A DNA stretch of 64,000 nt. Origin: Alloalcanivorax marinus. GTDB lineage: Bacteria; Pseudomonadota; Gammaproteobacteria; Pseudomonadales; Alcanivoracaceae. Shown here one piece after another: positions 1 to 64,000 of this stretch. How positions within the stretch are numbered: position 1 is the first letter of the stretch; each line of letters opens with the position of its first letter. The translations under genes were made by a program, and so were the position numbers. A model generated the notes under the pieces. The model saw only the letters and a program-made list of their open reading frames with translations. It was not told where the DNA came from and made no database searches. The stretch is from assembly GCF_016906305.1 (NCBI RefSeq), contig NZ_JADDOL010000012.1, positions 1 to 64,000 of the forward strand, given 5' to 3'.

Positions 1-101
1 TTGGAGGCAGGGATGCCGGAAACGAGCTACAGGGACGTACTTGCCGCGTGTCCGGCCCGGTGGCGCCCGACACGGAAGCGGCCTCGATGGAGAAATGGAC
101 C
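1..101. other. Region downstream of nadB, possible repeat-element edge
   Basis: No gene is supported here. Read on the minus strand, bases 1-45 contain the phrases CGTCCCTG and CATCCCTGCC spaced as in dispersed palindromic intergenic repeats of related GC-rich genomes. The stretch is cut by the window edge, so this is only a suspicion. Confidence 0.25.
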
Positions 102-1709
102 TCAAGGCTCCAGAATCGTATCCCGCCCCACCTCCGAAGCCCCCGGAAACTCCCGCATGAAATGCAGCCCCCGGCTCTCCCGCCGCTGCAACGCCGAACG
201 GATGATCAAATCCGCGATCACCACCAGATTGCGCAACTCCAGCAGATCGTTGCTGATGTGGTAGTTGCTGTAATACTCGGCGATCTCGCTCTTCAGCAAC
301 TCAACCCGATGCTGGGCCCGCTCCAACCGTTTCACGGTGCGCACGATGCCCACGTAATCCCACATGAACCGCCGCAGCTCGTCCCAGTTGTGGCTGATCA
401 CCACGTCCTCGTCGGAATCGGTGACCTGGCTGTCGTCCCACTCCGCCGCCTCCCGGGGCAGCGGCCAGTCCGCTAGGTGCGCGCCGATGTCATCGGCCAC
501 CGCCTGGCCGTACACGAAGCACTCCAGCAGCGAATTGCTGGCCATGCGGTTGGCGCCGTGCAGACCGGTGAAGCTGGTTTCCCCCAACGCATAGAGCCCG
601 GGCACGTCGGTGCGGCCGTGCCGGTCGATGACCACGCCGCCGCAGGTGTAATGCGCCGCCGGCACCACCGGAATCGGGTCGCGGGTGATGTCCAGACCCA
701 GCTGCAGACACTTGGCGTAGACGGTGGGGAAGTGCTCGATGATGAAGTCCGCCGGCTTGTGGCTGATGTCCAGATAAAGACAGTCGGCGCCCAGACGCTT
801 CATTTCGTGGTCGATGGCGCGGGCCACCACATCCCGGGGGGCCAGTTCGGCGCGCTCGTCGAAGCGCGGCATGAAGCGCTCGCCGTTGGGCAGCAGCAGC
901 CGGCCGCCCTCGCCACGGATCGCCTCGGTGATCAGGAAGCTCTTGGCCTTGGGGTGGTACAGGCAGGTGGGGTGGAACTGCATGAATTCCATGTTGCCCA
1001 CCCGGCAGCCGGCCCGCCAGGCCATGGCGATGCCGTCGCCGGTGGCCACGTCCGGATTGGAGGTGTACAGGTAGACCTTGGAGGCGCCGCCGGTGGCCAG
1101 CACCACCGAGCGGGCCAGGATCACGTCGGTCTCGCCGGTCTGGATATCGTGCACATAGGCGCCGCAGCAGCGTTTTTCGCGGCCGTTCGGGCCGTCGTGC
1201 TCCTGCAGGATCAGGTCCACCGCCACCCGGTGTTCGAACAGGTGCACGTTGTCCCGTTCGGTGACGCGCTGGATCAGGGTGCTGGAAATGGCCACGCCGG
1301 TGGCGTCGGCGGCATGGATGATGCGTCGGTGGCTGTGGCCGCCCTCGCGGGTCAGGTGGTAGGGCAGGGGGTTGTCCTCGCTGCGCTCCATGCCCGCCAG
1401 CCGGGTGAAGTCCACGCCCTGATCGATCAGCCAGCGGATCGCCGCCGGCCCGTTTTCCACGGTGTAGCGCACCGCGTCGTCGTGGCACAGCCCGCCGCCG
1501 GCGCGGTGCGTGTCCTGCACGTGACTTTCCAGGGAATCGTCGTCGTCGAGCACCGCCGCCACGCCGCCCTGGGCGTAGTAAGTACTCGCATGGGTCAGTT
1601 TGCCCTTGGACAGCAGGGCCGCCTGCACGCCGTCGGGCAGGCGCAGGGCGACGGTCAGGCCGGCGGCGCCGGAGCCGATGATCAGCACGTCATAACGATA
1701 AGTGGCCAT
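102..1709 (-). CDS. nadB: L-aspartate oxidase NadB
   Basis: Flavoprotein that oxidises L-aspartate to iminoaspartate, the first step of de novo NAD synthesis; the product is passed to quinolinate synthase NadA. The 535-residue protein starts with an FAD-binding Rossmann motif (GSGAAG, residues 12-17). It keeps the family signatures THRAGGGLC and GGHSHRRIIHA, and has the usual succinate dehydrogenase-like flavoprotein layout with a helical C-terminal part. Its length matches the family (about 540). The reading frame stays open 61 codons upstream, but homology begins at the ATG at 1709, so that start is chosen. It is transcribed divergently from rpoE across a 148-bp gap, the conserved Pseudomonas-type arrangement. 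Confidence 0.95.
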   Translation of the reverse strand: MATYRYDVLIIGSGAAGLTVALRLPDGVQAALLSKGKLTHASTYYAQGGVAAVLDDDDSLESHVQDTHRAGGGLCHDDAVRYTVENGPAAIRWLIDQGVDFTRLAGMERSEDNPLPYHLTREGGHSHRRIIHAADATGVAISSTLIQRVTERDNVHLFEHRVAVDLILQEHDGPNGREKRCCGAYVHDIQTGETDVILARSVVLATGGASKVYLYTSNPDVATGDGIAMAWRAGCRVGNMEFMQFHPTCLYHPKAKSFLITEAIRGEGGRLLLPNGERFMPRFDERAELAPRDVVARAIDHEMKRLGADCLYLDISHKPADFIIEHFPTVYAKCLQLGLDITRDPIPVVPAAHYTCGGVVIDRHGRTDVPGLYALGETSFTGLHGANRMASNSLLECFVYGQAVADDIGAHLADWPLPREAAEWDDSQVTDSDEDVVISHNWDELRRFMWDYVGIVRTVKRLERAQHRVELLKSEIAEYYSNYHISNDLLELRNLVVIADLIIRSALQRRESRGLHFMREFPGASEVGRDTILEP

Positions 1710-1792
1710 GGGGTCTCGCAGCCGGGTAAATGTTGAACCAATGTGAAAACCGCCGGGGACGGGGGCGCTAGTATAGCGGCCCGCGGAACACC

Positions 1793-1801
1793 TGTTACAA
1801 T
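1793..1801 (+). promoter_or_regulatory. Extended -10 promoter candidate upstream of rpoE
   Basis: TGTTACAAT fits an extended -10 element (TGnTACAAT) about 57 bp before the rpoE start. No convincing -35 is seen at 17 bp. GGAAC at 1784-1788 resembles the start of a sigma-E -35 (GGAACTT), so autoregulation is conceivable, but no matching sigma-E -10 is clear. Confidence 0.35.
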
Positions 1802-1857
1802 ACCGCGCTTTACCCGCCGCCACGGGATAATAACGTCCTCCAGGGAGCCAGCACCGG

Positions 1858-2445
1858 GTGTCTTCAGACGAACAATTGGTCAAAAAAGCCAAGACCGGCG
1901 ATCAGCGAGCCTTCGAAGTGCTGGTGGTCAAGTACCAGCAGCGCATTTTCGCGCTGATCAGCCGCTATGTGCGCGACCATGACGAGGTGCAGGACGTGGC
2001 CCAGGAGGCCTTTATCAAGGCCTGGCGGGCGTTGCCCCGGTTCCGGGGCGACAGTGCCTTCTATACCTGGCTTTACCGTATCGCGGTGAACACCGCCAAG
2101 AACCACCTGGTGGCCCTGGGCCGCCGCCCGCCGGGCTCCGACCTGGATGCCGCCGAAGCCGAGCAGTACAGCGGCGCGGAAATGCTGCACGAAATTGGAA
2201 CCCCGGAGTCCCACGTGTTGTCCGAGGAACTGGAGGCAGTGATCCACAAGGCGATCGAGGACCTGCCCCAGGAGCTGAAAACCGCGGTCACCCTGCGTGA
2301 ATTCGAGGGGCTCAGCTACGAGGATATCGCGGCGGTCATGGAATGCCCGGTGGGAACGGTCCGCTCCCGTATTTTCCGGGCCCGCGAAGCCATCGACGAG
2401 GCGGTGCGCCCCCTGCTGGGATCGCAGCGCGGAGACAAAGGGTGA
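1858..2445 (+). CDS. rpoE: Extracytoplasmic-stress sigma factor RpoE/AlgU
   Basis: ECF sigma factor (195 aa) that directs RNA polymerase to envelope-stress genes; in pseudomonads the orthologue AlgU/AlgT also drives alginate synthesis. Region 2 (about residues 20-90) contains DVAQEAFIKAWRALPRFRG. Region 4 (about 130-185) contains the helix-turn-helix SYEDIAAVMECPVGTVRSRI. The start is GTG at 1858, preceded by AGGGAG at 1842-1847. It is followed after 4 bp by mucA, mucB and mucD, the classical operon in which the membrane anti-sigma factor MucA holds this protein inactive until regulated proteolysis. Confidence 0.96.
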   Translation: MSSDEQLVKKAKTGDQRAFEVLVVKYQQRIFALISRYVRDHDEVQDVAQEAFIKAWRALPRFRGDSAFYTWLYRIAVNTAKNHLVALGRRPPGSDLDAAEAEQYSGAEMLHEIGTPESHVLSEELEAVIHKAIEDLPQELKTAVTLREFEGLSYEDIAAVMECPVGTVRSRIFRAREAIDEAVRPLLGSQRGDKG

Positions 2446-2449
2446 GGAC

Positions 2450-3073
2450 ATGAGCAGGAATTACGAAGCACTTTCCGCTTTCCTGGACGGTGAAACCACC
2501 GAATTCGAGACCCGTCGCGTATTGCGCGACCTGGACCGGGACGATCTGGCGACCCTGGGCCGCTGGCAGAGCGTCAGCGATGCGCTGCACGGCCACGCCG
2601 CCATGGGCGTCCCGGAGGGCTTCAACGCCCGCCTGTCCGAGGCGCTGGCCTCGGAATCGAAGCCCGGCCGCCGCGCCGGCATGGTGCACGGCTTCGCCCG
2701 CGTGGCCGTGGCCGCCTCGGTGGCCGCCGTGACCGTGATCGGCTGGCAGTACTGGAGCGTGCCCACCGACGCCGGCACCGTCGCGCCGGCGGTGGCCATG
2801 ACCGGCGCCGCCAATGACGGCGCCGCGGCCACCGAGGCGTCGCTGAGCGCGCCGGCCGCCGCCCAACGTTTGACCCGTCCGTTCGGTGAGACCTCGCTGG
2901 TGGCGCAAAGCGCCCTGCGATCCGCCGAGCCGCGTACCGTGGCCAGCGACCAGCAACCGCGTGTCAACGCCATGCTGCTGCGCCACAGTGAATTCACCGC
3001 CCGCCATAGTGGCCAGGGCATGATGCCCTATGCCCGTCTGGTCAGCATGGACGCCCGCAACGGAGCGCGCTAA
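2450..3073 (+). CDS. mucA: Anti-sigma factor MucA/RseA
   Basis: Single-pass inner-membrane anti-sigma factor (207 aa) that sequesters RpoE/AlgU at the cytoplasmic face and is degraded stepwise under envelope stress. The cytoplasmic N-terminal RseA domain (residues 1-80, starting MSRNYEALSAFLDGE) is followed by one hydrophobic segment at about 84-103 and an Ala-rich periplasmic domain that would contact MucB. The start is ATG at 2450, four bases after the rpoE stop. Periplasmic sequence is poorly conserved in this family, so the assignment rests on the N-terminal domain, topology and position. Confidence 0.93.
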   Translation: MSRNYEALSAFLDGETTEFETRRVLRDLDRDDLATLGRWQSVSDALHGHAAMGVPEGFNARLSEALASESKPGRRAGMVHGFARVAVAASVAAVTVIGWQYWSVPTDAGTVAPAVAMTGAANDGAAATEASLSAPAAAQRLTRPFGETSLVAQSALRSAEPRTVASDQQPRVNAMLLRHSEFTARHSGQGMMPYARLVSMDARNGAR

Positions 3074-3076
3074 CGC

Positions 3077-4039
3077 ATGATGCGGATCCTCGCCTTGGGG
3101 CTTACCCTGACCGCCGCCCCCCTCGCGATCGCCGACAGCCTTCCCGCCCAGAGCCTCCTGGAACGCATGACCGAAGCGACCCAGGAGCTCGATTACCAGG
3201 GCCGCTTCCTCTACCAGCTCGGTGGGGAAGTGAGCACCATGGAAATTCGTCACGCCGTCATCGACGGCGAGCAGTACCAGCGCTTCACCCACCTGGACGG
3301 ACGTCTGGTGGAGGTGCTGCGCCTCGGTGACGAGCTGGTGTGCCTGCACCCCAACGGCACCCTGACCCGCATCGACGATCAGGACCAGGGGCTGCTGTCG
3401 TTCCGGCAGCGGCTCTCCTCGCAGATTCCCGACCAGTACAACGTGCTGGTGGACGGCGACGGCCGGGTGGCCGGCCGCGCCACCACGCGCATGCGCGTGG
3501 CCCCGCTGGACAACCATCGTTACGGCTACCGTCTGTGGCTGGACAATGAAAGCCATCTGCTGCTCAAGTCGGAGATGGTGGACCCGGGCGGCCTGGCTCT
3601 GGAACGGGTGGAATTCGTCACTCTGGACCTGCAACCGGGCCTGGACCGGGGCGATTTCGAGCTGCCCAAGGTGATCGCCGAACGCGCCCTGGAGCCGGTG
3701 CCCGGCAACCACGCGGACCGCGTCCACGTGAACGCCGGCTGGCTGCCCGGTGGCTTCCGCGCCGCCGACAGCGACTGGCGGCGGGTCACCGCCGAGCGGC
3801 AGCCGGTGGCCGCGCAGAGCTACAGCGACGGCCTGGCCACCTTCACCGTGTTCGTGGAAAACCTGGACAACGGGGTGGTGGAAGAGGGCGTGAGCCGGAT
3901 TGGCCCGACGGTGGCGATCAGCCGCTCGGTGGCCGCCGCCGACCGCCGTTATCTGCTCACCCTGGTGGGCGAGATTCCCCAGCCCACCGCCGAGCGCATC
4001 ATGCAGGGGCTCGACCTGGACGTGGCCGCGCGGCCGTGA
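3077..4039 (+). CDS. mucB: Sigma-E regulatory protein MucB/RseB
   Basis: Periplasmic protein (320 aa) that binds the periplasmic part of MucA and protects it from the site-1 protease, releasing it when lipid or LPS stress signals bind. A Sec signal peptide covers about residues 1-19 (cleavage after AIA). The mature part has the two-domain RseB layout: a large LolA-like domain, then a small C-terminal domain from about residue 210. It starts 3 bp after mucA. The next gene is mucD; no mucC-like membrane protein gene lies between them, unlike the P. aeruginosa algU-mucABCD order. Confidence 0.92.
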   Translation: MMRILALGLTLTAAPLAIADSLPAQSLLERMTEATQELDYQGRFLYQLGGEVSTMEIRHAVIDGEQYQRFTHLDGRLVEVLRLGDELVCLHPNGTLTRIDDQDQGLLSFRQRLSSQIPDQYNVLVDGDGRVAGRATTRMRVAPLDNHRYGYRLWLDNESHLLLKSEMVDPGGLALERVEFVTLDLQPGLDRGDFELPKVIAERALEPVPGNHADRVHVNAGWLPGGFRAADSDWRRVTAERQPVAAQSYSDGLATFTVFVENLDNGVVEEGVSRIGPTVAISRSVAAADRRYLLTLVGEIPQPTAERIMQGLDLDVAARP

Positions 4040-4136
4040 TCGGGCTCCGGTAACGGAATAAGGTAGTCATCGCTTATCGCCGGCCCCGGCGGCGGGGCCG
4101 GTGTTCCTCGAACAACCGGCAGAAGGGAGCCTTTCC

Positions 4137-5648
4137 ATGGGGACCGTACAAAAGTGCCTGTTGCCGCTGTTGCTGGCCGGCCTGATCGCCGGCTGCGGCC
4201 AGAATCAGGACGACCGGAACACCGAACAAAGCCAGGACCAGGGGGCCGCCAAGGCCACCGTCTCCGACGCCCGTGAAAACGGTGCCGGCGGCGAGAAACT
4301 GGTCACCGGACTGCCCGACTTCACCGCCCTGGTGGAGAAGGAAGCGCCGGCGGTGGTCAACATTTCCACCGTCACCCACCGCGAGGCCGGCCAGGGGCCG
4401 GACACCAGCCAGCTGCCGGAAATGCTACGCCGCTTCTTCGACGAGTTCGGCGGCCCCGGCGGGCCCGGTCCGCAGGGCCCCGGCGGGGGCGGCCGCGAGG
4501 ACGTGGAGTCCCTGGGGTCCGGCTTCATCATTTCCAGCGACGGCTACGTGCTCACCAACTACCACGTGGTGGGCGAGGCCGACGAGATCGTGGTGCGCCT
4601 GCAGGACCGCCGCGAACTGGACGCCGAGCTGGTCGGCTCCGATCCGCAGAGCGACCTGGCGCTGATCAAGGTGGACGCCGCCGATCTGCCGGTGGTGGAC
4701 ATCGGTTCCTCCGACAATCTGAAAGTGGGCGAGTGGGTGCTGGCCATCGGTGCGCCGTTCGGCTTCGACAGCTCGGTGACCGCCGGCATCGTCAGCGCCA
4801 AGGGCCGCAGCCTGCCCACCGACAACTACGTGCCGTTCATTCAGACCGACGTGGCCATCAACCCGGGCAACAGCGGCGGGCCGCTGTTCAACCTGAAAGG
4901 CCAGGTGGTGGGCATCAATTCGCAAATCGTCAGCCGCTCCGGCGGCTACATGGGCCTGAGCTTCGCCATTCCCATCGACCTGGCCATGGACGTGGCCGAC
5001 CAGCTCAAGGAGAACGGTCAGGTCAGTCGCGGCTGGCTGGGCGTGTTGATCCAGGAGGTGGACCGGGATCTGGCCGAGTCCTTCGGCCTGTCCAAGCCCA
5101 TGGGCGCCCTGGTGGCCCAGGTGCAGCCGGGCTCCCCGGCGGCGGAAGCCGGCCTGCAGCCCGGCGATGTGATTACCCACTTCGACGGTCACGAAATCCA
5201 GCGTTCCGCCCAGCTGCCCAAGTGGGTCGGCGCCCTCAAGGCCGGCACCGAGGCGGAAATGACGGTGGTGCGCAACGGCGACGAGAAAACCCTGGACGTG
5301 ACCGTGGGCGAACTGCCCAGCAATCCGCAGCAGGCCATGAATCAGGGCGGCGAGCCGTCCGGTCCGGGCGCCGACCGGCTCGGCCTGACCGTGCGCGAGG
5401 CCAGCCCGGCGGAGCTGTCGCGGGTGGAGGCGGAGACCGGCGTCATGGTCACCGCCGTGAAGAAAGGCCCGGCGGCCACCGCCGGCCTGCGCCAGGGGGA
5501 TCTGCTGGTGAGCCTCAACGGTGAGGACGTGAAGAGCCCGGACGACTACCGTCGCCTGGTCGGCGAGCTCCCTGAGAAGGGCTCGGTGCCGGCGCTGATC
5601 AATCGCGGCGGCAACGCCCGCTTCCTGGCGCTGAAACTCGGCGACTGA
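4137..5648 (+). CDS. mucD: DegP/HtrA-type serine protease MucD, predicted lipoprotein
   Basis: Periplasmic chaperone-protease that degrades misfolded envelope proteins and dampens the sigma-E response. The 503-aa protein has a trypsin-like domain with triad H143 (TNYHVV), D173 (QSDLALIK) and S246 (GNSGGP), then two PDZ domains (about 285-375 and 410-495). A Gly/Pro-rich loop lies before the protease core (about 100-120). The ATG at 4137 is chosen over an in-frame start 36 bp upstream because AAGGGAG precedes it and a signal peptide begins there. That signal ends LIAGC with Cys at residue 20, a lipobox, so the enzyme is probably lipid-anchored rather than soluble. Confidence 0.93.
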   Translation: MGTVQKCLLPLLLAGLIAGCGQNQDDRNTEQSQDQGAAKATVSDARENGAGGEKLVTGLPDFTALVEKEAPAVVNISTVTHREAGQGPDTSQLPEMLRRFFDEFGGPGGPGPQGPGGGGREDVESLGSGFIISSDGYVLTNYHVVGEADEIVVRLQDRRELDAELVGSDPQSDLALIKVDAADLPVVDIGSSDNLKVGEWVLAIGAPFGFDSSVTAGIVSAKGRSLPTDNYVPFIQTDVAINPGNSGGPLFNLKGQVVGINSQIVSRSGGYMGLSFAIPIDLAMDVADQLKENGQVSRGWLGVLIQEVDRDLAESFGLSKPMGALVAQVQPGSPAAEAGLQPGDVITHFDGHEIQRSAQLPKWVGALKAGTEAEMTVVRNGDEKTLDVTVGELPSNPQQAMNQGGEPSGPGADRLGLTVREASPAELSRVEAETGVMVTAVKKGPAATAGLRQGDLLVSLNGEDVKSPDDYRRLVGELPEKGSVPALINRGGNARFLALKLGD

Positions 5649-5656
5649 CCGCCGGT

Positions 5657-5688
5657 GCCGTGGGAGCGGCTTCAGCCGCACCCACGGC
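5657..5688. repeat. REP-like hairpin after mucD
   Basis: Two 14-base arms (5657-5670 and 5675-5688), complementary except for one A/A position, flank a TTCA loop. The core GGGAGCGGCTTCAGCCGC matches the REP-type palindromes common between genes of pseudomonads and relatives. It may also act as a terminator or mRNA-end stabiliser for the mucD transcript; no U-tract follows. Confidence 0.7.
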
Positions 5689-5750
5689 GTACCCCCGAGC
5701 CATCCGACCGGCTCCGCATCGGGGGATTATCCAGCGGAGCCCTAATCCGC

Positions 5751-5756
5751 TAGAAT
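5751..5756 (+). promoter_or_regulatory. -10 element upstream of lepA
   Basis: TAGAAT, a 5/6 match to TATAAT, lies 49 bp before the lepA GTG. The best -35 at 18 bp (TTATCC, 5727-5732) is weak. It would let lepA-lepB-rnc-era-recO be transcribed independently of the sigma-E operon. Confidence 0.4.
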
Positions 5757-5805
5757 CGCCCACCATTGTGTCCTTCTTCATGTTTCCACCATTTGGCGGG
5801 TATCT

Positions 5806-7605
5806 GTGACCGACATTACGCACATTCGCAACTTCTCCATCATTGCTCATATCGATCACGGCAAATCCACCCTGGCGGACCGTTTCATCCAGGTCTGCGG
5901 CGGTCTGTCCGACCGTGAGCTCAAGGAGCAGGTGCTGGATTCCATGGACCTGGAGCGCGAGCGCGGCATCACCATCAAGGCGCAGAGCGTGACCCTGTAT
6001 TACACCGCGCGCAACGGCGAGACCTACCAGCTCAACTTCATCGACACCCCGGGGCACGTGGACTTCTCCTATGAGGTGTCCCGCTCCCTGTCCGCCTGCG
6101 AGGGCGCGCTGCTGGTGGTGGACGCCGCCCAGGGCGTGGAAGCCCAGTCGGTGGCCAACTGCTACACCGCCATCGAGCAGGATCTGGAAGTGCTGCCGGT
6201 GCTCAACAAGGTGGACCTGCCCCAGGCGGAGCCGGACCGGGTGGCCGAGGAGATCGAGGAGATCATCGGTCTGGACGCGCTGGACGCCTGCCATGTGTCC
6301 GCCAAGACCGGGGTGGGCGTGCCGGACCTGCTGGAGCAGCTGATCGAACGCATCCCCGCGCCCCAGGGCGACCGGGAAGAGCGGCTGCAGGCGCTGATCA
6401 TCGACTCCTGGTTCGACAACTACATGGGCGTGATCTCGCTGGTGCGAATCCGCTACGGCCGCCTCAAGAAAGGCGACAAGATCCACGTTAAATCCACCGG
6501 CCAGAACCATGTGGTGGACAGCCTCGGCATCTTCACCCCCAAGCGCAAGGAAACCAAGGTGCTGGAGGCCGGCGAGGTGGGCTGGGTGAGCGCCACCATC
6601 AAGGACATCAAGGGCGCCCCGGTGGGCGATACCCTGACCCACGCCAATACCCCGGACGTGGCCATGCTGCCCGGCTTCAAGAAGGTCAAACCGCAGGTGT
6701 ACGCTGGCATGTTTCCGGTCAACGCGGACGACTACGAGGACTTCCGCGACGCCCTCGGCAAGCTGGCGCTCAACGACGCCTCCCTGTTCTACGAGCCGGA
6801 AAACTCCGACGCCCTGGGCTTCGGTTTCCGGGTCGGTTTCCTGGGCATGCTGCACATGGAAATCATCCATGAGCGGCTGGAGCGGGAATACGATCTGGAC
6901 CTGATCACCACGGCGCCCACGGTGGTCTACGAGCTGCTGCTCAGCGACGGCGAAACGATCTACGTGGACAACCCCTCGGAGCTGCCGGAAGGCAACAAGA
7001 TCGAGGAGTTCCGCGAGCCCATCGCCCGGGTCAATATCCTTACGCCCCAGGAATACGTGGGCAACGTGATCACCCTGTGCACCGAGCGGCGCGGCGAGCA
7101 GATCAACCTGCAGTATCTGGGCAAGCAGATCTCGCTGACCTACGACATTCCCATGGCCGAGGTGGTGCTGGACTTCTTCGACCGGCTGAAATCCGCCAGC
7201 CGTGGCTATGCCTCGCTGGAGTACGCCTTCGAGCGCTTCCAGCCCGCCAAGCTGGTGAAGGTGGACGTGCTGATCAACGGCGACAAGGTGGACGCCCTGG
7301 CGATGATCTGTCACCTGGACCACTCCGCCCACCGTGGCCGCGTGCTCACCGAGAAGATGAAGGAACTGGTGCCCCGGCAGATGTTCGATGTGGCCATTCA
7401 GGCCGCCATCGGCAGCAAGATCATCGCCCGGCAGACGGTCAAGGCGTTGCGCAAGAACGTGACCGCCAAGTGTTACGGCGGCGACGTGTCGCGTAAGAAG
7501 AAACTGCTGCAGAAGCAGAAAGAAGGCAAGAAACGCATGAAGCAGGTGGGTAACGTGGAAATTCCGCAGGCCGCCTTCCTGGCCGTGCTCAAGGTGGATG
7601 ACTAA
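5806..7605 (+). CDS. lepA: Elongation factor 4 (LepA), ribosome-associated GTPase
   Basis: Translational GTPase (599 aa) proposed to back-translocate or rescue ribosomes and to aid ribosome assembly. The G domain begins almost at the N-terminus with P-loop AHIDHGKST (residues 14-22), followed by the switch [10 protein letters not shown] and the NKVDLP specificity motif. EF-G-like domains II, III and V and the LepA-specific C-terminal domain ([15 protein letters not shown] near the end) follow. The start is GTG at 5806. The stop TAA shares its last A with the ATG of lepB, implying translational coupling, the common lepA-lepB arrangement. Confidence 0.97.
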
Positions 7606-8402
7606 TGGATATCGATGTGGGTTTCTGGCTGACGCTGGCGCTGCTGGTCACGGTACTGATCTGGCTGGCGGACCGCTTTCTCAAGCTGCGCCAGCGCAAG
7701 GGCATGATCGGCACCACCGTGGAAACGTCCAACTCGCTGATTTCGGTGCTGTTGATCGTGCTGGTGATCCGTTCCTTCATTGTGGAGCCGTTCACCATTC
7801 CCTCCGGTTCCATGTTGCCCACCCTGCAGGTTCATGATTTTATTCTGGTCAACAAGTTCTCCTACGGCCTGCGCCTGCCGGTGACCAATACCAAGATCAT
7901 TCCGGTGGGCGAGCCCGAGCGCGGTGATGTCATGGTGTTCAAGTTCCCGGAGGACACCAGCCAGAACTTCATCAAGCGCGTGGTCGGCCTGCCCGGTGAC
8001 CGGGTGGCGGTGCGCGACAACGTGGTCTACATCAACGGCGAGCCGGTGGACCGGGCGCTGGTGGAGCAGGGCCGCAACGCGCGCATGTGGCGCCGCGAGT
8101 ACATCGAGCACCTGGGCGAGACGGAGCATTTGATCTGGCAGGAAGGCGTGCTCAGCCCGTTCAACGGCGAGCCGCGCATTCCCCAGGGCGGTACCCAGGG
8201 CGAATGGGAAGTGCCCGAAGGCAGTTATTTCGTGATGGGGGACAACCGGGACAACAGCAATGACAGCCGCTTCTGGGGCGTGGTGCCCGAGCGGCTGATC
8301 GTGGGGGAAGCCTTCCTGATCTGGATGCACTGGGACCCGATCTTCTCGCTGCCGAGCTTCTCCCGCAACGGGGCAATCGACAAAGTCGAAACCAGCGACT
8401 GA
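7605..8402 (+). CDS. lepB: Signal peptidase I (leader peptidase LepB)
   Basis: Inner-membrane serine protease (265 aa) that removes signal peptides from exported proteins at the periplasmic face. Two N-terminal hydrophobic segments (about 7-24 and 44-60) precede the catalytic domain. The Ser/Lys dyad is S69 in IPSGSMLPT and K124 in FIKRVVGLPGD; the box E motif MGDNRDNSNDSR lies near the C-terminus. It overlaps lepA by one base (TAATG) and is followed after 23 bp by the DUF4845 gene, with rnc next. Confidence 0.97.
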   Translation: MDIDVGFWLTLALLVTVLIWLADRFLKLRQRKGMIGTTVETSNSLISVLLIVLVIRSFIVEPFTIPSGSMLPTLQVHDFILVNKFSYGLRLPVTNTKIIPVGEPERGDVMVFKFPEDTSQNFIKRVVGLPGDRVAVRDNVVYINGEPVDRALVEQGRNARMWRREYIEHLGETEHLIWQEGVLSPFNGEPRIPQGGTQGEWEVPEGSYFVMGDNRDNSNDSRFWGVVPERLIVGEAFLIWMHWDPIFSLPSFSRNGAIDKVETSD

Positions 8403-8425
8403 ACCAAGATGGAGACGGACCCACA

Positions 8426-8803
8426 ATGATAACCCGATCCCGTCAAAGGGGGCTTTCCCTGCTCGGCTGGGTGGTCGTGCTGATCGTGCTGGCGGTGTTC
8501 GGCACCGCCGCCTTCCGCATGGTGCCCGCCTACATGGAATACAACACCATCCGCAGCACCATCAACTCGGTGCTCGACGACAACAAGACCGCCATGATGT
8601 CGGAGCACGAAGTGCGCGGCGCCCTGTCCAAACGGTTCACCATCAATCAGGTGGACGTGATCGGCGTCAACGATCTGGCGATCAGCAAGAACGGCGGTGA
8701 CGTGACCGTGGGTGTCGATTACGAAGTGCGCCGGCCGCTGTTCTACAACGTCTCCGTGGTGATGCATTTCGAGGACACCTTCAACAAGACCAGCGGGAAC
8801 TGA
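8426..8803 (+). CDS. DUF4845 family membrane-anchored protein
   Basis: Small protein (125 aa) with an N-terminal GLSLLGW segment and one transmembrane helix (about residues 9-29), resembling a type IV pilin N-terminus, then a short soluble domain. This matches the DUF4845 family found between lepB and rnc in many gammaproteobacteria. The function is unknown; the constant position suggests a link to secretion or the rnc operon. Its stop overlaps the rnc start by one base (TGATG). Confidence 0.85.
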   Translation: MITRSRQRGLSLLGWVVVLIVLAVFGTAAFRMVPAYMEYNTIRSTINSVLDDNKTAMMSEHEVRGALSKRFTINQVDVIGVNDLAISKNGGDVTVGVDYEVRRPLFYNVSVVMHFEDTFNKTSGN

Positions 8804-9483
8804 TGGACGATCTGGACCGCCTTGCCCGTCGTCTGGGCTACCGTTTTCAGGACCCGGCGCTGTTCGAGCTGGCGCTCAGCCACCGCAGTGTCAGCCGCCG
8901 GCGCAACAACGAACGGCTGGAGTTCCTCGGCGACGCCCTGCTCAGCCAGTTTATTTCCACGGAATTGTTCCATCGTTTCCCGGACGCCGCCGAAGGGCAG
9001 CTGACGCGCATGCGCGCCTTTCTGGTGCGCGGCCAGACCCTGGCGGAAGTGGCCCGGGAACTGGGCGTGGGGGAATACCTGATCCTCGGCGGCGGTGAGC
9101 TGAAAAGCGGCGGCAACCGCCGCGACTCGATCCTGGCCGACGCCCTGGAGGCGCTGATCGGCGCCATCGTCATCGACAGCGGCGAGGACACCTGCCGGCG
9201 GGTGGTGCTGGAGTGGTTCGCCGGGCGCCTGGAGCAGATCTCGCCGCAGTCCGTGCGCAAGGACGGCAAAACCCGCTTGCAGGAATGGCTGCAGGCGCGC
9301 AAGCATGAGCTTCCCGCCTATGAAGTGCTGTCGGTGACCGGCCAGGCGCCGCGCCAGACCTTCGAGGTGGAATGCACGCTGCCCGATCTCGATCGGCGCT
9401 TCGTGGCCGCCGGCGCCAGCCGCCGGCGCGCGGAGCAGCAGGCGGCGGAACAGGCACTGAGCTGGCTGGAGCAGTCCTCATGA
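8803..9483 (+). CDS. rnc: Ribonuclease III
   Basis: Double-strand-specific endoribonuclease (226 aa) that processes the rRNA precursor and structured mRNAs. The RNase III signature NERLEFLGDALL (residues 36-47) carries catalytic acidic residues E40 and D44; a second acidic cluster sits in DALEALIGAI. A double-stranded RNA-binding domain occupies about residues 150-226 (KTRLQEWLQ to the C-terminus). It overlaps DUF4845 by one base and era by four (ATGA), the conserved rnc-era-recO operon. Confidence 0.97.
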   Translation: MDDLDRLARRLGYRFQDPALFELALSHRSVSRRRNNERLEFLGDALLSQFISTELFHRFPDAAEGQLTRMRAFLVRGQTLAEVARELGVGEYLILGGGELKSGGNRRDSILADALEALIGAIVIDSGEDTCRRVVLEWFAGRLEQISPQSVRKDGKTRLQEWLQARKHELPAYEVLSVTGQAPRQTFEVECTLPDLDRRFVAAGASRRRAEQQAAEQALSWLEQSS

Positions 9484-10379
9484 GCAGTACCCGTTGCGGT
9501 CTGGTGGCCATCGTCGGACGGCCCAATGTGGGCAAGTCCACCCTGATGAACCACCTGATCGGCCAGAAGGTGAGCATTACCTCGCGCAAGCCGCAGACCA
9601 CCCGGCATCGTATTCACGGCATTCTCAGCCGCGACGATTATCAGATGGTGTTCGCCGACACCCCGGGCATCCACACCGGCGAGGGCAAGGCGCTCAACCG
9701 GGCCATGAACGAAGCGGCGATCTCGGCGCTCAGCGGCGTCGACGTGATCTGCTTCATGGTCGACGGCATGAAGTGGACCGAGGGCGACGAGCACGTGCTC
9801 AAGCTGCTGCAGCGCGCCGGCGACACGCCGGTGCTTTTGCTGGTCAACAAGGTCGACAACCTGGACGACAAGAACAAGCTGCTGCCGCATTTGCAGGATC
9901 TGTCCGGGCGCTTTCCGTTCGCCGAGATCGTGCCGGTGTCGGCGCTGCGCGGCCATAACCTGGACGCCCTGGAACAGGCCCTGGCCACGCGCCTGCCGGA
10001 AGGCGACTTCTGGTTCGAGGACGACCAGCTCACCGACCGCAGCCTGCGCTTCATGGTGGCCGAGATCATTCGCGAGAAGGTGGTACGCCAGCTGGGCCAG
10101 GAAGTGCCGCACCAGATGGCCGTGGAAATCGATCTCTGGGAGGACGGCCCCAAGCTCACCGACATCGCCGCCACCATTCTGGTGGAGCGGCGCGGCCAGA
10201 AAAAAATCCTGATCGGCGACCAGGGCGCCCGCATCAAGCAGATCGGCACCCAGGCCCGCCAGGACATCGAGCGCCTGATCGAGCGCAAGGTGATGCTCAA
10301 CCTGTGGGTCAAGATCAAGGCCGGCTGGTCCGATGATGAGCGCGCCCTGCGTTCCCTGGGCTATGACCGCGACCAATGA
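9480..10379 (+). CDS. era: GTPase Era
   Basis: Ras-like GTPase (299 aa) that binds 16S rRNA near its 3' end and chaperones 30S assembly. P-loop GRPNVGKST is at residues 13-21, followed by the switch motif DTPG and the NKVDN specificity motif. The C-terminal KH domain includes the GDQGARIKQIG loop. The open frame extends upstream into rnc, but the ATG at 9480, overlapping the rnc stop as ATGA, gives the family N-terminus. Confidence 0.97.
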   Translation: MSSTRCGLVAIVGRPNVGKSTLMNHLIGQKVSITSRKPQTTRHRIHGILSRDDYQMVFADTPGIHTGEGKALNRAMNEAAISALSGVDVICFMVDGMKWTEGDEHVLKLLQRAGDTPVLLLVNKVDNLDDKNKLLPHLQDLSGRFPFAEIVPVSALRGHNLDALEQALATRLPEGDFWFEDDQLTDRSLRFMVAEIIREKVVRQLGQEVPHQMAVEIDLWEDGPKLTDIAATILVERRGQKKILIGDQGARIKQIGTQARQDIERLIERKVMLNLWVKIKAGWSDDERALRSLGYDRDQ

Positions 10380-11025
10380 GCTGGCGCCGGCCTGGCTGCT
10401 GCATCGCCGCCCCTTCCGCAATACCAGCCTGATCATCGATCTGTTTCTGCCCGGGCGGGGCCGCGTGGGCGCGGTGGCCCGGGGCGGGCGGCGCAATCCG
10501 GCGCTGGCCCCCTTCCTGCCCCTGTGGGTCAACCTGAAAGCCGGCGGCGAGCTGTTCACCCTGCGTGACAGTGAACCGCGCGGCCCGGCGCTGTCGCTGG
10601 CCGGCCGCGCCCTGTTCTGCGGTTTCTATGTCAACGAACTGATGATGCGCCTGCTGCATCGGGACGATGCCCACCCGGACCTGTGGCCGGTCTACGAGGG
10701 CACGCTCACCGCCCTGGCCGGCGAGGTGCCCCTGGACGTGACCCTGCGCCGCTTCGAGCGAATGCTGCTGGAGGAGGTGGGCTACGGTCTGACCCTGGAA
10801 TGGGATGCGGAGGGCCGGCCGCTGGAAGCGGGCGTGCGCTACCGGTGGGTGCCGGAGCAGGGGTTCGTCGCCGACGCCGGCGGTTACCCCGGTGAACTGC
10901 TCACCGCCCTGGGCGAGGACCGCTGGAACGACGATGTGCGGCGGCTGGCCAAGGCGCTGCTGCGCGAGGCCCTGGCGCCGCATCTTGGCGACCGGCCCCT
11001 GCGCAGCCGGGAGTTGTTCCGGTAA
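10363..11025 (+). CDS. recO: DNA repair protein RecO
   Basis: Recombination mediator (220 aa) that works with RecR to load RecA on SSB-coated gaps and anneals complementary strands. The N-terminal OB-fold region contains AWLLHRRPFRNTSLIIDLF, typical of RecO, and is followed by a helical domain. It is slightly shorter than the E. coli protein. The start at 10363 overlaps era by 17 bp; an ATG 30 bp further upstream is possible but deeper in era. It is the last gene of the rightward operon and meets pdxJ head-on after 4 bp. Confidence 0.9.
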   Translation: MTATNELAPAWLLHRRPFRNTSLIIDLFLPGRGRVGAVARGGRRNPALAPFLPLWVNLKAGGELFTLRDSEPRGPALSLAGRALFCGFYVNELMMRLLHRDDAHPDLWPVYEGTLTALAGEVPLDVTLRRFERMLLEEVGYGLTLEWDAEGRPLEAGVRYRWVPEQGFVADAGGYPGELLTALGEDRWNDDVRRLAKALLREALAPHLGDRPLRSRELFR

Positions 11026-11029
11026 CGTT

Positions 11030-11770
11030 TTATTGGCGGGCGTCGCGGGCGGCCTCGTCGATCAGCACGCGCATGGCGCGCACCGCTTCGTCCAACCCGG
11101 TGATCACCGCCCGCGCCACGATGCCGTGGCCGATGTTCAGTTCATTCATGCCGGGCAGGGCGGCGATCTCGCGGGTGTTGTGGTAATGCAGGCCGTGGCC
11201 GGCGTTGACGATCAGGCCGGCGTCGCGGGCCAGAGCCACCGCGTCGCGGATGCGCGCCAGCTCACGGCCGGCGGTGTCGGCATCGGTGGCGTCGGCGTAA
11301 TGGCCGGTGTGGATCTCGATGGCCGGCGCCCGGCAGCGTACCGCCGCCTCGATCTGCGCCGGGTCCGCGTCGATGAACAGGGACACCTGGATGCCCGCGT
11401 CGCTCAGCTCGCCGGTGCAGCGTTTGATCCAGGCCTCGTTGCCGGCCACGTCCAGGCCGCCCTCGGTGGTCAGTTCCTCGCGCTTCTCCGGCACCAGGCA
11501 GCTGTGCGGCGGGCGGATGCGCCGGGCGATGCCGACCATCTCCTCGGTGGCCGCCATCTCCAGATTCATGCGCGTTTGCAGGGTTTGCGCCAGCAGCTCC
11601 ACGTCCCGGTCCTGAATGTGCCGGCGGTCCTCGCGCAGGTGCACGGTGATGCCGTCGGCGCCGGCCTGTTCCGCCACCAGCGCCGCCTGCACCGGCTCAG
11701 GATAGCGGGTGCCGCGGGCCTGACGGAGGGTGGCGATGTGGTCGATATTGACGCCGAGCAGAACGGGCAT
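11030..11770 (-). CDS. pdxJ: Pyridoxine 5'-phosphate synthase PdxJ
   Basis: Condenses 1-deoxyxylulose 5-phosphate with 3-amino-1-hydroxyacetone 1-phosphate to give pyridoxine 5'-phosphate, the last step of DXP-dependent vitamin B6 synthesis. The 246-aa TIM barrel shows [17 protein letters not shown] at the N-terminus, [13 protein letters not shown], and the C-terminal [10 protein letters not shown]. In E. coli and pseudomonads pdxJ follows recO on the same strand; here it is on the opposite strand, ending 4 bp from the recO stop, and lies 77 bp downstream of gacS. Confidence 0.96.
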
Positions 11771-11847
11771 GGGCGGGCTCCGGAAGTGGTTGGGTAACGA
11801 GGCGACATGTTAGCAGAGATTCGCGGCCGTCCGACCGCGATCATGCG

Positions 11848-14556
11848 TCAGCTCTTTCCTTCCTGCCGTACGTTCTCGATCTCCGCGAGCAGCACCGCCA
11901 CCAGCGGCTCCAGGGCCTGGTCGGACAGCGCCTGTTTGAGCGCGTCCTCCAGCTCGCCGGCGGCCTGCTCCAGACGTGGCGTGCCGCAGTAACGGGTGGC
12001 GCCGTGCAGCTTGTGCACCCGTTCCAGCAGCGCTTCCCGGTCGCCGCTCTCCGCCACCGCGTTGATGCCCGGAGCCTCCTGCTCCAGGCTCGCCAGCAGC
12101 ATGGTGAACATCTCCTCCGCCAGCGCCTCGCGGCCGCCCACCCGGCGCAGGGCCAGGGCCGGATCGATCACCGGCGGAGCGGCGGAGTCCGCCGGCGCGG
12201 GAGCGGACACCACGTCGCGGGTCGCGGCGACGTCGGGCTCTTGCTCGTCCAGCACCCACCGGTTGAGGGTGTGGCGCAGCTGGGTTTCGGTGATCGGCTT
12301 GCTCAGATAATCGTCCATGCCGGCGGCCAGCAGGGAGCGGCGTTCGCTTTCCAGGGCATGGGCGGTGAGGGCGATGATCGGCGTGCGCGGCCCTTCGCCT
12401 TCCTGTTCACGCAGCCGGCGGGTGGTTTCCAGGCCGTCCATGCCCGGCATCTGCACGTCCATGAACACCAGGTCGAAGGTTTCCCGGGCGAAGGCGGCCA
12501 GCGCCGCCTCGCCGCTGGCGCAGGCGCTCACCTGGACCCCCATTTCCTCCAGGAACACCCGCGCCAGTTTCAGGTTACCGGGGTGGTCGTCCACCACCAT
12601 TACCCGCACGCTCTTGCCCAGCGGCCCCAGAGGGCTGCCCGGCGCCGCCGGCAACGCCAGCCCGCCCAGTTCCAGCAGCGCGTCGCGCAGGCGCCGCCGG
12701 GTGGCCGGTTTGCCGAGCACCCGGCAGGGCGTGGCCAGGCCGCTGAGTCGCCCGGCCAGGGCCTCGCCGTGGGCGGCCAGAATCAGCACCGGCTTGCCGG
12801 TGGCCGCCGCCAGCCGTTCCACCAGCGGCGCCAGGTCCGCCGGCTCCGGCATGGAGGCGGGCACCCCCAGCACGTAGAAGTCGGTGCGCGCCAGCTCGCC
12901 GGCCTCCAGCTGGCTCTCCAGGGTGTCCAGGGCCTGCAGTTCGGTGACCTTGAGTCGCCAGCCGCCGAGCATGTGGTAGAGGCCCAGGCGGGCGTGTTCG
13001 TTGGCCTCCACCAGGGTCACCGACAGGCCCTCCAGGGCGGAGGGGATCTCCGGCCCGGCGTCGGCGTCGCGCTCCACGCGCAGGGTGAACCAGAAGGTGG
13101 AGCCGCGTCCTGCGGTGCTGTCCAGGCCGATCTCGCCGCCCATGCCTTCCACCAGCCGCTTGCAGATCGCCAGGCCCAGGCCGGTGCCGCCTTCCTTGCG
13201 GCGCGCGCTCTGGTCCAGCTGGGTGAAGGCGTTGAACAGCTTCTTCTGCACTTCCCGCGGCAGGCCATTGCCGGTGTCGGTGATCGCCACCTTGATGATG
13301 GCCTCGGCGCCCCGTTCCTCTTCCAGCATGGCGCGCACCACCACCGAGCCGCGCTCGGTGAATTTGATGGCGTTGCTGACCAGATTGGTGAGCACCTGGC
13401 GGATGCGCAGCGGGTCGCCGAGCAGCCGGGTGGGCACGTCGCTGTAGATGATGGCGGCCTGCTCCAGGCCCTTGTCCTGGGCCAGGGGCGCCAGCATGGT
13501 CTGCACGTCCTCGATCAGGTCGTGCAAGTCCAGCGGCACATGCTCCAGGGACAGCTTGCCGGCCTCGATCTTGGAGAAGTCGAGAATGTCGTTGATGATC
13601 GACAGCAGCGATTCGGCGCTCTTGCGGATGGTGTCCAGGTAATCGCTTTGCCGCTCGCTCAGCGACGACCGTTCCAGCAGCCGGGTGAAACCGATGATGC
13701 CGTTCAGCGGGGTCCGGATTTCATGGCTCATGTTGGCCAGGAATTCGGATTTGATCTGGCTGGCCTTGAGGGCTTCCTTGCGGGCCATGTCCAGTTCGAT
13801 GTTCTGGATCTCGATGGTTTCCAGGGTTTCGCGCAGGTCCTGGGTGGCCTGGTCCACGTTCTGCTGCAGCTCCGCCTGGGCCTCGTCCAGGGCGCCGACC
13901 ATATCGCGCAGGGCCTGCTCCAGGTCGTGCAGTTCGCCCTGGGCGTCGGCCCGGGGCGGCGTGCCCAGGTCGCCGTCGCGCACCCGCCGCACGTTGTCGA
14001 TCAGCACGCGGATCGGCCCGGTCAGCCGCCGCGCGAAATGAGCGGCCGGCAGCATCGCCAGAATCAACACCAGGGTGATCACGCCGATCAGGGTGAGCAC
14101 CGCCTCCAGAATGCGCACGTACTGGCCCTGGCGGGAAAATTCCACGGTCAGCAGGCGGCTGTCCTCCCCGGGCAGGGTACGCACCAGTTGCCAGCCGGAA
14201 TCGGTGACCAGCCGGGTGGCGCCGTTGTCCAGCTGTTCCGCCTGCTCCACCGGCCGCAGCCGCGGGCCGGTGTGCAGTTCCCAGCCGTCGTGATTGTCGA
14301 GCAGGGTGGCGGCGCGCACGTCCGGCTGCTCCAGCAGGTCCCGCAGCAGCGCCTCGTAGGGGGCGCTGGCGTCGGCGTCCAGGGCCGCCAGGCGGGCGGC
14401 GTAACTCTCGATGATCAGTTGCTGGCGGTGGGCGTTGTCGGCGCGCACGCTCATCACCCGGGTGGCCAAGGTGTAGCCGCCGATCAACAGCGCCGCCACA
14501 AGCGCCGGCAGCGCGGTCATCGCCATGATGCGGGTGCGCAGGCTGGTGTGGGCCAT
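11848..14556 (-). CDS. gacS: Hybrid sensor histidine kinase GacS/BarA
   Basis: Tripartite membrane kinase (902 aa) expected to phosphorylate the response regulator GacA/UvrY and thereby control Csr/Rsm small RNAs. Order: a transmembrane helix (about 11-32), periplasmic sensor region, a second helix (about 152-172), HAMP, coiled coil, HisKA with H278 ([11 protein letters not shown]), and HATPase with [14 protein letters not shown] degenerate receiver-like stretch (about 525-640) lacks the phospho-Asp. A true receiver follows with D700 ([11 protein letters not shown]), then a C-terminal Hpt domain with H848 (HKLHGATR). This order is diagnostic for the BarA/GacS family. gacA is not in the window. 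cysM diverges from it, as near gacS in Pseudomonas. Confidence 0.93.
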
Positions 14557-14638
14557 GGTCCCCCGGCTCCGTTGCTGTTCTTTTGATCCGGCATTATGAC
14601 CGACTTGAGCGTCACTGCCAGGGGTCCGATTGTTGAGC

Positions 14639-14644
14639 TACAAT
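14639..14644 (+). promoter_or_regulatory. -10 element just upstream of cysM
   Basis: TACAAT ends 7 bases before the preferred cysM ATG at 14652, so transcription would begin at or next to the start codon, giving a leaderless or near-leaderless mRNA. No SD is visible before that ATG. No good -35 is found at 16-18 bp. Confidence 0.4.
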
Positions 14645-14651
14645 GCCGCCC

Positions 14652-15560
14652 ATGACCTACAAAACCATTGAGTCCACGGTCGGGCGCACGCCGCTGGTGC
14701 GGCTGCAGCGCCTGCCGGGGAACACGACCAATACCCTTCTGGTGAAGCTGGAAGGCAATAATCCCGCCGGTTCCGTCAAGGACCGGCCGGCGCTCAACAT
14801 GATCCGCAAGGCGGAGGAGCGGGGCGAGATCCGGCCCGGGGACACCCTGATCGAGGCCACCAGCGGCAACACCGGCATCGCCCTGGCGATGGCGGCGGCC
14901 ATGCGCGGTTACCGCATGAAGCTGATCATGCCCGCCAACCAGAGCCAGGAGCGCCGCGACGCCATGGCCGCCTACGGCGCCGAGCTGATCTCGGTGACCA
15001 AGGAGGAGGGCATGGAAGGCGCCCGGGACCTGGCCCAGGCCATGCAGGCCCGGGGCGAGGGTAAGGTGCTGGATCAGTTCGCCAACCCGGACAATCCCAT
15101 GGCGCACTACGAAAGCACCGCCCCGGAAATCTGGGAGGCCACCGGCGGCGCCCTGACGCATTTCGTCAGCTCCATGGGCACCACCGGCACCATCATGGGC
15201 TGCAGCATGTTCTTCAAGGAGCAGAACCCGGACGTGCAGATCGTCGGCCTGCAGCCCACCGACGGCGCCTCGATCCCCGGCATCCGGCGCTGGCCCAAGG
15301 AATACCTGCCGAGCATCTATGACGAGTCCCGGGTGGACCGGGTCATCGACATGGACCAGGACGTGGCCGAGCACACCATGCGCCGCCTGGCTCGGGAAGA
15401 GGGCATTTTCTGCGGGGTCTCCTCCGGCGGCGCGGTGGCCGGTGCCCTGCGGCTGTCCGAGGAGCTGGAGAACGCGGTGATCGTGGCCATCGTCTGCGAC
15501 CGGGGTGACCGCTACCTGTCCACCGGGGTGTTCCGGGCCGACGCGGAGTCGAACCCATGA
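14652..15560 (+). CDS. cysM: Cysteine synthase B (CysM)
   Basis: PLP-dependent O-acetylserine sulfhydrylase (302 aa; E. coli CysM 303) that makes cysteine from O-acetylserine and sulfide or thiosulfate. The PLP lysine is in NNPAGSVKDRPALNM, the phosphate-binding loop is EATSGNTGIALAMA, and GTTGTIMG follows. The ATG at 14652 is preferred over one at 14643 because it matches family length and lies downstream of the TACAAT element. It overlaps the next gene by 4 bp (ATGA). It is divergent from gacS. Confidence 0.94.
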   Translation: MTYKTIESTVGRTPLVRLQRLPGNTTNTLLVKLEGNNPAGSVKDRPALNMIRKAEERGEIRPGDTLIEATSGNTGIALAMAAAMRGYRMKLIMPANQSQERRDAMAAYGAELISVTKEEGMEGARDLAQAMQARGEGKVLDQFANPDNPMAHYESTAPEIWEATGGALTHFVSSMGTTGTIMGCSMFFKEQNPDVQIVGLQPTDGASIPGIRRWPKEYLPSIYDESRVDRVIDMDQDVAEHTMRRLAREEGIFCGVSSGGAVAGALRLSEELENAVIVAIVCDRGDRYLSTGVFRADAESNP

Positions 15561-16342
15561 ACGTGCTGGTTTTCGATATCGAGACCATCCCGGACCTGGA
15601 CGGCGGCCGCCGGCTCTACGACCTGGACGGCCTGGACGACAAGGACACCGCCAGCGCCCTGTTCAACCTGCGCCGCCAGGAAAACGGCTCCGAGTTCCTG
15701 CGCCTGCACTTGCACCGGGTGGTGGCGATCTCGGTGGTGCTGCGCTCCGCCCAGGGCGTGAAGGTGTGGTCCCTGGGGGACGAGAGCGCCGACGAAAAGG
15801 AGCTGATCGAGCGCTTCTACGACGGCATCGACCGCTTCACGCCGCAGATCGTCAGCTGGAACGGCGGCGGCTTCGACCTGCCGGTGCTCAATTATCGGGC
15901 CCTCAAGCACGGCGTGGTGGCGCGCCGGTTCTGGGAAACCGGCAACGAGGACACCAGCTTCCGTTTCAACAACTACATCAGCCGCTTTCACCAGCGCCAC
16001 CTGGACCTGATGGAGCAGCTGGCCATGTTCAACAACCGCGCCAACGCGCCCCTGGACCAGATCGCCACCCTGCTGGGCTTCCCCGGCAAGATGGGGATGA
16101 GCGGCGGCAAGGTGTTCGACGCCTTCCAGGCCGGCGACCTGAAGGGCATCCGCGATTACTGCGAGACCGATGTGCTCAACACCTGGCTGGTGTTCCTGCG
16201 CTTCCAGCTGATGCGGGGCGAGATCGACGCCACCGGCTACCAGGCGGAGCTGGACCTGCTGCGCGATTATTTGCAGCAGGAGGGCCACCCCCACTTCCTG
16301 GCGTTTCTTGATGCCTGGCAAAAGGGCGCCGCCGACGTCTGA
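15557..16342 (+). CDS. Predicted 3'-5' exonuclease related to the PolB exonuclease domain
   Basis: Protein of 261 aa with a DnaQ/RNase H-like fold inferred from conserved acidic motifs: FDIETIPD (residues 6-13, ExoI), VSWNGGGFDLPVL (ExoII) and YCETDVLNTW (ExoIII). This matches the stand-alone family described as related to the exonuclease domain of DNA polymerase B. The cellular substrate is unknown. It overlaps cysM by 4 bp and precedes rlmD, an order also seen around pseudomonad cysM-rlmD-relA. Confidence 0.82.
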   Translation: MNVLVFDIETIPDLDGGRRLYDLDGLDDKDTASALFNLRRQENGSEFLRLHLHRVVAISVVLRSAQGVKVWSLGDESADEKELIERFYDGIDRFTPQIVSWNGGGFDLPVLNYRALKHGVVARRFWETGNEDTSFRFNNYISRFHQRHLDLMEQLAMFNNRANAPLDQIATLLGFPGKMGMSGGKVFDAFQAGDLKGIRDYCETDVLNTWLVFLRFQLMRGEIDATGYQAELDLLRDYLQQEGHPHFLAFLDAWQKGAADV

Positions 16343-16367
16343 CGTCGGGCCCGCGACTCTATACAAT
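16339..16367 (+). promoter_or_regulatory. Sigma-70 promoter for rlmD-relA
   Basis: CTGACG (16339-16344, 4/6) and TACAAT (16362-16367, 5/6) are separated by 17 bp. Transcription would start near 16374, about 55 bp before rlmD, and run through the GC hairpin at 16380-16403. Confidence 0.55.
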
Positions 16368-16379
16368 GCGCCGCATCGC

Positions 16380-16403
16380 GCCGCCGGGGGGCACCCCGGC
16401 GGC
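16380..16403 (+). terminator. GC-rich hairpin in the rlmD leader
   Basis: Perfect 10-bp stem GCCGCCGGGG / CCCCGGCGGC with loop GGCA. No U-tract follows, so it could be a weak terminator for the cysM-exonuclease unit or a structured rlmD leader. Confidence 0.4.
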
Positions 16404-16429
16404 CCGCATTCAGCTATCCGAGAATCCCC

Positions 16430-17779
16430 ATGGCCCGAAGAAGCCGCAAGAAAAGACTGCCGGAAACGCCGGTGGCCGCCACCATCGAGAGCCTCAGCCA
16501 CGACGGTCGCGGCATCGCCCGCCTGGACGGCAAGACCACCTTCGTCGACAACGCCCTGCCCGGCGAGCAGGTGCTGTTTCAATACACCTATATGCGCCGC
16601 AAGTTCGACGAGGGCCGGGCGGTGGAGATCCTGTCGCCGTCCCCGGAGCGGGTCGAGCCGCCCTGCGCCCACGCCCTGATCTGCGGCGGCTGCAGCCTGC
16701 AGCACCTGGCCCCGGACAGCCAGATCGCCCGCAAGCAGGCGGTGCTGGCGGAGCAATTGGAGCATTTCGGCGGCCTGACTCCGGACACCTGGCTGGCGCC
16801 GCTCACCGGGCCGGTCATCGGCTACCGGGGCAAGGCCCGTCTCGGGGTCAAGTACGTGGAAGCCCGTGGCGAGGCGCTGGTGGGCTTCCGCGAGAAGCGC
16901 AACAGCTTTATCGCCGACCTGCGGCGGTGCGAGGTGCTGATTCCGGAAGTGGGGCGCCGGCTCAATGAGCTGCGCGCTCTGGTCAGTGACCTGGCCCTGC
17001 GCGCCCGCATTCCGCAGATTGAGGTGGCCCGGGGGGACGACGCGGTGGCGCTGGTGATTCGCCATATGGACCCGCTGCCCGCCGGCGACCTGGAAAAGCT
17101 GCTGGCGTTCTGCCGGGCGGCGGAGTTTCAGCTTTATCTGCAGCCGGGCAACGAGTCCACCGTGCACCGGGTGTGGCCGGAGCAGGGCGAGGAGCGGCTG
17201 TACTACCGGCACGCCCCCCACGGCGCGGACACCGAGGGCGCCGAACTGGCCTTCCACCCCACGGATTTCACCCAGGTAAACGCCGACATCAACCGCCGCA
17301 TGGTGCCGTTGGCATTGGATTTGCTGGAGGTGGAGGCGCATCATCAGGTGCTCGATCTGTTTTGCGGCCTGGGCAACTTCACCATCCCGGCGGCGCGCCG
17401 CGCGGCGCGGGTGGTGGGCGTGGAGGGCAGCCAGGCCATGGTCGAGCGCGGTTACGAAAACGCGCGCCGCAACGGCCTGGACAATCTGGCCTTCCACGCC
17501 TGGGATCTGAGCCAGGCGCCGGACGGCCAGCCCTGGGCCCGCGAGGCCTATCACCGGGTGCTGCTGGACCCGCCCCGCAGCGGTGCGCTTGAAATGGTGC
17601 GGCTGATGCCCCATTTCGGTGCGGACCGTCTGGTGTACGTCTCCTGCAACCCGGCCACGCTGGCCCGGGATGCCGGGGAACTGGTGGAGCGGGGTTACCG
17701 TCTGAAGGCGGCGGGTGTCATGGACATGTTCCCGCACACCGCCCACGTGGAATCGATCGCCGTCTTCGACCGACGCTAG
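16430..17779 (+). CDS. rlmD: 23S rRNA (uracil-1939-C5)-methyltransferase RlmD
   Basis: SAM-dependent, iron-sulfur RNA methyltransferase (449 aa). An N-terminal TRAM domain (about 10-70) is followed by the [4Fe-4S] cysteines C79, C85 and C88 (CAHALICGGC) with a fourth in LRRCEVL. The Rossmann SAM site is VLDLFCGLGNFTIP, and the catalytic cysteine sits in YVSCNPATLARD near the C-terminus. Its position directly before relA is the conserved gammaproteobacterial order. Confidence 0.95.
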   Translation: MARRSRKKRLPETPVAATIESLSHDGRGIARLDGKTTFVDNALPGEQVLFQYTYMRRKFDEGRAVEILSPSPERVEPPCAHALICGGCSLQHLAPDSQIARKQAVLAEQLEHFGGLTPDTWLAPLTGPVIGYRGKARLGVKYVEARGEALVGFREKRNSFIADLRRCEVLIPEVGRRLNELRALVSDLALRARIPQIEVARGDDAVALVIRHMDPLPAGDLEKLLAFCRAAEFQLYLQPGNESTVHRVWPEQGEERLYYRHAPHGADTEGAELAFHPTDFTQVNADINRRMVPLALDLLEVEAHHQVLDLFCGLGNFTIPAARRAARVVGVEGSQAMVERGYENARRNGLDNLAFHAWDLSQAPDGQPWAREAYHRVLLDPPRSGALEMVRLMPHFGADRLVYVSCNPATLARDAGELVERGYRLKAAGVMDMFPHTAHVESIAVFDRR

Positions 17780-17803
17780 ACGCAGTAAACAATAGGAATC
17801 GAA

Positions 17804-20047
17804 ATGGTAACCGTACGCCGGCAACCGTCCGACGAGGTCCAGGCCAGGGACTGGCAGGGATGGCTGGAACAACTCACCGCCCGGGTCCCGGTGCGTGATC
17901 CCCACGCTCTGGAGCGCGCCTGTGCCCGCGCCGAACAGTGCGAACGGGCCGGCGAAGCGGCCGGCCGCCACTGGCCCTACGGCAAGGGCTGCCTGACCAT
18001 CGGCCTGGAAATGGCGGACGTGCTCGCCGACCTGGGCGCCGACGCGGAAGCGCTGCCGGCGGCGGTGCTGTACCGGGCGGTGCGCGAAGGCCAGCTGTCG
18101 TTGCTGGACGTGCAGCGCGAATTCGGCTCCTCGGTGGCCACCCTGATCGAAGGGGTGCTGCGCATGGCCGCCATCAGTACCTCCCTCAACCCCACCCGCA
18201 AGGCGGTGCTCGGCCAGCAGGACGGCCAGCTCGACAATGTCCGCAAGATGCTGCTGGCCATGGTCGACGACGTGCGCGTGGCGCTGGTCAAGCTGGCGGA
18301 ACGGACGGTGATCATCCGCGCCGTGAAGGAATCCGACCCGGAGCGCCAGCAGAAGGTGGCCCGGGAAATCTTCGACATCTACGCGCCGCTGGCCCACCGC
18401 CTGGGCGTCGGCCAGCTCAAGTGGGAGCTGGAGGACCTGTCGTTCCGTTACCTGCAGCCCGGTGCCTACAAGAAAGTGGCGCGGCTGCTGGACGAGAAAC
18501 GCCTGGACCGCGAGCACTATATCGACGAGGTGATCCAGAGCCTGCGCGGGCATCTGGAACGCAACGGCATCAAGGGCGCCCAGGTGTACGGCCGCGCCAA
18601 GCACATCTACAGCATCTGGCGGAAGATGCAGAAGAAGCATCTGGACTTCGGCGAGGTGTACGACGTGCGCGCCGTCCGGGTGCTGGTCAACGAGGTGCGC
18701 GACTGCTACGCCGCCCTGGGCATCGTGCACTCGCTGTGGAAGCACGTGCCCAAGGAGTTCGACGACTACATCGCCAGCCCCAAGGAAAACGGCTACCAGA
18801 GCCTGCACACCGCGGTGGTGGGCCCGGAACGCAAAATGCTGGAGGTGCAGATCCGTACCTTCGATATGCACGAAGAGGCGGAGCTGGGCGTGTGCGCCCA
18901 CTGGCGTTACAAGGAAGGCAGCAAGGCCGGCCGGCGCAGCCAGTCCTACGAGCAGCGCATCGCCTGGCTGCGCCAGGTGCTGGAGTGGCACGAGGAGCTG
19001 GGCGACAACGACAACTCCAACACCATGATGGAGGAGCTGCAGCATGGCCTGGTCAGCGACCGGGTCTATGTGTTCACCCCGGACGGCCACGTGGTGGATC
19101 TGGAAGCCGGCGCCACGCCGGTGGATTTCGCCTACCACATCCACACCGAGGTGGGGCACCGCTGCCGGGGCGCCAAGGTCAACGGCCACATCGTGCCGCT
19201 CAGCTACAACCTGCAGACCGGCGAGCAGGTGGAGATTCTCACCGCCAAGGAGGGTGGGCCGAGCCGCGACTGGCTGACCCCGTCGCTGGGCTACGTGGCC
19301 ACCTCCTCGGCGCGGGCGCGCATTCAGCAATGGTTCAAGCGCCAGGACCGGGACGTGCACGTGGCCCAGGGCCGCGCCATCCTGGAGCGCGAGATGTCGC
19401 GGCTGGCCCTGGACCGCATCGACCTGGACCAGCTGGCGCCGCAGCTCAATCTGAAGACCGGCAACGACGTGCTGGCGGCCCTGGGCGCCGGTGACCTGCG
19501 CCCCGGCCACGTGGTCAACCAGGCCCAGGCGCTGCTGCCCGACGACCCGCAGCAACAGCTGGAATTCGTGCCGGCCCGCTCCAAGGCATCGGAAAGCGGC
19601 GACGTCACCATCCAGGGGGTGGGCAACCTGCTCACCCATATGGCGGCCTGCTGCAAGCCGGTGCCCGGCGACCCGGTGATGGGCTTCATCACCCAGGGAC
19701 GTGGCGTCACCGTGCACCGCGCCGACTGCCATAACCTGCTGGCGATGCAGGGCGAGGACCCGAACCGGGTGATCGAGGTGAGCTGGGGCGAGGCGGACCG
19801 CATCCTCTACCCGGTGGACATCTTCCTGCGCGCCTGGGACCGCCAGGGCCTGCTGCGCGACGTGATCGCCGTGCTCGCCAACGAGAAGGTCAATGTCACC
19901 GCCGTGCACACCCAGTCGCACACCGAGGACAACACCGCCACCATGCTGCTGACCCTGGAAATCGCTTCCCTGGGCGGCCTCGGCAAGGTGCTGGCGAAGA
20001 TGGATCAGATCAAGGGTGTCCTCGAAGTACGGCGCTACAAGAAATAG
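17804..20047 (+). CDS. relA: GTP pyrophosphokinase RelA (monofunctional (p)ppGpp synthetase)
   Basis: Ribosome-associated synthetase (747 aa) that makes (p)ppGpp when uncharged tRNA enters the A site. The N-terminal hydrolase-like domain lacks the catalytic HD pair (AAVLYRAVREG where Rel/SpoT has HD), so hydrolysis is not expected. The synthetase domain carries the RelA-type EFDD motif at residues 318-321 (KEFDDYIASPKENGYQSLH) rather than the RXKD of bifunctional enzymes. TGS (DRVYVFTPDGHVVDLEAG), helical/zinc-finger (AACCKPVPGD) and C-terminal ACT domains follow. It starts 24 bp after rlmD with AGGAA upstream. Confidence 0.96.
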   Translation: MVTVRRQPSDEVQARDWQGWLEQLTARVPVRDPHALERACARAEQCERAGEAAGRHWPYGKGCLTIGLEMADVLADLGADAEALPAAVLYRAVREGQLSLLDVQREFGSSVATLIEGVLRMAAISTSLNPTRKAVLGQQDGQLDNVRKMLLAMVDDVRVALVKLAERTVIIRAVKESDPERQQKVAREIFDIYAPLAHRLGVGQLKWELEDLSFRYLQPGAYKKVARLLDEKRLDREHYIDEVIQSLRGHLERNGIKGAQVYGRAKHIYSIWRKMQKKHLDFGEVYDVRAVRVLVNEVRDCYAALGIVHSLWKHVPKEFDDYIASPKENGYQSLHTAVVGPERKMLEVQIRTFDMHEEAELGVCAHWRYKEGSKAGRRSQSYEQRIAWLRQVLEWHEELGDNDNSNTMMEELQHGLVSDRVYVFTPDGHVVDLEAGATPVDFAYHIHTEVGHRCRGAKVNGHIVPLSYNLQTGEQVEILTAKEGGPSRDWLTPSLGYVATSSARARIQQWFKRQDRDVHVAQGRAILEREMSRLALDRIDLDQLAPQLNLKTGNDVLAALGAGDLRPGHVVNQAQALLPDDPQQQLEFVPARSKASESGDVTIQGVGNLLTHMAACCKPVPGDPVMGFITQGRGVTVHRADCHNLLAMQGEDPNRVIEVSWGEADRILYPVDIFLRAWDRQGLLRDVIAVLANEKVNVTAVHTQSHTEDNTATMLLTLEIASLGGLGKVLAKMDQIKGVLEVRRYKK

Positions 20048-20139
20048 CGGCCTTTCGGCCGCGATACAGGTTGCAGGATACAGGATGAAGGGAAGGCGTC
20101 ATGCCAGCCCCTGTATCCTTCATCCTGTATCCTGAATCG
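20047..20139. repeat. Hairpin plus heptanucleotide inverted array, copy 1
   Basis: Starting on the last base of the relA stop, a 6-bp hairpin (GCGGCC TTTC GGCCGC, 20047-20062) is followed by four in-register heptamers at 20064-20091 (ATACAGG, TTGCAGG, ATACAGG, ATGAAGG). After an 18-bp spacer come four inverted heptamers at 20110-20137 (CCTGTAT, CCTTCAT, CCTGTAT, CCTGAAT). The RNA could fold into a 28-bp imperfect stem. Copies with the same plan occur at 43233-43316 and, truncated, at 61140-61170. It lies between relA and mazG. Confidence 0.85.
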
Positions 20140-20161
20140 TCTTTTCACCCGGAGCGTGCCC

Positions 20162-20962
20162 ATGCCCGATAACCCCCAACCGTCCCCCGAAGCCGCCATC
20201 GCCGAACTGCTGTCGATCATGGCCCGCCTGCGGGATCCGGACGGCGGCTGCCCCTGGGACCTGAAGCAGACTTTCGACACCGTGGTGCCCTATACCATCG
20301 AGGAGGCCTTCGAAGTGGCCGAGGCGGTGGCGCGCCGGGATTATCCGGAGCTGCGCGAGGAACTGGGCGACCTGCTGCTGCAGGTGGTGTTCCACTCGCA
20401 GATGGCCCGCGAACAGGGACTGTTCGACTTCGCCGAGGTGGTGGCGGTGCTCAATGAAAAGATGGTGCGCCGCCATCCCCATGTGTTCGGGGAGGTGGAG
20501 GCCGCCGACGAGAGCGCGGTGAAGGTCAACTGGGAGGCCATCAAGGCCGACGAGCGTGCCCGCAAGGGCCGCGAGCACCACAGCGCGGTGGACGGCGTGC
20601 CGGACGGCCTGCCGGCCTTGCAGCGCGCCTGCAAGCTGCAGAAGAAAGCGTCCAAGGTGGGTTTCGACTGGCGCCAGGCCGGCCCGGTCCGCGAGCAGGT
20701 GGGTCTGGAGCTGGCGGAACTGGATCAGGCCCTCTTGGAGGGTGACCGGGACGCCATCGAGGACGAACTGGGGGACGTGTTCTTCACCCTGGTGAATCTG
20801 GCCCGGCACCTGAAGCTGGACCCGGACCTGGCCCTGCGGCGCGCCTCCGACAAGTTCGAACAACGCTTCCGTCAGGTGGAGGCCCTGGCCGACGCGCCGC
20901 TCTCCGATTACGACGAAGCGGCCCTGGACGGGCTCTGGCGGGAGGCCAAGAAACGCCTCTGA
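20162..20962 (+). CDS. mazG: Nucleoside triphosphate pyrophosphohydrolase MazG
   Basis: Hydrolyses (d)NTPs to monophosphates and pyrophosphate; in E. coli it lowers ppGpp after starvation and is linked to relA. The 266-aa protein has two tandem MazG folds. The first shows GGCPWDLKQTF and EEAFEVAEAV with the metal-binding ExxE helix and the downstream ELGDLLLQV. The second shows ELGDVFFTLVNLARH. ATG at 20162 is chosen because GGAG (20151-20154) is ideally spaced; a GTG 6 bp upstream is possible. Confidence 0.94.
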   Translation: MPDNPQPSPEAAIAELLSIMARLRDPDGGCPWDLKQTFDTVVPYTIEEAFEVAEAVARRDYPELREELGDLLLQVVFHSQMAREQGLFDFAEVVAVLNEKMVRRHPHVFGEVEAADESAVKVNWEAIKADERARKGREHHSAVDGVPDGLPALQRACKLQKKASKVGFDWRQAGPVREQVGLELAELDQALLEGDRDAIEDELGDVFFTLVNLARHLKLDPDLALRRASDKFEQRFRQVEALADAPLSDYDEAALDGLWREAKKRL

Positions 20963-20999
20963 TCCGCTGCCACAAAATCTTCACATTACAGAAACTTTT

Positions 21000-21022
21000 C
21001 GGTCATCCCCCCTCCCCATACT
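21000..21022 (+). promoter_or_regulatory. Porin promoter with weak Pho-box-like half-site
   Basis: CGGTCAT (21000-21006) matches 6/7 of a PhoB half-site and lies 10 bp before CATACT (21017-21022), the usual PhoB to -10 distance. The expected preceding 11-bp repeats match poorly and there is no sigma-70 -35. Only a hint of regulation. Confidence 0.25.
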
Positions 21023-21107
21023 CCGCTCCCAAGCACTCAGGATGCTTCGGGAGTCACCCGGCGCATCCCCTGCTTTTCAATATTGCCTGATTGAAGGAGA
21101 TGCTCCG

Positions 21108-22139
21108 ATGAAAAAGAACCTGCTCGCGATCGCTGTGGGGGCGGCACTCGCTACGCCGATGATGATGCCGGCCATGGCTCAGGCCGACGGCCCCACGGTG
21201 TACGGTAAGGTAAACATTTCCCTGGAAAACCAGAACTACGACCCGGCGCCGTCGGCTCCGAACAATGACGACGAGTGGGAACTGAACAGCAACGCTTCCC
21301 GCCTGGGCGTGAAAGGCGACTTCGATCTGGACGTGGCCGGCCTCAAGGCAATCTACCAGGCCGAGTTCGAAATCAGCGTGGACGATGGCGACAAGGATGG
21401 CCAGACGTTCTCCCAGCGCAACATCTTCGGTGGTCTGGCCGGCGGCTTCGGTACCCTGAAAGCCGGTAAATTCGACACCCCTACCAAGCTGGCGCAAATG
21501 GACGTGGATCAGTTCAACGACCTGAGCGGTGACATCAAGAACATCGCCGCCGGCGAGAACCGCGTTTCCAACATCATCCAGTACAGCACCCCGAAACTGG
21601 CCGACATGGTCACCCTGAACCTGGCCTTCATCCCCAACGAAGACAGCGACGACTTCGACGGTGACGGCGAAAACGAAAACGGCCTGGCCGACAGCACCTC
21701 CATCTCCCTGGTGCTGGAAAAAGACGCCTTCTACGCCGCTCTGTCCCACGACACCGACATCGAAGACGAGCTGATCGTCGACGAGACCGGCACCTCTCCG
21801 GTGATCGACATCACCCGCGTGGCCGCCGGCCTGGCCATGGACCAGTTCGAGCTGGGCGCTCTGTACCAGCTCGCCGAAGAGTCCGAAGGCGACGGTGAAG
21901 AAACCAGCTACGTGCTGAGCGGCGCCTTCAAGATCGACCGCGTCAAGCTGAAAGCCCAGTACGGCATGGTGGAAGGCGATCAAAGCGACGACGAGGGTAC
22001 TCAGTACGCCCTGGGCGCCGACTACAAACTGGCCAAGAACAGCAAGGTCTACGCGTACTACAACAACCTGAAGTACGAACTGGCCGGTGGCGACGACGAG
22101 ACCCGCACCCTGGGCGTGGGCATGGAACACAAATTCTAA
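21108..22139 (+). CDS. Outer-membrane general porin (16-stranded type)
   Basis: Trimeric Gram-negative porin (343 aa). The ATG at 21108 has AAGGAGA upstream and begins a Sec signal peptide ending in PAMAQA (about residue 25). The mature protein begins with the typical first strand TVYGKVNISLE and a NASRLGVKG motif, has alternating beta-strand pattern and many acidic loop residues, and ends with the outer-membrane C-terminal signature GVGMEHKF (terminal Phe). Acidic loops suggest a small cationic or non-selective pore, but this is inference. A second, shorter-looped porin follows after two hairpins. Confidence 0.9.
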   Translation: MKKNLLAIAVGAALATPMMMPAMAQADGPTVYGKVNISLENQNYDPAPSAPNNDDEWELNSNASRLGVKGDFDLDVAGLKAIYQAEFEISVDDGDKDGQTFSQRNIFGGLAGGFGTLKAGKFDTPTKLAQMDVDQFNDLSGDIKNIAAGENRVSNIIQYSTPKLADMVTLNLAFIPNEDSDDFDGDGENENGLADSTSISLVLEKDAFYAALSHDTDIEDELIVDETGTSPVIDITRVAAGLAMDQFELGALYQLAEESEGDGEETSYVLSGAFKIDRVKLKAQYGMVEGDQSDDEGTQYALGADYKLAKNSKVYAYYNNLKYELAGGDDETRTLGVGMEHKF

Positions 22140-22158
22140 GCTTCATCAGAGCAACCTT

Positions 22159-22179
22159 GCCGGGCGGTCACCGCCCGGC
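22159..22179 (+). terminator. GC hairpin after porin 1
   Basis: GCCGGGCGG TCA CCGCCCGGC forms a 9-bp perfect stem 20 bp after the porin stop, followed by GTTTCC. It is the first of two hairpins before the next porin. Confidence 0.55.
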
Positions 22180-22204
22180 GTTTCCTCGACGCAAGTGACA
22201 GCGT

Positions 22205-22232
22205 AGCCCGCCTTCCCGGCGGGCTTTTTTTT
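22205..22232 (+). terminator. Rho-independent terminator after porin 1
   Basis: AGCCCGCC TTCCC GGCGGGCT followed by a run of eight T (overlapping the last stem base) is a canonical intrinsic terminator. Confidence 0.9.
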
Positions 22233-22268
22233 GCCTGTTATTTTCTTATGTCGGTTCCGTCTTTGGCT

Positions 22269-22291
22269 TTGTCACCAAACGGTCATATAGT
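22269..22291 (+). promoter_or_regulatory. Possible Pho box and -10 upstream of porin 2
   Basis: TTGTCAC CAAA CGGTCAT (22269-22286) matches two PhoB half-sites (5/7 and 6/7) with exact 11-bp periodicity. TATAGT (22286-22291) overlaps its end, which is not the usual PhoB geometry, so the box could equally be chance or repressive. Confidence 0.3.
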
Positions 22292-22328
22292 GCCCCGCTT
22301 GAAATCCAGCAAAAAAAGGGAGGGGCGC

Positions 22329-23399
22329 ATGCGTTCCATGATCTGGCTGGGGGCTTCCACCCTGGCATTGAGTTTGCCGTTGTCCGCCGTCGCCGCCGCG
22401 CCGGAGTTCTACGGCCGCATCAACATCAGCCTGGACCGGCTGTCCGACTATCAGGACGGCGGCCTGCCCGGCGCCCTGAATGGGGTGGGCGCCGGCAATT
22501 CACCGCTGGAAGACGGCTGGTTCGTGGAAAGCAACGCCTCGCGGCTGGGCGTGCGTGGCCGCGCGCCGCTGGACGTCACGCCGCTGAGCGTGATCTATCA
22601 GCTGGAAGTGGGCTACGACGTGGACGGTGACAGCGACACCTTCTCCACCCGTAACAGCTTCCTGGGCCTGGGCACGCCGTTCGGCGACGTGTTCGCCGGC
22701 CGCTACGACAGCCCGGTGAAACTGGCCGAGGGCCGGGTGGACCAGTTCAACAACACCGCCGCCGACATCGGCCATTATTTTTACGGCCAGCGCCGCAACG
22801 ACGACACCCTGAACTGGGAAAGCCCCCAGTGGGGCGACCTGGTGCTGCGCGCCCAGATCGGTCCCGGCGAAGCCGAGGACGTGGCCGGCGAGGAGAAAGA
22901 CGGACTGGCGGATACCTGGGGCCTGTCGGCCACCTGGAACCCGGACAAGCTGTACGCCGCCGTGGCCTACGAAAGCAGCTACCTGGAGCTGAACAATCCG
23001 GCGCTGACGCCGGTGGCGGTGGCCGCCGATCTGGAGCTGCTGCGGGGCGTGCTGGGCATTACCGTGGGGCCGCTGGATCTGGGCGCCCTGGTGGAACGCA
23101 CCCGCATCGACCCGGATCAGCCCGGGCAGGACCGAGCCGATTCCACCTCCTACCTGCTCAGCGCCGGCTGGCGGCTGCCGCCGCGCCTGACGCTCAAGGC
23201 CCAGGCGGGCCGGGTGGACGGCGACGACTTCGGCTACGAGAACGACATCCTGGTGGCCGGCGCCGACTACCAGCTGGCCAAGGGCACCAAGGTCTACGGC
23301 CTGGTGGCCGCCTCCGACGCCACCCTGGACTACCCGGGCGGCCTGCGTCAGGACGACAGCGGCAACCTGTTCTCGGTGGGCATGGAGCACAAGTTCTAG
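22329..23399 (+). CDS. Outer-membrane porin, second copy
   Basis: Porin of 356 aa related to the neighbour. The ATG at 22329, after GGGAGGGG, begins a signal peptide ending SAVAAA. The mature N-terminus PEFYGRINISLDRL and SNASRLGVRG parallel porin 1, and both end in GMEHKF. The protein is less acidic in loops and its codons are more GC-rich than porin 1, which uses a more biased codon set typical of very highly expressed genes. A tandem duplication with divergence is likely. Substrate preference cannot be read from sequence. Confidence 0.88.
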   Translation: MRSMIWLGASTLALSLPLSAVAAAPEFYGRINISLDRLSDYQDGGLPGALNGVGAGNSPLEDGWFVESNASRLGVRGRAPLDVTPLSVIYQLEVGYDVDGDSDTFSTRNSFLGLGTPFGDVFAGRYDSPVKLAEGRVDQFNNTAADIGHYFYGQRRNDDTLNWESPQWGDLVLRAQIGPGEAEDVAGEEKDGLADTWGLSATWNPDKLYAAVAYESSYLELNNPALTPVAVAADLELLRGVLGITVGPLDLGALVERTRIDPDQPGQDRADSTSYLLSAGWRLPPRLTLKAQAGRVDGDDFGYENDILVAGADYQLAKGTKVYGLVAASDATLDYPGGLRQDDSGNLFSVGMEHKF

Positions 23400-23438
23400 G
23401 CGTAACAGCGGCTTCAGTCGCGATCAGCCCATGCCGAA

Positions 23439-23475
23439 CACGAAAAAGGCCGCCATATTGGCGGGCTTTTTCGTG
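23439..23475. terminator. Bidirectional terminator between porin 2 and fabB
   Basis: CACGAAAAAGGCCGCC ATATT GGCGGGCTTTTTCGTG is a 16-bp stem with one mismatch, with A- and T-runs on both sides, between convergent genes. A REP-like GCGGCTTCAGTCGCGAT (23408-23424) lies just before it. Confidence 0.88.
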
Positions 23476-23493
23476 TGCAGGTGATGCTGGAGA

Positions 23494-24705
23494 TCAATCC
23501 CAGCGCTGCAGCACCAGGGAGGCGTTGGTGCCGCCGAAGCCGAAGCTGTTGCTGAGCACCCGCTCCGGACGCCGCGCCACGGTCTCGCGCAGAATCGGCA
23601 GGCCCTCGGCGTTCTCGTCCAGCTCGCTGATGTTGGCGGAGCCGGCCTGGAAGCCGTCGCGCATCATCAGCAGGCAGTAGATCGCCTCCTGCACGCCGGC
23701 GGCGCCCAGGCTGTGGCCGGTAAGGCTCTTGGTGGAGCTGATCGACGGTACCTGGTCGCCGAACACTTCCCGAATCGCTTTCAGTTCGGCCACATCCCCC
23801 ACCGGCGTGCTGGTGCCGTGGGCGTTGATGTAATCGATGTCGCCGTCCACGGTGGCCAGGGCCTGGCGCATGCAGCGGGCCGCGCCTTCACCGTTGGGGG
23901 CCACCATGTCGTGGCCGTCGCTGGTGGCGCCGTAGCCGACGATCTCGGCGAGGATATTGGCGCCGCGGGCCTGGGCGTGCTCCAGGGCCTCGACCACCAC
24001 CATGCCGCCGCCGCCGGCGATCACGAAGCCGTCGCGGTGGGCGTCATAGGCCCGGGACGCGGTTTCCGGGGTGTCGTTGTACTTGGTGGAGAGGGCGCCC
24101 ATGCCGTCGAACAGGCAGCTCAGGGTCCAGTGCTCCTCCTCGCCGCCACCGGCGAAGATCATGTCCTGCTTGCCCAGCTGAATCTGTTCCACGGCGTTGC
24201 CGATGCAGTGGGCGCTGGTGGCGCAGGCGCTGGCGATGGAGTAGTTGACGCCCTTGATCTTGAACGGGGTGGCCAGGCAGGCGGACACCGTGCTGGCCAT
24301 TACCCGCGGCACCATATAAGGGCCGACGCGTTTGACGCCACGGCTGCGGGCGATGTCGGCGGCTTCCACCTGGTTCTGGGAGGAATGGCCGCCGGAGCCG
24401 GCGATCAGACCCACCCGTTCATGGCTGATCTGGTCCGCGTCCAGGCCGGCGTCGGCGATGGCTTTCTGCATCGCCACGTAGGCGTAGGCGGCCGCGTCGC
24501 CCATGAAGCGGCGGGCTTTGCGGTCGATGTGCTCTTCCAGGTCGATCTCCGGCGTGCCGGCCACCTGGCTGCGCATGCCGATTTCCTTGTAGGCTTCCTT
24601 GAAGCGGATGCCCGGGCGGCTTTCCCGCAGGGCCCGGGATACGGTATCGGCATCGTTGCCCAGGCAGGAAACAATGCCCATGCCGGTAATCACAACGCGT
24701 CGCAT
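23494..24705 (-). CDS. fabB: 3-oxoacyl-ACP synthase I (FabB)
   Basis: Elongating condensing enzyme (403 aa) required for unsaturated fatty acid synthesis, extending the cis-3-decenoyl-ACP made by FabA. The thiolase fold starts [15 protein letters not shown]. The active-site cysteine is C161 in SACATSAHC, and the two histidines are in [11 protein letters not shown] and [11 protein letters not shown]. The C-terminus [14 protein letters not shown] is typical. It lies 47 bp after fabA on the same strand, the normal fabA-fabB operon. Confidence 0.97.
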
Positions 24706-24752
24706 ACTAGTGCTCCATCAAGATAATAGGGTCGTCTTCAACGCCGGGGCGC

Positions 24753-25310
24753 TCAGAAACCTTCCGTCGAAGTGAACAGGCCCACCCGCAGGTCGTCCGC
24801 CTGGTAAATGTCGTTACCGTCCACGGACACGGTGGCGTCGGCGATGCCCATGGTCAGCTTGCGGGCGATCACTCGTTTGATATCGATCCGGTAGGTGAGC
24901 TTCTTGGCGGTGGGCAGCACCTGGCCGGAAAACTTCACCTGGCCCACGCCCAGGGCGCGGCCGCGACCGGGGTTGCCCAGCCAGCCCAGGAAAAAGCCCA
25001 GCAACTGCCAGGTGGCGTCCAGGCCCAGGCAGCCCGGCATCACCGGGTCGCTTTCAAAGTGACATTGGAAGAACCAAAGGTCCGGGTTGATGTCCAACTC
25101 GGCCACGATCTCACCCTTACCGTAGCGGCCGCCGGTGTCGGCGATGTGGACGATGCGGTCCATCATCAGCATGTTGGGCAGGGGCAGGCGGGCATTGCCG
25201 GGGCCGAACAGCTCCCCGTGGGCGCAGGCGAGCAGATCCTCGTAGGAATAAGAGGGCTTTCTCTCGGCCTTGATGGCGTTTGTGTTGCTGTCGTTAGCGT
25301 TCGGGCTCAA
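24753..25310 (-). CDS. fabA: 3-hydroxydecanoyl-ACP dehydratase/isomerase (FabA)
   Basis: Dehydrates 3-hydroxydecanoyl-ACP and isomerises the trans-2 product to cis-3, the branch point to unsaturated fatty acids. The hot-dog fold protein has catalytic H84 in [19 protein letters not shown] and [14 protein letters not shown]. No ATG precedes the conserved region. The start is TTG at 25310 with GGAG eight bases upstream, giving 185 aa and an N-terminus about 14 residues longer than E. coli FabA. The operon with fabB is likely controlled by a fatty-acid-responsive repressor. Confidence 0.95.
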
Positions 25311-25630
25311 ACCGTTGACTCCAGATAGATCGGGTCGGCAGCGGATGGCCCCCGGCGGGACCCTCGCGAACCGGGTGATAAGTATAGATAAGCCGGATGA
25401 CTCTTAGTTTACACCGTGTCGACCTTTCACGAATTTGACATGGTAGCAGAGCGCTTTCTCCCCGTACGAACGGCAAGCGTCTCAAAATATGTCCATATCC
25501 CCGGTCTGGATCAAAGGTCTGTCCGTTTCGGACAAAGGCCGGTCATTGGCGGACTTTCCGGGGGTGTCTGAACACTTGCAAAGCGGTCATCATCTGCGAT
25601 GATGCGCGCGCACATGAGCCGGAGGTACAA
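25311..25630. promoter_or_regulatory. Divergent fabA / ccmF regulatory region
   Basis: 320 bp without a gene. For fabA (minus), TATACT at 25386-25381 could be a -10; AGTTTACACC nearby may be an operator half. A perfect palindrome TGTCCGTTTCGGACA lies at 25520-25534, and GGTGTCTGAACACT at 25563-25576 is another short inverted repeat. No transcription factor can be assigned. ccmF has GGAGGT at 25621-25626. Confidence 0.45.
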
Positions 25631-27592
25631 GTGGCGGCGGAAATCGGACATCTCTCCCTGTGGGTGGCCATGGCGACGGCCCTGGTGCTGGCGGTGTTTC
25701 CCCTGATCGGCGTTTATCGCCGGGTGGAAGCCTGGCAGCGCTACGCGCGTCCCCTGGCCTGGCTGCAATGGCTGGCGCTGACGGTGTCCATCGTCGCCCT
25801 GGGCTATTGTTTCTATATCGATGACTTCTCGATCACCTATGTGGCCAACCACAGCAATTCCGAATTGCCGCTGGGCTACCGGCTGTCGGCGATCTGGGGC
25901 GGCCACGAGGGCTCGTTGCTGCTGTGGGCCTGGATGCTGGGGGGCTGGAGCGCCCTGGTCGGCCTGTTCAGCCGCCGGGTGCCGCTGGATATGGTGGTGC
26001 GGGTGCTGTCGGTGATGGGCATGATCGCGGTGGGCTTTCTGGCCTTCATGCTGTTCACCTCCAACCCCTTCGACCGCACGCTGCCCTGGTTCCCCATCGA
26101 CGGCGTGGACCTCAATCCGCTGCTGCAGGACCCGGGCCTGATCGTGCACCCGCCCATGCTGTATATGGGCTACGTGGGCTTCTCGGTGGCCTTCGCCTTC
26201 GCCGTGGCCGGCCTGCTGGCCGGCAATCTGGACCCGGCCTGGGCGCGCTGGGCGCGGCCCTGGACCACGGTGGCCTGGTGCTTCCTCACGGTCGGTATCG
26301 CGCTGGGTTCCTGGTGGGCCTATTACGAGCTGGGCTGGGGCGGCTGGTGGTTCTGGGACCCGGTGGAGAACGCCTCCCTGATGCCGTGGCTGGCGGGCAC
26401 CGCCCTGATCCATTCCCTGGCGGTGAGTGAAAAGCGCAACCTGTTCCGTGCCTGGACCGTGCTGCTTGCCATCGTCGCCTTCTCGCTGAGTCTGCTGGGC
26501 ACTTTCCTGGTGCGCTCCGGGGTGCTCACCTCGGTGCACGCCTTCGCCAACGATCCCAGCCGGGGCGCCTTTATCCTCGGCTTCCTGGTGGTGGTGGCCG
26601 GCGGCGCGCTGACCCTGTTCGCCCTGCGCGCCGGGCAACTGGAAGGGAAGGGCGGCTTCAAGGGCCTGTCCCGGGAAACCTTCCTGCTGGGCAATAATTT
26701 GCTGCTGCTGATCGCCGCCTCGGCGGTGCTGATGGGCACCCTCTATCCGCTGCTGGGCGAGGCTCTGGATATGAAGGTGTCGATCCGCAGCCCCTACTTC
26801 AACAGCTTCTTCGTGCCCCTGGCCATGCTGCTGATGGTGCTGCTGGTGCCCGGGGTGATGAGCAACTGGAAACGCCAGGACGGCGCGCCGCTGTTGCGCC
26901 GCCTGGTGTGGCTGGCGCCGGCGGCCCTGGTGGCCGGCTGGCTGGCCGCGCGGCTGCCCGGCCCGACCCCCTGGGTGGGCGTGCTGGCAATTATGTTGTG
27001 TCTGTTCGTGGTGTTCTCCCATGTGGAGGACCTGGTGCGCCGGGCGCGGGCCTACGACCGTGGTCTGGCGGCCGGCCTGGGCAAGCTGGGCCGGGGCTAT
27101 TACGGCATGGTGCTGGCCCACTGCGGCCTGGCGGTGCTGGTGGCCGGGGTCACCGTGGTCAGCTATCACGAAGTGGAACGGGACGTGCGCATGGCGCCCG
27201 GTGACGTGGCCGAGGTGGGCGGCTATCGGTTCGAGTTCGACCAGATGAGCGCCTACCGGGGCCCCAACTTCGATTCCCGGAAGGGGCACTTCGTGGTCAG
27301 CCGGGACGGCCGCACCGTCACCGAAATGAACCCGGAGAAGCGCACCTACCGGGCCAGCGGCCAGGTGATGACCGAGGCGGCCATCGACGGCCGTGTGATG
27401 CGCGACCTCTACGTGGCGCTGGGCGAGCCCCTGGAGGGCGACGCCTGGGCGGTGCGCATCTACTACAAGCCGATGGTGCGCTGGATCTGGCTGGGGGCGC
27501 TGATCATGGCCCTGGGCGGCGCCCTGGCGCTCACCGATGCGCGCTATCGCAAGAAGATCGGCCGCCGCGACGAGGAGCCGGCCTATGAGTAA
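25631..27592 (+). CDS. ccmF: Cytochrome c haem lyase subunit CcmF
   Basis: Large polytopic membrane protein (653 aa) of the haem ligation complex that transfers haem from CcmE to apocytochrome c. Multiple transmembrane helices flank the tryptophan-rich WWD haem-handling motif GWGGWWFWDPVENAS at about residue 235. A large periplasmic domain lies near the C-terminus (about 510-615), followed by a final helix. The start is GTG at 25631 after GGAGGT. It opens a ccmF-ccmG-ccmH-ccmI operon; ccmABCDE are 14 kb away. Confidence 0.96.
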   Translation: MAAEIGHLSLWVAMATALVLAVFPLIGVYRRVEAWQRYARPLAWLQWLALTVSIVALGYCFYIDDFSITYVANHSNSELPLGYRLSAIWGGHEGSLLLWAWMLGGWSALVGLFSRRVPLDMVVRVLSVMGMIAVGFLAFMLFTSNPFDRTLPWFPIDGVDLNPLLQDPGLIVHPPMLYMGYVGFSVAFAFAVAGLLAGNLDPAWARWARPWTTVAWCFLTVGIALGSWWAYYELGWGGWWFWDPVENASLMPWLAGTALIHSLAVSEKRNLFRAWTVLLAIVAFSLSLLGTFLVRSGVLTSVHAFANDPSRGAFILGFLVVVAGGALTLFALRAGQLEGKGGFKGLSRETFLLGNNLLLLIAASAVLMGTLYPLLGEALDMKVSIRSPYFNSFFVPLAMLLMVLLVPGVMSNWKRQDGAPLLRRLVWLAPAALVAGWLAARLPGPTPWVGVLAIMLCLFVVFSHVEDLVRRARAYDRGLAAGLGKLGRGYYGMVLAHCGLAVLVAGVTVVSYHEVERDVRMAPGDVAEVGGYRFEFDQMSAYRGPNFDSRKGHFVVSRDGRTVTEMNPEKRTYRASGQVMTEAAIDGRVMRDLYVALGEPLEGDAWAVRIYYKPMVRWIWLGALIMALGGALALTDARYRKKIGRRDEEPAYE

Positions 27593-28139
27593 CAAGAACA
27601 CGGGCCTGTGGGTGTTCGTGCCGCTGGTCGGCTTCGTGGCGCTGGCGATCCTGCTGGCCAGCGGCCTGGGGCGCAATCCGGAGGAGCTGCCGTCGGCGCT
27701 GGCCGGCAAACCGGTGCCGGCGTTCTCCAAACCGTCGCTGATTTCCGGCGAGACCCTCACCGAGGAGCGGCTCACCGGGCAATGGCAATTGCTCAACGTC
27801 TGGGGCACCTGGTGCCCGACCTGCTACGTGGAGCACCCCTATCTGCTGGAGCTGGCGCAGCGGGGCGTGCCCATCGTCGGCATGGACTACAAGGACGAGG
27901 ACGACAAGGCCCGGGACTATCTGGCCCGTTACGGTAATCCGTTCACCGAGGTGATCGTCGACGCCGACGGGCAGCTGGGCCTGGATCTGGGCGTGTACGG
28001 CGCCCCGGAAACCTTCCTGATCAATCCCCGTGGCGAGATCGTGCTGCGCCACGTGGGCGAGATGAACCCGCGCGCCTGGGACGAGAAATTCGCCCCGGTG
28101 CTGCACCAGGCGGGCAACCCCCTGGGAGGCCCGCGATGA
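27585..28139 (+). CDS. ccmG: Thiol:disulfide oxidoreductase CcmG (DsbE)
   Basis: Membrane-tethered periplasmic thioredoxin (184 aa) that keeps apocytochrome c haem-binding cysteines reduced. One N-terminal helix (about 8-27) is followed by a thioredoxin domain with the CXXC site WCPTC (C77, C80), and the conserved YGAPETFLI near cis-Pro. It overlaps ccmF by 8 bp and ccmH by 4 bp. Confidence 0.96.
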   Translation: MSNKNTGLWVFVPLVGFVALAILLASGLGRNPEELPSALAGKPVPAFSKPSLISGETLTEERLTGQWQLLNVWGTWCPTCYVEHPYLLELAQRGVPIVGMDYKDEDDKARDYLARYGNPFTEVIVDADGQLGLDLGVYGAPETFLINPRGEIVLRHVGEMNPRAWDEKFAPVLHQAGNPLGGPR

Positions 28140-28563
28140 TCCGCGTATTCCCCGCCCTGTCGCTGGTGCTGTGCGCGCTGCTGCTGGCCTCGCCGCTGCG
28201 GGCCGCCATCGATCTCTATCAGTTCGACAACACCGAGCAGCAGGACCGCTTCCACCGGCTCACCGAGGAACTGCGCTGCCCCAAGTGTCAGAACCAGAGC
28301 ATCGCCGACTCCGACGCGGAGATCGCCCGGGACATGCGCGAGCGCACCGCCCGCATGATTCGCGAAGGGCGCAGCGACCAGGAAGTGGTGAATTTCTTCG
28401 TCGACCGTTACGGCGATTTCGTCAGTTATCGGCCGCCGGTCAATGAACGCACCGTCATTCTCTGGATGGGACCGCTGGGGCTGCTGCTGCTCGGGGTCCT
28501 GGCCATTGTTCTGCTGGTACGTCGCGCCAGCCGCCGTGCCGAGCTGGAGGAGGACGACCAGCC

Positions 28564-28567
<4 letters not shown>
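28136..28567 (+). CDS. ccmH: Cytochrome c maturation protein CcmH
   Basis: Periplasm-facing thiol protein (143 aa) that interacts with CcmG and apocytochrome. A signal peptide (about 1-23) precedes the family motif LRCPKCQNQSIADS with C48 and C51, and a C-terminal membrane helix (about 107-127) follows. It corresponds to the N-terminal half of E. coli CcmH; the TPR half is the separate ccmI gene here. It overlaps both neighbours by 4 bp (ATGA). Confidence 0.95.
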
Positions 28568-30344
<1,777 letters not shown>

Positions 30345-30379
30345 CGCCGCGCCCCGCACGGGGTGACGAGGCTACCGCG

Positions 30380-30410
30380 AAAAGGGGAAGCGCAAGCTTC
30401 CCCTTTTTTT
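30380..30410 (+). terminator. Rho-independent terminator after adk
   Basis: AAAAGGGGAAGC GCAA GCTTCCCCTTTT, a 12-bp perfect stem with GNRA-type loop, continues into a T-run. Confidence 0.93.
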
Positions 30411-30451
30411 ATCGGGGTACGGGCCCGGCGCGGCTCGGATCCACCGCGCTC

Positions 30452-30480
30452 TTGGGACAATATTTTTTAGCCGCTAAAAT
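30452..30480 (+). promoter_or_regulatory. hemH promoter with overlapping palindrome
   Basis: TTGGGA (30452-30457) and TAAAAT (30475-30480) are spaced by 17 bp, a good sigma-70 promoter. A perfect 7+1+7 palindrome TTTTAGCCGCTAAAA (30465-30479) overlaps the -10, an arrangement expected for a repressor site. Confidence 0.65.
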
Positions 30481-30539
30481 GCCGCTCACTCTCCGTTGAC
30501 CCGGGCTCGGGTTTGATCCCCGCGCCGAGGAGGAAAGCT

Positions 30540-31499
30540 ATGACCGCACCGAAGACCGCCATCGTTCTGATCAACCTGGGCACGCCGGATGCCCCGACGC
30601 CGCGTGCCGTGCGCGCCTATCTCAAGGAGTTCCTGTCCGATCCGAGGGTGGTGGAGGCGCCGCGCTGGCTGTGGTTCTGGGTCCTGCGCCTGTTCGTGCT
30701 GCCGTTCCGGCCGCGCCGGGTGGCCCGGCTGTACGCCTCGGTATGGAACCAGGACTCGCCGATCCGGGAGATCACCGAACAGCAGACCCGGGCACTGGGG
30801 GAACGGCTGGGCGTGCCGGTGCATTACGCCATGCGCTACGGTCGCCCGGCGATGCGCCCGCTGCTCGATAAGCTGGCCGACGAGGGCCACGACCAGCTGG
30901 TGATCCTGCCGCTGTACCCGCAGTACTCCGGCAGCACCACCGGTGCCGTGGCCGACGTGATCGCGGAGTGGATGCACGGCCGACGGGAGCTGCCCGGCCT
31001 GACCCTGATCCGCGATTACTGGGAACACCCGGCCTGGGTGGACGCCATGGCCACCAGCATCCGTACCTTCCGGGAACAGCACGGCGACGCCGACAAGCTG
31101 GTGTTTTCCTTCCATGGCATTCCCAAGGAATACGAAGACAAGGGCGACCGTTACGGGGAACGCTGCCGCCGCTCCGCGCAGCTGATCGCGCAACACCTGT
31201 CGCTGGCCGATGACGAGTGGGCGATTACCTTCCAGTCACGATTCGGGCCCAAGGAATGGCTGCAGCCCTACACCGACAAAAGTCTGGAAGCCTGGGCGGG
31301 GCAGGGTGTCCGTTCGGTGCAGCTGGTTTGCCCGGGCTTCTCCGCCGACTGCCTGGAAACCCTGGAAGAAATCGACGCGGAAAATCGCGAAGTGTTTCTG
31401 TCCGCCGGCGGAGAACGTTTTCAATACATTCCCGCGCTGAACGCCGATCCGGTACACATCGACGCGCTGGCGCGCATCGTTCGGGAGGTCCTGCCGTAA
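30540..31499 (+). CDS. hemH: Ferrochelatase HemH
   Basis: Inserts ferrous iron into protoporphyrin IX, the last step of haem synthesis (319 aa). The catalytic histidine is H192 in FSFHGIPKEYEDKGD; the acidic cluster CPGFSADCLETLEEI and the motif ITFQSRFGPKEWLQPY are typical. ATG at 30540 follows AGGAGGAAAG. It lies between adk and iron-storage genes, and its promoter is overlapped by a palindrome. Confidence 0.96.
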   Translation: MTAPKTAIVLINLGTPDAPTPRAVRAYLKEFLSDPRVVEAPRWLWFWVLRLFVLPFRPRRVARLYASVWNQDSPIREITEQQTRALGERLGVPVHYAMRYGRPAMRPLLDKLADEGHDQLVILPLYPQYSGSTTGAVADVIAEWMHGRRELPGLTLIRDYWEHPAWVDAMATSIRTFREQHGDADKLVFSFHGIPKEYEDKGDRYGERCRRSAQLIAQHLSLADDEWAITFQSRFGPKEWLQPYTDKSLEAWAGQGVRSVQLVCPGFSADCLETLEEIDAENREVFLSAGGERFQYIPALNADPVHIDALARIVREVLP

Positions 31500-31563
31500 T
31501 CGTTCCGGTGTCGGAAAAACACAAAGGAAAACCGGAAAGCCCGCGGACTTTTTTATTTTTTAC

Positions 31564-31592
31564 TTTGCTGGCCCGTCTCCTGGTCAAATAAT
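31564..31592 (+). promoter_or_regulatory. Promoter candidate for the histone-like gene
   Basis: TTTGCT (31564-31569) and AATAAT (31587-31592) are separated by 17 bp in an AT-rich patch unlike the surrounding sequence, about 75 bp before the coding start. Confidence 0.4.
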
Positions 31593-31666
31593 GTACCAAC
31601 GTAATTTTTTTTGTGCTACTTTCCGACTGTCGCAGAAAAACGACGTCATAGATTAGGAGATCGATC

Positions 31667-32569
31667 ATGGCCCGAGCAGCAAAAAAAGCCGCGAGCAAAC
31701 GCGCCACGCGCAAGACCACAAGTAAAAAGACTACCGCTCGCAAAACCCCCGCCGCCAAGACCGCGGCCAAGAAAACCACCGCCAAGGCACCGGCCGTTCC
31801 CAAGTCGGTCAGCAACGCCGAATCCAAGTTCAAGCTTCAGGAGAAGGCGGTAACCCAGGCGGAGAAAAAAGTTGCCCAGGCGGAAGCCCGTCTGGAACGC
31901 CAGAAGAAAAAGGTCGACACCGAAGACGGCAAGCTCGGCAAGCTGCGTACCGACCTGGCTGCTCGCCGTGACAAAGCCAAGAAGAACGCCACCGCCGCCG
32001 CCAAGCGCGCCGTGGACACCGCCCGTGGAAAAATGAACACCCAGCGGCTCAAGCTGCAGGATCTGCGTGGCGAAACCAAAGTGATCCGCGCCGAGATCCA
32101 GGCCGCCAAGAAAGTGGTCACCCGGGAGAAGAAAAAGCTGCGCACCGCCCAGCGGAATCTCTCCACCAAGATGCGTGACTACGAGCGCAAGCTGGCCAAG
32201 AAAGCCAAGGTAGCGCAGAAGAAAGCCGAACAGAAAGCCAAGACCGCCGCCCGCAAGGCCGCCGCCAAGAAGAAGAGCGCGGCGAAGAAGGGCAGCGCCA
32301 GAAAGAGCACGGCCAGGAAAAGCACCGCCTCCAAGGGCGCGGCGAAGAAAAGCGCGGCCAAGAGCACCGCCAGAAAGAGCACCGCCAAGAAGAGCACGGC
32401 GAGAAAGACCGCCGCTCGCAAGACCACGGCGCGTAAGAGCACCGCCCGCAAGACGCCGGCCCGCAAGACGCCGGCCCGCAAGACCGCCGCCCGTAAGCGT
32501 CCGGCGGCCAAGAAGAGCACCGCCAGCAACGCCGGTGGCACCAACGGCAACACCGGCACGCAAAGCTGA
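31667..32569 (+). CDS. Histone H1-like, Lys/Ala-rich DNA-binding protein (AlgP-like architecture)
   Basis: Very basic protein (300 aa). Residues 1-45 are Lys/Ala/Thr-rich, about 50-200 form a predicted long coiled coil with heptads of Ala, Lys and Gln, and about 205-285 are low-complexity ARKST/ARKTP/AKKS repeats like eukaryotic H1 tails. AlgP (AlgR3) of P. aeruginosa has a related helical-plus-KPAA-repeat plan, but sequence identity outside the repeats is not evident to me. Likely role: nucleoid binding or regulation. The repetitive DNA at 32270-32500 could expand or contract. A strong terminator follows. Confidence 0.75.
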   Translation: MARAAKKAASKRATRKTTSKKTTARKTPAAKTAAKKTTAKAPAVPKSVSNAESKFKLQEKAVTQAEKKVAQAEARLERQKKKVDTEDGKLGKLRTDLAARRDKAKKNATAAAKRAVDTARGKMNTQRLKLQDLRGETKVIRAEIQAAKKVVTREKKKLRTAQRNLSTKMRDYERKLAKKAKVAQKKAEQKAKTAARKAAAKKKSAAKKGSARKSTARKSTASKGAAKKSAAKSTARKSTAKKSTARKTAARKTTARKSTARKTPARKTPARKTAARKRPAAKKSTASNAGGTNGNTGTQS

Positions 32570-32592
32570 ACGGTCCCCGTGACCGGTCCCGC

Positions 32593-32628
32593 CGCCACCG
32601 CCCCCGCAGCCCGGGGGCGGTGGCGTTT
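32593..32628 (+). terminator. Terminator after the histone-like gene
   Basis: Perfect 14-bp stem CGCCACCGCCCCCG / CGGGGGCGGTGGCG with a CAGCC loop, followed by TTT. Confidence 0.8.
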
Positions 32629-32658
32629 CCGGGGTCCGGAACCCGCCCATAAAAGGTG

Positions 32659-32687
32659 TTGATAATAATTCGCATTAGGGTTAGCCT
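32659..32687 (+). promoter_or_regulatory. Fur box and promoter upstream of bfd
   Basis: GATAATAATTCGCATTAGG (32661-32679) matches about 14 of 19 Fur-box positions and overlaps a -35 TTGATA (32660-32665), with TAGCCT 16 bp downstream as a weak -10. Iron-repressed expression is expected. Confidence 0.75.
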
Positions 32688-32717
32688 GTTTCCCGAGATT
32701 GAGGAGTAGGCGTAGCC

Positions 32718-32951
32718 ATGTACGTATGTCTCTGCAACGGCATCACTGACAGCCAAATACGGGAAGCAGCCGAAAGCGGTTGCGACAGCCTGCGTGATCT
32801 TCGTCGGGAACTTGGGGTTGGCAGTCAGTGTGCTAAATGTGCGCGGCACGCCCGTCAGGTATTGCGTGAGACCCGTAGCGCTCTGCCGGCGGCCTCTTCT
32901 CTCTCCGCCAGCCTGGGTGAAGTCGTACAGTTCTGGCCAAGGACCGCCTGA
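32718..32951 (+). CDS. bfd: Bacterioferritin-associated ferredoxin Bfd
   Basis: Small [2Fe-2S] protein (77 aa) that docks on bacterioferritin and passes electrons to its haem to release stored iron. The Cys set of the family is present: VCLCNGIT at residues 3-10 and QCAKCA at about 37-42, with the typical SLRDLRRELGVGSQC helix. The C-terminal 20 residues extend beyond the core. Preceded by a Fur box and followed after 225 bp by bfr. Confidence 0.92.
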   Translation: MYVCLCNGITDSQIREAAESGCDSLRDLRRELGVGSQCAKCARHARQVLRETRSALPAASSLSASLGEVVQFWPRTA

Positions 32952-33055
32952 CCGTACCGCACTTCGGAACCTCCCGGGCCCCCGGCCGCCCAGCCAGGCA
33001 AAGTCCCTTCAGGGGCCGCGCCAAGCCAGGGACGGGACCGCGGCGGATCGTTCAA

Positions 33056-33074
33056 AGACTGATTCTCATTTCCA
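33056..33074 (+). promoter_or_regulatory. Fur-box-like site upstream of bfr
   Basis: The sequence ending ACTGATTCTCATTTCC matches about 12 of 16 positions of the 3' part of a Fur consensus. It lies 102 bp before the bfr ATG, in the 225-bp bfd-bfr gap. No clear promoter hexamers were fixed. Confidence 0.5.
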
Positions 33075-33176
33075 TAACTACTTGTATTCCCTGAACTTTT
33101 TTGTCGCCGACCCTTGTCGGGGGTGGTCTATTGCACAACAATAGGCGCCATCGCACCCCGGCACCGGAGACACGGC

Positions 33177-33656
33177 ATGAAAGGCGACAAGAAAGTCATC
33201 GAACACCTCAACCGGGCCTTGGGCAACGAGCTCATCGCCATCAACCAGTATTTCCTTCACGCCAAGATGTACAAGGACTGGGGCCTCCACGCCCTGTACG
33301 AGAAGGAATACCACGAGTCCATCGACGAGATGAAACACGCTGACTGGCTGGTGGAGCGCATCCTGTTCCTGGAAGGCATCCCGAATCTTCAGGACCTGGG
33401 CAAGCTGATGATCGGCGAAAACGCCCGTGAAATGATCGAATGCGACCTCAAGCTCGAGCACATGGCGCTGCCCGACCTGCGCGACGGCATGGAATACTGC
33501 GAATCCGTCCGCGACTACGTCTCCCGGGACCTGCTGCGCCGCATCCTCGAATCCGAGGAAGAGCACATCGACTGGCTGGAAACCCAGATCGAGCTGATTG
33601 ACAAGGTGGGCATCGAGAATTACCTGCAAAAACAAATGGAAACCGCCGACGACTGA
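33177..33656 (+). CDS. bfr: Bacterioferritin
   Basis: Haem-containing iron-storage protein (159 aa) forming 24-subunit shells. Ferroxidase ligands E18, E51 and H54 are visible, with E and H of [11 protein letters not shown] supplying the C-terminal pair. The haem-ligand methionine M52 is in [19 protein letters not shown], so this is a haem-binding (Bfr-type) subunit. ATG at 33177 gives the family N-terminus [12 protein letters not shown]; a longer frame upstream is unsupported. Confidence 0.97.
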
Positions 33657-33699
33657 ACGGAAATTCCGACTGTTTGCGCAAGAATTCACCGCCCCCGGC

Positions 33700-33728
33700 T
33701 TGACTCCCCCCGGCCCATTGGGAATAAT
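33700..33728 (+). promoter_or_regulatory. Promoter of tRNA-Arg
   Basis: TTGACT (33700-33705) and AATAAT (33723-33728), both 5/6 matches, are spaced by 17 bp. A GC-rich discriminator GCGCGCC follows, as at stringently controlled stable-RNA promoters. Confidence 0.8.
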
Positions 33729-33761
33729 GCGCGCCTCTTGACGGCCAACGCCGACAAGCCC

Positions 33762-33838
33762 GCACCGGTAGCTCAGTTGGATAGAGCATCTGGCTACGAA
33801 CCAGGAGGTCGGGGGTTCGAATCCTCCCCGGTGCGCCA
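33762..33838 (+). tRNA. tRNA-Arg (anticodon ACG)
   Basis: 77 nt including encoded CCA. Acceptor stem GCACCGG/CCGGTGC, D-arm AGCTCAGTTGGATAGAGC, anticodon stem CTGG/CCAG with loop CTACGAA (anticodon 33796-33798, ACG, A34 expected to become inosine), and T-arm GGGTTCGAATCC. A strong terminator follows directly. Confidence 0.97.
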
Positions 33839-33840
33839 TC

Positions 33841-33891
33841 TGAAATGAAAAGGGCCCCGCTTCAAAGAAGCGGGGCCCTTTTCATTTCAGA
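33841..33891 (+). terminator. Long intrinsic terminator after tRNA-Arg
   Basis: A 24-bp perfect stem, left arm beginning CTGAAATGAAAAGGGCCCC and right arm ending GGGGCCCTTTTCATTTCAG, with an AAA loop. It starts three bases after the CCA. Confidence 0.93.
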
Positions 33892-34023
33892 TGCCATACC
33901 GGGGCGGTATTTAGAGAACCCCCCAGGGTTCGACCAGCCGGCCCCCCGGGCCGGCGCAGGACGCCGCCGCCACGCGGCGGCGCCCCGAAGGGGTGAGCCC
34001 GGGCCCAAAGGCCCGGGCGAATC

Positions 34024-34038
34024 AATCCTCCCCGGTGC
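34024..34038 (+). repeat. Echo of the tRNA-Arg 3' end (possible att remnant)
   Basis: AATCCTCCCCGGTGC here is identical to 33820-33834, the T-stem/acceptor end of tRNA-Arg, 204 bp upstream. Tandem echoes of a tRNA 3' end are what site-specific integration or excision leaves, but no integrase is nearby. Confidence 0.4.
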
Positions 34039-34086
34039 CCCTCTACCCCGAACCACTCCCATCTCAGCCCAAGACTCCCCATCTAG

Positions 34087-34121
34087 CCAAGCCAGGCGAG
34101 CGAAGCAAAGCCTGGCGCCCC
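34087..34121. repeat. 35-bp direct repeat, copy 1
   Basis: Identical to 34218-34252. Internally it is an inverted repeat, GCCAGGC and GCCTGGC around a 12-base GAGCGAAGCAAA loop, so each copy can form a hairpin. Confidence 0.8.
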
Positions 34122-34176
34122 GACTCTCAGCTCTCTTACCCCAACGCCCAGTCCCACCCCCGTCCCAACGCCCATC

Positions 34177-34190
34177 GCGGCTAAAGCCGC
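34177..34190. repeat. REP-like palindrome
   Basis: GCGGCTAAAGCCGC followed by TCCTACAAAG; its reverse complement gives the classic GTAGGAGCGGCTTTAGCCGC form of pseudomonad-type REP sequences. It lies between the two 35-bp repeats. Confidence 0.7.
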
Positions 34191-34217
34191 TCCTACAAAG
34201 ACAAACAACAACGCCCC

Positions 34218-34252
34218 CCAAGCCAGGCGAGCGAAGCAAAGCCTGGCGCCCC
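34218..34252. repeat. 35-bp direct repeat, copy 2
   Basis: Exact second copy of 34087-34121, offset by 131 bp. Confidence 0.8.
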
Positions 34253-34334
34253 CGAATTTTACAAGCCGCCAAAGAAACCATCCGCTACCCTGTCCCCTCC
34301 AAGAACCACCGCCAGATCACAGGACCGGACCCCC

Positions 34335-35339
34335 ATGCACCCCCAATGGCTCCCCCGCCTCAACGCGCTCCTCTACCGCCTGCGCCACCTCTGGGCGGTG
34401 GGCAGTTTCTCCCTGGGCCTGGCGAGCTATTTTCTGGTCGAACGCAAACCCTGGCTGGCGGCGGTCCTCACCGCCATCCTGGTGGGGACCTGGCTGGTGC
34501 TGCTCACCGAAAACTTCTGGCTGCGCCGGTTTCGCGGCACCGGCATGGAACCGCTGGCCCAGGGCGCCCTCAAGCTGATGCTGCAGGGCGTGCATCAGGA
34601 GGCGTTCTTCTTCAGCCTGCCGTTCGTGATCCTGCAGTGGTCCGGCGGCGCCGAATATTTTCTGTTCACCGGTCTGGTGGCGGCCGCCGCCCTGGTCAGT
34701 ATCGTCGACCCGCTGTACTTCCGGCTGGCGTCGCACCGGGCGGTGTACTTCGGCTTTCACGCCTGGGCGCTGTTCGTGGCGCTGCTGGTGCTGTTGCCGC
34801 TGATCTTCAAATGGCCCACCAACTTCGCCCTGGACGGCGCCGCCTTGCTTACCGCCCTGTTCGCGCTGCCCAGTTTCTGGCGGGTGGGCGGCCCACGGCC
34901 GGCCTACCGCTGGGCGATTCTGGTGGGGGTGTCCGTGGCGATCGCCACGGTGCCGGTGTGGGGCGCCCGGCTGGTGCCGCCGCTGACCCTGTCCCTGGAA
35001 GAGCGGGCCATGGCGGTGAGCATCAATCGCAGCAGCCGCGAACCGCTGGTCACCGGCCGCACCTTCCGGGCCTCGGAGCTGGGCGACGGGTTGTACGCCT
35101 ACACCGCCATCCGCGCGCCCCTGGGGCTGGGGCAGGAGGTCAGCCATTACTGGTTCCACGACGGCAAGCTGGTGGACCGCATCGGCCTGCACCTCACCGG
35201 CGGTCGCCGGGAGGGGTACCGCACCTGGTCTCACAAGGCCCATCTGCCGGCACCGGCGGTGGGCGATTGGCGGGTGGAGGTGCGCACCGACAAGAACCAG
35301 ATCGTCGGCGTGCTGCGCTTCACGGTGATCCCGGACTAA
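34335..35339 (+). CDS. Membrane protein with DUF5924-like N-terminus and DUF2914 C-terminus
   Basis: Protein of 334 aa. The N-terminal two thirds contain about seven hydrophobic segments (roughly 20-215). The last 70 residues form a soluble domain with EVSHYWFHDGKLVDRI and REGYRTWSHKAHLPAP, ending DWRVEVRTDKNQIVGVLRF, matching the DUF2914 pattern. No enzymatic motif is visible and the function is unknown. It precedes a CtaG-like protein and SCO, so an envelope or oxidase-assembly role is possible but only by neighbourhood. No clear SD before ATG 34335. Confidence 0.75.
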   Translation: MHPQWLPRLNALLYRLRHLWAVGSFSLGLASYFLVERKPWLAAVLTAILVGTWLVLLTENFWLRRFRGTGMEPLAQGALKLMLQGVHQEAFFFSLPFVILQWSGGAEYFLFTGLVAAAALVSIVDPLYFRLASHRAVYFGFHAWALFVALLVLLPLIFKWPTNFALDGAALLTALFALPSFWRVGGPRPAYRWAILVGVSVAIATVPVWGARLVPPLTLSLEERAMAVSINRSSREPLVTGRTFRASELGDGLYAYTAIRAPLGLGQEVSHYWFHDGKLVDRIGLHLTGGRREGYRTWSHKAHLPAPAVGDWRVEVRTDKNQIVGVLRFTVIPD

Positions 35340-35377
35340 CCCCGCTTCCGGGGTATGACAAATCGCCCCACCCCCCG

Positions 35378-35414
35378 GGTTGCGCCTTGACGGCGGCGGG
35401 GTGGCGGCGCAACC
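35378..35414. repeat. Inverted repeat before the CtaG-like gene
   Basis: Perfect 9-bp arms GGTTGCGCC and GGCGCAACC separated by 19 bp, in the 129-bp gap. A smaller CCCCGCTTCCGGGG hairpin lies at 35340-35353. Terminator or operator; undecided. Confidence 0.4.
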
Positions 35415-35468
35415 TTGGCGCCGCGATCCGGGCCGGCGCGGGCCGGCCGCTCCCGGAAAGGCCCCTTG

Positions 35469-36284
35469 ATGCTGCACACCCTGTCCGGCGCGTTGACGCC
35501 CTACATTTTTTCGCCGATCACCGTGCTGTTGTTCCTGGTGGCGGTGACTGCCTACCTGGTCGGCTGGCGCCGGCTGGCGGCCCATGGCCGGGCGCCGTCC
35601 GGCTGGCGCACCCTGTCGTTTTTCCTCGGCGTGCTGCTGTGCTACACGGTGATGCACACCCAGTTCGACTACTACTCGCGCTACATGTTTTTCGTGCATC
35701 GGGCGCAGCATCTGGTGCTGCATCACCTGGGCGCCTTTCTGATCGCCCTGGCCAACCCGCTGCCGGTGCTGGCCGCCTGCGCCGGTGAACGACGCTTCCC
35801 GCGTCTGGCGGCGGCGTTCCGGCCGGTGCGCCGGGTGCTGTTCGATCCACTGGTGGCCACGGTGCTGTTCGTGGGGCTGATCTTTTTCTGGCTGACCCCT
35901 TCGATTCACTTCGACGCCATGCTCAGCCTGCGACTTTACGAACTGATGAACTGGTCGATGCTGGTGGACGGGGTGATCTTCTGGCTGGTGATCCTGGATC
36001 CCCGCGACCCGGACCGGGCCGGCACCTCGCGCTTCGGCGTGCGCTTTCTGATGCTGGTGGCGGCCCTGTTTCCGCAGATTCTGCTGGGGGCCTACATCAC
36101 CTTCGCGGACGCCGGTCTCTACGACGTGTACGCCATCTGCGGCCGGGCCTTCGCGATCGACCCGGCCACCGATCAGGTGTTGGGCGGCATTCTCACCTGG
36201 ATCCCCGCCGCCATGATGACCATCATCGGCGCCCTGGTGGTGCTGCGTTTGTATCTGCGTGACGACAGTAAAAAAGGAGGCTGA
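35469..36284 (+). CDS. CtaG-family cytochrome c oxidase assembly protein (caa3 type)
   Basis: Polytopic membrane protein (271 aa) with about seven transmembrane helices. Histidine-rich MHTQFDYYSRYMFFVHRAQH and LVLHHLGAFL early in the protein are typical of the caa3_CtaG family, which supports copper delivery to haem-copper oxidases. ATG at 35469 follows GGAAAGG. It is one base upstream of sco (TGACATG), so the pair is translationally linked. No oxidase structural gene is in the window. Confidence 0.85.
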   Translation: MLHTLSGALTPYIFSPITVLLFLVAVTAYLVGWRRLAAHGRAPSGWRTLSFFLGVLLCYTVMHTQFDYYSRYMFFVHRAQHLVLHHLGAFLIALANPLPVLAACAGERRFPRLAAAFRPVRRVLFDPLVATVLFVGLIFFWLTPSIHFDAMLSLRLYELMNWSMLVDGVIFWLVILDPRDPDRAGTSRFGVRFLMLVAALFPQILLGAYITFADAGLYDVYAICGRAFAIDPATDQVLGGILTWIPAAMMTIIGALVVLRLYLRDDSKKGG

Positions 36285-36285
36285 C

Positions 36286-36879
36286 ATGGTCCGGAAACTG
36301 AGTGCGGCGCTGTTGGCCGCCAGCCTGTTTTGGCTGGCCGGTTGCGGTTCCTCGGACGTGAGTTTCAACGGCAAGGACATCACCGGGCTGATGCCCGATC
36401 TGGCGTTTTCGCTGACCGGCGCCGAGGGCGAGAAGGTGACCGAGGCGCGTTATCAGGGCGAGGCGGTGGTGCTGTTTTTCGGCTATACCCATTGCCCGGA
36501 TTTCTGCCCGACCACGCTGACGGCGCTGGCCCAGGCGCTCAACAAGCTGTCCGATCAGGAGCGCGAGCAGCTGCGGGTGCTGTTCGTGAGCGTGGACCCG
36601 GAGCGGGACACGCCGGAGTTGCTGGCGAAGTACACCGCCTACTTCAGTCCCCGGGTGGACGGGCTGACCGGCGATCAGGAGGCGTTGCGGGCGCTGACCA
36701 AGCGATACCGCACCACCTACAGCTATGAGGAGCCGGACAAGAACGGCAATTATCTGGTGAACCACGGGCTGGCCATGTACGGATTTGATCGGCACGGGAA
36801 GGTGCGGCTGTTCATGCGTAATGATCAGCCGGTGGATCAGATTGCCGAGGATTTGCGGGCGCTGGTCTCGATTCAATGA
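36286..36879 (+). CDS. SCO1/SenC-family copper chaperone, lipoprotein
   Basis: Thioredoxin-fold lipoprotein (197 aa) implicated in loading the CuA or CuB site of cytochrome oxidase. The lipobox LAGC is at about residues 18-21. The CPDFC copper-binding motif is in YTHCPDFCPTTL, the distal histidine in YLVNHGLAMYGFD, and FVSVDPERDTPE is typical. ATG at 36286 has AAGGAGG upstream within the ctaG end. Acts at the periplasmic face of the inner membrane. Confidence 0.92.
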   Translation: MVRKLSAALLAASLFWLAGCGSSDVSFNGKDITGLMPDLAFSLTGAEGEKVTEARYQGEAVVLFFGYTHCPDFCPTTLTALAQALNKLSDQEREQLRVLFVSVDPERDTPELLAKYTAYFSPRVDGLTGDQEALRALTKRYRTTYSYEEPDKNGNYLVNHGLAMYGFDRHGKVRLFMRNDQPVDQIAEDLRALVSIQ

Positions 36880-36906
36880 CGGGCAGGCTCTCCAGCCGGG
36901 GCGCGA

Positions 36907-37007
36907 CTCCGCCTGGAGGCCCTTCCGGGAACGCTGTGAACCCGTCGCTGGGTGCTCCCTTTCGAACGTCCTGTTCTCAAGGGTCCCGGAAGGGCCTCCA
37001 GGCGGAG
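36907..37007. repeat. Palindromic repeat with 24-bp perfect arms
   Basis: Arms 36907-36930 (begins CTCCGCCTGGAGG) and 36984-37007 (ends CCTCCAGGCGGAG) are perfect complements around a 53-bp spacer. It lies between convergent sco and metE and may serve as their common terminator, but the length and loop content suggest a dispersed mobile palindrome. Confidence 0.8.
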
Positions 37008-37048
37008 CCACTCGGAGCGGGGCTCCGCGCGTTGGGGGGTTAGGAAAG

Positions 37049-39334
37049 TCAGCCGGCGCGGAGGCGTTTGGCGGCTTGCACCATGTTGGCCAGGGCGCCT
37101 TCGGTTTCCTCCCATTTGCGGGTCTTGAGGCCGCAGTCCGGGTTCACCCAGAGCCGTTCCCTGGGCAGGCGGTGGGCGGCTTTTTCCATCAGTCGTACCA
37201 TCCAGTCCACGTCCGGTTGGTTGGGGGAGTGGATGTCGTAGACCCCGGGGCCGATGTCATTGGGGTACTGGAAGGTTTCGAAGGCTTCCAGCAGTTCCAT
37301 GTTGGAGCGTGAGGTCTCGATGGTGATCACGTCCGCGTCCATGGCGGCGATCGCCTCGATGATGTCGTTGAACTCCGAATAGCACATGTGGGTGTGGATC
37401 TGGGTTTCGTCGGCGACGCCCACGGTGGCCAGGCGGAAGCAGTCCACCGCCCAGTCCAGATAGGCGCGCCAGTCGCTTTGTCGCAGGGGCAGGCCTTCGC
37501 GGAACGCCGGTTCGTCGATCTGGATGACGCCGATGCCGGCGGCTTCCAGGTCCTGGACCTCGTCACGCAGGGCCAGGGCGATTTGCCGGCAGGTGGTTTC
37601 ACGGGGCTGGTCGTCGCGCACGAAGGACCACTGCAGAATCGTCACCGGGCCGGTGAGCATGCCCTTCACCGGCTTGTCGGTGAGCGATTGGGCGAAGCGG
37701 GCCCAGTCCACGGTCATGGCGTGGGGGCGGCTCACGTCACCGAAGATCACCGGCGGCTTCACGCAGCGTGAGCCGTAGCTTTGCACCCAGCCGAAGCGGG
37801 TAAAGGCAAAGCCCTCCAGCAGTTCACCGAAGTATTCCACCATGTCGTTGCGTTCCGCTTCGCCGTGCACCAGCACGTCCAGGTCGACCTGTTCCTGGTA
37901 GCGGATGGCGCGGGTGATTTCCTGCTTCATCTGGTCCAGGTAGCCGGCCTCGTCCAGTTTGCCGGCTTTCCAGTCGCGGCGGGCGGCGCGGATCTCCGGG
38001 GTCTGCGGGAAGGAGCCGATGGTGGTGGTGGGGAAGGCGGGCAGCTTGAGCGCCGCCTGCTGTTTGCCGATGCGCTCGGCGAACGGGCTCAGACGGTCGC
38101 GGGACACCTCGCCGGCGGCGGCCAGGCGCTCGCCCACGGCGGTGTTATGGATGCGCGGGGAGGCGGCGCGGGCGGCCAGTGCCTGACGCTGGGCGGCCAG
38201 GGCGGCGTCGTCGGCGTGGCCGTCCAGGGCGTCGCCGAGCAGCTTCAGCTCGCCGAGTTTCTGTTTGGCGAAGCTCAGCCAGCTTTTCAATTCGGCGTCG
38301 AGCTTGTCTTCCTGGTCCAGGTCCACCGGTGTGTGCAGCAGCGAGCAGGACGGCGCCAGCCACAGTGAGTCGCCGAGCTGTTCCTTGAGCGGCTTGAGGG
38401 TGTCCAGCAGGGCATCCAGGTCGGCGCGCCAGATATTGCGGCCGTCGATCACCCCCAGGGAAAGGATCTTGTCGCCCAGGCGCGGCAGGATCCGGGCCAG
38501 GTCGTCCTGGCCACGCACCCGGTCCAGGTGCAGGCCGGCCACCGGCAGGGCCAGGGCGGTGAACAGGTTGTCGCCCAGGCTTTCGAAGTAGGTGGCGAGC
38601 AGCAGCTTCACGGCGGCGGCGCCGGTGAGCTGGTCGTAGACGCGCAGGTAGGCGCGCTGCCAGGCGTCCGGCAGATCCAGGCAGAGAATCGGTTCGTCGA
38701 TCTGCACCCAGGTGACGCCCTGGTCCGCGAAGCGTTGCAGAATCCGCTTGTAGACCGGAATCAGGCGGTCCAGCAGGTCCAGCTTGCCGGTGTCGCCGTT
38801 GGCCTCGAACGCCTCGCCCTTGGACAGCCACAGGTAGGTGAGCGGGCCGGGGATCACCGGTTTGGCGTCGTGGCCCAGGGCGCGGGCCTCGTCGATCTGC
38901 TCGAACAGGGTGTCCCGGGCGATGCGGAAGCGCTGGTCCGCGCTCAGTTCCGGCACGATGTAGTGGTAGTTGGTATCGAACCACTTGGTCATTTCGCAGG
39001 CCGCCGCCGGTTGGCCGGTGGGCGCCCGGCCCCGGGCCATGCGGAACAGGGTGTCCAGGTCCACCGGCCGGTCATCGGCCTGGCCGAAGCGGCCCGGTAC
39101 CACGCCCAGCAGGCAGGAGAACTCCAGAATCTGGTCGTACCAGGCGAAGTCGCCCACCGGCACCAGCGACACGCCGGCCTCCGCCTGCAGGGCCCAGTGC
39201 CGTTCTCGCAGGCTGCGGCCCACGTGTTCCAGTTCGCTTTGCTGCAGGGTGCCGGCCCAGTAGGCCTCCTGCGCCTGTTTCAATTCCCGGCGGGCGCCGA
39301 TGCGGGGGAAGCCGAGAGTGTGCAAGGTGGTCAT
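37049..39334 (-). CDS. metE: Cobalamin-independent methionine synthase MetE
   Basis: Transfers the methyl group of 5-methyltetrahydropteroyltriglutamate to homocysteine without B12 (761 aa). Two homologous barrel domains are present: the N-terminal one starts [15 protein letters not shown], and the catalytic one contains [16 protein letters not shown]. Zinc ligands lie in [11 protein letters not shown] and [20 protein letters not shown] is also typical. It is divergent from metR across 107 bp, the usual control arrangement. Confidence 0.97.
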
Positions 39335-39398
39335 GGTGTGTCCTTTCCGTCGCCGTGGCGTTCAATGCAAAGAGGGCTATTGTGGCGAGGGGGTGACT

Positions 39399-39411
39399 TG
39401 AGACAAAATCA
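39399..39411. promoter_or_regulatory. MetR-box-like site between metE and metR
   Basis: TGAGACAAAATCA matches 6 of 8 fixed bases of the MetR site TGAANNNNNTTCA. It lies in the 107-bp divergent region where MetR would activate metE and repress itself. Confidence 0.5.
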
Positions 39412-39441
39412 AATATCTAATCATGACTATGAGGACGTCTC

Positions 39442-40362
39442 ATGTTGCTGGAGCTGCGCCATCTCAACACCCTGCTCGCCATCGACGAGGCGGGCAGTCT
39501 GGTGGAGGCGGCGGAGCGGCTGCACGTGACCCAGTCGGCCCTGTCCCACCAGCTCAAGGATCTGGAGCACCGGCTGGCGGTGTCGTTGATCGTGCGCCGC
39601 ACCCGGCCGATCCGCTTCACCCCCGCCGGCGCCCGCCTGCTGGCGCTGGCCCGGGACATCCTGCCGCGGGTGAAGCGCACGGAAACCGAGCTGCGCCGTC
39701 TGGCGGCCGGGCGCAGCGGCCGGCTGCACATCGCCATCGAGTGCCATTCCTGCTTTCAGTGGTTGATGCCGGCGCTGGACCGGTTCCGGGAGGCCTGGCC
39801 GGAGGTGGAGCTGGATCTGTCCGCGGCGTTCAGTTTCACGCCGCAGAGCGCGCTGGTGCGCGGGGATCTGGATATGGTGATCACCTCCGACCCGGTGGAC
39901 AACGAGGCGGTGCGCTACCTGCCGCTGTTCCGTTACGAGCTGGTGCTGGCGGTGGCGCGGGGTTCGGCGCTGGCCCGGCAGCGCTTCGTGGCGGCGTCGG
40001 CGCTGAGCGACCAGAGGCTGATCACCTATCCGGTGGAGCATGAACGGCTGGACGTGTTCACCGCCTTTCTCGATCCCGCCGGCGTGGCGCCGGCCTCGGT
40101 GCGCACCGCCGAGCTGACGCCGATGATGGTGCAGCTGGTGGCCGCCGGCCGCGGGGTGGCCGCCTTGCCCAACTGGGCGCTGACCGAGTATCTGGATCTG
40201 AAGCTGGTGGAGGCGGTGCGGCTGGGCGAGGCGGGGGTCTGGCGGACGCTTTACGCGGCGGTGCGCGACGGTGACGAATCGGTACCGTACGTCCAGGAGT
40301 TCATGGACACCGCCCGGGACCTCTGCTTCCAGAACCTGTCCGGGATCCGCCGGGCGGACTGA
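39442..40362 (+). CDS. metR: LysR-type regulator MetR
   Basis: LysR-family activator (306 aa) responding to homocysteine. The winged HTH is at residues 1-60 (AERLHVTQSALSHQLKDLE), followed by a periplasmic-binding-like effector domain from about 90. Similarity to MetR is supported by the start LELRHLNTLLAI and by divergence from metE with a MetR-like site between them. Confidence 0.92.
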   Translation: MLLELRHLNTLLAIDEAGSLVEAAERLHVTQSALSHQLKDLEHRLAVSLIVRRTRPIRFTPAGARLLALARDILPRVKRTETELRRLAAGRSGRLHIAIECHSCFQWLMPALDRFREAWPEVELDLSAAFSFTPQSALVRGDLDMVITSDPVDNEAVRYLPLFRYELVLAVARGSALARQRFVAASALSDQRLITYPVEHERLDVFTAFLDPAGVAPASVRTAELTPMMVQLVAAGRGVAALPNWALTEYLDLKLVEAVRLGEAGVWRTLYAAVRDGDESVPYVQEFMDTARDLCFQNLSGIRRAD

Positions 40363-40371
40363 CGCCGCCGC

Positions 40372-40551
40372 TCAGGACGGCGGCTGGCGGGGTTGCAGCG
40401 GCGCCACCCAGTAATGCTGCTTGTGGCCGCGCCGCTGGTAACGCTGACACTCCCGGTCGGCCTGCTGCCGGGAGTGAAAACGGCTCACCACGAACACATT
40501 GCCGTGGTCGTCCTGTCGCCACAGCACGTACTGGGTATTAGCCGCGGCCAT
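40372..40551 (-). CDS. Small conserved-looking protein, unknown function
   Basis: 59-aa protein from ATG 40551. The core YVLWRQDDHGNVFVVSRFHS followed by a charged helix (RQQADRECQRYQRRGHKQ) and HYWV reads like a compact SPOR-like alpha/beta fold: two strands, a helix and a final strand. It is not simply a shadow of another gene. The start is uncertain; the frame stays open upstream into the CYTH gene. It sits 34 bp after the CYTH gene on the same strand and may be co-transcribed. Confidence 0.6.
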   Translation of the reverse strand: MAAANTQYVLWRQDDHGNVFVVSRFHSRQQADRECQRYQRRGHKQHYWVAPLQPRQPPS

Positions 40552-40585
40552 GCTTACCCATGCCCACCCTGACCAACGCCCGGTA

Positions 40586-41068
40586 TCACCACCGGCAAAA
40601 GGGCGTGCGGCTGAGCGCGCTGTTGTAGAAGCGCGGATCGTCGGTGACCTCCTCGCCCAGCCAGTCCGGGCGCGGCACGCTCTGGTCCTCGTGGCGCAGC
40701 TCGATCTCCGCCACGACCAGGCCCTGGTTGTCACCGTGAAAGACGTCCACCTCCCATTCCAGGCCCGCGCCGTCCATCGCCGACCCGGCCGGCAGCCGGT
40801 AGCGGGTCTTGTCGATCACGCCCTCGGCGCACATCTCCGCCAGAATGGCCCGGGCGTCGTCCACCGGAATCGGGTACTCGAACTCACAGCGGCGGGCGCC
40901 CCGGGTCTCCCCCTTGAGGGTGAGCCAGGCCCGCTGATCCTCGATGCGTACCCGCACGGTGGCCCGCCGGTCGTGGCTCAGATAGCCCTGGATCAGCCGC
41001 TCACCCTGCCGGCCTTCGAGAAAGCCAGTGTCGGTGACGCGGAATTTGCGCTCGATTTCCACGCCCAT
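40586..41068 (-). CDS. CYTH domain protein (inorganic triphosphatase-like)
   Basis: 160-aa tunnel-fold protein starting with the ExExK signature MGVEIERKF. Alternating charged beta-strands follow: ATVRVRIED, AWLTLKGE, RCEFEYPI, LEWEVDVFHG, LVVAEIEL. Bacterial stand-alone CYTH proteins of this size hydrolyse inorganic tripolyphosphate or related triphosphates with a divalent metal. Adenylyl cyclase activity (CyaB/AC2 type) is an alternative within the family. It lies 24 bp after the lipocalin gene on the same strand. Confidence 0.87.
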   Translation of the reverse strand: MGVEIERKFRVTDTGFLEGRQGERLIQGYLSHDRRATVRVRIEDQRAWLTLKGETRGARRCEFEYPIPVDDARAILAEMCAEGVIDKTRYRLPAGSAMDGAGLEWEVDVFHGDNQGLVVAEIELRHEDQSVPRPDWLGEEVTDDPRFYNSALSRTPFCRW

Positions 41069-41092
41069 CAGGTTCCCTCCCGGTGCCTTCGA

Positions 41093-41677
41093 TCAGCCTT
41101 GCGCGGGTGCCGGGGCATCGGGCACCAGATCGCGGTTGCGTTTCAGCTCGTCCACCGGGAAGCCTTTTTCGCGGGCCACGTCCACCAGGGCCTGATACTG
41201 GTCTTCCGGCAGCCTCGGCTGGCGGGCCAGAATCCACAGGTAGTCGCGGCTGGGGCCGCCCACCACCACGGTCTGGTAATCGTCGTCCAGGGCCAGCACC
41301 CAGTAGTTGCCCTCGGCCAGCCACGGCAGCAGGTTGGAGAACCAGTTGTCGAAGCGCACTTTCAATTTGGCGTCGCCGCTGCCCTCGATGGCGCGGGCGC
41401 TGCCGGTGGCTTCGCTGGGGCCGTCCTCGCGCTGGCAGCGGTTGATCACGCCGATGCGGTGCGGCGATTCCACCGTGTAGGTGGCGGTGGAGTTGTAGCA
41501 GCCGCGCTGGAACCATTGTGGCAGACGGGCGATCTCGTACCAGGTGCCGCTGTAGCGCTCCAGATCGACCCGTTCCACGGTGGTCAGGGGCGGTTCGCCC
41601 ACGCCGCTGGCGCAGCCGGTCAGGGCGGTGACGGCCAGCAGGGGCAGGGCGGCGAGCTTGAGAGTCCGAAAGGGCAT
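41093..41677 (-). CDS. blc: Bacterial lipocalin (Blc-type lipoprotein)
   Basis: Outer-membrane lipocalin (194 aa). The lipobox LTGC places the lipidated Cys at about residue 22. The lipocalin signature YSGTWYEIARLP is followed by the beta-barrel strands and YWVLALDDDYQTVVVGGPSRDYLWILAR cut by loops. Blc proteins bind lysophospholipids or fatty acids and help membrane repair under stress. It is the first gene of a leftward blc-CYTH-small protein unit. Confidence 0.92.
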   Translation of the reverse strand: MPFRTLKLAALPLLAVTALTGCASGVGEPPLTTVERVDLERYSGTWYEIARLPQWFQRGCYNSTATYTVESPHRIGVINRCQREDGPSEATGSARAIEGSGDAKLKVRFDNWFSNLLPWLAEGNYWVLALDDDYQTVVVGGPSRDYLWILARQPRLPEDQYQALVDVAREKGFPVDELKRNRDLVPDAPAPAQG

Positions 41678-41720
41678 GTCGTTTCCTTGCGACGTTGAGA
41701 AAAAGGGGGCCCACAGTCTA

Positions 41721-41794
41721 GGGCCTGTTCACACTACTTGCATCGCGCCTGTTGCGTCTATGAATCCACCGATGCAAGGAGTGTGAACAGGCCC
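41721..41794. repeat. 74-bp near-perfect palindrome
   Basis: Arms 41721-41745 (GGGCCTGTTCACACTACTTG...) and 41770-41794 pair at 24 of 25 positions around a 24-bp spacer. It lies in the 246-bp gap between divergent blc and ccmA. Size and symmetry fit a small mobile palindromic unit; it could also terminate or insulate. A second hairpin CCGGCCC GCC GGGCCGG is at 41824-41840. Confidence 0.8.
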
Positions 41795-41874
41795 CGGCCC
41801 CATTGCACCGCCGCCGTCCGGTCCCGGCCCGCCGGGCCGGTGTTCGGTACGGTCGTCCCCCACCGTTTTCGCCG

Positions 41875-41883
41875 TGCTACAAT
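41875..41883 (+). promoter_or_regulatory. Extended -10 upstream of ccmA
   Basis: TGCTACAAT is a TGnTACAAT extended -10, about 40 bp before the ccmA start. No good -35 is seen. Confidence 0.45.
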
Positions 41884-41923
41884 GCCGCGCGAATTGAAGG
41901 GCCGCGCGAATTGAGAGCTCCGG

Positions 41924-42561
<638 letters not shown>

Positions 42562-42565
<4 letters not shown>

Positions 42566-43233
42566 GCGGCGTCTGGTGGGCGGCGCTGCGCCGCGAGCTG
42601 ACCCTGATCTGGCGGGCGCCGGCGGACATGGCGCAGCCGCTGTTCTTCTTCGTGGTGGTGGTCAGTCTGTTCCCGCTGGGGCTGTCGCCGAAACCGGAAT
42701 TGCTGGCTCTGGTGGCCCCCGGCGCGGTCTGGGTGGCGGCGCTGCTGGCGGTGATGCTGTCCCTGGACGGCCTGTTCCGCCGCGACCAGGAAAGCGGCGC
42801 CCTGGACCAGATGCTCACGGCCCCCGTGCTATCGGTGGTGCCGGTGTCCGCCAAACTGCTGGCCCACTGGCTGCTCACCGGCCTGCCGCTGGCTCTGATG
42901 GCGCCGCTGCTGGGCTACATGATGCAGCTGCCGGTGGCGGTGCTGGGCACGCTGATGGTGAGCGTGCTGCTGGGCACCCCCACGCTCACGGTGGTGGGCG
43001 CCATTGGCGCCGCGCTCACGGTGGGGCTCAATCGCGGCGGTATTCTGCTGGCGGTGCTGGTGCTGCCGCTGTACATCCCGGTGCTGGTGTTCGGCGCCGG
43101 CGTGGTGCGCACCGCCCAGGACGGCCTGCCCACGGACGGTCTGCTGGCGGTGCTGGGCGCGATTCTGGCGCTGGCGCTGAGTCTCGGGCCGCTGGCGGTG
43201 GCCCTGGGCCTGCGCATCAGCGCCGGGGATTAG
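42562..43233 (+). CDS. ccmB: Haem exporter permease CcmB
   Basis: Six-helix inner-membrane protein (223 aa) partnering CcmA. The N-terminal WAALRRELTLIWRAPADM and the RRDQESGALDQMLTAP loop are characteristic. The start is GTG at 42562 overlapping the ccmA stop (GTGA). The stop is immediately followed by a hairpin-heptad repeat element before ccmC. Confidence 0.95.
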
Positions 43234-43316
43234 CGCCCTGCGGGCGCGATACAGGATGCAGGTGACAGGATGAAAGAACACGCGCCCCTGTATCCTGCAT
43301 CCTGAATCCTGTATCG
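43233..43316. repeat. Hairpin plus heptanucleotide inverted array, copy 2
   Basis: Starting on the last base of the ccmB stop: hairpin GCGCCC TGC GGGCGC (43233-43247). Four heptamers follow at 43249-43276 (ATACAGG, ATGCAGG, TGACAGG, ATGAAAG), then a 10-bp spacer and four inverted heptamers at 43287-43314 (CCTGTAT, CCTGCAT, CCTGAAT, CCTGTAT). Same register and unit number as copy 1. It splits the ccmABCDE operon between B and C. Confidence 0.87.
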
Positions 43317-43335
43317 AACGAAGTGATGGTCGGTT

Positions 43336-44085
43336 ATGTGGAAAACAATTAAACGCTGGTACCACCAACTGGGCTCGCCGGTCTATTTCTACCGCTTCAG
43401 CAGCGCGGTGCTGCCGTGGCTGTTGCCGATTTCGCTGGTGGTGCTGGCGGTGGGCCTGGCCTGGGGCCTGGCCTGGGCGCCGGTGGAGCGTTACCAGGGC
43501 GACAGCTACCGCATCATCTATATCCACGTACCGGCCTCCAGCGGCGCCCTGATGGGCTACATCGCCATGGGCGTGGCCGGGTTGGTGGCGCTGGTCTGGC
43601 GCATGAAAATGGCCGAGGTGATGCTCAAGGCCCTGGCGCCGTTCGGCGCGGTGCTGGCGGCGGTGTCCCTGGTCACCGGCGCGCTGTGGGGCAAGCCCAC
43701 CTGGGGCACCTACTGGCAGTGGGACGCGCGCATGACCTCCATGCTGATCCTGCTGTTTCTGTATCTGGGCATCATCGCCCTGCAAAGCGCCATCCGCGAC
43801 CCCCGCCAGGCGGCCCGGGCGGCTTCCCTGCTGGCCATGGTGGGGGTGATCAACGTGGTGATCGTCAAGTATTCGGTGGAGTGGCTGCAGACCCTGCACC
43901 AGGGCTCCACCCTCAAGGTGATCGGTGAGTCGTCCATCGACGACGCCATGAAGTGGCCGCTGCTGATCAGCATGCTGGGGCTGTGGCTGCTGTACGCTGC
44001 CAACGTGCTGATGCGTGCGCGCACCGAGGTGCTCAATCGCGAACGGCGCGCCGGCTGGGTGCGCAAACTCGTGAACCGGCCCTGA
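43336..44085 (+). CDS. ccmC: Haem trafficking protein CcmC
   Basis: Six-helix membrane protein (249 aa) that presents haem to CcmE. It has the WWD-type motif WGTYWQWDARMTS and the two periplasmic haem-ligand histidines in YIHVPAS and TLHQGST. ATG at 43336 has only a weak SD, and the gene lies 102 bp after ccmB across the repeat element. Confidence 0.96.
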   Translation: MWKTIKRWYHQLGSPVYFYRFSSAVLPWLLPISLVVLAVGLAWGLAWAPVERYQGDSYRIIYIHVPASSGALMGYIAMGVAGLVALVWRMKMAEVMLKALAPFGAVLAAVSLVTGALWGKPTWGTYWQWDARMTSMLILLFLYLGIIALQSAIRDPRQAARAASLLAMVGVINVVIVKYSVEWLQTLHQGSTLKVIGESSIDDAMKWPLLISMLGLWLLYAANVLMRARTEVLNRERRAGWVRKLVNRP

Positions 44086-44098
44086 GGAGTTCGACCGC

Positions 44099-44314
44099 AT
44101 GTACTTCGACAGCTTCGCCGACTTTCTGGCCATGGGCGACCACGGCTTCTTCGTCTGGAGCGCCTACGGCATCAGCGCGCTTCTGATCATCGGCAATATG
44201 TTGCTGGCCTGGCGCCAACAGGGACGGGTGCGCGCCGAACTGGCCCGGCGCGCGCGGCGCGAGGCCCGCGATGGGACCACCGTTTCTGGGAGCTCTGATG
44301 AATCCGGTTCGTAA
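44099..44314 (+). CDS. ccmD: Haem exporter subunit CcmD
   Basis: Small single-helix protein (71 aa) that stabilises the CcmABC complex and helps release holo-CcmE. The conserved start [19 protein letters not shown], one helix (about 20-38) and a basic cytoplasmic tail ([16 protein letters not shown]) identify it. It follows ccmC by 13 bp and overlaps ccmE by 17 bp. Confidence 0.93.
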
Positions 44315-44822
44315 ACAACGTCTGATCCTGGTGCTGGCGATTCTGGCCGGCCTGGCCGTGGCCGTGGGCCTGGCGGTGTACGCCCTGCGCCAGAACATCA
44401 ACCTGTTCTATACGCCCCAGCAGGTGGTCTCCGGGGAAGCACCGGTGGACACCAAGATGCGCGTGGGCGGCCTGGTGGTGGACGGCTCGGTACGCCGCAA
44501 TCCGGAGACCCTGGACGTGACCTTCGCGGTCACCGACGGCAAGGGCACCTTCGACATCCATTACCGGGGCATCCTGCCGGACCTGTTCCGGGAAGGGCAG
44601 GGCATCGTCGCCAACGGCACCCTGATCAGCCGCGACCGCTTCGAAGCCGAGGAAGTGCTGGCCAAGCACGATGAAACCTACATGCCGCCGGAGGTGCAGG
44701 ATGCCCTGGAGAAGGCCGGTCACCCCGGCGGCGCCGGCAAGGCCGGGTCCGGCTCCGATGATTCCGAAGGTTATTCCCGGGGTTACTCCGAGAGCTATTC
44801 CAGCGACCGCCCGGCGGACTGA
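44298..44822 (+). CDS. ccmE: Haem chaperone CcmE
   Basis: Periplasmic, membrane-anchored haem chaperone (174 aa). A signal-anchor helix (about 8-29) is followed by an OB-fold with covalent haem-binding H124 and Y128 in [10 protein letters not shown]. The C-terminal tail is long, Gly/Ser-rich and disordered ([12 protein letters not shown]). ATG at 44298 has GGGAG upstream, inside ccmD. An inverted repeat follows at 44831-44851. Confidence 0.96.
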
Positions 44823-44830
44823 CGGCGGCT

Positions 44831-44851
44831 GGCCGCCGGGCCCCGGCGGCC
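44831..44851. terminator. GC-rich inverted repeat after ccmE
   Basis: GGCCGCCGGG C CCCGGCGGCC, 10-bp arms, 8 bp after the stop; followed by GGCGCGAAAAAG, not a T-run. It may mark the end of the ccmABCDE transcript. Confidence 0.45.
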
Positions 44852-44865
44852 CGGCGCGAAAAAGA

Positions 44866-44895
44866 TTGTCCGCCGTGGCGGGGCTGACATACAGT
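44866..44895 (+). promoter_or_regulatory. Promoter candidate for the RimK-like gene
   Basis: TTGTCC (44866-44871) and TACAGT (44890-44895) with an 18-bp spacer, each 4/6, end 39 bp before the ATG. Confidence 0.45.
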
Positions 44896-44933
44896 GCGCC
44901 GATAACCATCCACTCTTGACCGTTCGGGGCCCC

Positions 44934-46427
44934 ATGAGTCAGGTCATCATTCTCGTCGACGATCCGGCCGACTGGGCCGCTTACTACCCCACCCGCCATT
45001 TGCTGTCCGCCCGCGACTATCTGCAGGCGGCCTCGCCGGTGTGCACCGACAAAAAGGTGCAGGTGATCAACCTTTGCCGGGCCTACAAGTATCTGTCGCC
45101 GGGCTACTACTGCTCGCTGCTGGCGGAAGCCCGCGGTCAGCGGGTGATGCCGTCGGTGCGCACGGTCAACGATCTCAGCCGCAAGGCCCTGTACGGCCTG
45201 CATTTCGGCAGCTTCGAGCAGGCCCTGGACCGGGCCATGAAGAAGCAGGGCGACGACGCCACCCGCCTGACCCTGACCCTGTACTTCGGGCACACCGAGC
45301 AGGAAGGGCTGGCGGAGCTGGGCCGGCAGATCTTCGATCAGCTGCCGTGCCCGATCCTGCGCGTGGCGTTCCGGCGCCGCGACGACGAATGGACCCTGGA
45401 GTCGATCCGCACCGTCAGCCTCAAGCAGCTCAAGAACAGCGAAGAAGACCTGTTCGCCCGCGCCCTGGAGCAGTTCAACGCCCGGGTCTGGCGCAATCCG
45501 CGCCGCCGCCGTGGCGACCGCTATGAGCTGGCCATGCTGGTGGATGAGCAGGAGGCCCTGCCGCCCAGCAACCGCACCGCGCTGAAGCGCTTTATCAAGG
45601 CCGGCCGTGAACTGGGCATCAAGGTGGACCCCATTGGCCGCGACGACTACGCCCGGCTGGGCGAATACGACGGCCTGTTTATCCGCGAGACCACCGGCAT
45701 CGACCATCACACCTATCAGTTCGCCCGCAAGGCGGAACAGGAAGGCATGGTGGTGATCGACGACCCCGGCTCGATCCTGCGCTGCACCAACAAGATCTAT
45801 CTGGCCGAACTGATGCAGGCCAACAAGGTGCCGGTGCCGCCCACCGCCTTCGTGTTCGACGATTCGGACGCCCAGGTGGACCGGCTGATCGAGGAGCTGG
45901 GCCTGCCCATGGTGCTGAAAATTCCGGACGGCAGTTTCTCCCGGGGCATCAGCAAGGTGGCCGACCGGGACGGTCTGCGGCAGGCGCTGGGCGAGCATCT
46001 CAAGCAATCGTCGGTGGTGCTGGCCCAGGCGTTCATGTACACCGACTACGACTGGCGCATCGGCGTGCTCAATCACCGCCCGCTGTTCGCCTGCCAGTAT
46101 TTCATGAGCAAGGGCCACTGGCAGATCTATCACCACAAGGCCGGCGGCAAGACCACCTCCGGCGGCTTCCGCAGCCTGGCGGTCCGTGACGTGCCGCCCA
46201 AGGTGCTGCGCACCGCCCTGAAGGCGGCGCGCATGATGGGCAACGGCCTGTACGGCGTGGACCTGAAGCAGTCCGGCGACGAGGTGGTGGTGATCGAGGT
46301 CAACGACAACCCGAACGTGGACGCCGGCGTCGAGGACCTGTGGCTGGGCGAGGATCTGTACCGGCAGATCATGCTCGAGTTTCTGCGCCGGCTGGAAGCC
46401 AAACGGCTGGGCCTGCCGCTGTTCTGA
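44934..46427 (+). CDS. RimK-like ATP-grasp ligase with RLAN N-terminal domain
   Basis: 497-aa protein. The N-terminal half (SQVIILVDDPADWAAY onward, to about 190) matches the RLAN (RimK-like ATP-grasp N-terminal) domain. The C-terminal half (about 260-480) is an ATP-grasp ligase with CTNKIYLAELMQANKVPVP, MVLKIPDGSFSRGISKV and the metal-binding VVVIEVNDNPNVDAG. RimK relatives add glutamate residues to proteins or small molecules; the acceptor of this long form is unknown. ATG at 44934 gives the domain start; a TTG 18 bp upstream is possible. Confidence 0.85.
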   Translation: MSQVIILVDDPADWAAYYPTRHLLSARDYLQAASPVCTDKKVQVINLCRAYKYLSPGYYCSLLAEARGQRVMPSVRTVNDLSRKALYGLHFGSFEQALDRAMKKQGDDATRLTLTLYFGHTEQEGLAELGRQIFDQLPCPILRVAFRRRDDEWTLESIRTVSLKQLKNSEEDLFARALEQFNARVWRNPRRRRGDRYELAMLVDEQEALPPSNRTALKRFIKAGRELGIKVDPIGRDDYARLGEYDGLFIRETTGIDHHTYQFARKAEQEGMVVIDDPGSILRCTNKIYLAELMQANKVPVPPTAFVFDDSDAQVDRLIEELGLPMVLKIPDGSFSRGISKVADRDGLRQALGEHLKQSSVVLAQAFMYTDYDWRIGVLNHRPLFACQYFMSKGHWQIYHHKAGGKTTSGGFRSLAVRDVPPKVLRTALKAARMMGNGLYGVDLKQSGDEVVVIEVNDNPNVDAGVEDLWLGEDLYRQIMLEFLRRLEAKRLGLPLF

Positions 46428-46450
46428 TCCGGCCGTCATCGAGGGATGTG

Positions 46451-47677
46451 ATGCGACGCTTTCTGCTCCGTCGGGCGATCCGCGCCTGGTTCGCCGACGG
46501 TGACATCGACCGGGCCACCGCCGAACGGTTGCTGGCCCGTTACGGGGCCGGCCTGGATGACCCGGCGCCCTCCGCCCGGGGGCTGGTGGTGGCCCTGGCC
46601 GGGCTGTTTCTGGGTCTGGCCCTGTTGCTGGTGGTGTCGGCCAATTGGCAGAGCCTGCCCCGGGAGCTGCGTCTCGCCGGTCTGATGTTGCTTACCGCCA
46701 CGCTCAATGGCGTGGGCGTGGCGCGCTACCTGCGCCAGGGGGCCGGCGCCTTCTGGCTGTTGCTGGGCGGCTTCGCCTACGGGGCCTCGATCATGCTGAT
46801 CGGCCAGATGTACCACCTGGGCGAGCACTACGCCGGTGGCCTCCTACTGTGGGCATTGGGTCTGCTGGCGCCGGCGCTGCTCACCCGGGGCCGGCTGTTG
46901 GCGCTGCTGATGCTGGTGGTGGCCGGCTTCTGGATGGTCGCCCACCACCGTTACGGCTGGCCGCTGTGGATGCCCCTGTTCCTGCCCGCCGCCTTCCTGG
47001 TGGCCCGCTACCGCGACAGCGCGGTGCTGACCCTGGCCAGCCTGGCCACCACCGCCCTGTGGCTCAACCTGATGCTCACCTGGGTGTATGCCACCGACTT
47101 TGGCCCGGAGGCCGCCGAAGGGCTGCTCAGCTTCAATCTGGCGCTGCTGGTGCTGGCCCTGGCGCTGGCGGGTCGGCCGGGCTGGTTCGGCGCCGCCGGG
47201 CACGGGCTGTCGGTGTGGGTGCCCCGGCTGACGCTGGCCATGCTGATGCCGTTCACCTTCGTGGACGTGTGGCGCCGTTATCTGGCGCTGGCCTGGACCT
47301 GGATGGACCCGGGCCTGTGGGCGGGCCTGGCGGTGCTGGTGGTGGCCGCCTTGATGGGGCGGCCGCTGCTGGCCACGGTCACCGCCGTGGCGCTGGTGGG
47401 GGTGCACACCGGCGGCCTGCCGGACCAGGCCTGGCTGTGGGCGGTGGCGGTGAATCTGCTGGTGCTGGTGCTGGCCCTGTGGTGGCTGCGCCGTGGCCTG
47501 CGGGACGGTGAGGCCGGGCTGTTCTTTACCGGTCTGGGCGCGATTCTGCTGGTGGCCCTGCTGCGTTATCTGGACCTGATCGGCGGTTACCTGGGTGCCG
47601 CCGCCCTGTTCGCCGGCATGGCCTGCCTGTTGTTGCTGGCGGCGTTTTACTGGCGCCGGCGGGAGGCACGACCATGA
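46451..47677 (+). CDS. DUF2157 family membrane protein
   Basis: 408-aa protein with a short cytoplasmic N-terminus (RRFLLRRAIRAWFADGDID, resembling a coiled DUF2157 head) and about 12 hydrophobic segments. It overlaps by 4 bp a GDYXXLXY protein, and these two families are recurrently paired in bacterial genomes. The function is unknown. GAGGGA lies ten bases before the ATG at 46451; a GTG one codon upstream is equally possible. Confidence 0.82.
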   Translation: MRRFLLRRAIRAWFADGDIDRATAERLLARYGAGLDDPAPSARGLVVALAGLFLGLALLLVVSANWQSLPRELRLAGLMLLTATLNGVGVARYLRQGAGAFWLLLGGFAYGASIMLIGQMYHLGEHYAGGLLLWALGLLAPALLTRGRLLALLMLVVAGFWMVAHHRYGWPLWMPLFLPAAFLVARYRDSAVLTLASLATTALWLNLMLTWVYATDFGPEAAEGLLSFNLALLVLALALAGRPGWFGAAGHGLSVWVPRLTLAMLMPFTFVDVWRRYLALAWTWMDPGLWAGLAVLVVAALMGRPLLATVTAVALVGVHTGGLPDQAWLWAVAVNLLVLVLALWWLRRGLRDGEAGLFFTGLGAILLVALLRYLDLIGGYLGAAALFAGMACLLLLAAFYWRRREARP

Positions 47678-48183
47678 AGCGCGGGTTGAATCGGTCGTTG
47701 GTGAAAGGCGGTCTGATTCTGGCGGTGCTGGCGCAGCTGGCGGTGCTCGGCGGCCTGTTCGTCTACAGCCAGTACCCGCTGTGGGTGGGGCGCGAGGTGC
47801 GCGTGGCCACCCTGCCGGTGGACCCCCGGGACCTGTTCCGCGGGCAGTATGTGCGGCTCGACTACGGCTTCAGCCGGTTGCCGATTCCGGATATGGAGCT
47901 GCCACGGGGCGGCGACGACGTCTATGTGCCGCTGGAGCGGGACGGGGACCTGTGGCGGGCGGGCCGGGCGCAACTGCGGCCGCCGGCGCGGCCACCGTTT
48001 CTGCACGGCACCATCCTGCGGGTGGCCGGCGGTGAAATGGTGGTGCGCTATGGCATCGAGGCCTGGTTCGCGCCGCGGGACGAGGCCCTGCGGCTGGAAA
48101 CCCGGCTGCGCGACGGCGGCGTGGCGCGCCTCAAGGTGGCGGCGGACGGCCGCGCCGCGCTGGTGGCGGTGGAAGCGCCCTGA
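47674..48183 (+). CDS. GDYXXLXY domain protein
   Basis: 169-aa protein with one N-terminal helix (about 12-31) and a periplasmic domain. The family signature appears as DLFRGQYVRLDYGFSRL (residues 53-69), followed by VYVPLERDGDLWRAGRA. Paired with the DUF2157 gene and ends 6 bp from the convergent GST gene. Function unknown. Confidence 0.82.
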   Translation: MKRGLNRSLVKGGLILAVLAQLAVLGGLFVYSQYPLWVGREVRVATLPVDPRDLFRGQYVRLDYGFSRLPIPDMELPRGGDDVYVPLERDGDLWRAGRAQLRPPARPPFLHGTILRVAGGEMVVRYGIEAWFAPRDEALRLETRLRDGGVARLKVAADGRAALVAVEAP

Positions 48184-48189
48184 GGGCGC

Positions 48190-48843
48190 TCAGCCCAGCA
48201 CTTTCTTCAGAAAGCCACTTTCCTTCTCGATGGTTTGCTTGAACGGTTCCAGGTCGTGGATGCGGTCGGTGTGCGCGGCCAGATTCGGGTGCCGGGCGGC
48301 GTCCGGGCGCTCGCCGCCATGGGCGAAGTTGACCAGCTGGCTGGCCACCGCGATGTCGGCGATGGTCAGCCGGTCACCGACCAGGTATTCCTTGCCGTCC
48401 AGTTCCTTTTCCAGGTAGTCGAGCAGGGGCGGGATGGTGGTGTCCAGGGCCTTCTGGCATTCCTGCTCGTTGCAGGCCTGGCCGATCAGCCGCTTGACCA
48501 CCCGGTTGCGGAACACCATGAAGGTGCACTGGGGGCCCATTTCGTAATCGGCGAATTTTTCGAACCAGAGGGCGCGGGCGTACTCGTAGGCATCGTCCGG
48601 GTACAGGGCCGGCTCCGGCTGGATGCGCTCCAGATAGGCGCAGATCACGGCGGAGTCCGCCAGAAAGCGGCCGTCCACTTCCAGGGCGGGAATGCGGCCC
48701 AGCGGGCTGATCTTTTCGTAGCCTTCCGGTTTGTTGTTCGGGTCCACCATCACCGATTCGTAGTCCAGGCCCTTCAGGGCCAGCACCATGCGGGTTTTGC
48801 GGACATAGGGCGACAGAATGGCGCCGTAGAGTTTCATGGTCAT
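48190..48843 (-). CDS. Glutathione S-transferase family protein
   Basis: 217-aa protein. Thioredoxin-like N-terminal domain (KLYGAILSPYVRKTRM, with candidate catalytic Ser in SPYVRK; ADSAVICAYLE glutathione-binding region) and all-helical C-terminal domain (VGDRLTIADIAVASQL). The substrate is not predictable. ATG at 48843 (MTMKLYG) has AGAGAG upstream; ATG 48837 is an alternative. Confidence 0.88.
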   Translation of the reverse strand: MTMKLYGAILSPYVRKTRMVLALKGLDYESVMVDPNNKPEGYEKISPLGRIPALEVDGRFLADSAVICAYLERIQPEPALYPDDAYEYARALWFEKFADYEMGPQCTFMVFRNRVVKRLIGQACNEQECQKALDTTIPPLLDYLEKELDGKEYLVGDRLTIADIAVASQLVNFAHGGERPDAARHPNLAAHTDRIHDLEPFKQTIEKESGFLKKVLG

Positions 48844-48983
48844 GGGCTGCTCTCTCTGCAAAGGGTGCAACAGGGAGCCTCAGGGATATAGCACCGGCCC
48901 GGGTGGGTCAATGACCGGATCGGATGGGGTACGGCGGGATTGGCGAAAGATTGCGCGGACGCGCGCCGGGGACGAATTTCCTC

Positions 48984-49012
48984 TTGACGATGGGGGCCCC
49001 GATTCCTATTCT
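48984..49012 (+). promoter_or_regulatory. Promoter of the tRNA-Glu/tRNA-Gly unit
   Basis: TTGACG (48984-48989, 5/6) and TATTCT (49007-49012, 4/6) with a 17-bp spacer and a GC-rich discriminator ACGCGCCG. Confidence 0.8.
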
Positions 49013-49033
49013 ACGCGCCGCTTGAGAGCACGG

Positions 49034-49109
49034 GTCCCCTTCGTCTAGTGGCCCAGGACACCGCCCTTTCACGGCGGTAACAGGGGTTCGACTCCCCTAG
49101 GGGACGCCA
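49034..49109 (+). tRNA. tRNA-Glu (anticodon TTC)
   Basis: 76 nt with encoded CCA. Acceptor GTCCCCT/AGGGGAC, anticodon stem CCGCC/GGCGG with loop CTTTCAC (TTC at 49068-49070), T-arm GGGGTTCGACTCCCC. Co-transcribed with tRNA-Gly 23 bp downstream. Confidence 0.97.
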
Positions 49110-49132
49110 CTCAGCCCGTTCACAAGCGCCAA

Positions 49133-49208
49133 GCGGGAATAGCTCAGCTGGTAGAGCACAACCTTGCCAAGGTTGGGGTCGCGAGTTCGAATCTCGTTTC
49201 CCGCTCCA
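49133..49208 (+). tRNA. tRNA-Gly (anticodon GCC)
   Basis: 76 nt with encoded CCA. Acceptor GCGGGAA/TTCCCGC, anticodon stem CAACC/GGTTG with loop TTGCCAA (GCC at 49166-49168), T-arm GCGAGTTCGAATCTCGT. An intrinsic terminator follows. Confidence 0.97.
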
Positions 49209-49213
49209 ATTCG

Positions 49214-49244
49214 AAAAGGGAGTCCATCCGGACTCCCTTTTTTT
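49214..49244 (+). terminator. Rho-independent terminator after tRNA-Gly
   Basis: AAAAGGGAGTCC ATCC GGACTCCCTTTT, 12-bp stem, followed by further T residues. Confidence 0.93.
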
Positions 49245-49608
49245 GTGCTTTTTTCCTTCCGTTTCACCCTCTGAACCCCCCGCGGGGAAAGTCTGTTGCA
49301 AAGCCCTGGCGATTCGTTTAGCGTTGATTATAGTCAGTGTACTGATAAAAAAATCGTGGTACGGAATCTGGCGAATAAAAAGAAAACGTTTACAAAACAA
49401 TGGTTTGAAAATTATGCAGCAGGATCGACCGCACCGGGCGAGAAGAAAAACAGGTGCTACCCATCCTAATTTGGCGCTCCAGCGAGCCAGTCCTATCGAC
49501 GCCATCGAGTCACGATGGACCAGGGAAACCGATCAACGTGTTCCGCCTTTCGGCGACGGGATCCGTAACGGGTCCGGCCGGCCGGGCGTCGGGTAGGAGA
49601 CAGGCAGT
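49245..49608 (+). promoter_or_regulatory. AT-rich region upstream of the TRAP transporter
   Basis: 364 bp without a supported gene. Bases about 49310-49420 are far more AT-rich than the surroundings. They contain a short palindrome TCAGTGTACTGA (49334-49345) and a possible promoter TTTACA (49389-49394) / TATGCA (49413-49418). An open frame of 117 codons here has no protein character. This is where a substrate-responsive regulator of the TRAP/hydroxylase genes would be expected to bind; no regulator gene is adjacent. Confidence 0.4.
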
Positions 49609-50142
49609 ATGGAAAGGTTGGCGGATCTGATTGATCGCCTCAACGACGGTATCGGTGAAGTGCTCAAGTGGGCGATGCCGGTGATCGCGCTGATCTGCGC
49701 GGTGGTGGCGGTGCTTCGCTATGGCTTCGGGGTCGGCTTCCCGTGGTTGTCGGAGAGCTACATCTGGCTCAACGGTGCCCTGTTCACCCTGGGCGCCGCC
49801 TATGTGCTGCGCCACGAGGGCCATGTGCGGGTGGATGTGTTCTACAACCTGCTGTCCGCGCGCGGCCGGGCCTGGATCAATCTGCTCGGTACCCTGGTGT
49901 TCCTCTATCCGATGCTTTACTTCCTGGCGGTCAAGGGCTGGCCGGGTATCCAGCGTTCCTGGGCCCGTCTGGAAACCTCGCCCACCATCGGCGGCCTGCC
50001 GTTCATGTACCTGCTCAAGAGCTGCCTGCTGGGGTTCTGTCTGCTGTTGGCGCTGCAGGGGTTGAGTCTGATGATTCGCTCCGTGCAGGCGATCCGCGAT
50101 CCCTCCAAGGCGCCGTCCGTTGAGGAGAACGACCGTGGCTGA
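49609..50142 (+). CDS. dctQ: TRAP transporter small permease (DctQ)
   Basis: Four-helix membrane protein (177 aa) of a tripartite ATP-independent periplasmic transporter. Helices lie at about 20-37, 50-66, 90-108 and 130-152. The conserved motif ESYIWLNGALFTLGAAYVLR followed by EGHVRVDVF is typical of DctQ. It overlaps the large permease by 8 bp. Confidence 0.93.
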   Translation: MERLADLIDRLNDGIGEVLKWAMPVIALICAVVAVLRYGFGVGFPWLSESYIWLNGALFTLGAAYVLRHEGHVRVDVFYNLLSARGRAWINLLGTLVFLYPMLYFLAVKGWPGIQRSWARLETSPTIGGLPFMYLLKSCLLGFCLLLALQGLSLMIRSVQAIRDPSKAPSVEENDRG

Positions 50143-51508
50143 GTGGTTCCTGCTGATTCTTCTCGTGGTTCTGATTCTGGCCCTGCTCAGCGGCTTTCCG
50201 GTGGCCTTCGCCATCGGTGGCGCGTCCATCCTGGTGGGGGTGGTGGCGTCCTGGTTCGGCGCCTTCGACATGCTGATGCTGGGCGCCTTGCCGGGGCGCG
50301 TGTTTTCCATCATGACCAACGAAACGCTGCTGGCGGTGCCGTTGTTCGTGTTCATGGGCGCCATCCTGGAGCGCTCGCGCATTGCCGAGAACCTGCTCAC
50401 CACCATGGGGCAGCTTTTCGGCCGGGTGCCCGGCGGCCTGGGCGTGGCGGTGATCATCGTCGGCGCCCTGCTGGCCGCGTCCACCGGCGTGGTCGGCGCC
50501 ACCGTGGTGGCGATGGGGCTGATCAGCCTGCCGGCCATGCGCCGGGCCGGCTATGACGAGCCCCTGGCCAGCGGTCTGATCTGCGCCGCCGGCTCCACCG
50601 CCCAGATCATTCCGCCGTCCACGGTGCTGATTCTGCTCGGCGTCATGCTGCAGGACGCCAACACCCAGGCGATGCTCAGCCAGGGTGGGTTCAACAGCCA
50701 TCAGATCGGTGTCACCGATCTGTTCACCGCCGCTCTGGTGCCGGGGCTGCTGCTGGTGGTGTTCTACCTGCTGACCATGGCGGCGCGGGCGCTGTTCAAC
50801 AGCCGGTCCTGCCCGCCGCTGGTGATGAACGAGGAGGAGCGCCGCACCCTGGCCAAACGGGTGCTGTGTACCATGCTGCCGCCGCTGGTGCTGATCATCC
50901 TGGTGCTGGGTTCGATCCTGTCCGGCATCGCCACCGCCACCGAGTCGGCGGCGCTGGGCGGCGTGGGCGCCTGCATCCTGGCGATCCTGGGGCGTCAGAT
51001 GTCGTTCAAGGTGCTCAGGGACGCCAGCCGCTCGGCCATGTCCATGAGCCTGATGATCTACGCCATCCTGATCGGCGCCGCCATTCTGTCCCTGGTGTTC
51101 CGCGCGCTGGGCGGCGAGGAAGTGATCGCCGAGCTGCTCGATTCGGTGCCCGGCGGGCTCACCGGCGCGATCCTGTTCGTGCTGCTGATGATGTTCGTGC
51201 TCGGTTTCATTCTCGATACCTTCGAAATCATCTTTATCGTCATGCCGATCTTCGCGCCCCCCTTGATCATGATGGGCGCGGACCCGCTTTGGCTCGGCGT
51301 GGCGTCCGCCATCGTGCTGCAAACCAGCTATCTGACACCGCCGTTCGGCTACGCCATTTTCTTCCTGAAAGGGGCGGTGGCGGACCTGAAACTGATCACC
51401 GTGTACCGCGGGGTCATTCCCTTCGTGGTGCTGCAATTGCTGGGCGTGGCGGCGATCTGGGAGTGGCCGCAACTGGTGCTCTGGCTGCCCGGCGTGTTGG
51501 CCAACTGA
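50135..51508 (+). CDS. dctM: TRAP transporter large permease (DctM)
   Basis: Sodium-coupled substrate-translocating subunit (457 aa) with about 12-13 helices. Conserved motifs: SGFPVAFAIGG, NETLLAVPLFVFMGAILE, GVVGATVVAMGLISLPAM, STAQIIPPSTVLILLGV and TSYLTPPFGYAIFFLKG. The GTG at 50135 with AGGAG seven bases upstream is preferred over an earlier TTG. Confidence 0.95.
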   Translation: MAEWFLLILLVVLILALLSGFPVAFAIGGASILVGVVASWFGAFDMLMLGALPGRVFSIMTNETLLAVPLFVFMGAILERSRIAENLLTTMGQLFGRVPGGLGVAVIIVGALLAASTGVVGATVVAMGLISLPAMRRAGYDEPLASGLICAAGSTAQIIPPSTVLILLGVMLQDANTQAMLSQGGFNSHQIGVTDLFTAALVPGLLLVVFYLLTMAARALFNSRSCPPLVMNEEERRTLAKRVLCTMLPPLVLIILVLGSILSGIATATESAALGGVGACILAILGRQMSFKVLRDASRSAMSMSLMIYAILIGAAILSLVFRALGGEEVIAELLDSVPGGLTGAILFVLLMMFVLGFILDTFEIIFIVMPIFAPPLIMMGADPLWLGVASAIVLQTSYLTPPFGYAIFFLKGAVADLKLITVYRGVIPFVVLQLLGVAAIWEWPQLVLWLPGVLAN

Positions 51509-51588
51509 TTCCCGGAGGCGCCCGGCGGGGTCCGCGCCGCCGGTGTCGGCATTACCCCTTTCACCGCGGAGATCGAGGAGTAATTTTC

Positions 51589-52671
51589 ATGAAAAGACGT
51601 GACTTTCTACTCAAAGCGGGTGTCGCCGGCACGGTCGGCGCCGCCGCCGCCGGTGTGGGCTTCCCGGCCATCGCCAAGGGCGCCGTGGAATGGCGCATGC
51701 AAAGTACCTGGCGCCGTAACTCACCGCTGCTGTCCACCGGCCCGGATCTGGTGGCGGATTACGTCAACAAGGCCTCCGGCGGCCGCATGAAGCTCAAGGT
51801 CTACACCGCCGGCGAAGTGGTGGGCCCGCTGGAAGTGTTCGACGCGGTGGCCGACGGCACCCTGCACATGGGCCACGGCTACCCGGCGTTCTGGTCCGGC
51901 AAGCATCCAGGCTTCCAGTTTCTGGCGCCGCTGCCGTTCGGCATGACCTCCCAGGAACAGAACGCCTGGTTCGCCTACGGCGGCGGGCAGAAGCTGATCG
52001 ACGAGCTGTACGGCGAGTTCGGCCTCAAGTTCTTCCCCAGCGGCAACACCTCGGTGCAGGGCATCTGGCTGAACAAGGACATCAACGCCGCCGCCGACTT
52101 CAAGGGCATGAAGATCCGCACCGGTGCCCTGGCCGGCAGCGTGCTGCAGGAGTTCGGCGCGGTGCCGGTGCAGCTGCCCCTGGGCGAAGTCACCCAGGCA
52201 CTGCAGAACGGCACCATCGACGGCGCCGACTACGTCGGCCCGTTCAACGACATGGCCTTCGGCCTGCCGCAGGTGGCGCGCAACTACTACTGGCCCGGCT
52301 GGATGGAGCCCAACGGCGTGCTCGACTGCTTCGTCAACCAATCCGCCTGGGACAAGCTGGACGCGGATCTCAAGCAGGTGCTGGTGGGCGCCAACGCCCT
52401 GGCCAATCAAATGGTGCTCAGCGAATTCGTGGCCAAGAACGCCCAGGCCCTGCAGCAGATCAAGAAGGATTATCCCAAGGTCAATGTGACCACCTTCAAC
52501 GCGGCCACCCTCAAGGATCTGAAGAAAGTGTCCAATGACGTGGTCGCCGGTGTGGCCAAGGAAGATGCCCTGGCCGGCAGGATCTACCAGTCCATGACCG
52601 ATTTCATGGCGGTGGTGCGGCCCTATTCCGAAATCACGGAAATGGAATACATGAACGCGCGGGCCAACTGA
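51589..52671 (+). CDS. dctP: TRAP transporter substrate-binding protein (DctP, TakP-like), predicted Tat export
   Basis: Periplasmic receptor (360 aa). The N-terminus MKRRDFLLKAGVAG has a twin-arginine motif and the signal ends near PAIAKG, so Tat export is likely. The mature domain shows VYTAGEVVGPLEVFDAVADG and the carboxylate-binding arginine region FKGMKIRTGALAG, resembling the TakP/alpha-keto-acid branch. The ligand is unknown but probably carries a carboxylate. GAGGAG lies eight bases before the ATG. It is separated by a hairpin from the hydroxylase genes. Confidence 0.92.
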   Translation: MKRRDFLLKAGVAGTVGAAAAGVGFPAIAKGAVEWRMQSTWRRNSPLLSTGPDLVADYVNKASGGRMKLKVYTAGEVVGPLEVFDAVADGTLHMGHGYPAFWSGKHPGFQFLAPLPFGMTSQEQNAWFAYGGGQKLIDELYGEFGLKFFPSGNTSVQGIWLNKDINAAADFKGMKIRTGALAGSVLQEFGAVPVQLPLGEVTQALQNGTIDGADYVGPFNDMAFGLPQVARNYYWPGWMEPNGVLDCFVNQSAWDKLDADLKQVLVGANALANQMVLSEFVAKNAQALQQIKKDYPKVNVTTFNAATLKDLKKVSNDVVAGVAKEDALAGRIYQSMTDFMAVVRPYSEITEMEYMNARAN

Positions 52672-52684
52672 TCCGACGCGAAGG

Positions 52685-52717
52685 GAAGGCGGGTGCTCCG
52701 CTGGGGCATCCGCCTTC
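52685..52717 (+). terminator. Hairpin between dctP and the hydroxylase genes
   Basis: GAAGGCGGGTGC and GCATCCGCCTTC pair with one G-T wobble around a 9-base loop, 14 bp after dctP. Only GTTTGTT follows, so it may attenuate rather than terminate, keeping binding protein mRNA in excess. Confidence 0.6.
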
Positions 52718-52758
52718 GCCGTTTGTTCTTTGGAGATTGAAAGGGTGCGAGGTAGAGG

Positions 52759-55107
52759 ATGAATAAGACCGGTATTGGTGCCCGTGTACGTCGGTTGGAA
52801 GACGACCGGCTTGTTCATGGTCGCAGCCGTTACGTGGGCGACATCAAGATGCCGGGGATGAGCGACGTGGCGTTTCTGCGCAGTCCCCTGGCCCATGCCC
52901 GGATCAAGGCGGTCAATAAACCGGAGGGCCTGGAGAGTCGGATTCTTTGCGCCGCCGATCTGGACGGCGTGCGGCCCATCGTCGCCGAGTCCACCCTGCC
53001 CAGCTACCGCACCTCCGAGCATTGGCCGCTGGCCCGCGACAAGGTGCGCTTCGTCGGTGAACCGGTGGCCATGGCCATCGGCCGCAACCGTGCCGAGGCC
53101 GAGGATCTGCTGGAGGAGATCGACCTGCAACTGGAAGCGCTGCCGCCGGTGGTCAACGGCGCGGTGTCGATGGCCGACGACGCGCCCCGCCTGCACGAGG
53201 AATGGGACGACAACATGTTCCTCAAGCTGTCGGTGGGGCAGGCCCCGGCGACCGCCCGGGACAAGGCGGAGGTGGTGGTCACCCGCCAGTTCCGCACCGC
53301 CCGCCAGGTGATGAACCCCATGGAAGGCAAGGGCGTGGTGGCCTGGTGGGATTACCGCGACGGCCAGCTGGTGGTGACCACCTCCACCCAGGTGCCCCAT
53401 GTGATTCGCAACGGTCTGTCCCGTTGCCTGGGCATCGACGAATCGCTGATCCGCGTGATCGCTCCGGAAGTGGGCGGCGGCTTCGGCTACAAGTGCATTC
53501 TGCAACCGGAAGAGATCGCCGTGGCCTGGCTGGCCTGGACCCGTCGCAAACCGTTCCGCTGGCTGGAGGATCGCCGCGAACATCTGACCGCCGGCGCCAA
53601 CACCCGCGAACACCAGTATTCGATCACCGCCTACGCCGACCGGCGCGGGCGGCTGCTGGGCATGGACGCGGAGGTCACCGTGGACGTGGGCGCCTATTCG
53701 GTGTGGCCGTTCACCGCCGGGCTGGAAGCGGCCCAGGCCGGCGGCAACCTGCCCGGCCCCTACGATTTCCGGGAGTACCGCTGCCAGGTCAACGCGCCGG
53801 CCACCAACAAGCCGCCGTTCACCCCCTACCGGGGCGTGGCCCGGCCCGGCGTGTGCTTCGCCATGGAGCTGACCATCGACGCCATTGCCCGGGAAGTGGG
53901 TCGCGAGCCCTGGGAAGTGCGCGCCGAGAACCTGGTGCCGGCGGACGCCATGCCCTATGTGAACGTGACCAACAAGCATTACGACACCGGCGATTACCCG
54001 GGCTCGCTGATGCGCGCCAAGGAAGCGATCCGCTTCGACCAGGTGCGGGAACGGCAGAAGACGCCGGAGGCGGACGGCCGGCTGATCGGCGTCGGCTTCG
54101 CCACCTACACCGAGCAATCCGCCCACGGAAGTAAAGTCTTTGCCCAGTGGGGCCTGGCGCTGGTGCCCGGCTACGACGAAGCGCGCATGAAGCTGACCCC
54201 GGACGGCGGCGTGGAAGTGCGGGTGGGCATCCAGAGCATCGGCCAGGGCCTGCAGACCACCCTGGCCCAGGTGGCGTCCGAGATCCTGTCCATTCCGGTG
54301 GACCGCATCCGCGTGCTGATGGGCGACACCGGCACCACGCCCTATTCCTATGGCGCCTTCGCTTCACGGGGCATCGTCATGGCCGGTGGCGCCGTGTCAC
54401 GGGCCGCGGAGGCCCTGGCGGAACGCATCCGGGTGATGGCCGCCCGGGCGCTGGAGTGCACGCCGGAACAGGTGCGCCTGGAGGACGACCGGGTGCACGG
54501 TCCCAACGGCAGCTTGAGCTTCGCCGAGGTGGGCCGCATCTGGTATCTGCGCCCGGACGAACTGCCCGAGGGCGACCGCCACGGCGGGCTGGAAGTCACC
54601 GAAGCCTATCGGCCGAAAACCGACCACGGGGTGTTTTCCTACGCGTCCCACGCGGTGGTGGTGGCGGTGGACCCGCAGACCGGCAAGGTGGAACTGCTGG
54701 ATTACGTGATCGTGGAAGACGCCGGCAAGGTGGTGAACCCGATGATCGTGGAAGGCCAGACCATCGGCGGCGCGGTGCAGGGCATCGGCACCGCCCTGTT
54801 CGAGGAAGTGACCTACGACGACCAGGGCCAGCCGCTCAGCTCCACCCTGGCGGACTACCACCTGCCCGGCGCGGCGGAAGCGCCGCACATCCGCATTCAG
54901 CACACCGAGAGCCCGTCGCCGCACACCGCCCATGGCATCAAGGGCGTGGGAGAGGGCGGCGCCATCGCCCCCGGCGGCGCCATCGTCAACGCCATCAACG
55001 ATGCGCTGGCCGGCCTGGGCGTGGAGATCAACCAGATCCCCGCCACGCCGGAACGCATTCTGGGCGCGCTGCTGAACGCCGGTGCCGGCAAGGAGAACGC
55101 ATCATGA
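52759..55107 (+). CDS. Molybdenum hydroxylase large subunit (xanthine dehydrogenase/CoxL family)
   Basis: Molybdopterin-binding catalytic subunit (782 aa). It shows RRLEDDRLVHGRSRYVGD at the N-terminus, VGGGFGYKC, PYRGVARPGVCFAMELTID, GIQSIGQGLQTTLAQV and the catalytic glutamate E732 in KGVGEGGAIAPGG. The CO dehydrogenase active-site loop AYRCSFR is absent (PYRGVARPG here), so it is not a form I CO dehydrogenase. The real substrate is likely an aldehyde or N-heterocycle taken up by the adjacent TRAP system (inference). It overlaps the FAD subunit gene by 4 bp. Confidence 0.92.
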   Translation: MNKTGIGARVRRLEDDRLVHGRSRYVGDIKMPGMSDVAFLRSPLAHARIKAVNKPEGLESRILCAADLDGVRPIVAESTLPSYRTSEHWPLARDKVRFVGEPVAMAIGRNRAEAEDLLEEIDLQLEALPPVVNGAVSMADDAPRLHEEWDDNMFLKLSVGQAPATARDKAEVVVTRQFRTARQVMNPMEGKGVVAWWDYRDGQLVVTTSTQVPHVIRNGLSRCLGIDESLIRVIAPEVGGGFGYKCILQPEEIAVAWLAWTRRKPFRWLEDRREHLTAGANTREHQYSITAYADRRGRLLGMDAEVTVDVGAYSVWPFTAGLEAAQAGGNLPGPYDFREYRCQVNAPATNKPPFTPYRGVARPGVCFAMELTIDAIAREVGREPWEVRAENLVPADAMPYVNVTNKHYDTGDYPGSLMRAKEAIRFDQVRERQKTPEADGRLIGVGFATYTEQSAHGSKVFAQWGLALVPGYDEARMKLTPDGGVEVRVGIQSIGQGLQTTLAQVASEILSIPVDRIRVLMGDTGTTPYSYGAFASRGIVMAGGAVSRAAEALAERIRVMAARALECTPEQVRLEDDRVHGPNGSLSFAEVGRIWYLRPDELPEGDRHGGLEVTEAYRPKTDHGVFSYASHAVVVAVDPQTGKVELLDYVIVEDAGKVVNPMIVEGQTIGGAVQGIGTALFEEVTYDDQGQPLSSTLADYHLPGAAEAPHIRIQHTESPSPHTAHGIKGVGEGGAIAPGGAIVNAINDALAGLGVEINQIPATPERILGALLNAGAGKENAS

Positions 55108-55934
55108 AACCCGTGAAGTTTGATTACCTGCCGGCCCGGGACGGGGCCGAAGCGGTGCGCCTGCTCACCGAGCACGGCGACGAGGCCAAGTGCATCGCCG
55201 GCGGCCAGTCCCTGGGGCCCATGCTCAACCTGCGTCTGGCGCGGCCGGCGGTGCTGGTGGACCTGCACCGTGCCGAGGACCTGACCGGCGTGGAGGAAAG
55301 CCGCGACGCCATCGTTTACGGCGGGGCCGTGCGCCATGCGGATTTCGAGGACGGCCGGGTGCCCGACGCCGCCCGGGGCATGTTGCCCTTGGTGGCCTCG
55401 CGCATCGCCTACCGGGCGGTGCGCAACCGGGGCACCCTGGGCGGCAGCCTGTCCCATGCCGATCCGGCCGCCGACTGGGTGTGCGTGATGACCGGTCTGG
55501 GGGCCACCTATCTGCTGCGCGGCAAGAAGGGCGTGCGCGAGGTGGCGGCGGAGAACTTTATCCAGGCCGCGTTCATGACCGAACTGGCGCCCAACGAGAT
55601 TCTGGCCGGCGTGCGCGTGCCCAGGCTCAGCGACAGCGCGCGCTGGGGTTACTACAAATTCTGCAAGAAGGTGGGTGAATTCTCCCAGGCCACCGGCGTG
55701 GTGGTGGTGGACCCGGAACGGGGCTACTGCCGGGTGCTGGTGGGTGCTCTGGACAGCCCGCCAGTGCCGTTGGAACCGGTGGCCGAGGCGCTCGCCGCCG
55801 AAGGCCCGGACGGCGCCGTGGCGGTGCTGGACGCGGCGGTGGACACCGCCCTCGGCGATTACCCGCAGGTCAACCGCCAGCTGTACAAGGTCGCGGTGCG
55901 ACGCGCGCTGGCACAGATTGGAGCGACTCGATGA
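55104..55934 (+). CDS. Molybdenum hydroxylase FAD-binding subunit (CoxM family)
   Basis: Electron-transfer flavoprotein subunit (276 aa). The two FAD-binding motifs of the family are present: CIAGGQSLGPMLNLRLA and RNRGTLGGSLSHADPAADW. A CO dehydrogenase flavoprotein C-terminal domain follows (YYKFCKKVGEFSQATGVVVV onward). It overlaps both neighbours by 4 bp (ATGA), implying equimolar synthesis. Confidence 0.93.
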   Translation: MKPVKFDYLPARDGAEAVRLLTEHGDEAKCIAGGQSLGPMLNLRLARPAVLVDLHRAEDLTGVEESRDAIVYGGAVRHADFEDGRVPDAARGMLPLVASRIAYRAVRNRGTLGGSLSHADPAADWVCVMTGLGATYLLRGKKGVREVAAENFIQAAFMTELAPNEILAGVRVPRLSDSARWGYYKFCKKVGEFSQATGVVVVDPERGYCRVLVGALDSPPVPLEPVAEALAAEGPDGAVAVLDAAVDTALGDYPQVNRQLYKVAVRRALAQIGATR

Positions 55935-57094
55935 CCACCAAAGTGTCTCTGTCCGAAGTGACGATGAAGGTCAATGGCGAGGCCGTCAGCGGGCACGTGG
56001 AAGCGCGCACCAGCCTGGCGGATTTCCTGCGCGACGACCTGGATCTCACCGGCACCCACCTGGGCTGCGAGCACGGCGTGTGCGGCGCCTGCACGGTGGA
56101 GATGGACGGCCAGCCGGTGCGCGCCTGCATCACCCTGGCCAAAGCCTGTGAAGGGCGCAGCGTGCGCACCATCGAAGGCGGTGACGACGACCCGCTGATG
56201 GGCGCGCTGCAAGACGCCTTCATGGAGTTTCACGGCCTGCAGTGCGGCTTCTGCACACCGGGCATGCTGGTGGCCTGCCGCGACATCATCCTGCGCCACC
56301 GGACCTTGACCGACGAACAGATCCGCATCGCCCTGGGCGGCAATATCTGCCGCTGCACCGGCTATGTGGGCATCGTCAACGCGGTGCGCTCGGTGTTCGA
56401 GCGCCGCGATCAGCTGCTGGCCGGCGACCAGGCCCAGGTCACGCCGCCGGCCCAGCCGGACTGGAGCGGCGCGCGGCTGGTGACGTTCAAACGCACCGCC
56501 GGCCATATGGAGGCGGTGGAAGCGGCGCCGTCCGACGGCGCCGGCGGTGACGACCAGACCCTGCGCGAAACCATCACCGTGGAGAAGCCGGTGGACGAAG
56601 TGTGGGCCTTCCTTAGCGATGTGGAACGGGTGGTGCCCTGCGTGCCCGGCGCCCGGCTGCTGTCGGTGAACGGCAACGAGCTGGAAGTGGAGATGGAAAT
56701 TTCCCTGGGCGCGATCCGTGCGCGCTTTCGCGGCACCGGCCGTTACCGGTTCGACGACGAAAGCCGAAAAGGCCGCATGGAAGGGGAAGGCCGGGACGCG
56801 CGCAGCGGCTCCAGCGCCGCCGGCGGCCTGGACTTCGCGGTGATCGGCGACGAGTCCGGCAAGCGCTGTCGCATCGAGTTCGTGGCGTCCTACAGCGTCA
56901 CCGGGCCGCTGTCCCAGTTCAGCCGGGGCGGCCTGGTGAAGAGCTTCGTCGGCGCCATGGCCCGCATGTTCGCCGACAACGTGCAGCGCGTGCTGTCCGG
57001 CGGCCAGGTCTCCGACAAGGGCAGCCGGCTCAGCGTGGTGCAACTGACGCTCAATGTGGTCAAGTCCTGGTTCCGGGCCCTGTTCGGCAAGTAG
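55931..57094 (+). CDS. Fusion of 2Fe-2S hydroxylase subunit (CoxS) with a CoxG-like domain
   Basis: 387-aa fusion. Residues 1-160 are a complete CoxS-type subunit: plant-ferredoxin cluster C46, C51, C54, C66 (CEHGVCGACT) and helical cluster C105, C108, C140, C142 (CGFCTPG, CRCTGY). After a linker (about 165-208), residues 209-350 match the CoxG/SRPBCC family (ITVEKPVDEVWAFLSDVERV, CVPGARLL). The C-terminal VVKSWFRALFG helix is amphipathic and, as proposed for CoxG, may anchor the enzyme to the membrane. The joint reading frame is continuous, with no frameshift sign. Confidence 0.9.
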   Translation: MTTKVSLSEVTMKVNGEAVSGHVEARTSLADFLRDDLDLTGTHLGCEHGVCGACTVEMDGQPVRACITLAKACEGRSVRTIEGGDDDPLMGALQDAFMEFHGLQCGFCTPGMLVACRDIILRHRTLTDEQIRIALGGNICRCTGYVGIVNAVRSVFERRDQLLAGDQAQVTPPAQPDWSGARLVTFKRTAGHMEAVEAAPSDGAGGDDQTLRETITVEKPVDEVWAFLSDVERVVPCVPGARLLSVNGNELEVEMEISLGAIRARFRGTGRYRFDDESRKGRMEGEGRDARSGSSAAGGLDFAVIGDESGKRCRIEFVASYSVTGPLSQFSRGGLVKSFVGAMARMFADNVQRVLSGGQVSDKGSRLSVVQLTLNVVKSWFRALFGK

Positions 57095-57119
57095 CGCGGC
57101 GGCCTCCCGGCGGCCGGCG

Positions 57120-57500
57120 TCAGGCCTGCGCCACGCCGGTCAGCCGCAGGTGCAGGGTCTTGCCCTTGCTCGGCCATTCGATGGTGGCGCCCACGCTGAG
57201 GCCGAGCAGGGCGGCGCCCACCGGGCTCAGGATCGACAGCCGGTCGTCGCCGGCGCTGGCCTCGGCGGGCATGGAGAGCACCAGCTCATAGGTTTTGCCG
57301 CTGTCCTCGTGCAGGAAGCGGGCGCGGCTGTTGAGGCGTACCACGTCGTCGGGCATGGCCTCCGGTTCCAGGAAGCGGGCCCGGTCCAGTTCGTCGTAGA
57401 GGTGGTCCACCACCTCCTGGTCGCCGGGGTGTTTTTCCAGCAGCGCATAGAGGCGCTCACGGTCCAGGGTGGAAACGGTAATCGGGGGCAGGGCGGTCAT
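57120..57500 (-). CDS. rnk: Nucleoside diphosphate kinase regulator Rnk
   Basis: GreA/Rnk-family protein (126 aa) that binds RNA polymerase and restores Ndk levels in E. coli mutants. An N-terminal helical hairpin is followed by the FKBP-like C-terminal domain with MPDDVVRLNSRARF and LSPVGAALLGLSVGATIEW. GGAG lies six bases before the ATG at 57500, inside an inverted repeat of the leader. Converges with the hydroxylase operon (25-bp gap). Confidence 0.92.
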   Translation of the reverse strand: MTALPPITVSTLDRERLYALLEKHPGDQEVVDHLYDELDRARFLEPEAMPDDVVRLNSRARFLHEDSGKTYELVLSMPAEASAGDDRLSILSPVGAALLGLSVGATIEWPSKGKTLHLRLTGVAQA

Positions 57501-57821
57501 GGCGCGCTCCGTTCAGTATTCAAACAAGGTTCGGGGGAAATCATCGGTGAAACCGGGTGTTCGGGTCGCCGGACCCCCGGGACGATACTGAACGGGATCC
57601 GGCGCTAGGCGAGGAAGGCGCGCGGGCGCGCACCGGCGCGCAGGGCGCGGGCCGGAACCGGAAAGCGGGCGGGGTCGCTCGGGCGGCGACGCGTGAAGGG
57701 GGTGTCAAACATGCTCTCACCATAGCAGGCCGCGCGGCTTTTGCCAGCGCTTTCCGGCGCCGGGCGGTTGGCATCGGCGTCCCCGCTCCGTAAGATAACC
57801 GGGCACTCGAGACGAGTAGAC
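57501..57821. promoter_or_regulatory. rnk leader and divergent region to the phosphatase gene
   Basis: 321 bp without a confident gene. For rnk (minus), CCGTTCAGTAT at 57509-57519 and its exact complement at 57585-57595 are 65 bp apart; the rnk-proximal arm includes the first two bases of the SD. A 35-codon minus frame at 57605-57712 is very Arg/Pro-rich and not supported. Confidence 0.5.
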
Positions 57822-58496
57822 ATGGCCCGATTACATCCCCGCCTCCACGACGCGCTGCAATTGCTTCCGGCCGACCGGCCGGCCCATCTGCTGACCCGCC
57901 ATTCCGTGCGCGAGCTGGCCAAGAACGGTTTCGCCGATTACCGCCTGCCGCTGACGCCGGAAGGGATCACCATGGCGCGGGACTGGGGCGCGCGGCTGGA
58001 GCGGCCGGTGTCCGCTTTCTATTCCAGCCCGGTGGGGCGCTGCGTGGACACCGCCCGGGCCATGGCCGAGGGCGCCCGCGAGGCCGGCCTGATCGATCAC
58101 CAGCCGGACGTGATCACCGACGACACCCTGGTGGAACCGGGCTGCTACGTGGAAGACCTGAACCGGGTCGGCCCCACCTTTCTCAAGATGGGCGCGCTGC
58201 GTTTTCTCAACGCCCATCTGCGCGAGCCGTTCGACGGCATGCTGACCCCGGCGGCGGGCCGCGCCAAACTGGCGGGCTACCTGCGGGACCGGGAGCCGGC
58301 GCCGGGGGCGCTGGCGGTGCACGTCACCCACGACACCATTCTGGCGGTGCTGGTGGCGGAGCTGGAAGGCCGCGACGCCATCGACGAGGAGCACTGGCCC
58401 TGGATGATGGAAGGGCTGTGGCTGTGGTTCGATGAGCGGCATCTCAACTGGGTATGGCGTGGCGAACACGGCCGGCGCCCGTTCTCCGGGGCTTGA
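57822..58496 (+). CDS. Histidine phosphatase superfamily protein
   Basis: 224-aa protein with the phosphohistidine site in LLTRHSVREL (RHS instead of the usual RHG), FYSSPVGRCVDTARAMA, and the second catalytic His in VTHDTILAVL. The acid phosphatase-like branch is more likely than phosphoglycerate mutase. Substrate unknown. ATG at 57822 has GAGACGAG upstream. Confidence 0.83.
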   Translation: MARLHPRLHDALQLLPADRPAHLLTRHSVRELAKNGFADYRLPLTPEGITMARDWGARLERPVSAFYSSPVGRCVDTARAMAEGAREAGLIDHQPDVITDDTLVEPGCYVEDLNRVGPTFLKMGALRFLNAHLREPFDGMLTPAAGRAKLAGYLRDREPAPGALAVHVTHDTILAVLVAELEGRDAIDEEHWPWMMEGLWLWFDERHLNWVWRGEHGRRPFSGA

Positions 58497-58559
58497 AAGC
58501 GGGCCCGGCGGCCCCATCTGGGTCGTTTTCTTGACCTTTTTCCGACGGCGAGGTGACTT

Positions 58560-59507
58560 TTGTCCGCCCTGACCATTCGTAACCTGAAAAAAACCTACGG
58601 CAACGGCGTGGAAGCCCTGAAGGGCATCGAGCTGACGGTGGAGAAGGGCGACTTCTTCGCCCTGCTGGGCCCCAACGGCGCCGGCAAGTCCACCACCATC
58701 GGCATCATCAGCTCGCTGGTCAACAAGAGCAGCGGTCAGGTGTCGATTCTCGGCCACGATCTGGACACCGAGCGCGCCCTGGCCAAGCAGAAGATCGGCG
58801 TGGTGCCCCAGGAGTTCAACTTCGGCCAGTTCGAGAAGGTGTTCGACATCGTCGTCACCCAGGCCGGGTTTTACGGGATTCCCGCCTCGCTGGCCCGCCA
58901 GCGGGCGGAAAAGTACCTGCGCCAGCTGGGCCTGTGGGACAAGCGGAGCAACCAGGCCCGCACCCTGTCCGGCGGCATGAAGCGGCGGCTGATGATCGCC
59001 CGCGCCCTGGTCCACGAGCCGGACCTGCTGATTCTGGACGAGCCCACCGCCGGGGTGGACATTGAGCTGCGCCGGTCCATGTGGGATTTCCTGATCGGCC
59101 TGAACGAAGAAGGCCGCACCATTATTCTCACCACCCACTACCTGGAAGAAGCGGAATCCCTGTGCCGCAACATCGCGATCATCGATCACGGCCAGATCGT
59201 CGAGAACACCGACATGAAGTCGCTGCTCGAGAAACTCCAGGTGGAGACCTTCATTCTCGATCTGGCGCGGCCGGTGACGGCGGCGCCGTCTCTGTCCGGG
59301 TTCCAGGTGCGGCTGCGTGACGCCACCACCCTGGAGGTGGAGGTGCCCAAGACCGAGAACCTCAACCGGCTGTTCACGGAACTGGCCGAGCAGAATTTTC
59401 AGGTGATGAGCATGCGCAACAAGTCCAACCGTCTCGAGGAGCTGTTCGTGCGGCTGGTGGAGCAGAATCTGCCCGGCCAGGCGCAGCCCGCGGAGGCCAC
59501 CTCATGA
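58560..59507 (+). CDS. ABC-2 type transporter ATPase (YadG-like)
   Basis: 315-aa ATPase. Walker A GPNGAGKST, signature LSGGMKRRLMIARAL, Walker B LLILDEPTAGVD and TTHYLEEAE are intact. A C-terminal extension (about 225-315) is typical of YadG-type exporters. The start is TTG at 58560 with GAGGTG upstream. It overlaps the permease gene by 4 bp. The exported substrate is unknown. Confidence 0.92.
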   Translation: MSALTIRNLKKTYGNGVEALKGIELTVEKGDFFALLGPNGAGKSTTIGIISSLVNKSSGQVSILGHDLDTERALAKQKIGVVPQEFNFGQFEKVFDIVVTQAGFYGIPASLARQRAEKYLRQLGLWDKRSNQARTLSGGMKRRLMIARALVHEPDLLILDEPTAGVDIELRRSMWDFLIGLNEEGRTIILTTHYLEEAESLCRNIAIIDHGQIVENTDMKSLLEKLQVETFILDLARPVTAAPSLSGFQVRLRDATTLEVEVPKTENLNRLFTELAEQNFQVMSMRNKSNRLEELFVRLVEQNLPGQAQPAEATS

Positions 59508-60277
59508 GCGGTTATCAGCAATGGGTGGCGTTCTGCACCATCGTGATCAAGGAAATCCGCCGCTTCACGCGCATCTGGCCGCAAACCCTGCTGCCGCCGG
59601 CGATCACCATGACCCTGTATTTCGTGATCTTCGGCAATCTGGTGGGCCAGCGCATCGGCGACATGGGCGGCTTCGATTACATGCAGTACATCGTGCCCGG
59701 CCTGATCATGATGAGCGTGATCACCAACAGTTATGGCAACGTGGTCAGTTCGTTCTTTTCCACCAAGTTTCAGCACTCCATCGAGGAGATGCTGGTCTCG
59801 CCGATGCCCAACTATGTGATTCTCACCGGCTTCGTGGTGGGCGGCATGGCCCGTGGCATGGCGGTGGGGCTGATCGTCAGCCTGCTCAGCCTGTTCTTCA
59901 CCCACCTGTCGCTGCAGCACCTGTGGATCACCGTGTCGGTGGTGGTGATGACCTCGGCGTTGTTTTCCCTGGGCGGCTTTCTCAATGCGCTGTTCGCCCG
60001 CAACTTCGACGACATCAGCATCATCCCCAACTTCGTGCTGACGCCGTTGACTTACCTGGGCGGGGTGTTCTATTCCCTGGATCTGCTGCCGGACTTCTGG
60101 CGGGCGGTGACCCTGGTGAACCCCATCGTCTACATGGTCAACGCCTTCCGCTACGGCGTTCTGGGCGTCAGCGACGTCAATGTGTACGCCTCCCTGGGCG
60201 CGATTCTGGTGTTCGTGGTGGTATTCTTCGCGCTGTCGCTGTGGTTGCTCAACCGCGGCACCGGCATTCGCAGCTGA
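59504..60277 (+). CDS. ABC-2 type permease (YadH-like)
   Basis: 257-aa protein with six helices and the ABC-2 signature region PNFVLTPLTYLGGVFYSLDLLP. N-terminal cytoplasmic FCTIVIKEIRRFTRIW is typical. Forms an exporter with the preceding ATPase; queF follows after 20 bp. Confidence 0.92.
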   Translation: MSGYQQWVAFCTIVIKEIRRFTRIWPQTLLPPAITMTLYFVIFGNLVGQRIGDMGGFDYMQYIVPGLIMMSVITNSYGNVVSSFFSTKFQHSIEEMLVSPMPNYVILTGFVVGGMARGMAVGLIVSLLSLFFTHLSLQHLWITVSVVVMTSALFSLGGFLNALFARNFDDISIIPNFVLTPLTYLGGVFYSLDLLPDFWRAVTLVNPIVYMVNAFRYGVLGVSDVNVYASLGAILVFVVVFFALSLWLLNRGTGIRS

Positions 60278-60297
60278 GCTGAGAGGAGAGTCGCGTC

Positions 60298-61137
60298 ATG
60301 AGTTATCTGAAGGACACGCCGCTGGGCCGCAACAGCGCCTTCATCGACCAGTACACGCCGTCCCTGCTGTGCCCGGTGCCGCGCTGGGACGCCCGCGAAT
60401 CCCTGGAACTGGACGACACGGCGCTGCCGTTCCACGGCCAGGACATCTGGAACGCCTACGAACTGTCCTGGCTCAACGAGAAGGGCAAGCCGGAGGTGGC
60501 GCTGGCGGAACTGGTGGTGCCCTGCACCTCGCCCAATATCATCGAATCCAAGTCGCTGAAGCTGTATCTCAACAGCTTCGCCAACAGCCGCTTTGCCGGC
60601 CGCGACCGGGTAGTGGAAACCATCGCCCGGGATCTGGGACAGGTGGCCGGGGCGCCGGTGGACGTGCGGGTCCTGACGCTGCGCGAAGCCCGTCAGCAGC
60701 CGCTCTGGGAAGAGCACGTCCGGGAAGAACCGGGCGAGCTGGTGGACAGCCTGGACGTGGCCTTCGAGCACTTCGAATACCGGCCGGAGCTGCTGCTCAC
60801 CGACCAGGGGCCGGAGCGCACCGGCGTGCTGGTTTCCCATCTGCTGCGCAGCCACTGCCCGGTGACCAACCAGCCGGACTGGGGCACCGTGCAGGTGCGC
60901 TACACCGGCCGGCCGATCAGCCCGGCCAGCTTTCTGCGCTACGTGGTGTCCCTGCGCAACCACCAGGGGTTCCATGAGCAGATCGTCGAGCAGATGTTCG
61001 TGGATCTGCGCCGCCACTGCGGCCCCCGCCAGCTGTCCGTGTACGGGCGCTTCACCCGCCGGGGCGGGCTCGACATCAACCCGTTCCGCTCCAACTACGA
61101 GGACGCGCCGCTCAACGCCCGCACCGTGCGCCAGTAG
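60298..61137 (+). CDS. queF: NADPH-dependent 7-cyano-7-deazaguanine reductase QueF (type II)
   Basis: Reduces preQ0 to preQ1 in queuosine biosynthesis. The 279-aa bimodular form has the nitrile-binding C187 in [11 protein letters not shown] and the QueF motif [12 protein letters not shown] in the N-terminal half, length and order as in E. coli. AGAGGAGAG precedes the ATG. A truncated heptad element follows the stop. Confidence 0.96.
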
Positions 61138-61139
61138 CA

Positions 61140-61170
61140 GCGGTCGTGCGACCGCGATTCAGGATGCGGG
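61140..61170. repeat. Hairpin plus heptads, truncated copy 3
   Basis: Three bases after the queF stop: hairpin GCGGTCG TG CGACCGC (61140-61155), then ATTCAGG and ATGCGGG (61157-61170). The inverted arm is missing, cut short by the convergent abgT-like gene end. Confidence 0.65.
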
Positions 61171-61176
61171 CCGCCG

Positions 61177-62655
61177 TCAGGCCCCCAGCGGCCAGCCGAA
61201 GCCGATCCACACCGCCAGCAGGATCGACCAGCCGAGCAGCAGCGCCAGGCTGTAGGGCAGCATCAGGGCGATCAGGGTGCCGATGCCGGTGTCCGCCCGG
61301 TAGCGGCGCGCGAAGCCCAGCACCAGCGCGAAATAGGGCATCAGCGGCGTGATGATGTTGGTGCTGGAATCGCCCACCCGGTAGGCGGCCTGGGTCGCCT
61401 CCGGCGCGATACCCACCAGCATCAGCATGGGCACGAACACCGGCGCCAGGATCGACCACTTGGCTGAGGCGCTGCCGATCATCAAATTGATGGACGCGCT
61501 CAGCACCACGAACAGCAGCAGCAACAGCACCGTGGGCAGCTCCAGCCCGCCCAGCCAGGCGGCGCCCTTCACCGCCAGTACCAGACCCAGCTGGCTGTAG
61601 CCGAACCAGGCCACGAACTGGGCGGCGAAGAACATCAGCACCAGATAGCCGGACATGGAGGCCATGGTGGTCTCCATTGCCTCGATCACGCCGGCGGCGG
61701 AGCGGAAGCCGCCGCTCAGCCGCCCGTAGACCACCCCGCAGGCCGCCGCCAGCAGCGCGATCAGCACCACCAGCGAACTCATGAACGGGGATTGCAGCAC
61801 GGCGCCGTCGTCGCCGCGCAGGGGCGCGCCGGCGGGTACCACCAGGGCGGCGATGGCGAGCAGGCCCACCCCCAGGGTCGCCAGCGTCCAGCGGGCCGCG
61901 CGCCGATCCAGGCGTGGCGCCTGGTCCTCATCGGCCACGTCCTGGTCCGCCGGCGCCACCCGCCGTTCGGTAATCCTCAGCGTGATCAGCGAGACCAGCG
62001 TGGTGACCAGCAGGGTGGAAACGATGATGAACCAGTAGTTGCCCGCCGCCGACACGGTGCGCTCGGCGTCCACCAGCCGGGCCGCCTCGGTGGACAGGCC
62101 GGCCAGCACCGCGTCCACCGGCCCGAGCAGCAGATTGGCGCTGTAGCCGCCGGAGACGGCGGCGAAGGCGGTGGCGATGCCGGCCAGCGGCGAGCGCCCG
62201 GCCAGCTGAAACAGAAAACCGGCCAGCGGAATCAGCACCACATAGCCGGCGTCGAAGGCGATGCTCGACATCACCCCGGCGAAGGCCACCGCCACCACCA
62301 GGGTGCGGTGGGAGGCACGGCGCACCAGCGCCGCCAGGCTGGCGCCCAGCAGCCCGGAATGTTCGGCGATACCCAGCCCCAGCATCGCCACCAGCACCAC
62401 GCCCAGCGGCGCGAAGCCGGTGAAGTTGCCGACCATATGGGTGAACACATAGCGCAGCCCCTCGCCATCCAGCAGCGAGCGCACCGCCACGGTCCGGTCC
62501 TCCAGGGGATGCTCGGCGGTGACGCCCAGCACCGCCAGCACCGCGCTCAGCGGCACCATCAACGCGCACAGCCAGACGAACAGCAGGGTGGGGTGGGGCA
62601 GGCGGTTGCCGGCGCGCTCCAGCCGGCCCAGCCAGCCGGAAGACGTTTCGTTCAT
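61177..62655 (-). CDS. AbgT-family transporter
   Basis: 492-aa membrane protein with about 12 helices. AbgT family features: N-terminal LERAGNRLPHPTLLFVWLC, GVMSSIAFDAGYVVLIPL, SGGYSANLLLGPVDAVLAGL and NLMIGSASAKWSILAPVFVPM. Members import p-aminobenzoyl-glutamate or export sulfonamides; no abgAB hydrolase genes are adjacent, so an efflux or other role is open. It follows the cyclase gene by 16 bp with GGAGGGG in the gap. Confidence 0.88.
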   Translation of the reverse strand: MNETSSGWLGRLERAGNRLPHPTLLFVWLCALMVPLSAVLAVLGVTAEHPLEDRTVAVRSLLDGEGLRYVFTHMVGNFTGFAPLGVVLVAMLGLGIAEHSGLLGASLAALVRRASHRTLVVAVAFAGVMSSIAFDAGYVVLIPLAGFLFQLAGRSPLAGIATAFAAVSGGYSANLLLGPVDAVLAGLSTEAARLVDAERTVSAAGNYWFIIVSTLLVTTLVSLITLRITERRVAPADQDVADEDQAPRLDRRAARWTLATLGVGLLAIAALVVPAGAPLRGDDGAVLQSPFMSSLVVLIALLAAACGVVYGRLSGGFRSAAGVIEAMETTMASMSGYLVLMFFAAQFVAWFGYSQLGLVLAVKGAAWLGGLELPTVLLLLLFVVLSASINLMIGSASAKWSILAPVFVPMLMLVGIAPEATQAAYRVGDSSTNIITPLMPYFALVLGFARRYRADTGIGTLIALMLPYSLALLLGWSILLAVWIGFGWPLGA

Positions 62656-62671
62656 AAGCGTTCCCCTCCGA

Positions 62672-64000
62672 TCACATTCGCACCCGGTCCTGAATCTGCC
62701 GCGCCGCCTGGCCCAGCATCTCCACCACCTTCTCCCGGTCGCGCTCGCGCAGACGCTTGTCGTCCATATACAGCGCGAACCCTTCGGTCTCGTACTCCAC
62801 CGCCGCCGGCTCGGCCTTCTTCAGCTCCGTGGCGCAGCGGGCCAGGGCCTTGAGAATCGCTTTCTTGTCGTAGTTGTGGATGCGTTCCAGGTCCACGTGC
62901 AGTCCCAGGCCGGGGCTGTCGAGGGTGACGAAGCGCCGTTTGCTGCCGGCGTTGCGCTTCAGTTCGTGGGCTTCATAGACGGTAATCGGGCGATGGAAGC
63001 CCTTGACCTGAATTTCGCCCACGCTGCGGCAGCGCACCCGGTCCTTGACCAGGCCGTAGGTGCTTTCCGAGATCAGCACCTGACCCGGCCGGCAGGCGGA
63101 TTCCAGCCGGCTGGCCAGGTTCACGTCGGTACCGAGGATGGTGTAATCCATGCGGCTGTCGGTGCCGAAGTTGCCCACGGTGACGAAGCCGGTGTTGATG
63201 CCGATGCGGATCTCCAGCTTTTGGTCGATGCCCTCGCGGCGCCAGCGCAGGCGCAGAAAACGCATGTATTCCTGCATCTCCACCGCCATCGCCACGCAGC
63301 GGAAGGCGTCTTCCTGGGCGCCGGCGCTTTTCGGATCGCCAAAGAACACCATCACCGCGTCGCCGATGAACTTGTCGATGGTGCCGCCGTAGCGCAGCGC
63401 GATGCGCGTCATCTCGCTCAGATAGGTATTGAGCATTCTGGTCAGCGTGTCCAGGGGCAGCTCCTCGGACACGGTGCTGAAGCCGCGGATGTCCGAGAAG
63501 AAAATGGTCAAACGTTTGCGGCGGGTTTCCAGCTTGGCGTCGCGCTGGCCGGAAAACAGCGAGCCCCACACCTGGGGCGGCAGATACTTGGCCAGCTTGC
63601 GCGACAGCTCCACCGCCTGGCGCTGCTGCTCGCGCACCCGTTCCTGGGTTTGCTGCAGATAGCGGGTCTGCCGGTTGGCGAAGAACGAACTGGCGCCCAC
63701 GTGCAGCCCCAGCCCCACCAGCGACAGCACCGACAGCGGCAGCGGCACCGTGGTCACCTGCAAGGGGACGCGCAGCAACCACAGCGCCAGGCCGGCGCCG
63801 ACGGCGGTGCTCAGCAGGTTCAGCAGCCAGGCGCGCAGGCCGCCGTGGCTCACCGAATTGGCGTGCACGATGATCAGCAGCACCAGGCTGGGGATCACCG
63901 CGAAATGCAGCAGCGCGCAGGCCACCCCGATCACCGCCGCGTCCAACTGCATCAATACCGGGGCGGCGCGCTCGGTGCGCCGGTCGCGGCGCTCGGCCAT
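62672..64000 (-). CDS. Membrane-bound class III adenylate/guanylate cyclase, possibly 5'-truncated by the window
   Basis: At least 442 aa. N-terminal hydrophobic segments (about 20-45, 55-75, 85-105) precede a coiled linker and the cyclase domain. IFFSDIRGFST carries the first metal Asp, GTIDKFIGDAVMVFFGDP the second with an adenine-type Lys, and YTILGTDVNLASRLESA is the substrate-binding part. A C-terminal extension of about 90 residues follows. The frame opens with ATG at the very last base triplet of the window, so upstream sequence may belong to it. P. aeruginosa CyaB has a similar membrane-cyclase plan. Confidence 0.87.
   Translation of the reverse strand: MAERRDRRTERAAPVLMQLDAAVIGVACALLHFAVIPSLVLLIIVHANSVSHGGLRAWLLNLLSTAVGAGLALWLLRVPLQVTTVPLPLSVLSLVGLGLHVGASSFFANRQTRYLQQTQERVREQQRQAVELSRKLAKYLPPQVWGSLFSGQRDAKLETRRKRLTIFFSDIRGFSTVSEELPLDTLTRMLNTYLSEMTRIALRYGGTIDKFIGDAVMVFFGDPKSAGAQEDAFRCVAMAVEMQEYMRFLRLRWRREGIDQKLEIRIGINTGFVTVGNFGTDSRMDYTILGTDVNLASRLESACRPGQVLISESTYGLVKDRVRCRSVGEIQVKGFHRPITVYEAHELKRNAGSKRRFVTLDSPGLGLHVDLERIHNYDKKAILKALARCATELKKAEPAAVEYETEGFALYMDDKRLRERDREKVVEMLGQAARQIQDRVRM

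Follow-up and report, generated by a model that had tools for sequence, protein, structure and literature searches.

Tandem repeats with a unit of 7 bp are found in excess in bacteria, an observation without a settled explanation (cited in PMC4692102). The closest described case is that of the GGGNATC (GGGAATC) heptads of Xanthomonas (Rehm et al. 2015; PMC4692102). The published account, in the parts that bear on our comparison, describes a preference for four units, positions near stop codons and convergent inverted pairs, 70 in Xcc and 75 in Xac. Few of the pairs lie between divergent genes, and they are generally not linked to ISs. Gene context is usually kept in a relative, with length and sequence changed. 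The same parts of the paper report the G-rich repeats from Xanthomonas and not from other gammaproteobacteria, discuss G-quadruplexes and cite an earlier idea that heptamers mirror the contact length of the polymerase (PMC4692102). Compared by published description, the elements that we find in Alloalcanivorax share with the Xanthomonas pairs the 7-bp units, the four-unit preference, the convergence, the proximity to stops and the rarity between divergent genes. They differ in that their units lack a GGG tract, several heptad sequences occur per genus and per genome, and one type can replace another at orthologous sites. Long cores edged by CGCG also set them apart, as does the outer hairpin next to ATNCAGG arms. 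Heptameric inverted repeats are known from Xanthomonas, and forms without GGG would be a variant of these.

Cyanobacteria carry several different heptanucleotide families within one genome; we know of no description in which these form convergent pairs of four-unit arms about a core. Three heptanucleotide tandem repeats in cyanobacterial Calothrix are among the examples mentioned (PMC4692102). The TAACTGA repeats of Beggiatoaceae are likewise abundant intergenic 7-bp tandem units, in two to six copies. The sections describing them present direct repeats (one indirect) that lie mostly just upstream of start codons and use one fixed heptad, related heptads being rare, and in all this they differ from our elements (PMC4679880). 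REPs, REPINs and BIMEs resemble our elements in being extragenic, palindromic, dispersed, often at gene ends and sometimes the source of a stop codon, as far as the cited sections go (PMC3733652, PMC3116915). Our literature searches found no bacterial paper for the heptad strings and none that pairs Alcanivorax with a REP-associated tyrosine transposase. Papers on Alcanivorax and repetitive extragenic palindromic sequences were judged unrelated from their listing, and the consulted part of PMC4666352 holds nothing relevant on heptamers.

Anatomy and recurrence of the elements

The window is the whole stretch of 64,000 nucleotides that we analysed (C4:1-64000 of a 4.05-Mb genome, labelled G000). 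Its relA-like protein shares 91-92% identity with the counterparts in Alloalcanivorax mobilis MT13131 and Alcanivorax sp. ih1; the labels relA, mazG, ccmB and ccmC are putative and come from reading the ORFs. A preliminary description placed three copies of a hairpin joined to heptad arrays in the window, and the coordinates re-read there agree: two copies are complete and one is truncated (Table 1). The relA-like ORF ends at 20047 (TAG stop 20045-20047), the ccmB-like ORF at 43233 and the ORF preceding copy 3 at 61137. In copy 1 a single G separates the hairpin from the first heptad, and the hairpin stem recurs in genomes G010 and G001 with a different loop sequence. Genome G003 has both arms at the third site, with one hairpin per end. 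Since the full element is kept there, copy 3 of the window is a deletion-truncated form. The consensus ATNCAGG, proposed from the window, does not describe every unit; TTGCAGG, ATGAAGG, TGACAGG and ATGAAAG fall outside it.

Table 1. Positions of the parts of the three heptad elements in the window.
Copy	Part	Position	Strand	Remarks
1	Outer hairpin	20047..20062	+	GCGGCC-TTTC-GGCCGC; first G is the final base of the relA-like TAG
1	Five-prime arm	20064..20091	+	Four heptads: ATACAGG TTGCAGG ATACAGG ATGAAGG
1	Short spacer	20092..20109	.	18 bp
1	Three-prime arm	20110..20137	-	Four inverted heptads
2	Outer hairpin	43233..43247	+	GCGCCC-TGC-GGGCGC; at the ccmB-like stop codon
2	Five-prime arm	43249..43276	+	Four heptads, two degenerate
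2	Short spacer	43277..43286	.	10 bp
2	Three-prime arm	43287..43314	-	Four inverted heptads
3	Outer hairpin	61140..61155	+	GCGGTC-GTGC-GACCGC
3	Remainder	61157..61170	+	Two heptads of the truncated element

The heptads are not a product of chance. With up to two mismatches, ATNCAGGATNCAGG has 14 matches in the window compared to a mean of 4.2 and a maximum of 10 in 100 shuffles; two of the 14 (10391 and 50970) fall outside the three copies. In the whole genome CAGGATNCAGG has 34 + 40 matches (74) and its reversed control 0 + 0, where several matches are isolated singles, probably coding coincidences, and matches overlap inside arrays, so that match counts are not element counts. Rfam at gathering scores gave three matches in the window, all of them tRNA. 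The earlier claim of a defined element is supported, and the heptads recur in the genome and in relatives well beyond the three loci. The pattern CAGGATNCAGGATNCAGG is present in 9 of the 13 genus genomes and in one further family genome (57 genomes searched). In a class-wide draw of 369 genomes six contain it: G000 has 27 matches and the other five have one or two each. Its reversed control matched four other genomes (G180, G389, G390, G420), once 15 times. From this distribution the ATNCAGG type is genus-centred. In this and the second class-wide search described below, reversed patterns match some genomes and are unclean nulls, as reversed heptads are themselves heptads.

We collected 88 elements, 26 from blindly fetched stretches and most of the others from loci fetched for ATNCAGG matches. 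They include several orthologous copies and one overlapping duplicate (L171), and the survey is conservative: copy 2, with its degenerate five-prime arm, is not among them. The elements were selected as inverted pairs (single arrays also exist) and only arm orientation is informative; 84 of the 88 have the AG strand on their left arm, hence the arms converge. By arm length about four units are present in 54/88 five-prime and 54/88 three-prime arms. An exact motif count over 164 arms, in which edge units are often degenerate, finds three units most commonly (76) and four next (56). At L171 (G001:C10, 1208-1410) two tandem five-prime arms lie opposite one three-prime arm, a possible duplication.

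Spacers of the ATNCAGG type measure 14-28 bp in 22 of 43 elements, 49 bp in one and 72-146 bp in 20; intermediate lengths are also seen in the other types. Long cores tend to be edged by CGCG. We read by eye 41 long cores of assigned heptad type: 34 have CGCG at most 12 bp from the five-prime edge and 29 at most 12 bp from the three-prime edge, compared to 674 of 3008 interior 12-mers. For AAAGTTR long cores the count is two of four at either edge.

The outer hairpin has a preferred register. A perfect stem of at least 6 bp ends exactly one base before 33 of 265 distinct ATNCAGG positions, which include internal units; perfect pairing is a selection rule here, and the 33 include orthologues. 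Such a stem at 0, 2, 3 and 4 bases before ATNCAGG is found 0, 7, 2 and 1 times, and the random rate for a single position is 64/20000. The 33 hairpins use 15 different stem sequences, and a stop triplet stands at the hairpin start in 20 of them (1895 of 20000 random 7-mers). A looser rule (stem of at least 5 bp within 6 nt) finds a hairpin at 47 of 107 element ends and at 556 of 5000 random positions. Hence many element ends lack an outer hairpin.

Period 7 and the turnover of heptad type

We searched for inverted pairs of tandem arrays at periods 4-14 in DNA fetched regardless of heptads: 400 kb each of G000, G002, G019 and G005, and 80 relA loci. Period 7 accounts for 27 of the 36 pairs, period 14 for three and the other periods from 4 to 13 for six. 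Triplet-shuffled DNA gave no pairs. The period-7 pairs number 16 in G019, eight in G002 and zero in both G000 and G005 per 400 kb. The remaining three come from relA loci of two close relatives (L086 and L087), and two of these sit between relA and mazG. Under a stricter setting the four 400-kb sets retain three pairs at period 7, one at period 14 and none at other periods. A pattern for AGT-type heptads matches 41 of the 369 class genomes at period 7 and 9 at period 8, as well as 19 of 34 near relatives. Across the class this pattern usually forms a lone array: 6 of the 29 loci fetched, including one in G000, have an inverted partner.

The heptad types of G019 include CAGTKAA, CAAGTNN, CGAGTNN, CAAGCNN and GACGTCN. 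Outside the window G000 itself also has AAAGTTR-type arrays (33 overlapping pattern matches; C1:166023 and C4:103190-109055), and at C1:166023 a 40-bp spacer separates two inverted arrays. Types may also meet within one locus. At L173 (G001:C33, about 1482-1600) an ATNCAGG arm is followed by TTCAGGC runs and then by GTCTGAC heptads; the unit sequence appears to change along the array and the period of 7 is retained. At L328 (G002:C41, 10750-10959) an ATNCAGG three-prime arm with its outer hairpin is nested within a CAAGTT-type element.

Orthologous sites show how the elements change, with site classes assigned by eye. Between relA and mazG 20 loci were read (family loci G013 and G020 were left out; loci G014 and G017 are incomplete). 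Four of the 13 genus genomes (G000, G003, G010 and, with a long spacer, G001) have an ATNCAGG element there. In G002 the site is occupied by GTTAAAA-type heptads around a long spacer, in G012 by a REP pair and a remnant ATNCAGG arm, and in G006 by another palindrome. No such element is seen in G004, G005, G007, G008, G009 and G011. Beyond the genus, G019 carries GTGAACA/GTTAACA (GTKAACA) heptads in an unchanged layout, and G015, G016, G021 and G022 have no heptad element at this site. The same gap in L088 (HGW-Gammaproteobacteria-14 MAG) holds a very different long inverted repeat without heptads.

Between ccmB and ccmC, ATNCAGG heptads occur in G000, G010 and G012, and AAAGTTG heptads in G003 and, in degenerate form, in G001. 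G002 has a REP pair there and G011 a deletion remnant; the remaining six of the 13 genus genomes have none. G000 and G003 are 94.6% identical across 61 kb, and despite this they carry different heptad types at this site. They differ again at window position 11826, where G000 has no more than a hairpin and G003 an AAAGTTR element. Because six of the 13 genus genomes lack the element at each of the two sites, it is dispensable there.

ATNCAGG had been put forward as the defining sequence of the element, which does not fit its replacement by other heptads at orthologous sites. The heptad sequence is not kept. What is kept is the 7-bp period, the convergent layout, the number of units and the position at the stop codon. 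Letters seem to count for less than spacing and layout.

Gene context, folding and arm pairing

Gene context was assigned with a crude ORF caller; 17 edge cases of the 88 were dropped, and 19 elements called inside an ORF were omitted from the distances. Of the 71 retained elements 52 are intergenic: 24 between co-directional, 21 between convergent and 7 between divergent gene pairs. Distances of -14 to 22 nt occur on 54 of 66 stop sides compared to 12 of 38 start sides, as counts without a random-placement null. These counts support the placement at stop codons first described for the window copies.

As RNA, the whole of copy 1 folds at -52.5 kcal/mol (z -6.7) and copy 2 at -44.1 kcal/mol (z -7.2). 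Both folds have two stems, the outer hairpin and the paired arms. At copy 1, the copy scanned for terminators, there is no sense-strand GC hairpin with a T tract; the sole terminator-like match lies on the minus strand, and we rejected the intrinsic terminator reading for this reason. The AGGA motifs were weighed against the CsrA consensus, and the CsrA reading was set aside since other heptads lack GGA.

In 43 ATNCAGG elements the match to the own arm (19.19) is no better than that to arms of other elements (19.10; 1946 of 5000 permutations as good), even though these elements had been selected for matching arms. Permutations as good or better number 1039 of 5000 for CAGTKAA, 870 for AAAGTTR, 122 for CAAGTNN (n=8) and 171 for CGAGTNN (n=5); CAAGCNN arms (n=7) matched worse than permuted ones (4990 of 5000 as good). 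Fine pairing between arms is thus not visibly selected. Arms pair through their common heptad type and not by base-by-base matching. Either an occasional mismatch is tolerated, or units matter singly.

Explanations for the element class

These sequences form a real, recurrent and structured element class. We tentatively favour, at slightly less than even confidence, the reading that this is a REP-like composite extragenic class acting as a hairpin at gene 3' ends. In each element two arms, with about four 7-bp units apiece, face each other across an often palindromic spacer, and many ATNCAGG copies have an extra outer GC hairpin. Once transcribed, the element would fold, beyond the stop codon, into a long 3' stem-loop. 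This stem-loop may protect or process the 3' end, or weaken read-through, similar to what has been proposed for REPs and BIMEs. The arms would evolve via slippage of units and replacement of whole elements. Fold scores, stop-codon position, period, layout, turnover and the likeness to Xanthomonas support the hairpin reading. The lack of arm matching, the missing sense-strand terminator at copy 1, dispensability at the two sites and the absence of pairs from 400 kb of G000 weaken it.

The elements are extragenic palindromes in many copies, like REPs and REPINs, and their arms are terminal inverted repeats, like those of MITEs. A composite of REP and heptads had been suspected from the window, and cores in G005 and G007, read by eye, can indeed contain a REP-like inverted pair of GTAGGAGC/GTGGGAGC type between the heptad arms. 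The outer hairpin itself had been likened to a REP. It seldom carries the tags: GTAG is near 2 of 33 hairpins and CGTC near none, and this, together with the tandem 7-bp arms and the lack of a specific Y1 link, separates the heptad elements from REPs, REPINs and BIMEs. The palindromes noted earlier at 5657, 23408 and 34177 are of AGCGGC type and have no heptads attached. A linked REP-associated transposase, also suggested, did not emerge. Y1 transposases occur in 13/13 genus genomes, with or without ATNCAGG, and no specific Y1/RAYT linkage to heptad pairs is seen: an ATNCAGG-like pair, the only type sought, lies at 3 of 30 Y1 loci (30 fetched of 48 matches). REPs of GTAGGAGC type lie at 11 of the 30 fetched loci and in 23 of 120 control tiles of G000.

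Mobility is a serious rival to the hairpin reading, though we consider it somewhat unlikely. The elements would be MITE-like and non-autonomous, their arms serving as terminal iterons for a transposase acting in trans, with insertion or survival near stop codons. Copies are dispersed, presence and type differ between genomes of 94.6% identity, and one G003 copy is flanked by outer hairpins on both sides. The CAGTKAA loci of G019 form a clear paralogous group with homologous cores (scores up to 89 compared to a null maximum of 31). The ATNCAGG cores, orthologues aside, are at best weakly alike across loci, and unit order differs between copies. No clean target-site duplication was seen, the empty orthologous sites being too diverged to reveal one; of transposases, Y1 was considered, and it is not linked. 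In all, 39 of 820 core pairs exceed the shuffle maximum (orthologues and the L171 duplicate account for part of these), and the null 99th percentile is exceeded by about 20% of same-type and 4-8% of different-type pairs. This pattern is more in keeping with old dispersed families than with a recent burst. In G001 (C27) we considered and rejected an autonomous element bounded by distant arrays, the interval consisting of ordinary-looking long ORFs and separate elements. A different, MITE-like sequence is present in the window at 41721-41794, a 75-bp insertion with inverted ends GGGCCTGTTCACACT that is absent in G003. All 13 genus genomes have these ends, in many cases as inverted pairs separated by about 250 bp, and the copy in the window seems to have been shortened internally.

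Alternatively, the arrays could be neutral products of slippage, with 7-bp units favoured by the polymerase and tolerated at 3' ends and the inversion derived from older palindromes. The almost pure (ATTCAGG)n runs in G001 (about seven units long), the excess of period 7 over period 8 for AGT-type heptads and the rarity of inverted partners among these point in this direction. Slippage does not account for about four units, convergence and CGCG-edged cores recurring with different heptads, and units within arms are heterogeneous, unlike simple slippage, so we regard this origin as decidedly improbable. Protein-binding iterons are very unlikely. Here a DNA- or RNA-binding protein would read single heptads and the arms would form a loop or nucleoid anchor, consistent with most positions being common to the units of one type and with the variable ATNCAGG positions being unmatched between arms. 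A sequence-specific protein would not tolerate the wholesale replacement of heptads at one site in relatives. The G-quadruplex proposed for the GGGNATC repeats is almost certainly not the answer, even though unit preference and positions match those given in the relevant parts of PMC4692102. Each ATNCAGG arm has four GG pairs, enough for at most a weak two-tetrad form. ATNCAGG units have GG only and the AAAGTTR and CAGTKAA types single Gs, hence a three-tetrad quadruplex cannot form from the arms, nor any from the other types, and we reject it as a general explanation.

The main idea for the closely similar Xanthomonas case is thus one of which most units here are incapable. A plan built mostly from such units, with differing heptads at orthologous sites, separates geometry from sequence. 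Alloalcanivorax is cultivable, which makes the question testable. A bolder reading, which we think unlikely, is that gene 3' ends keep or create a 7-bp architecture irrespective of sequence, with arms re-typed in place to an unrelated heptad. If true, re-typing that keeps the period, the number of units, the convergence and the CGCG-edged core would imply a partner or a process that measures a pitch of seven bases and does not read the letters.
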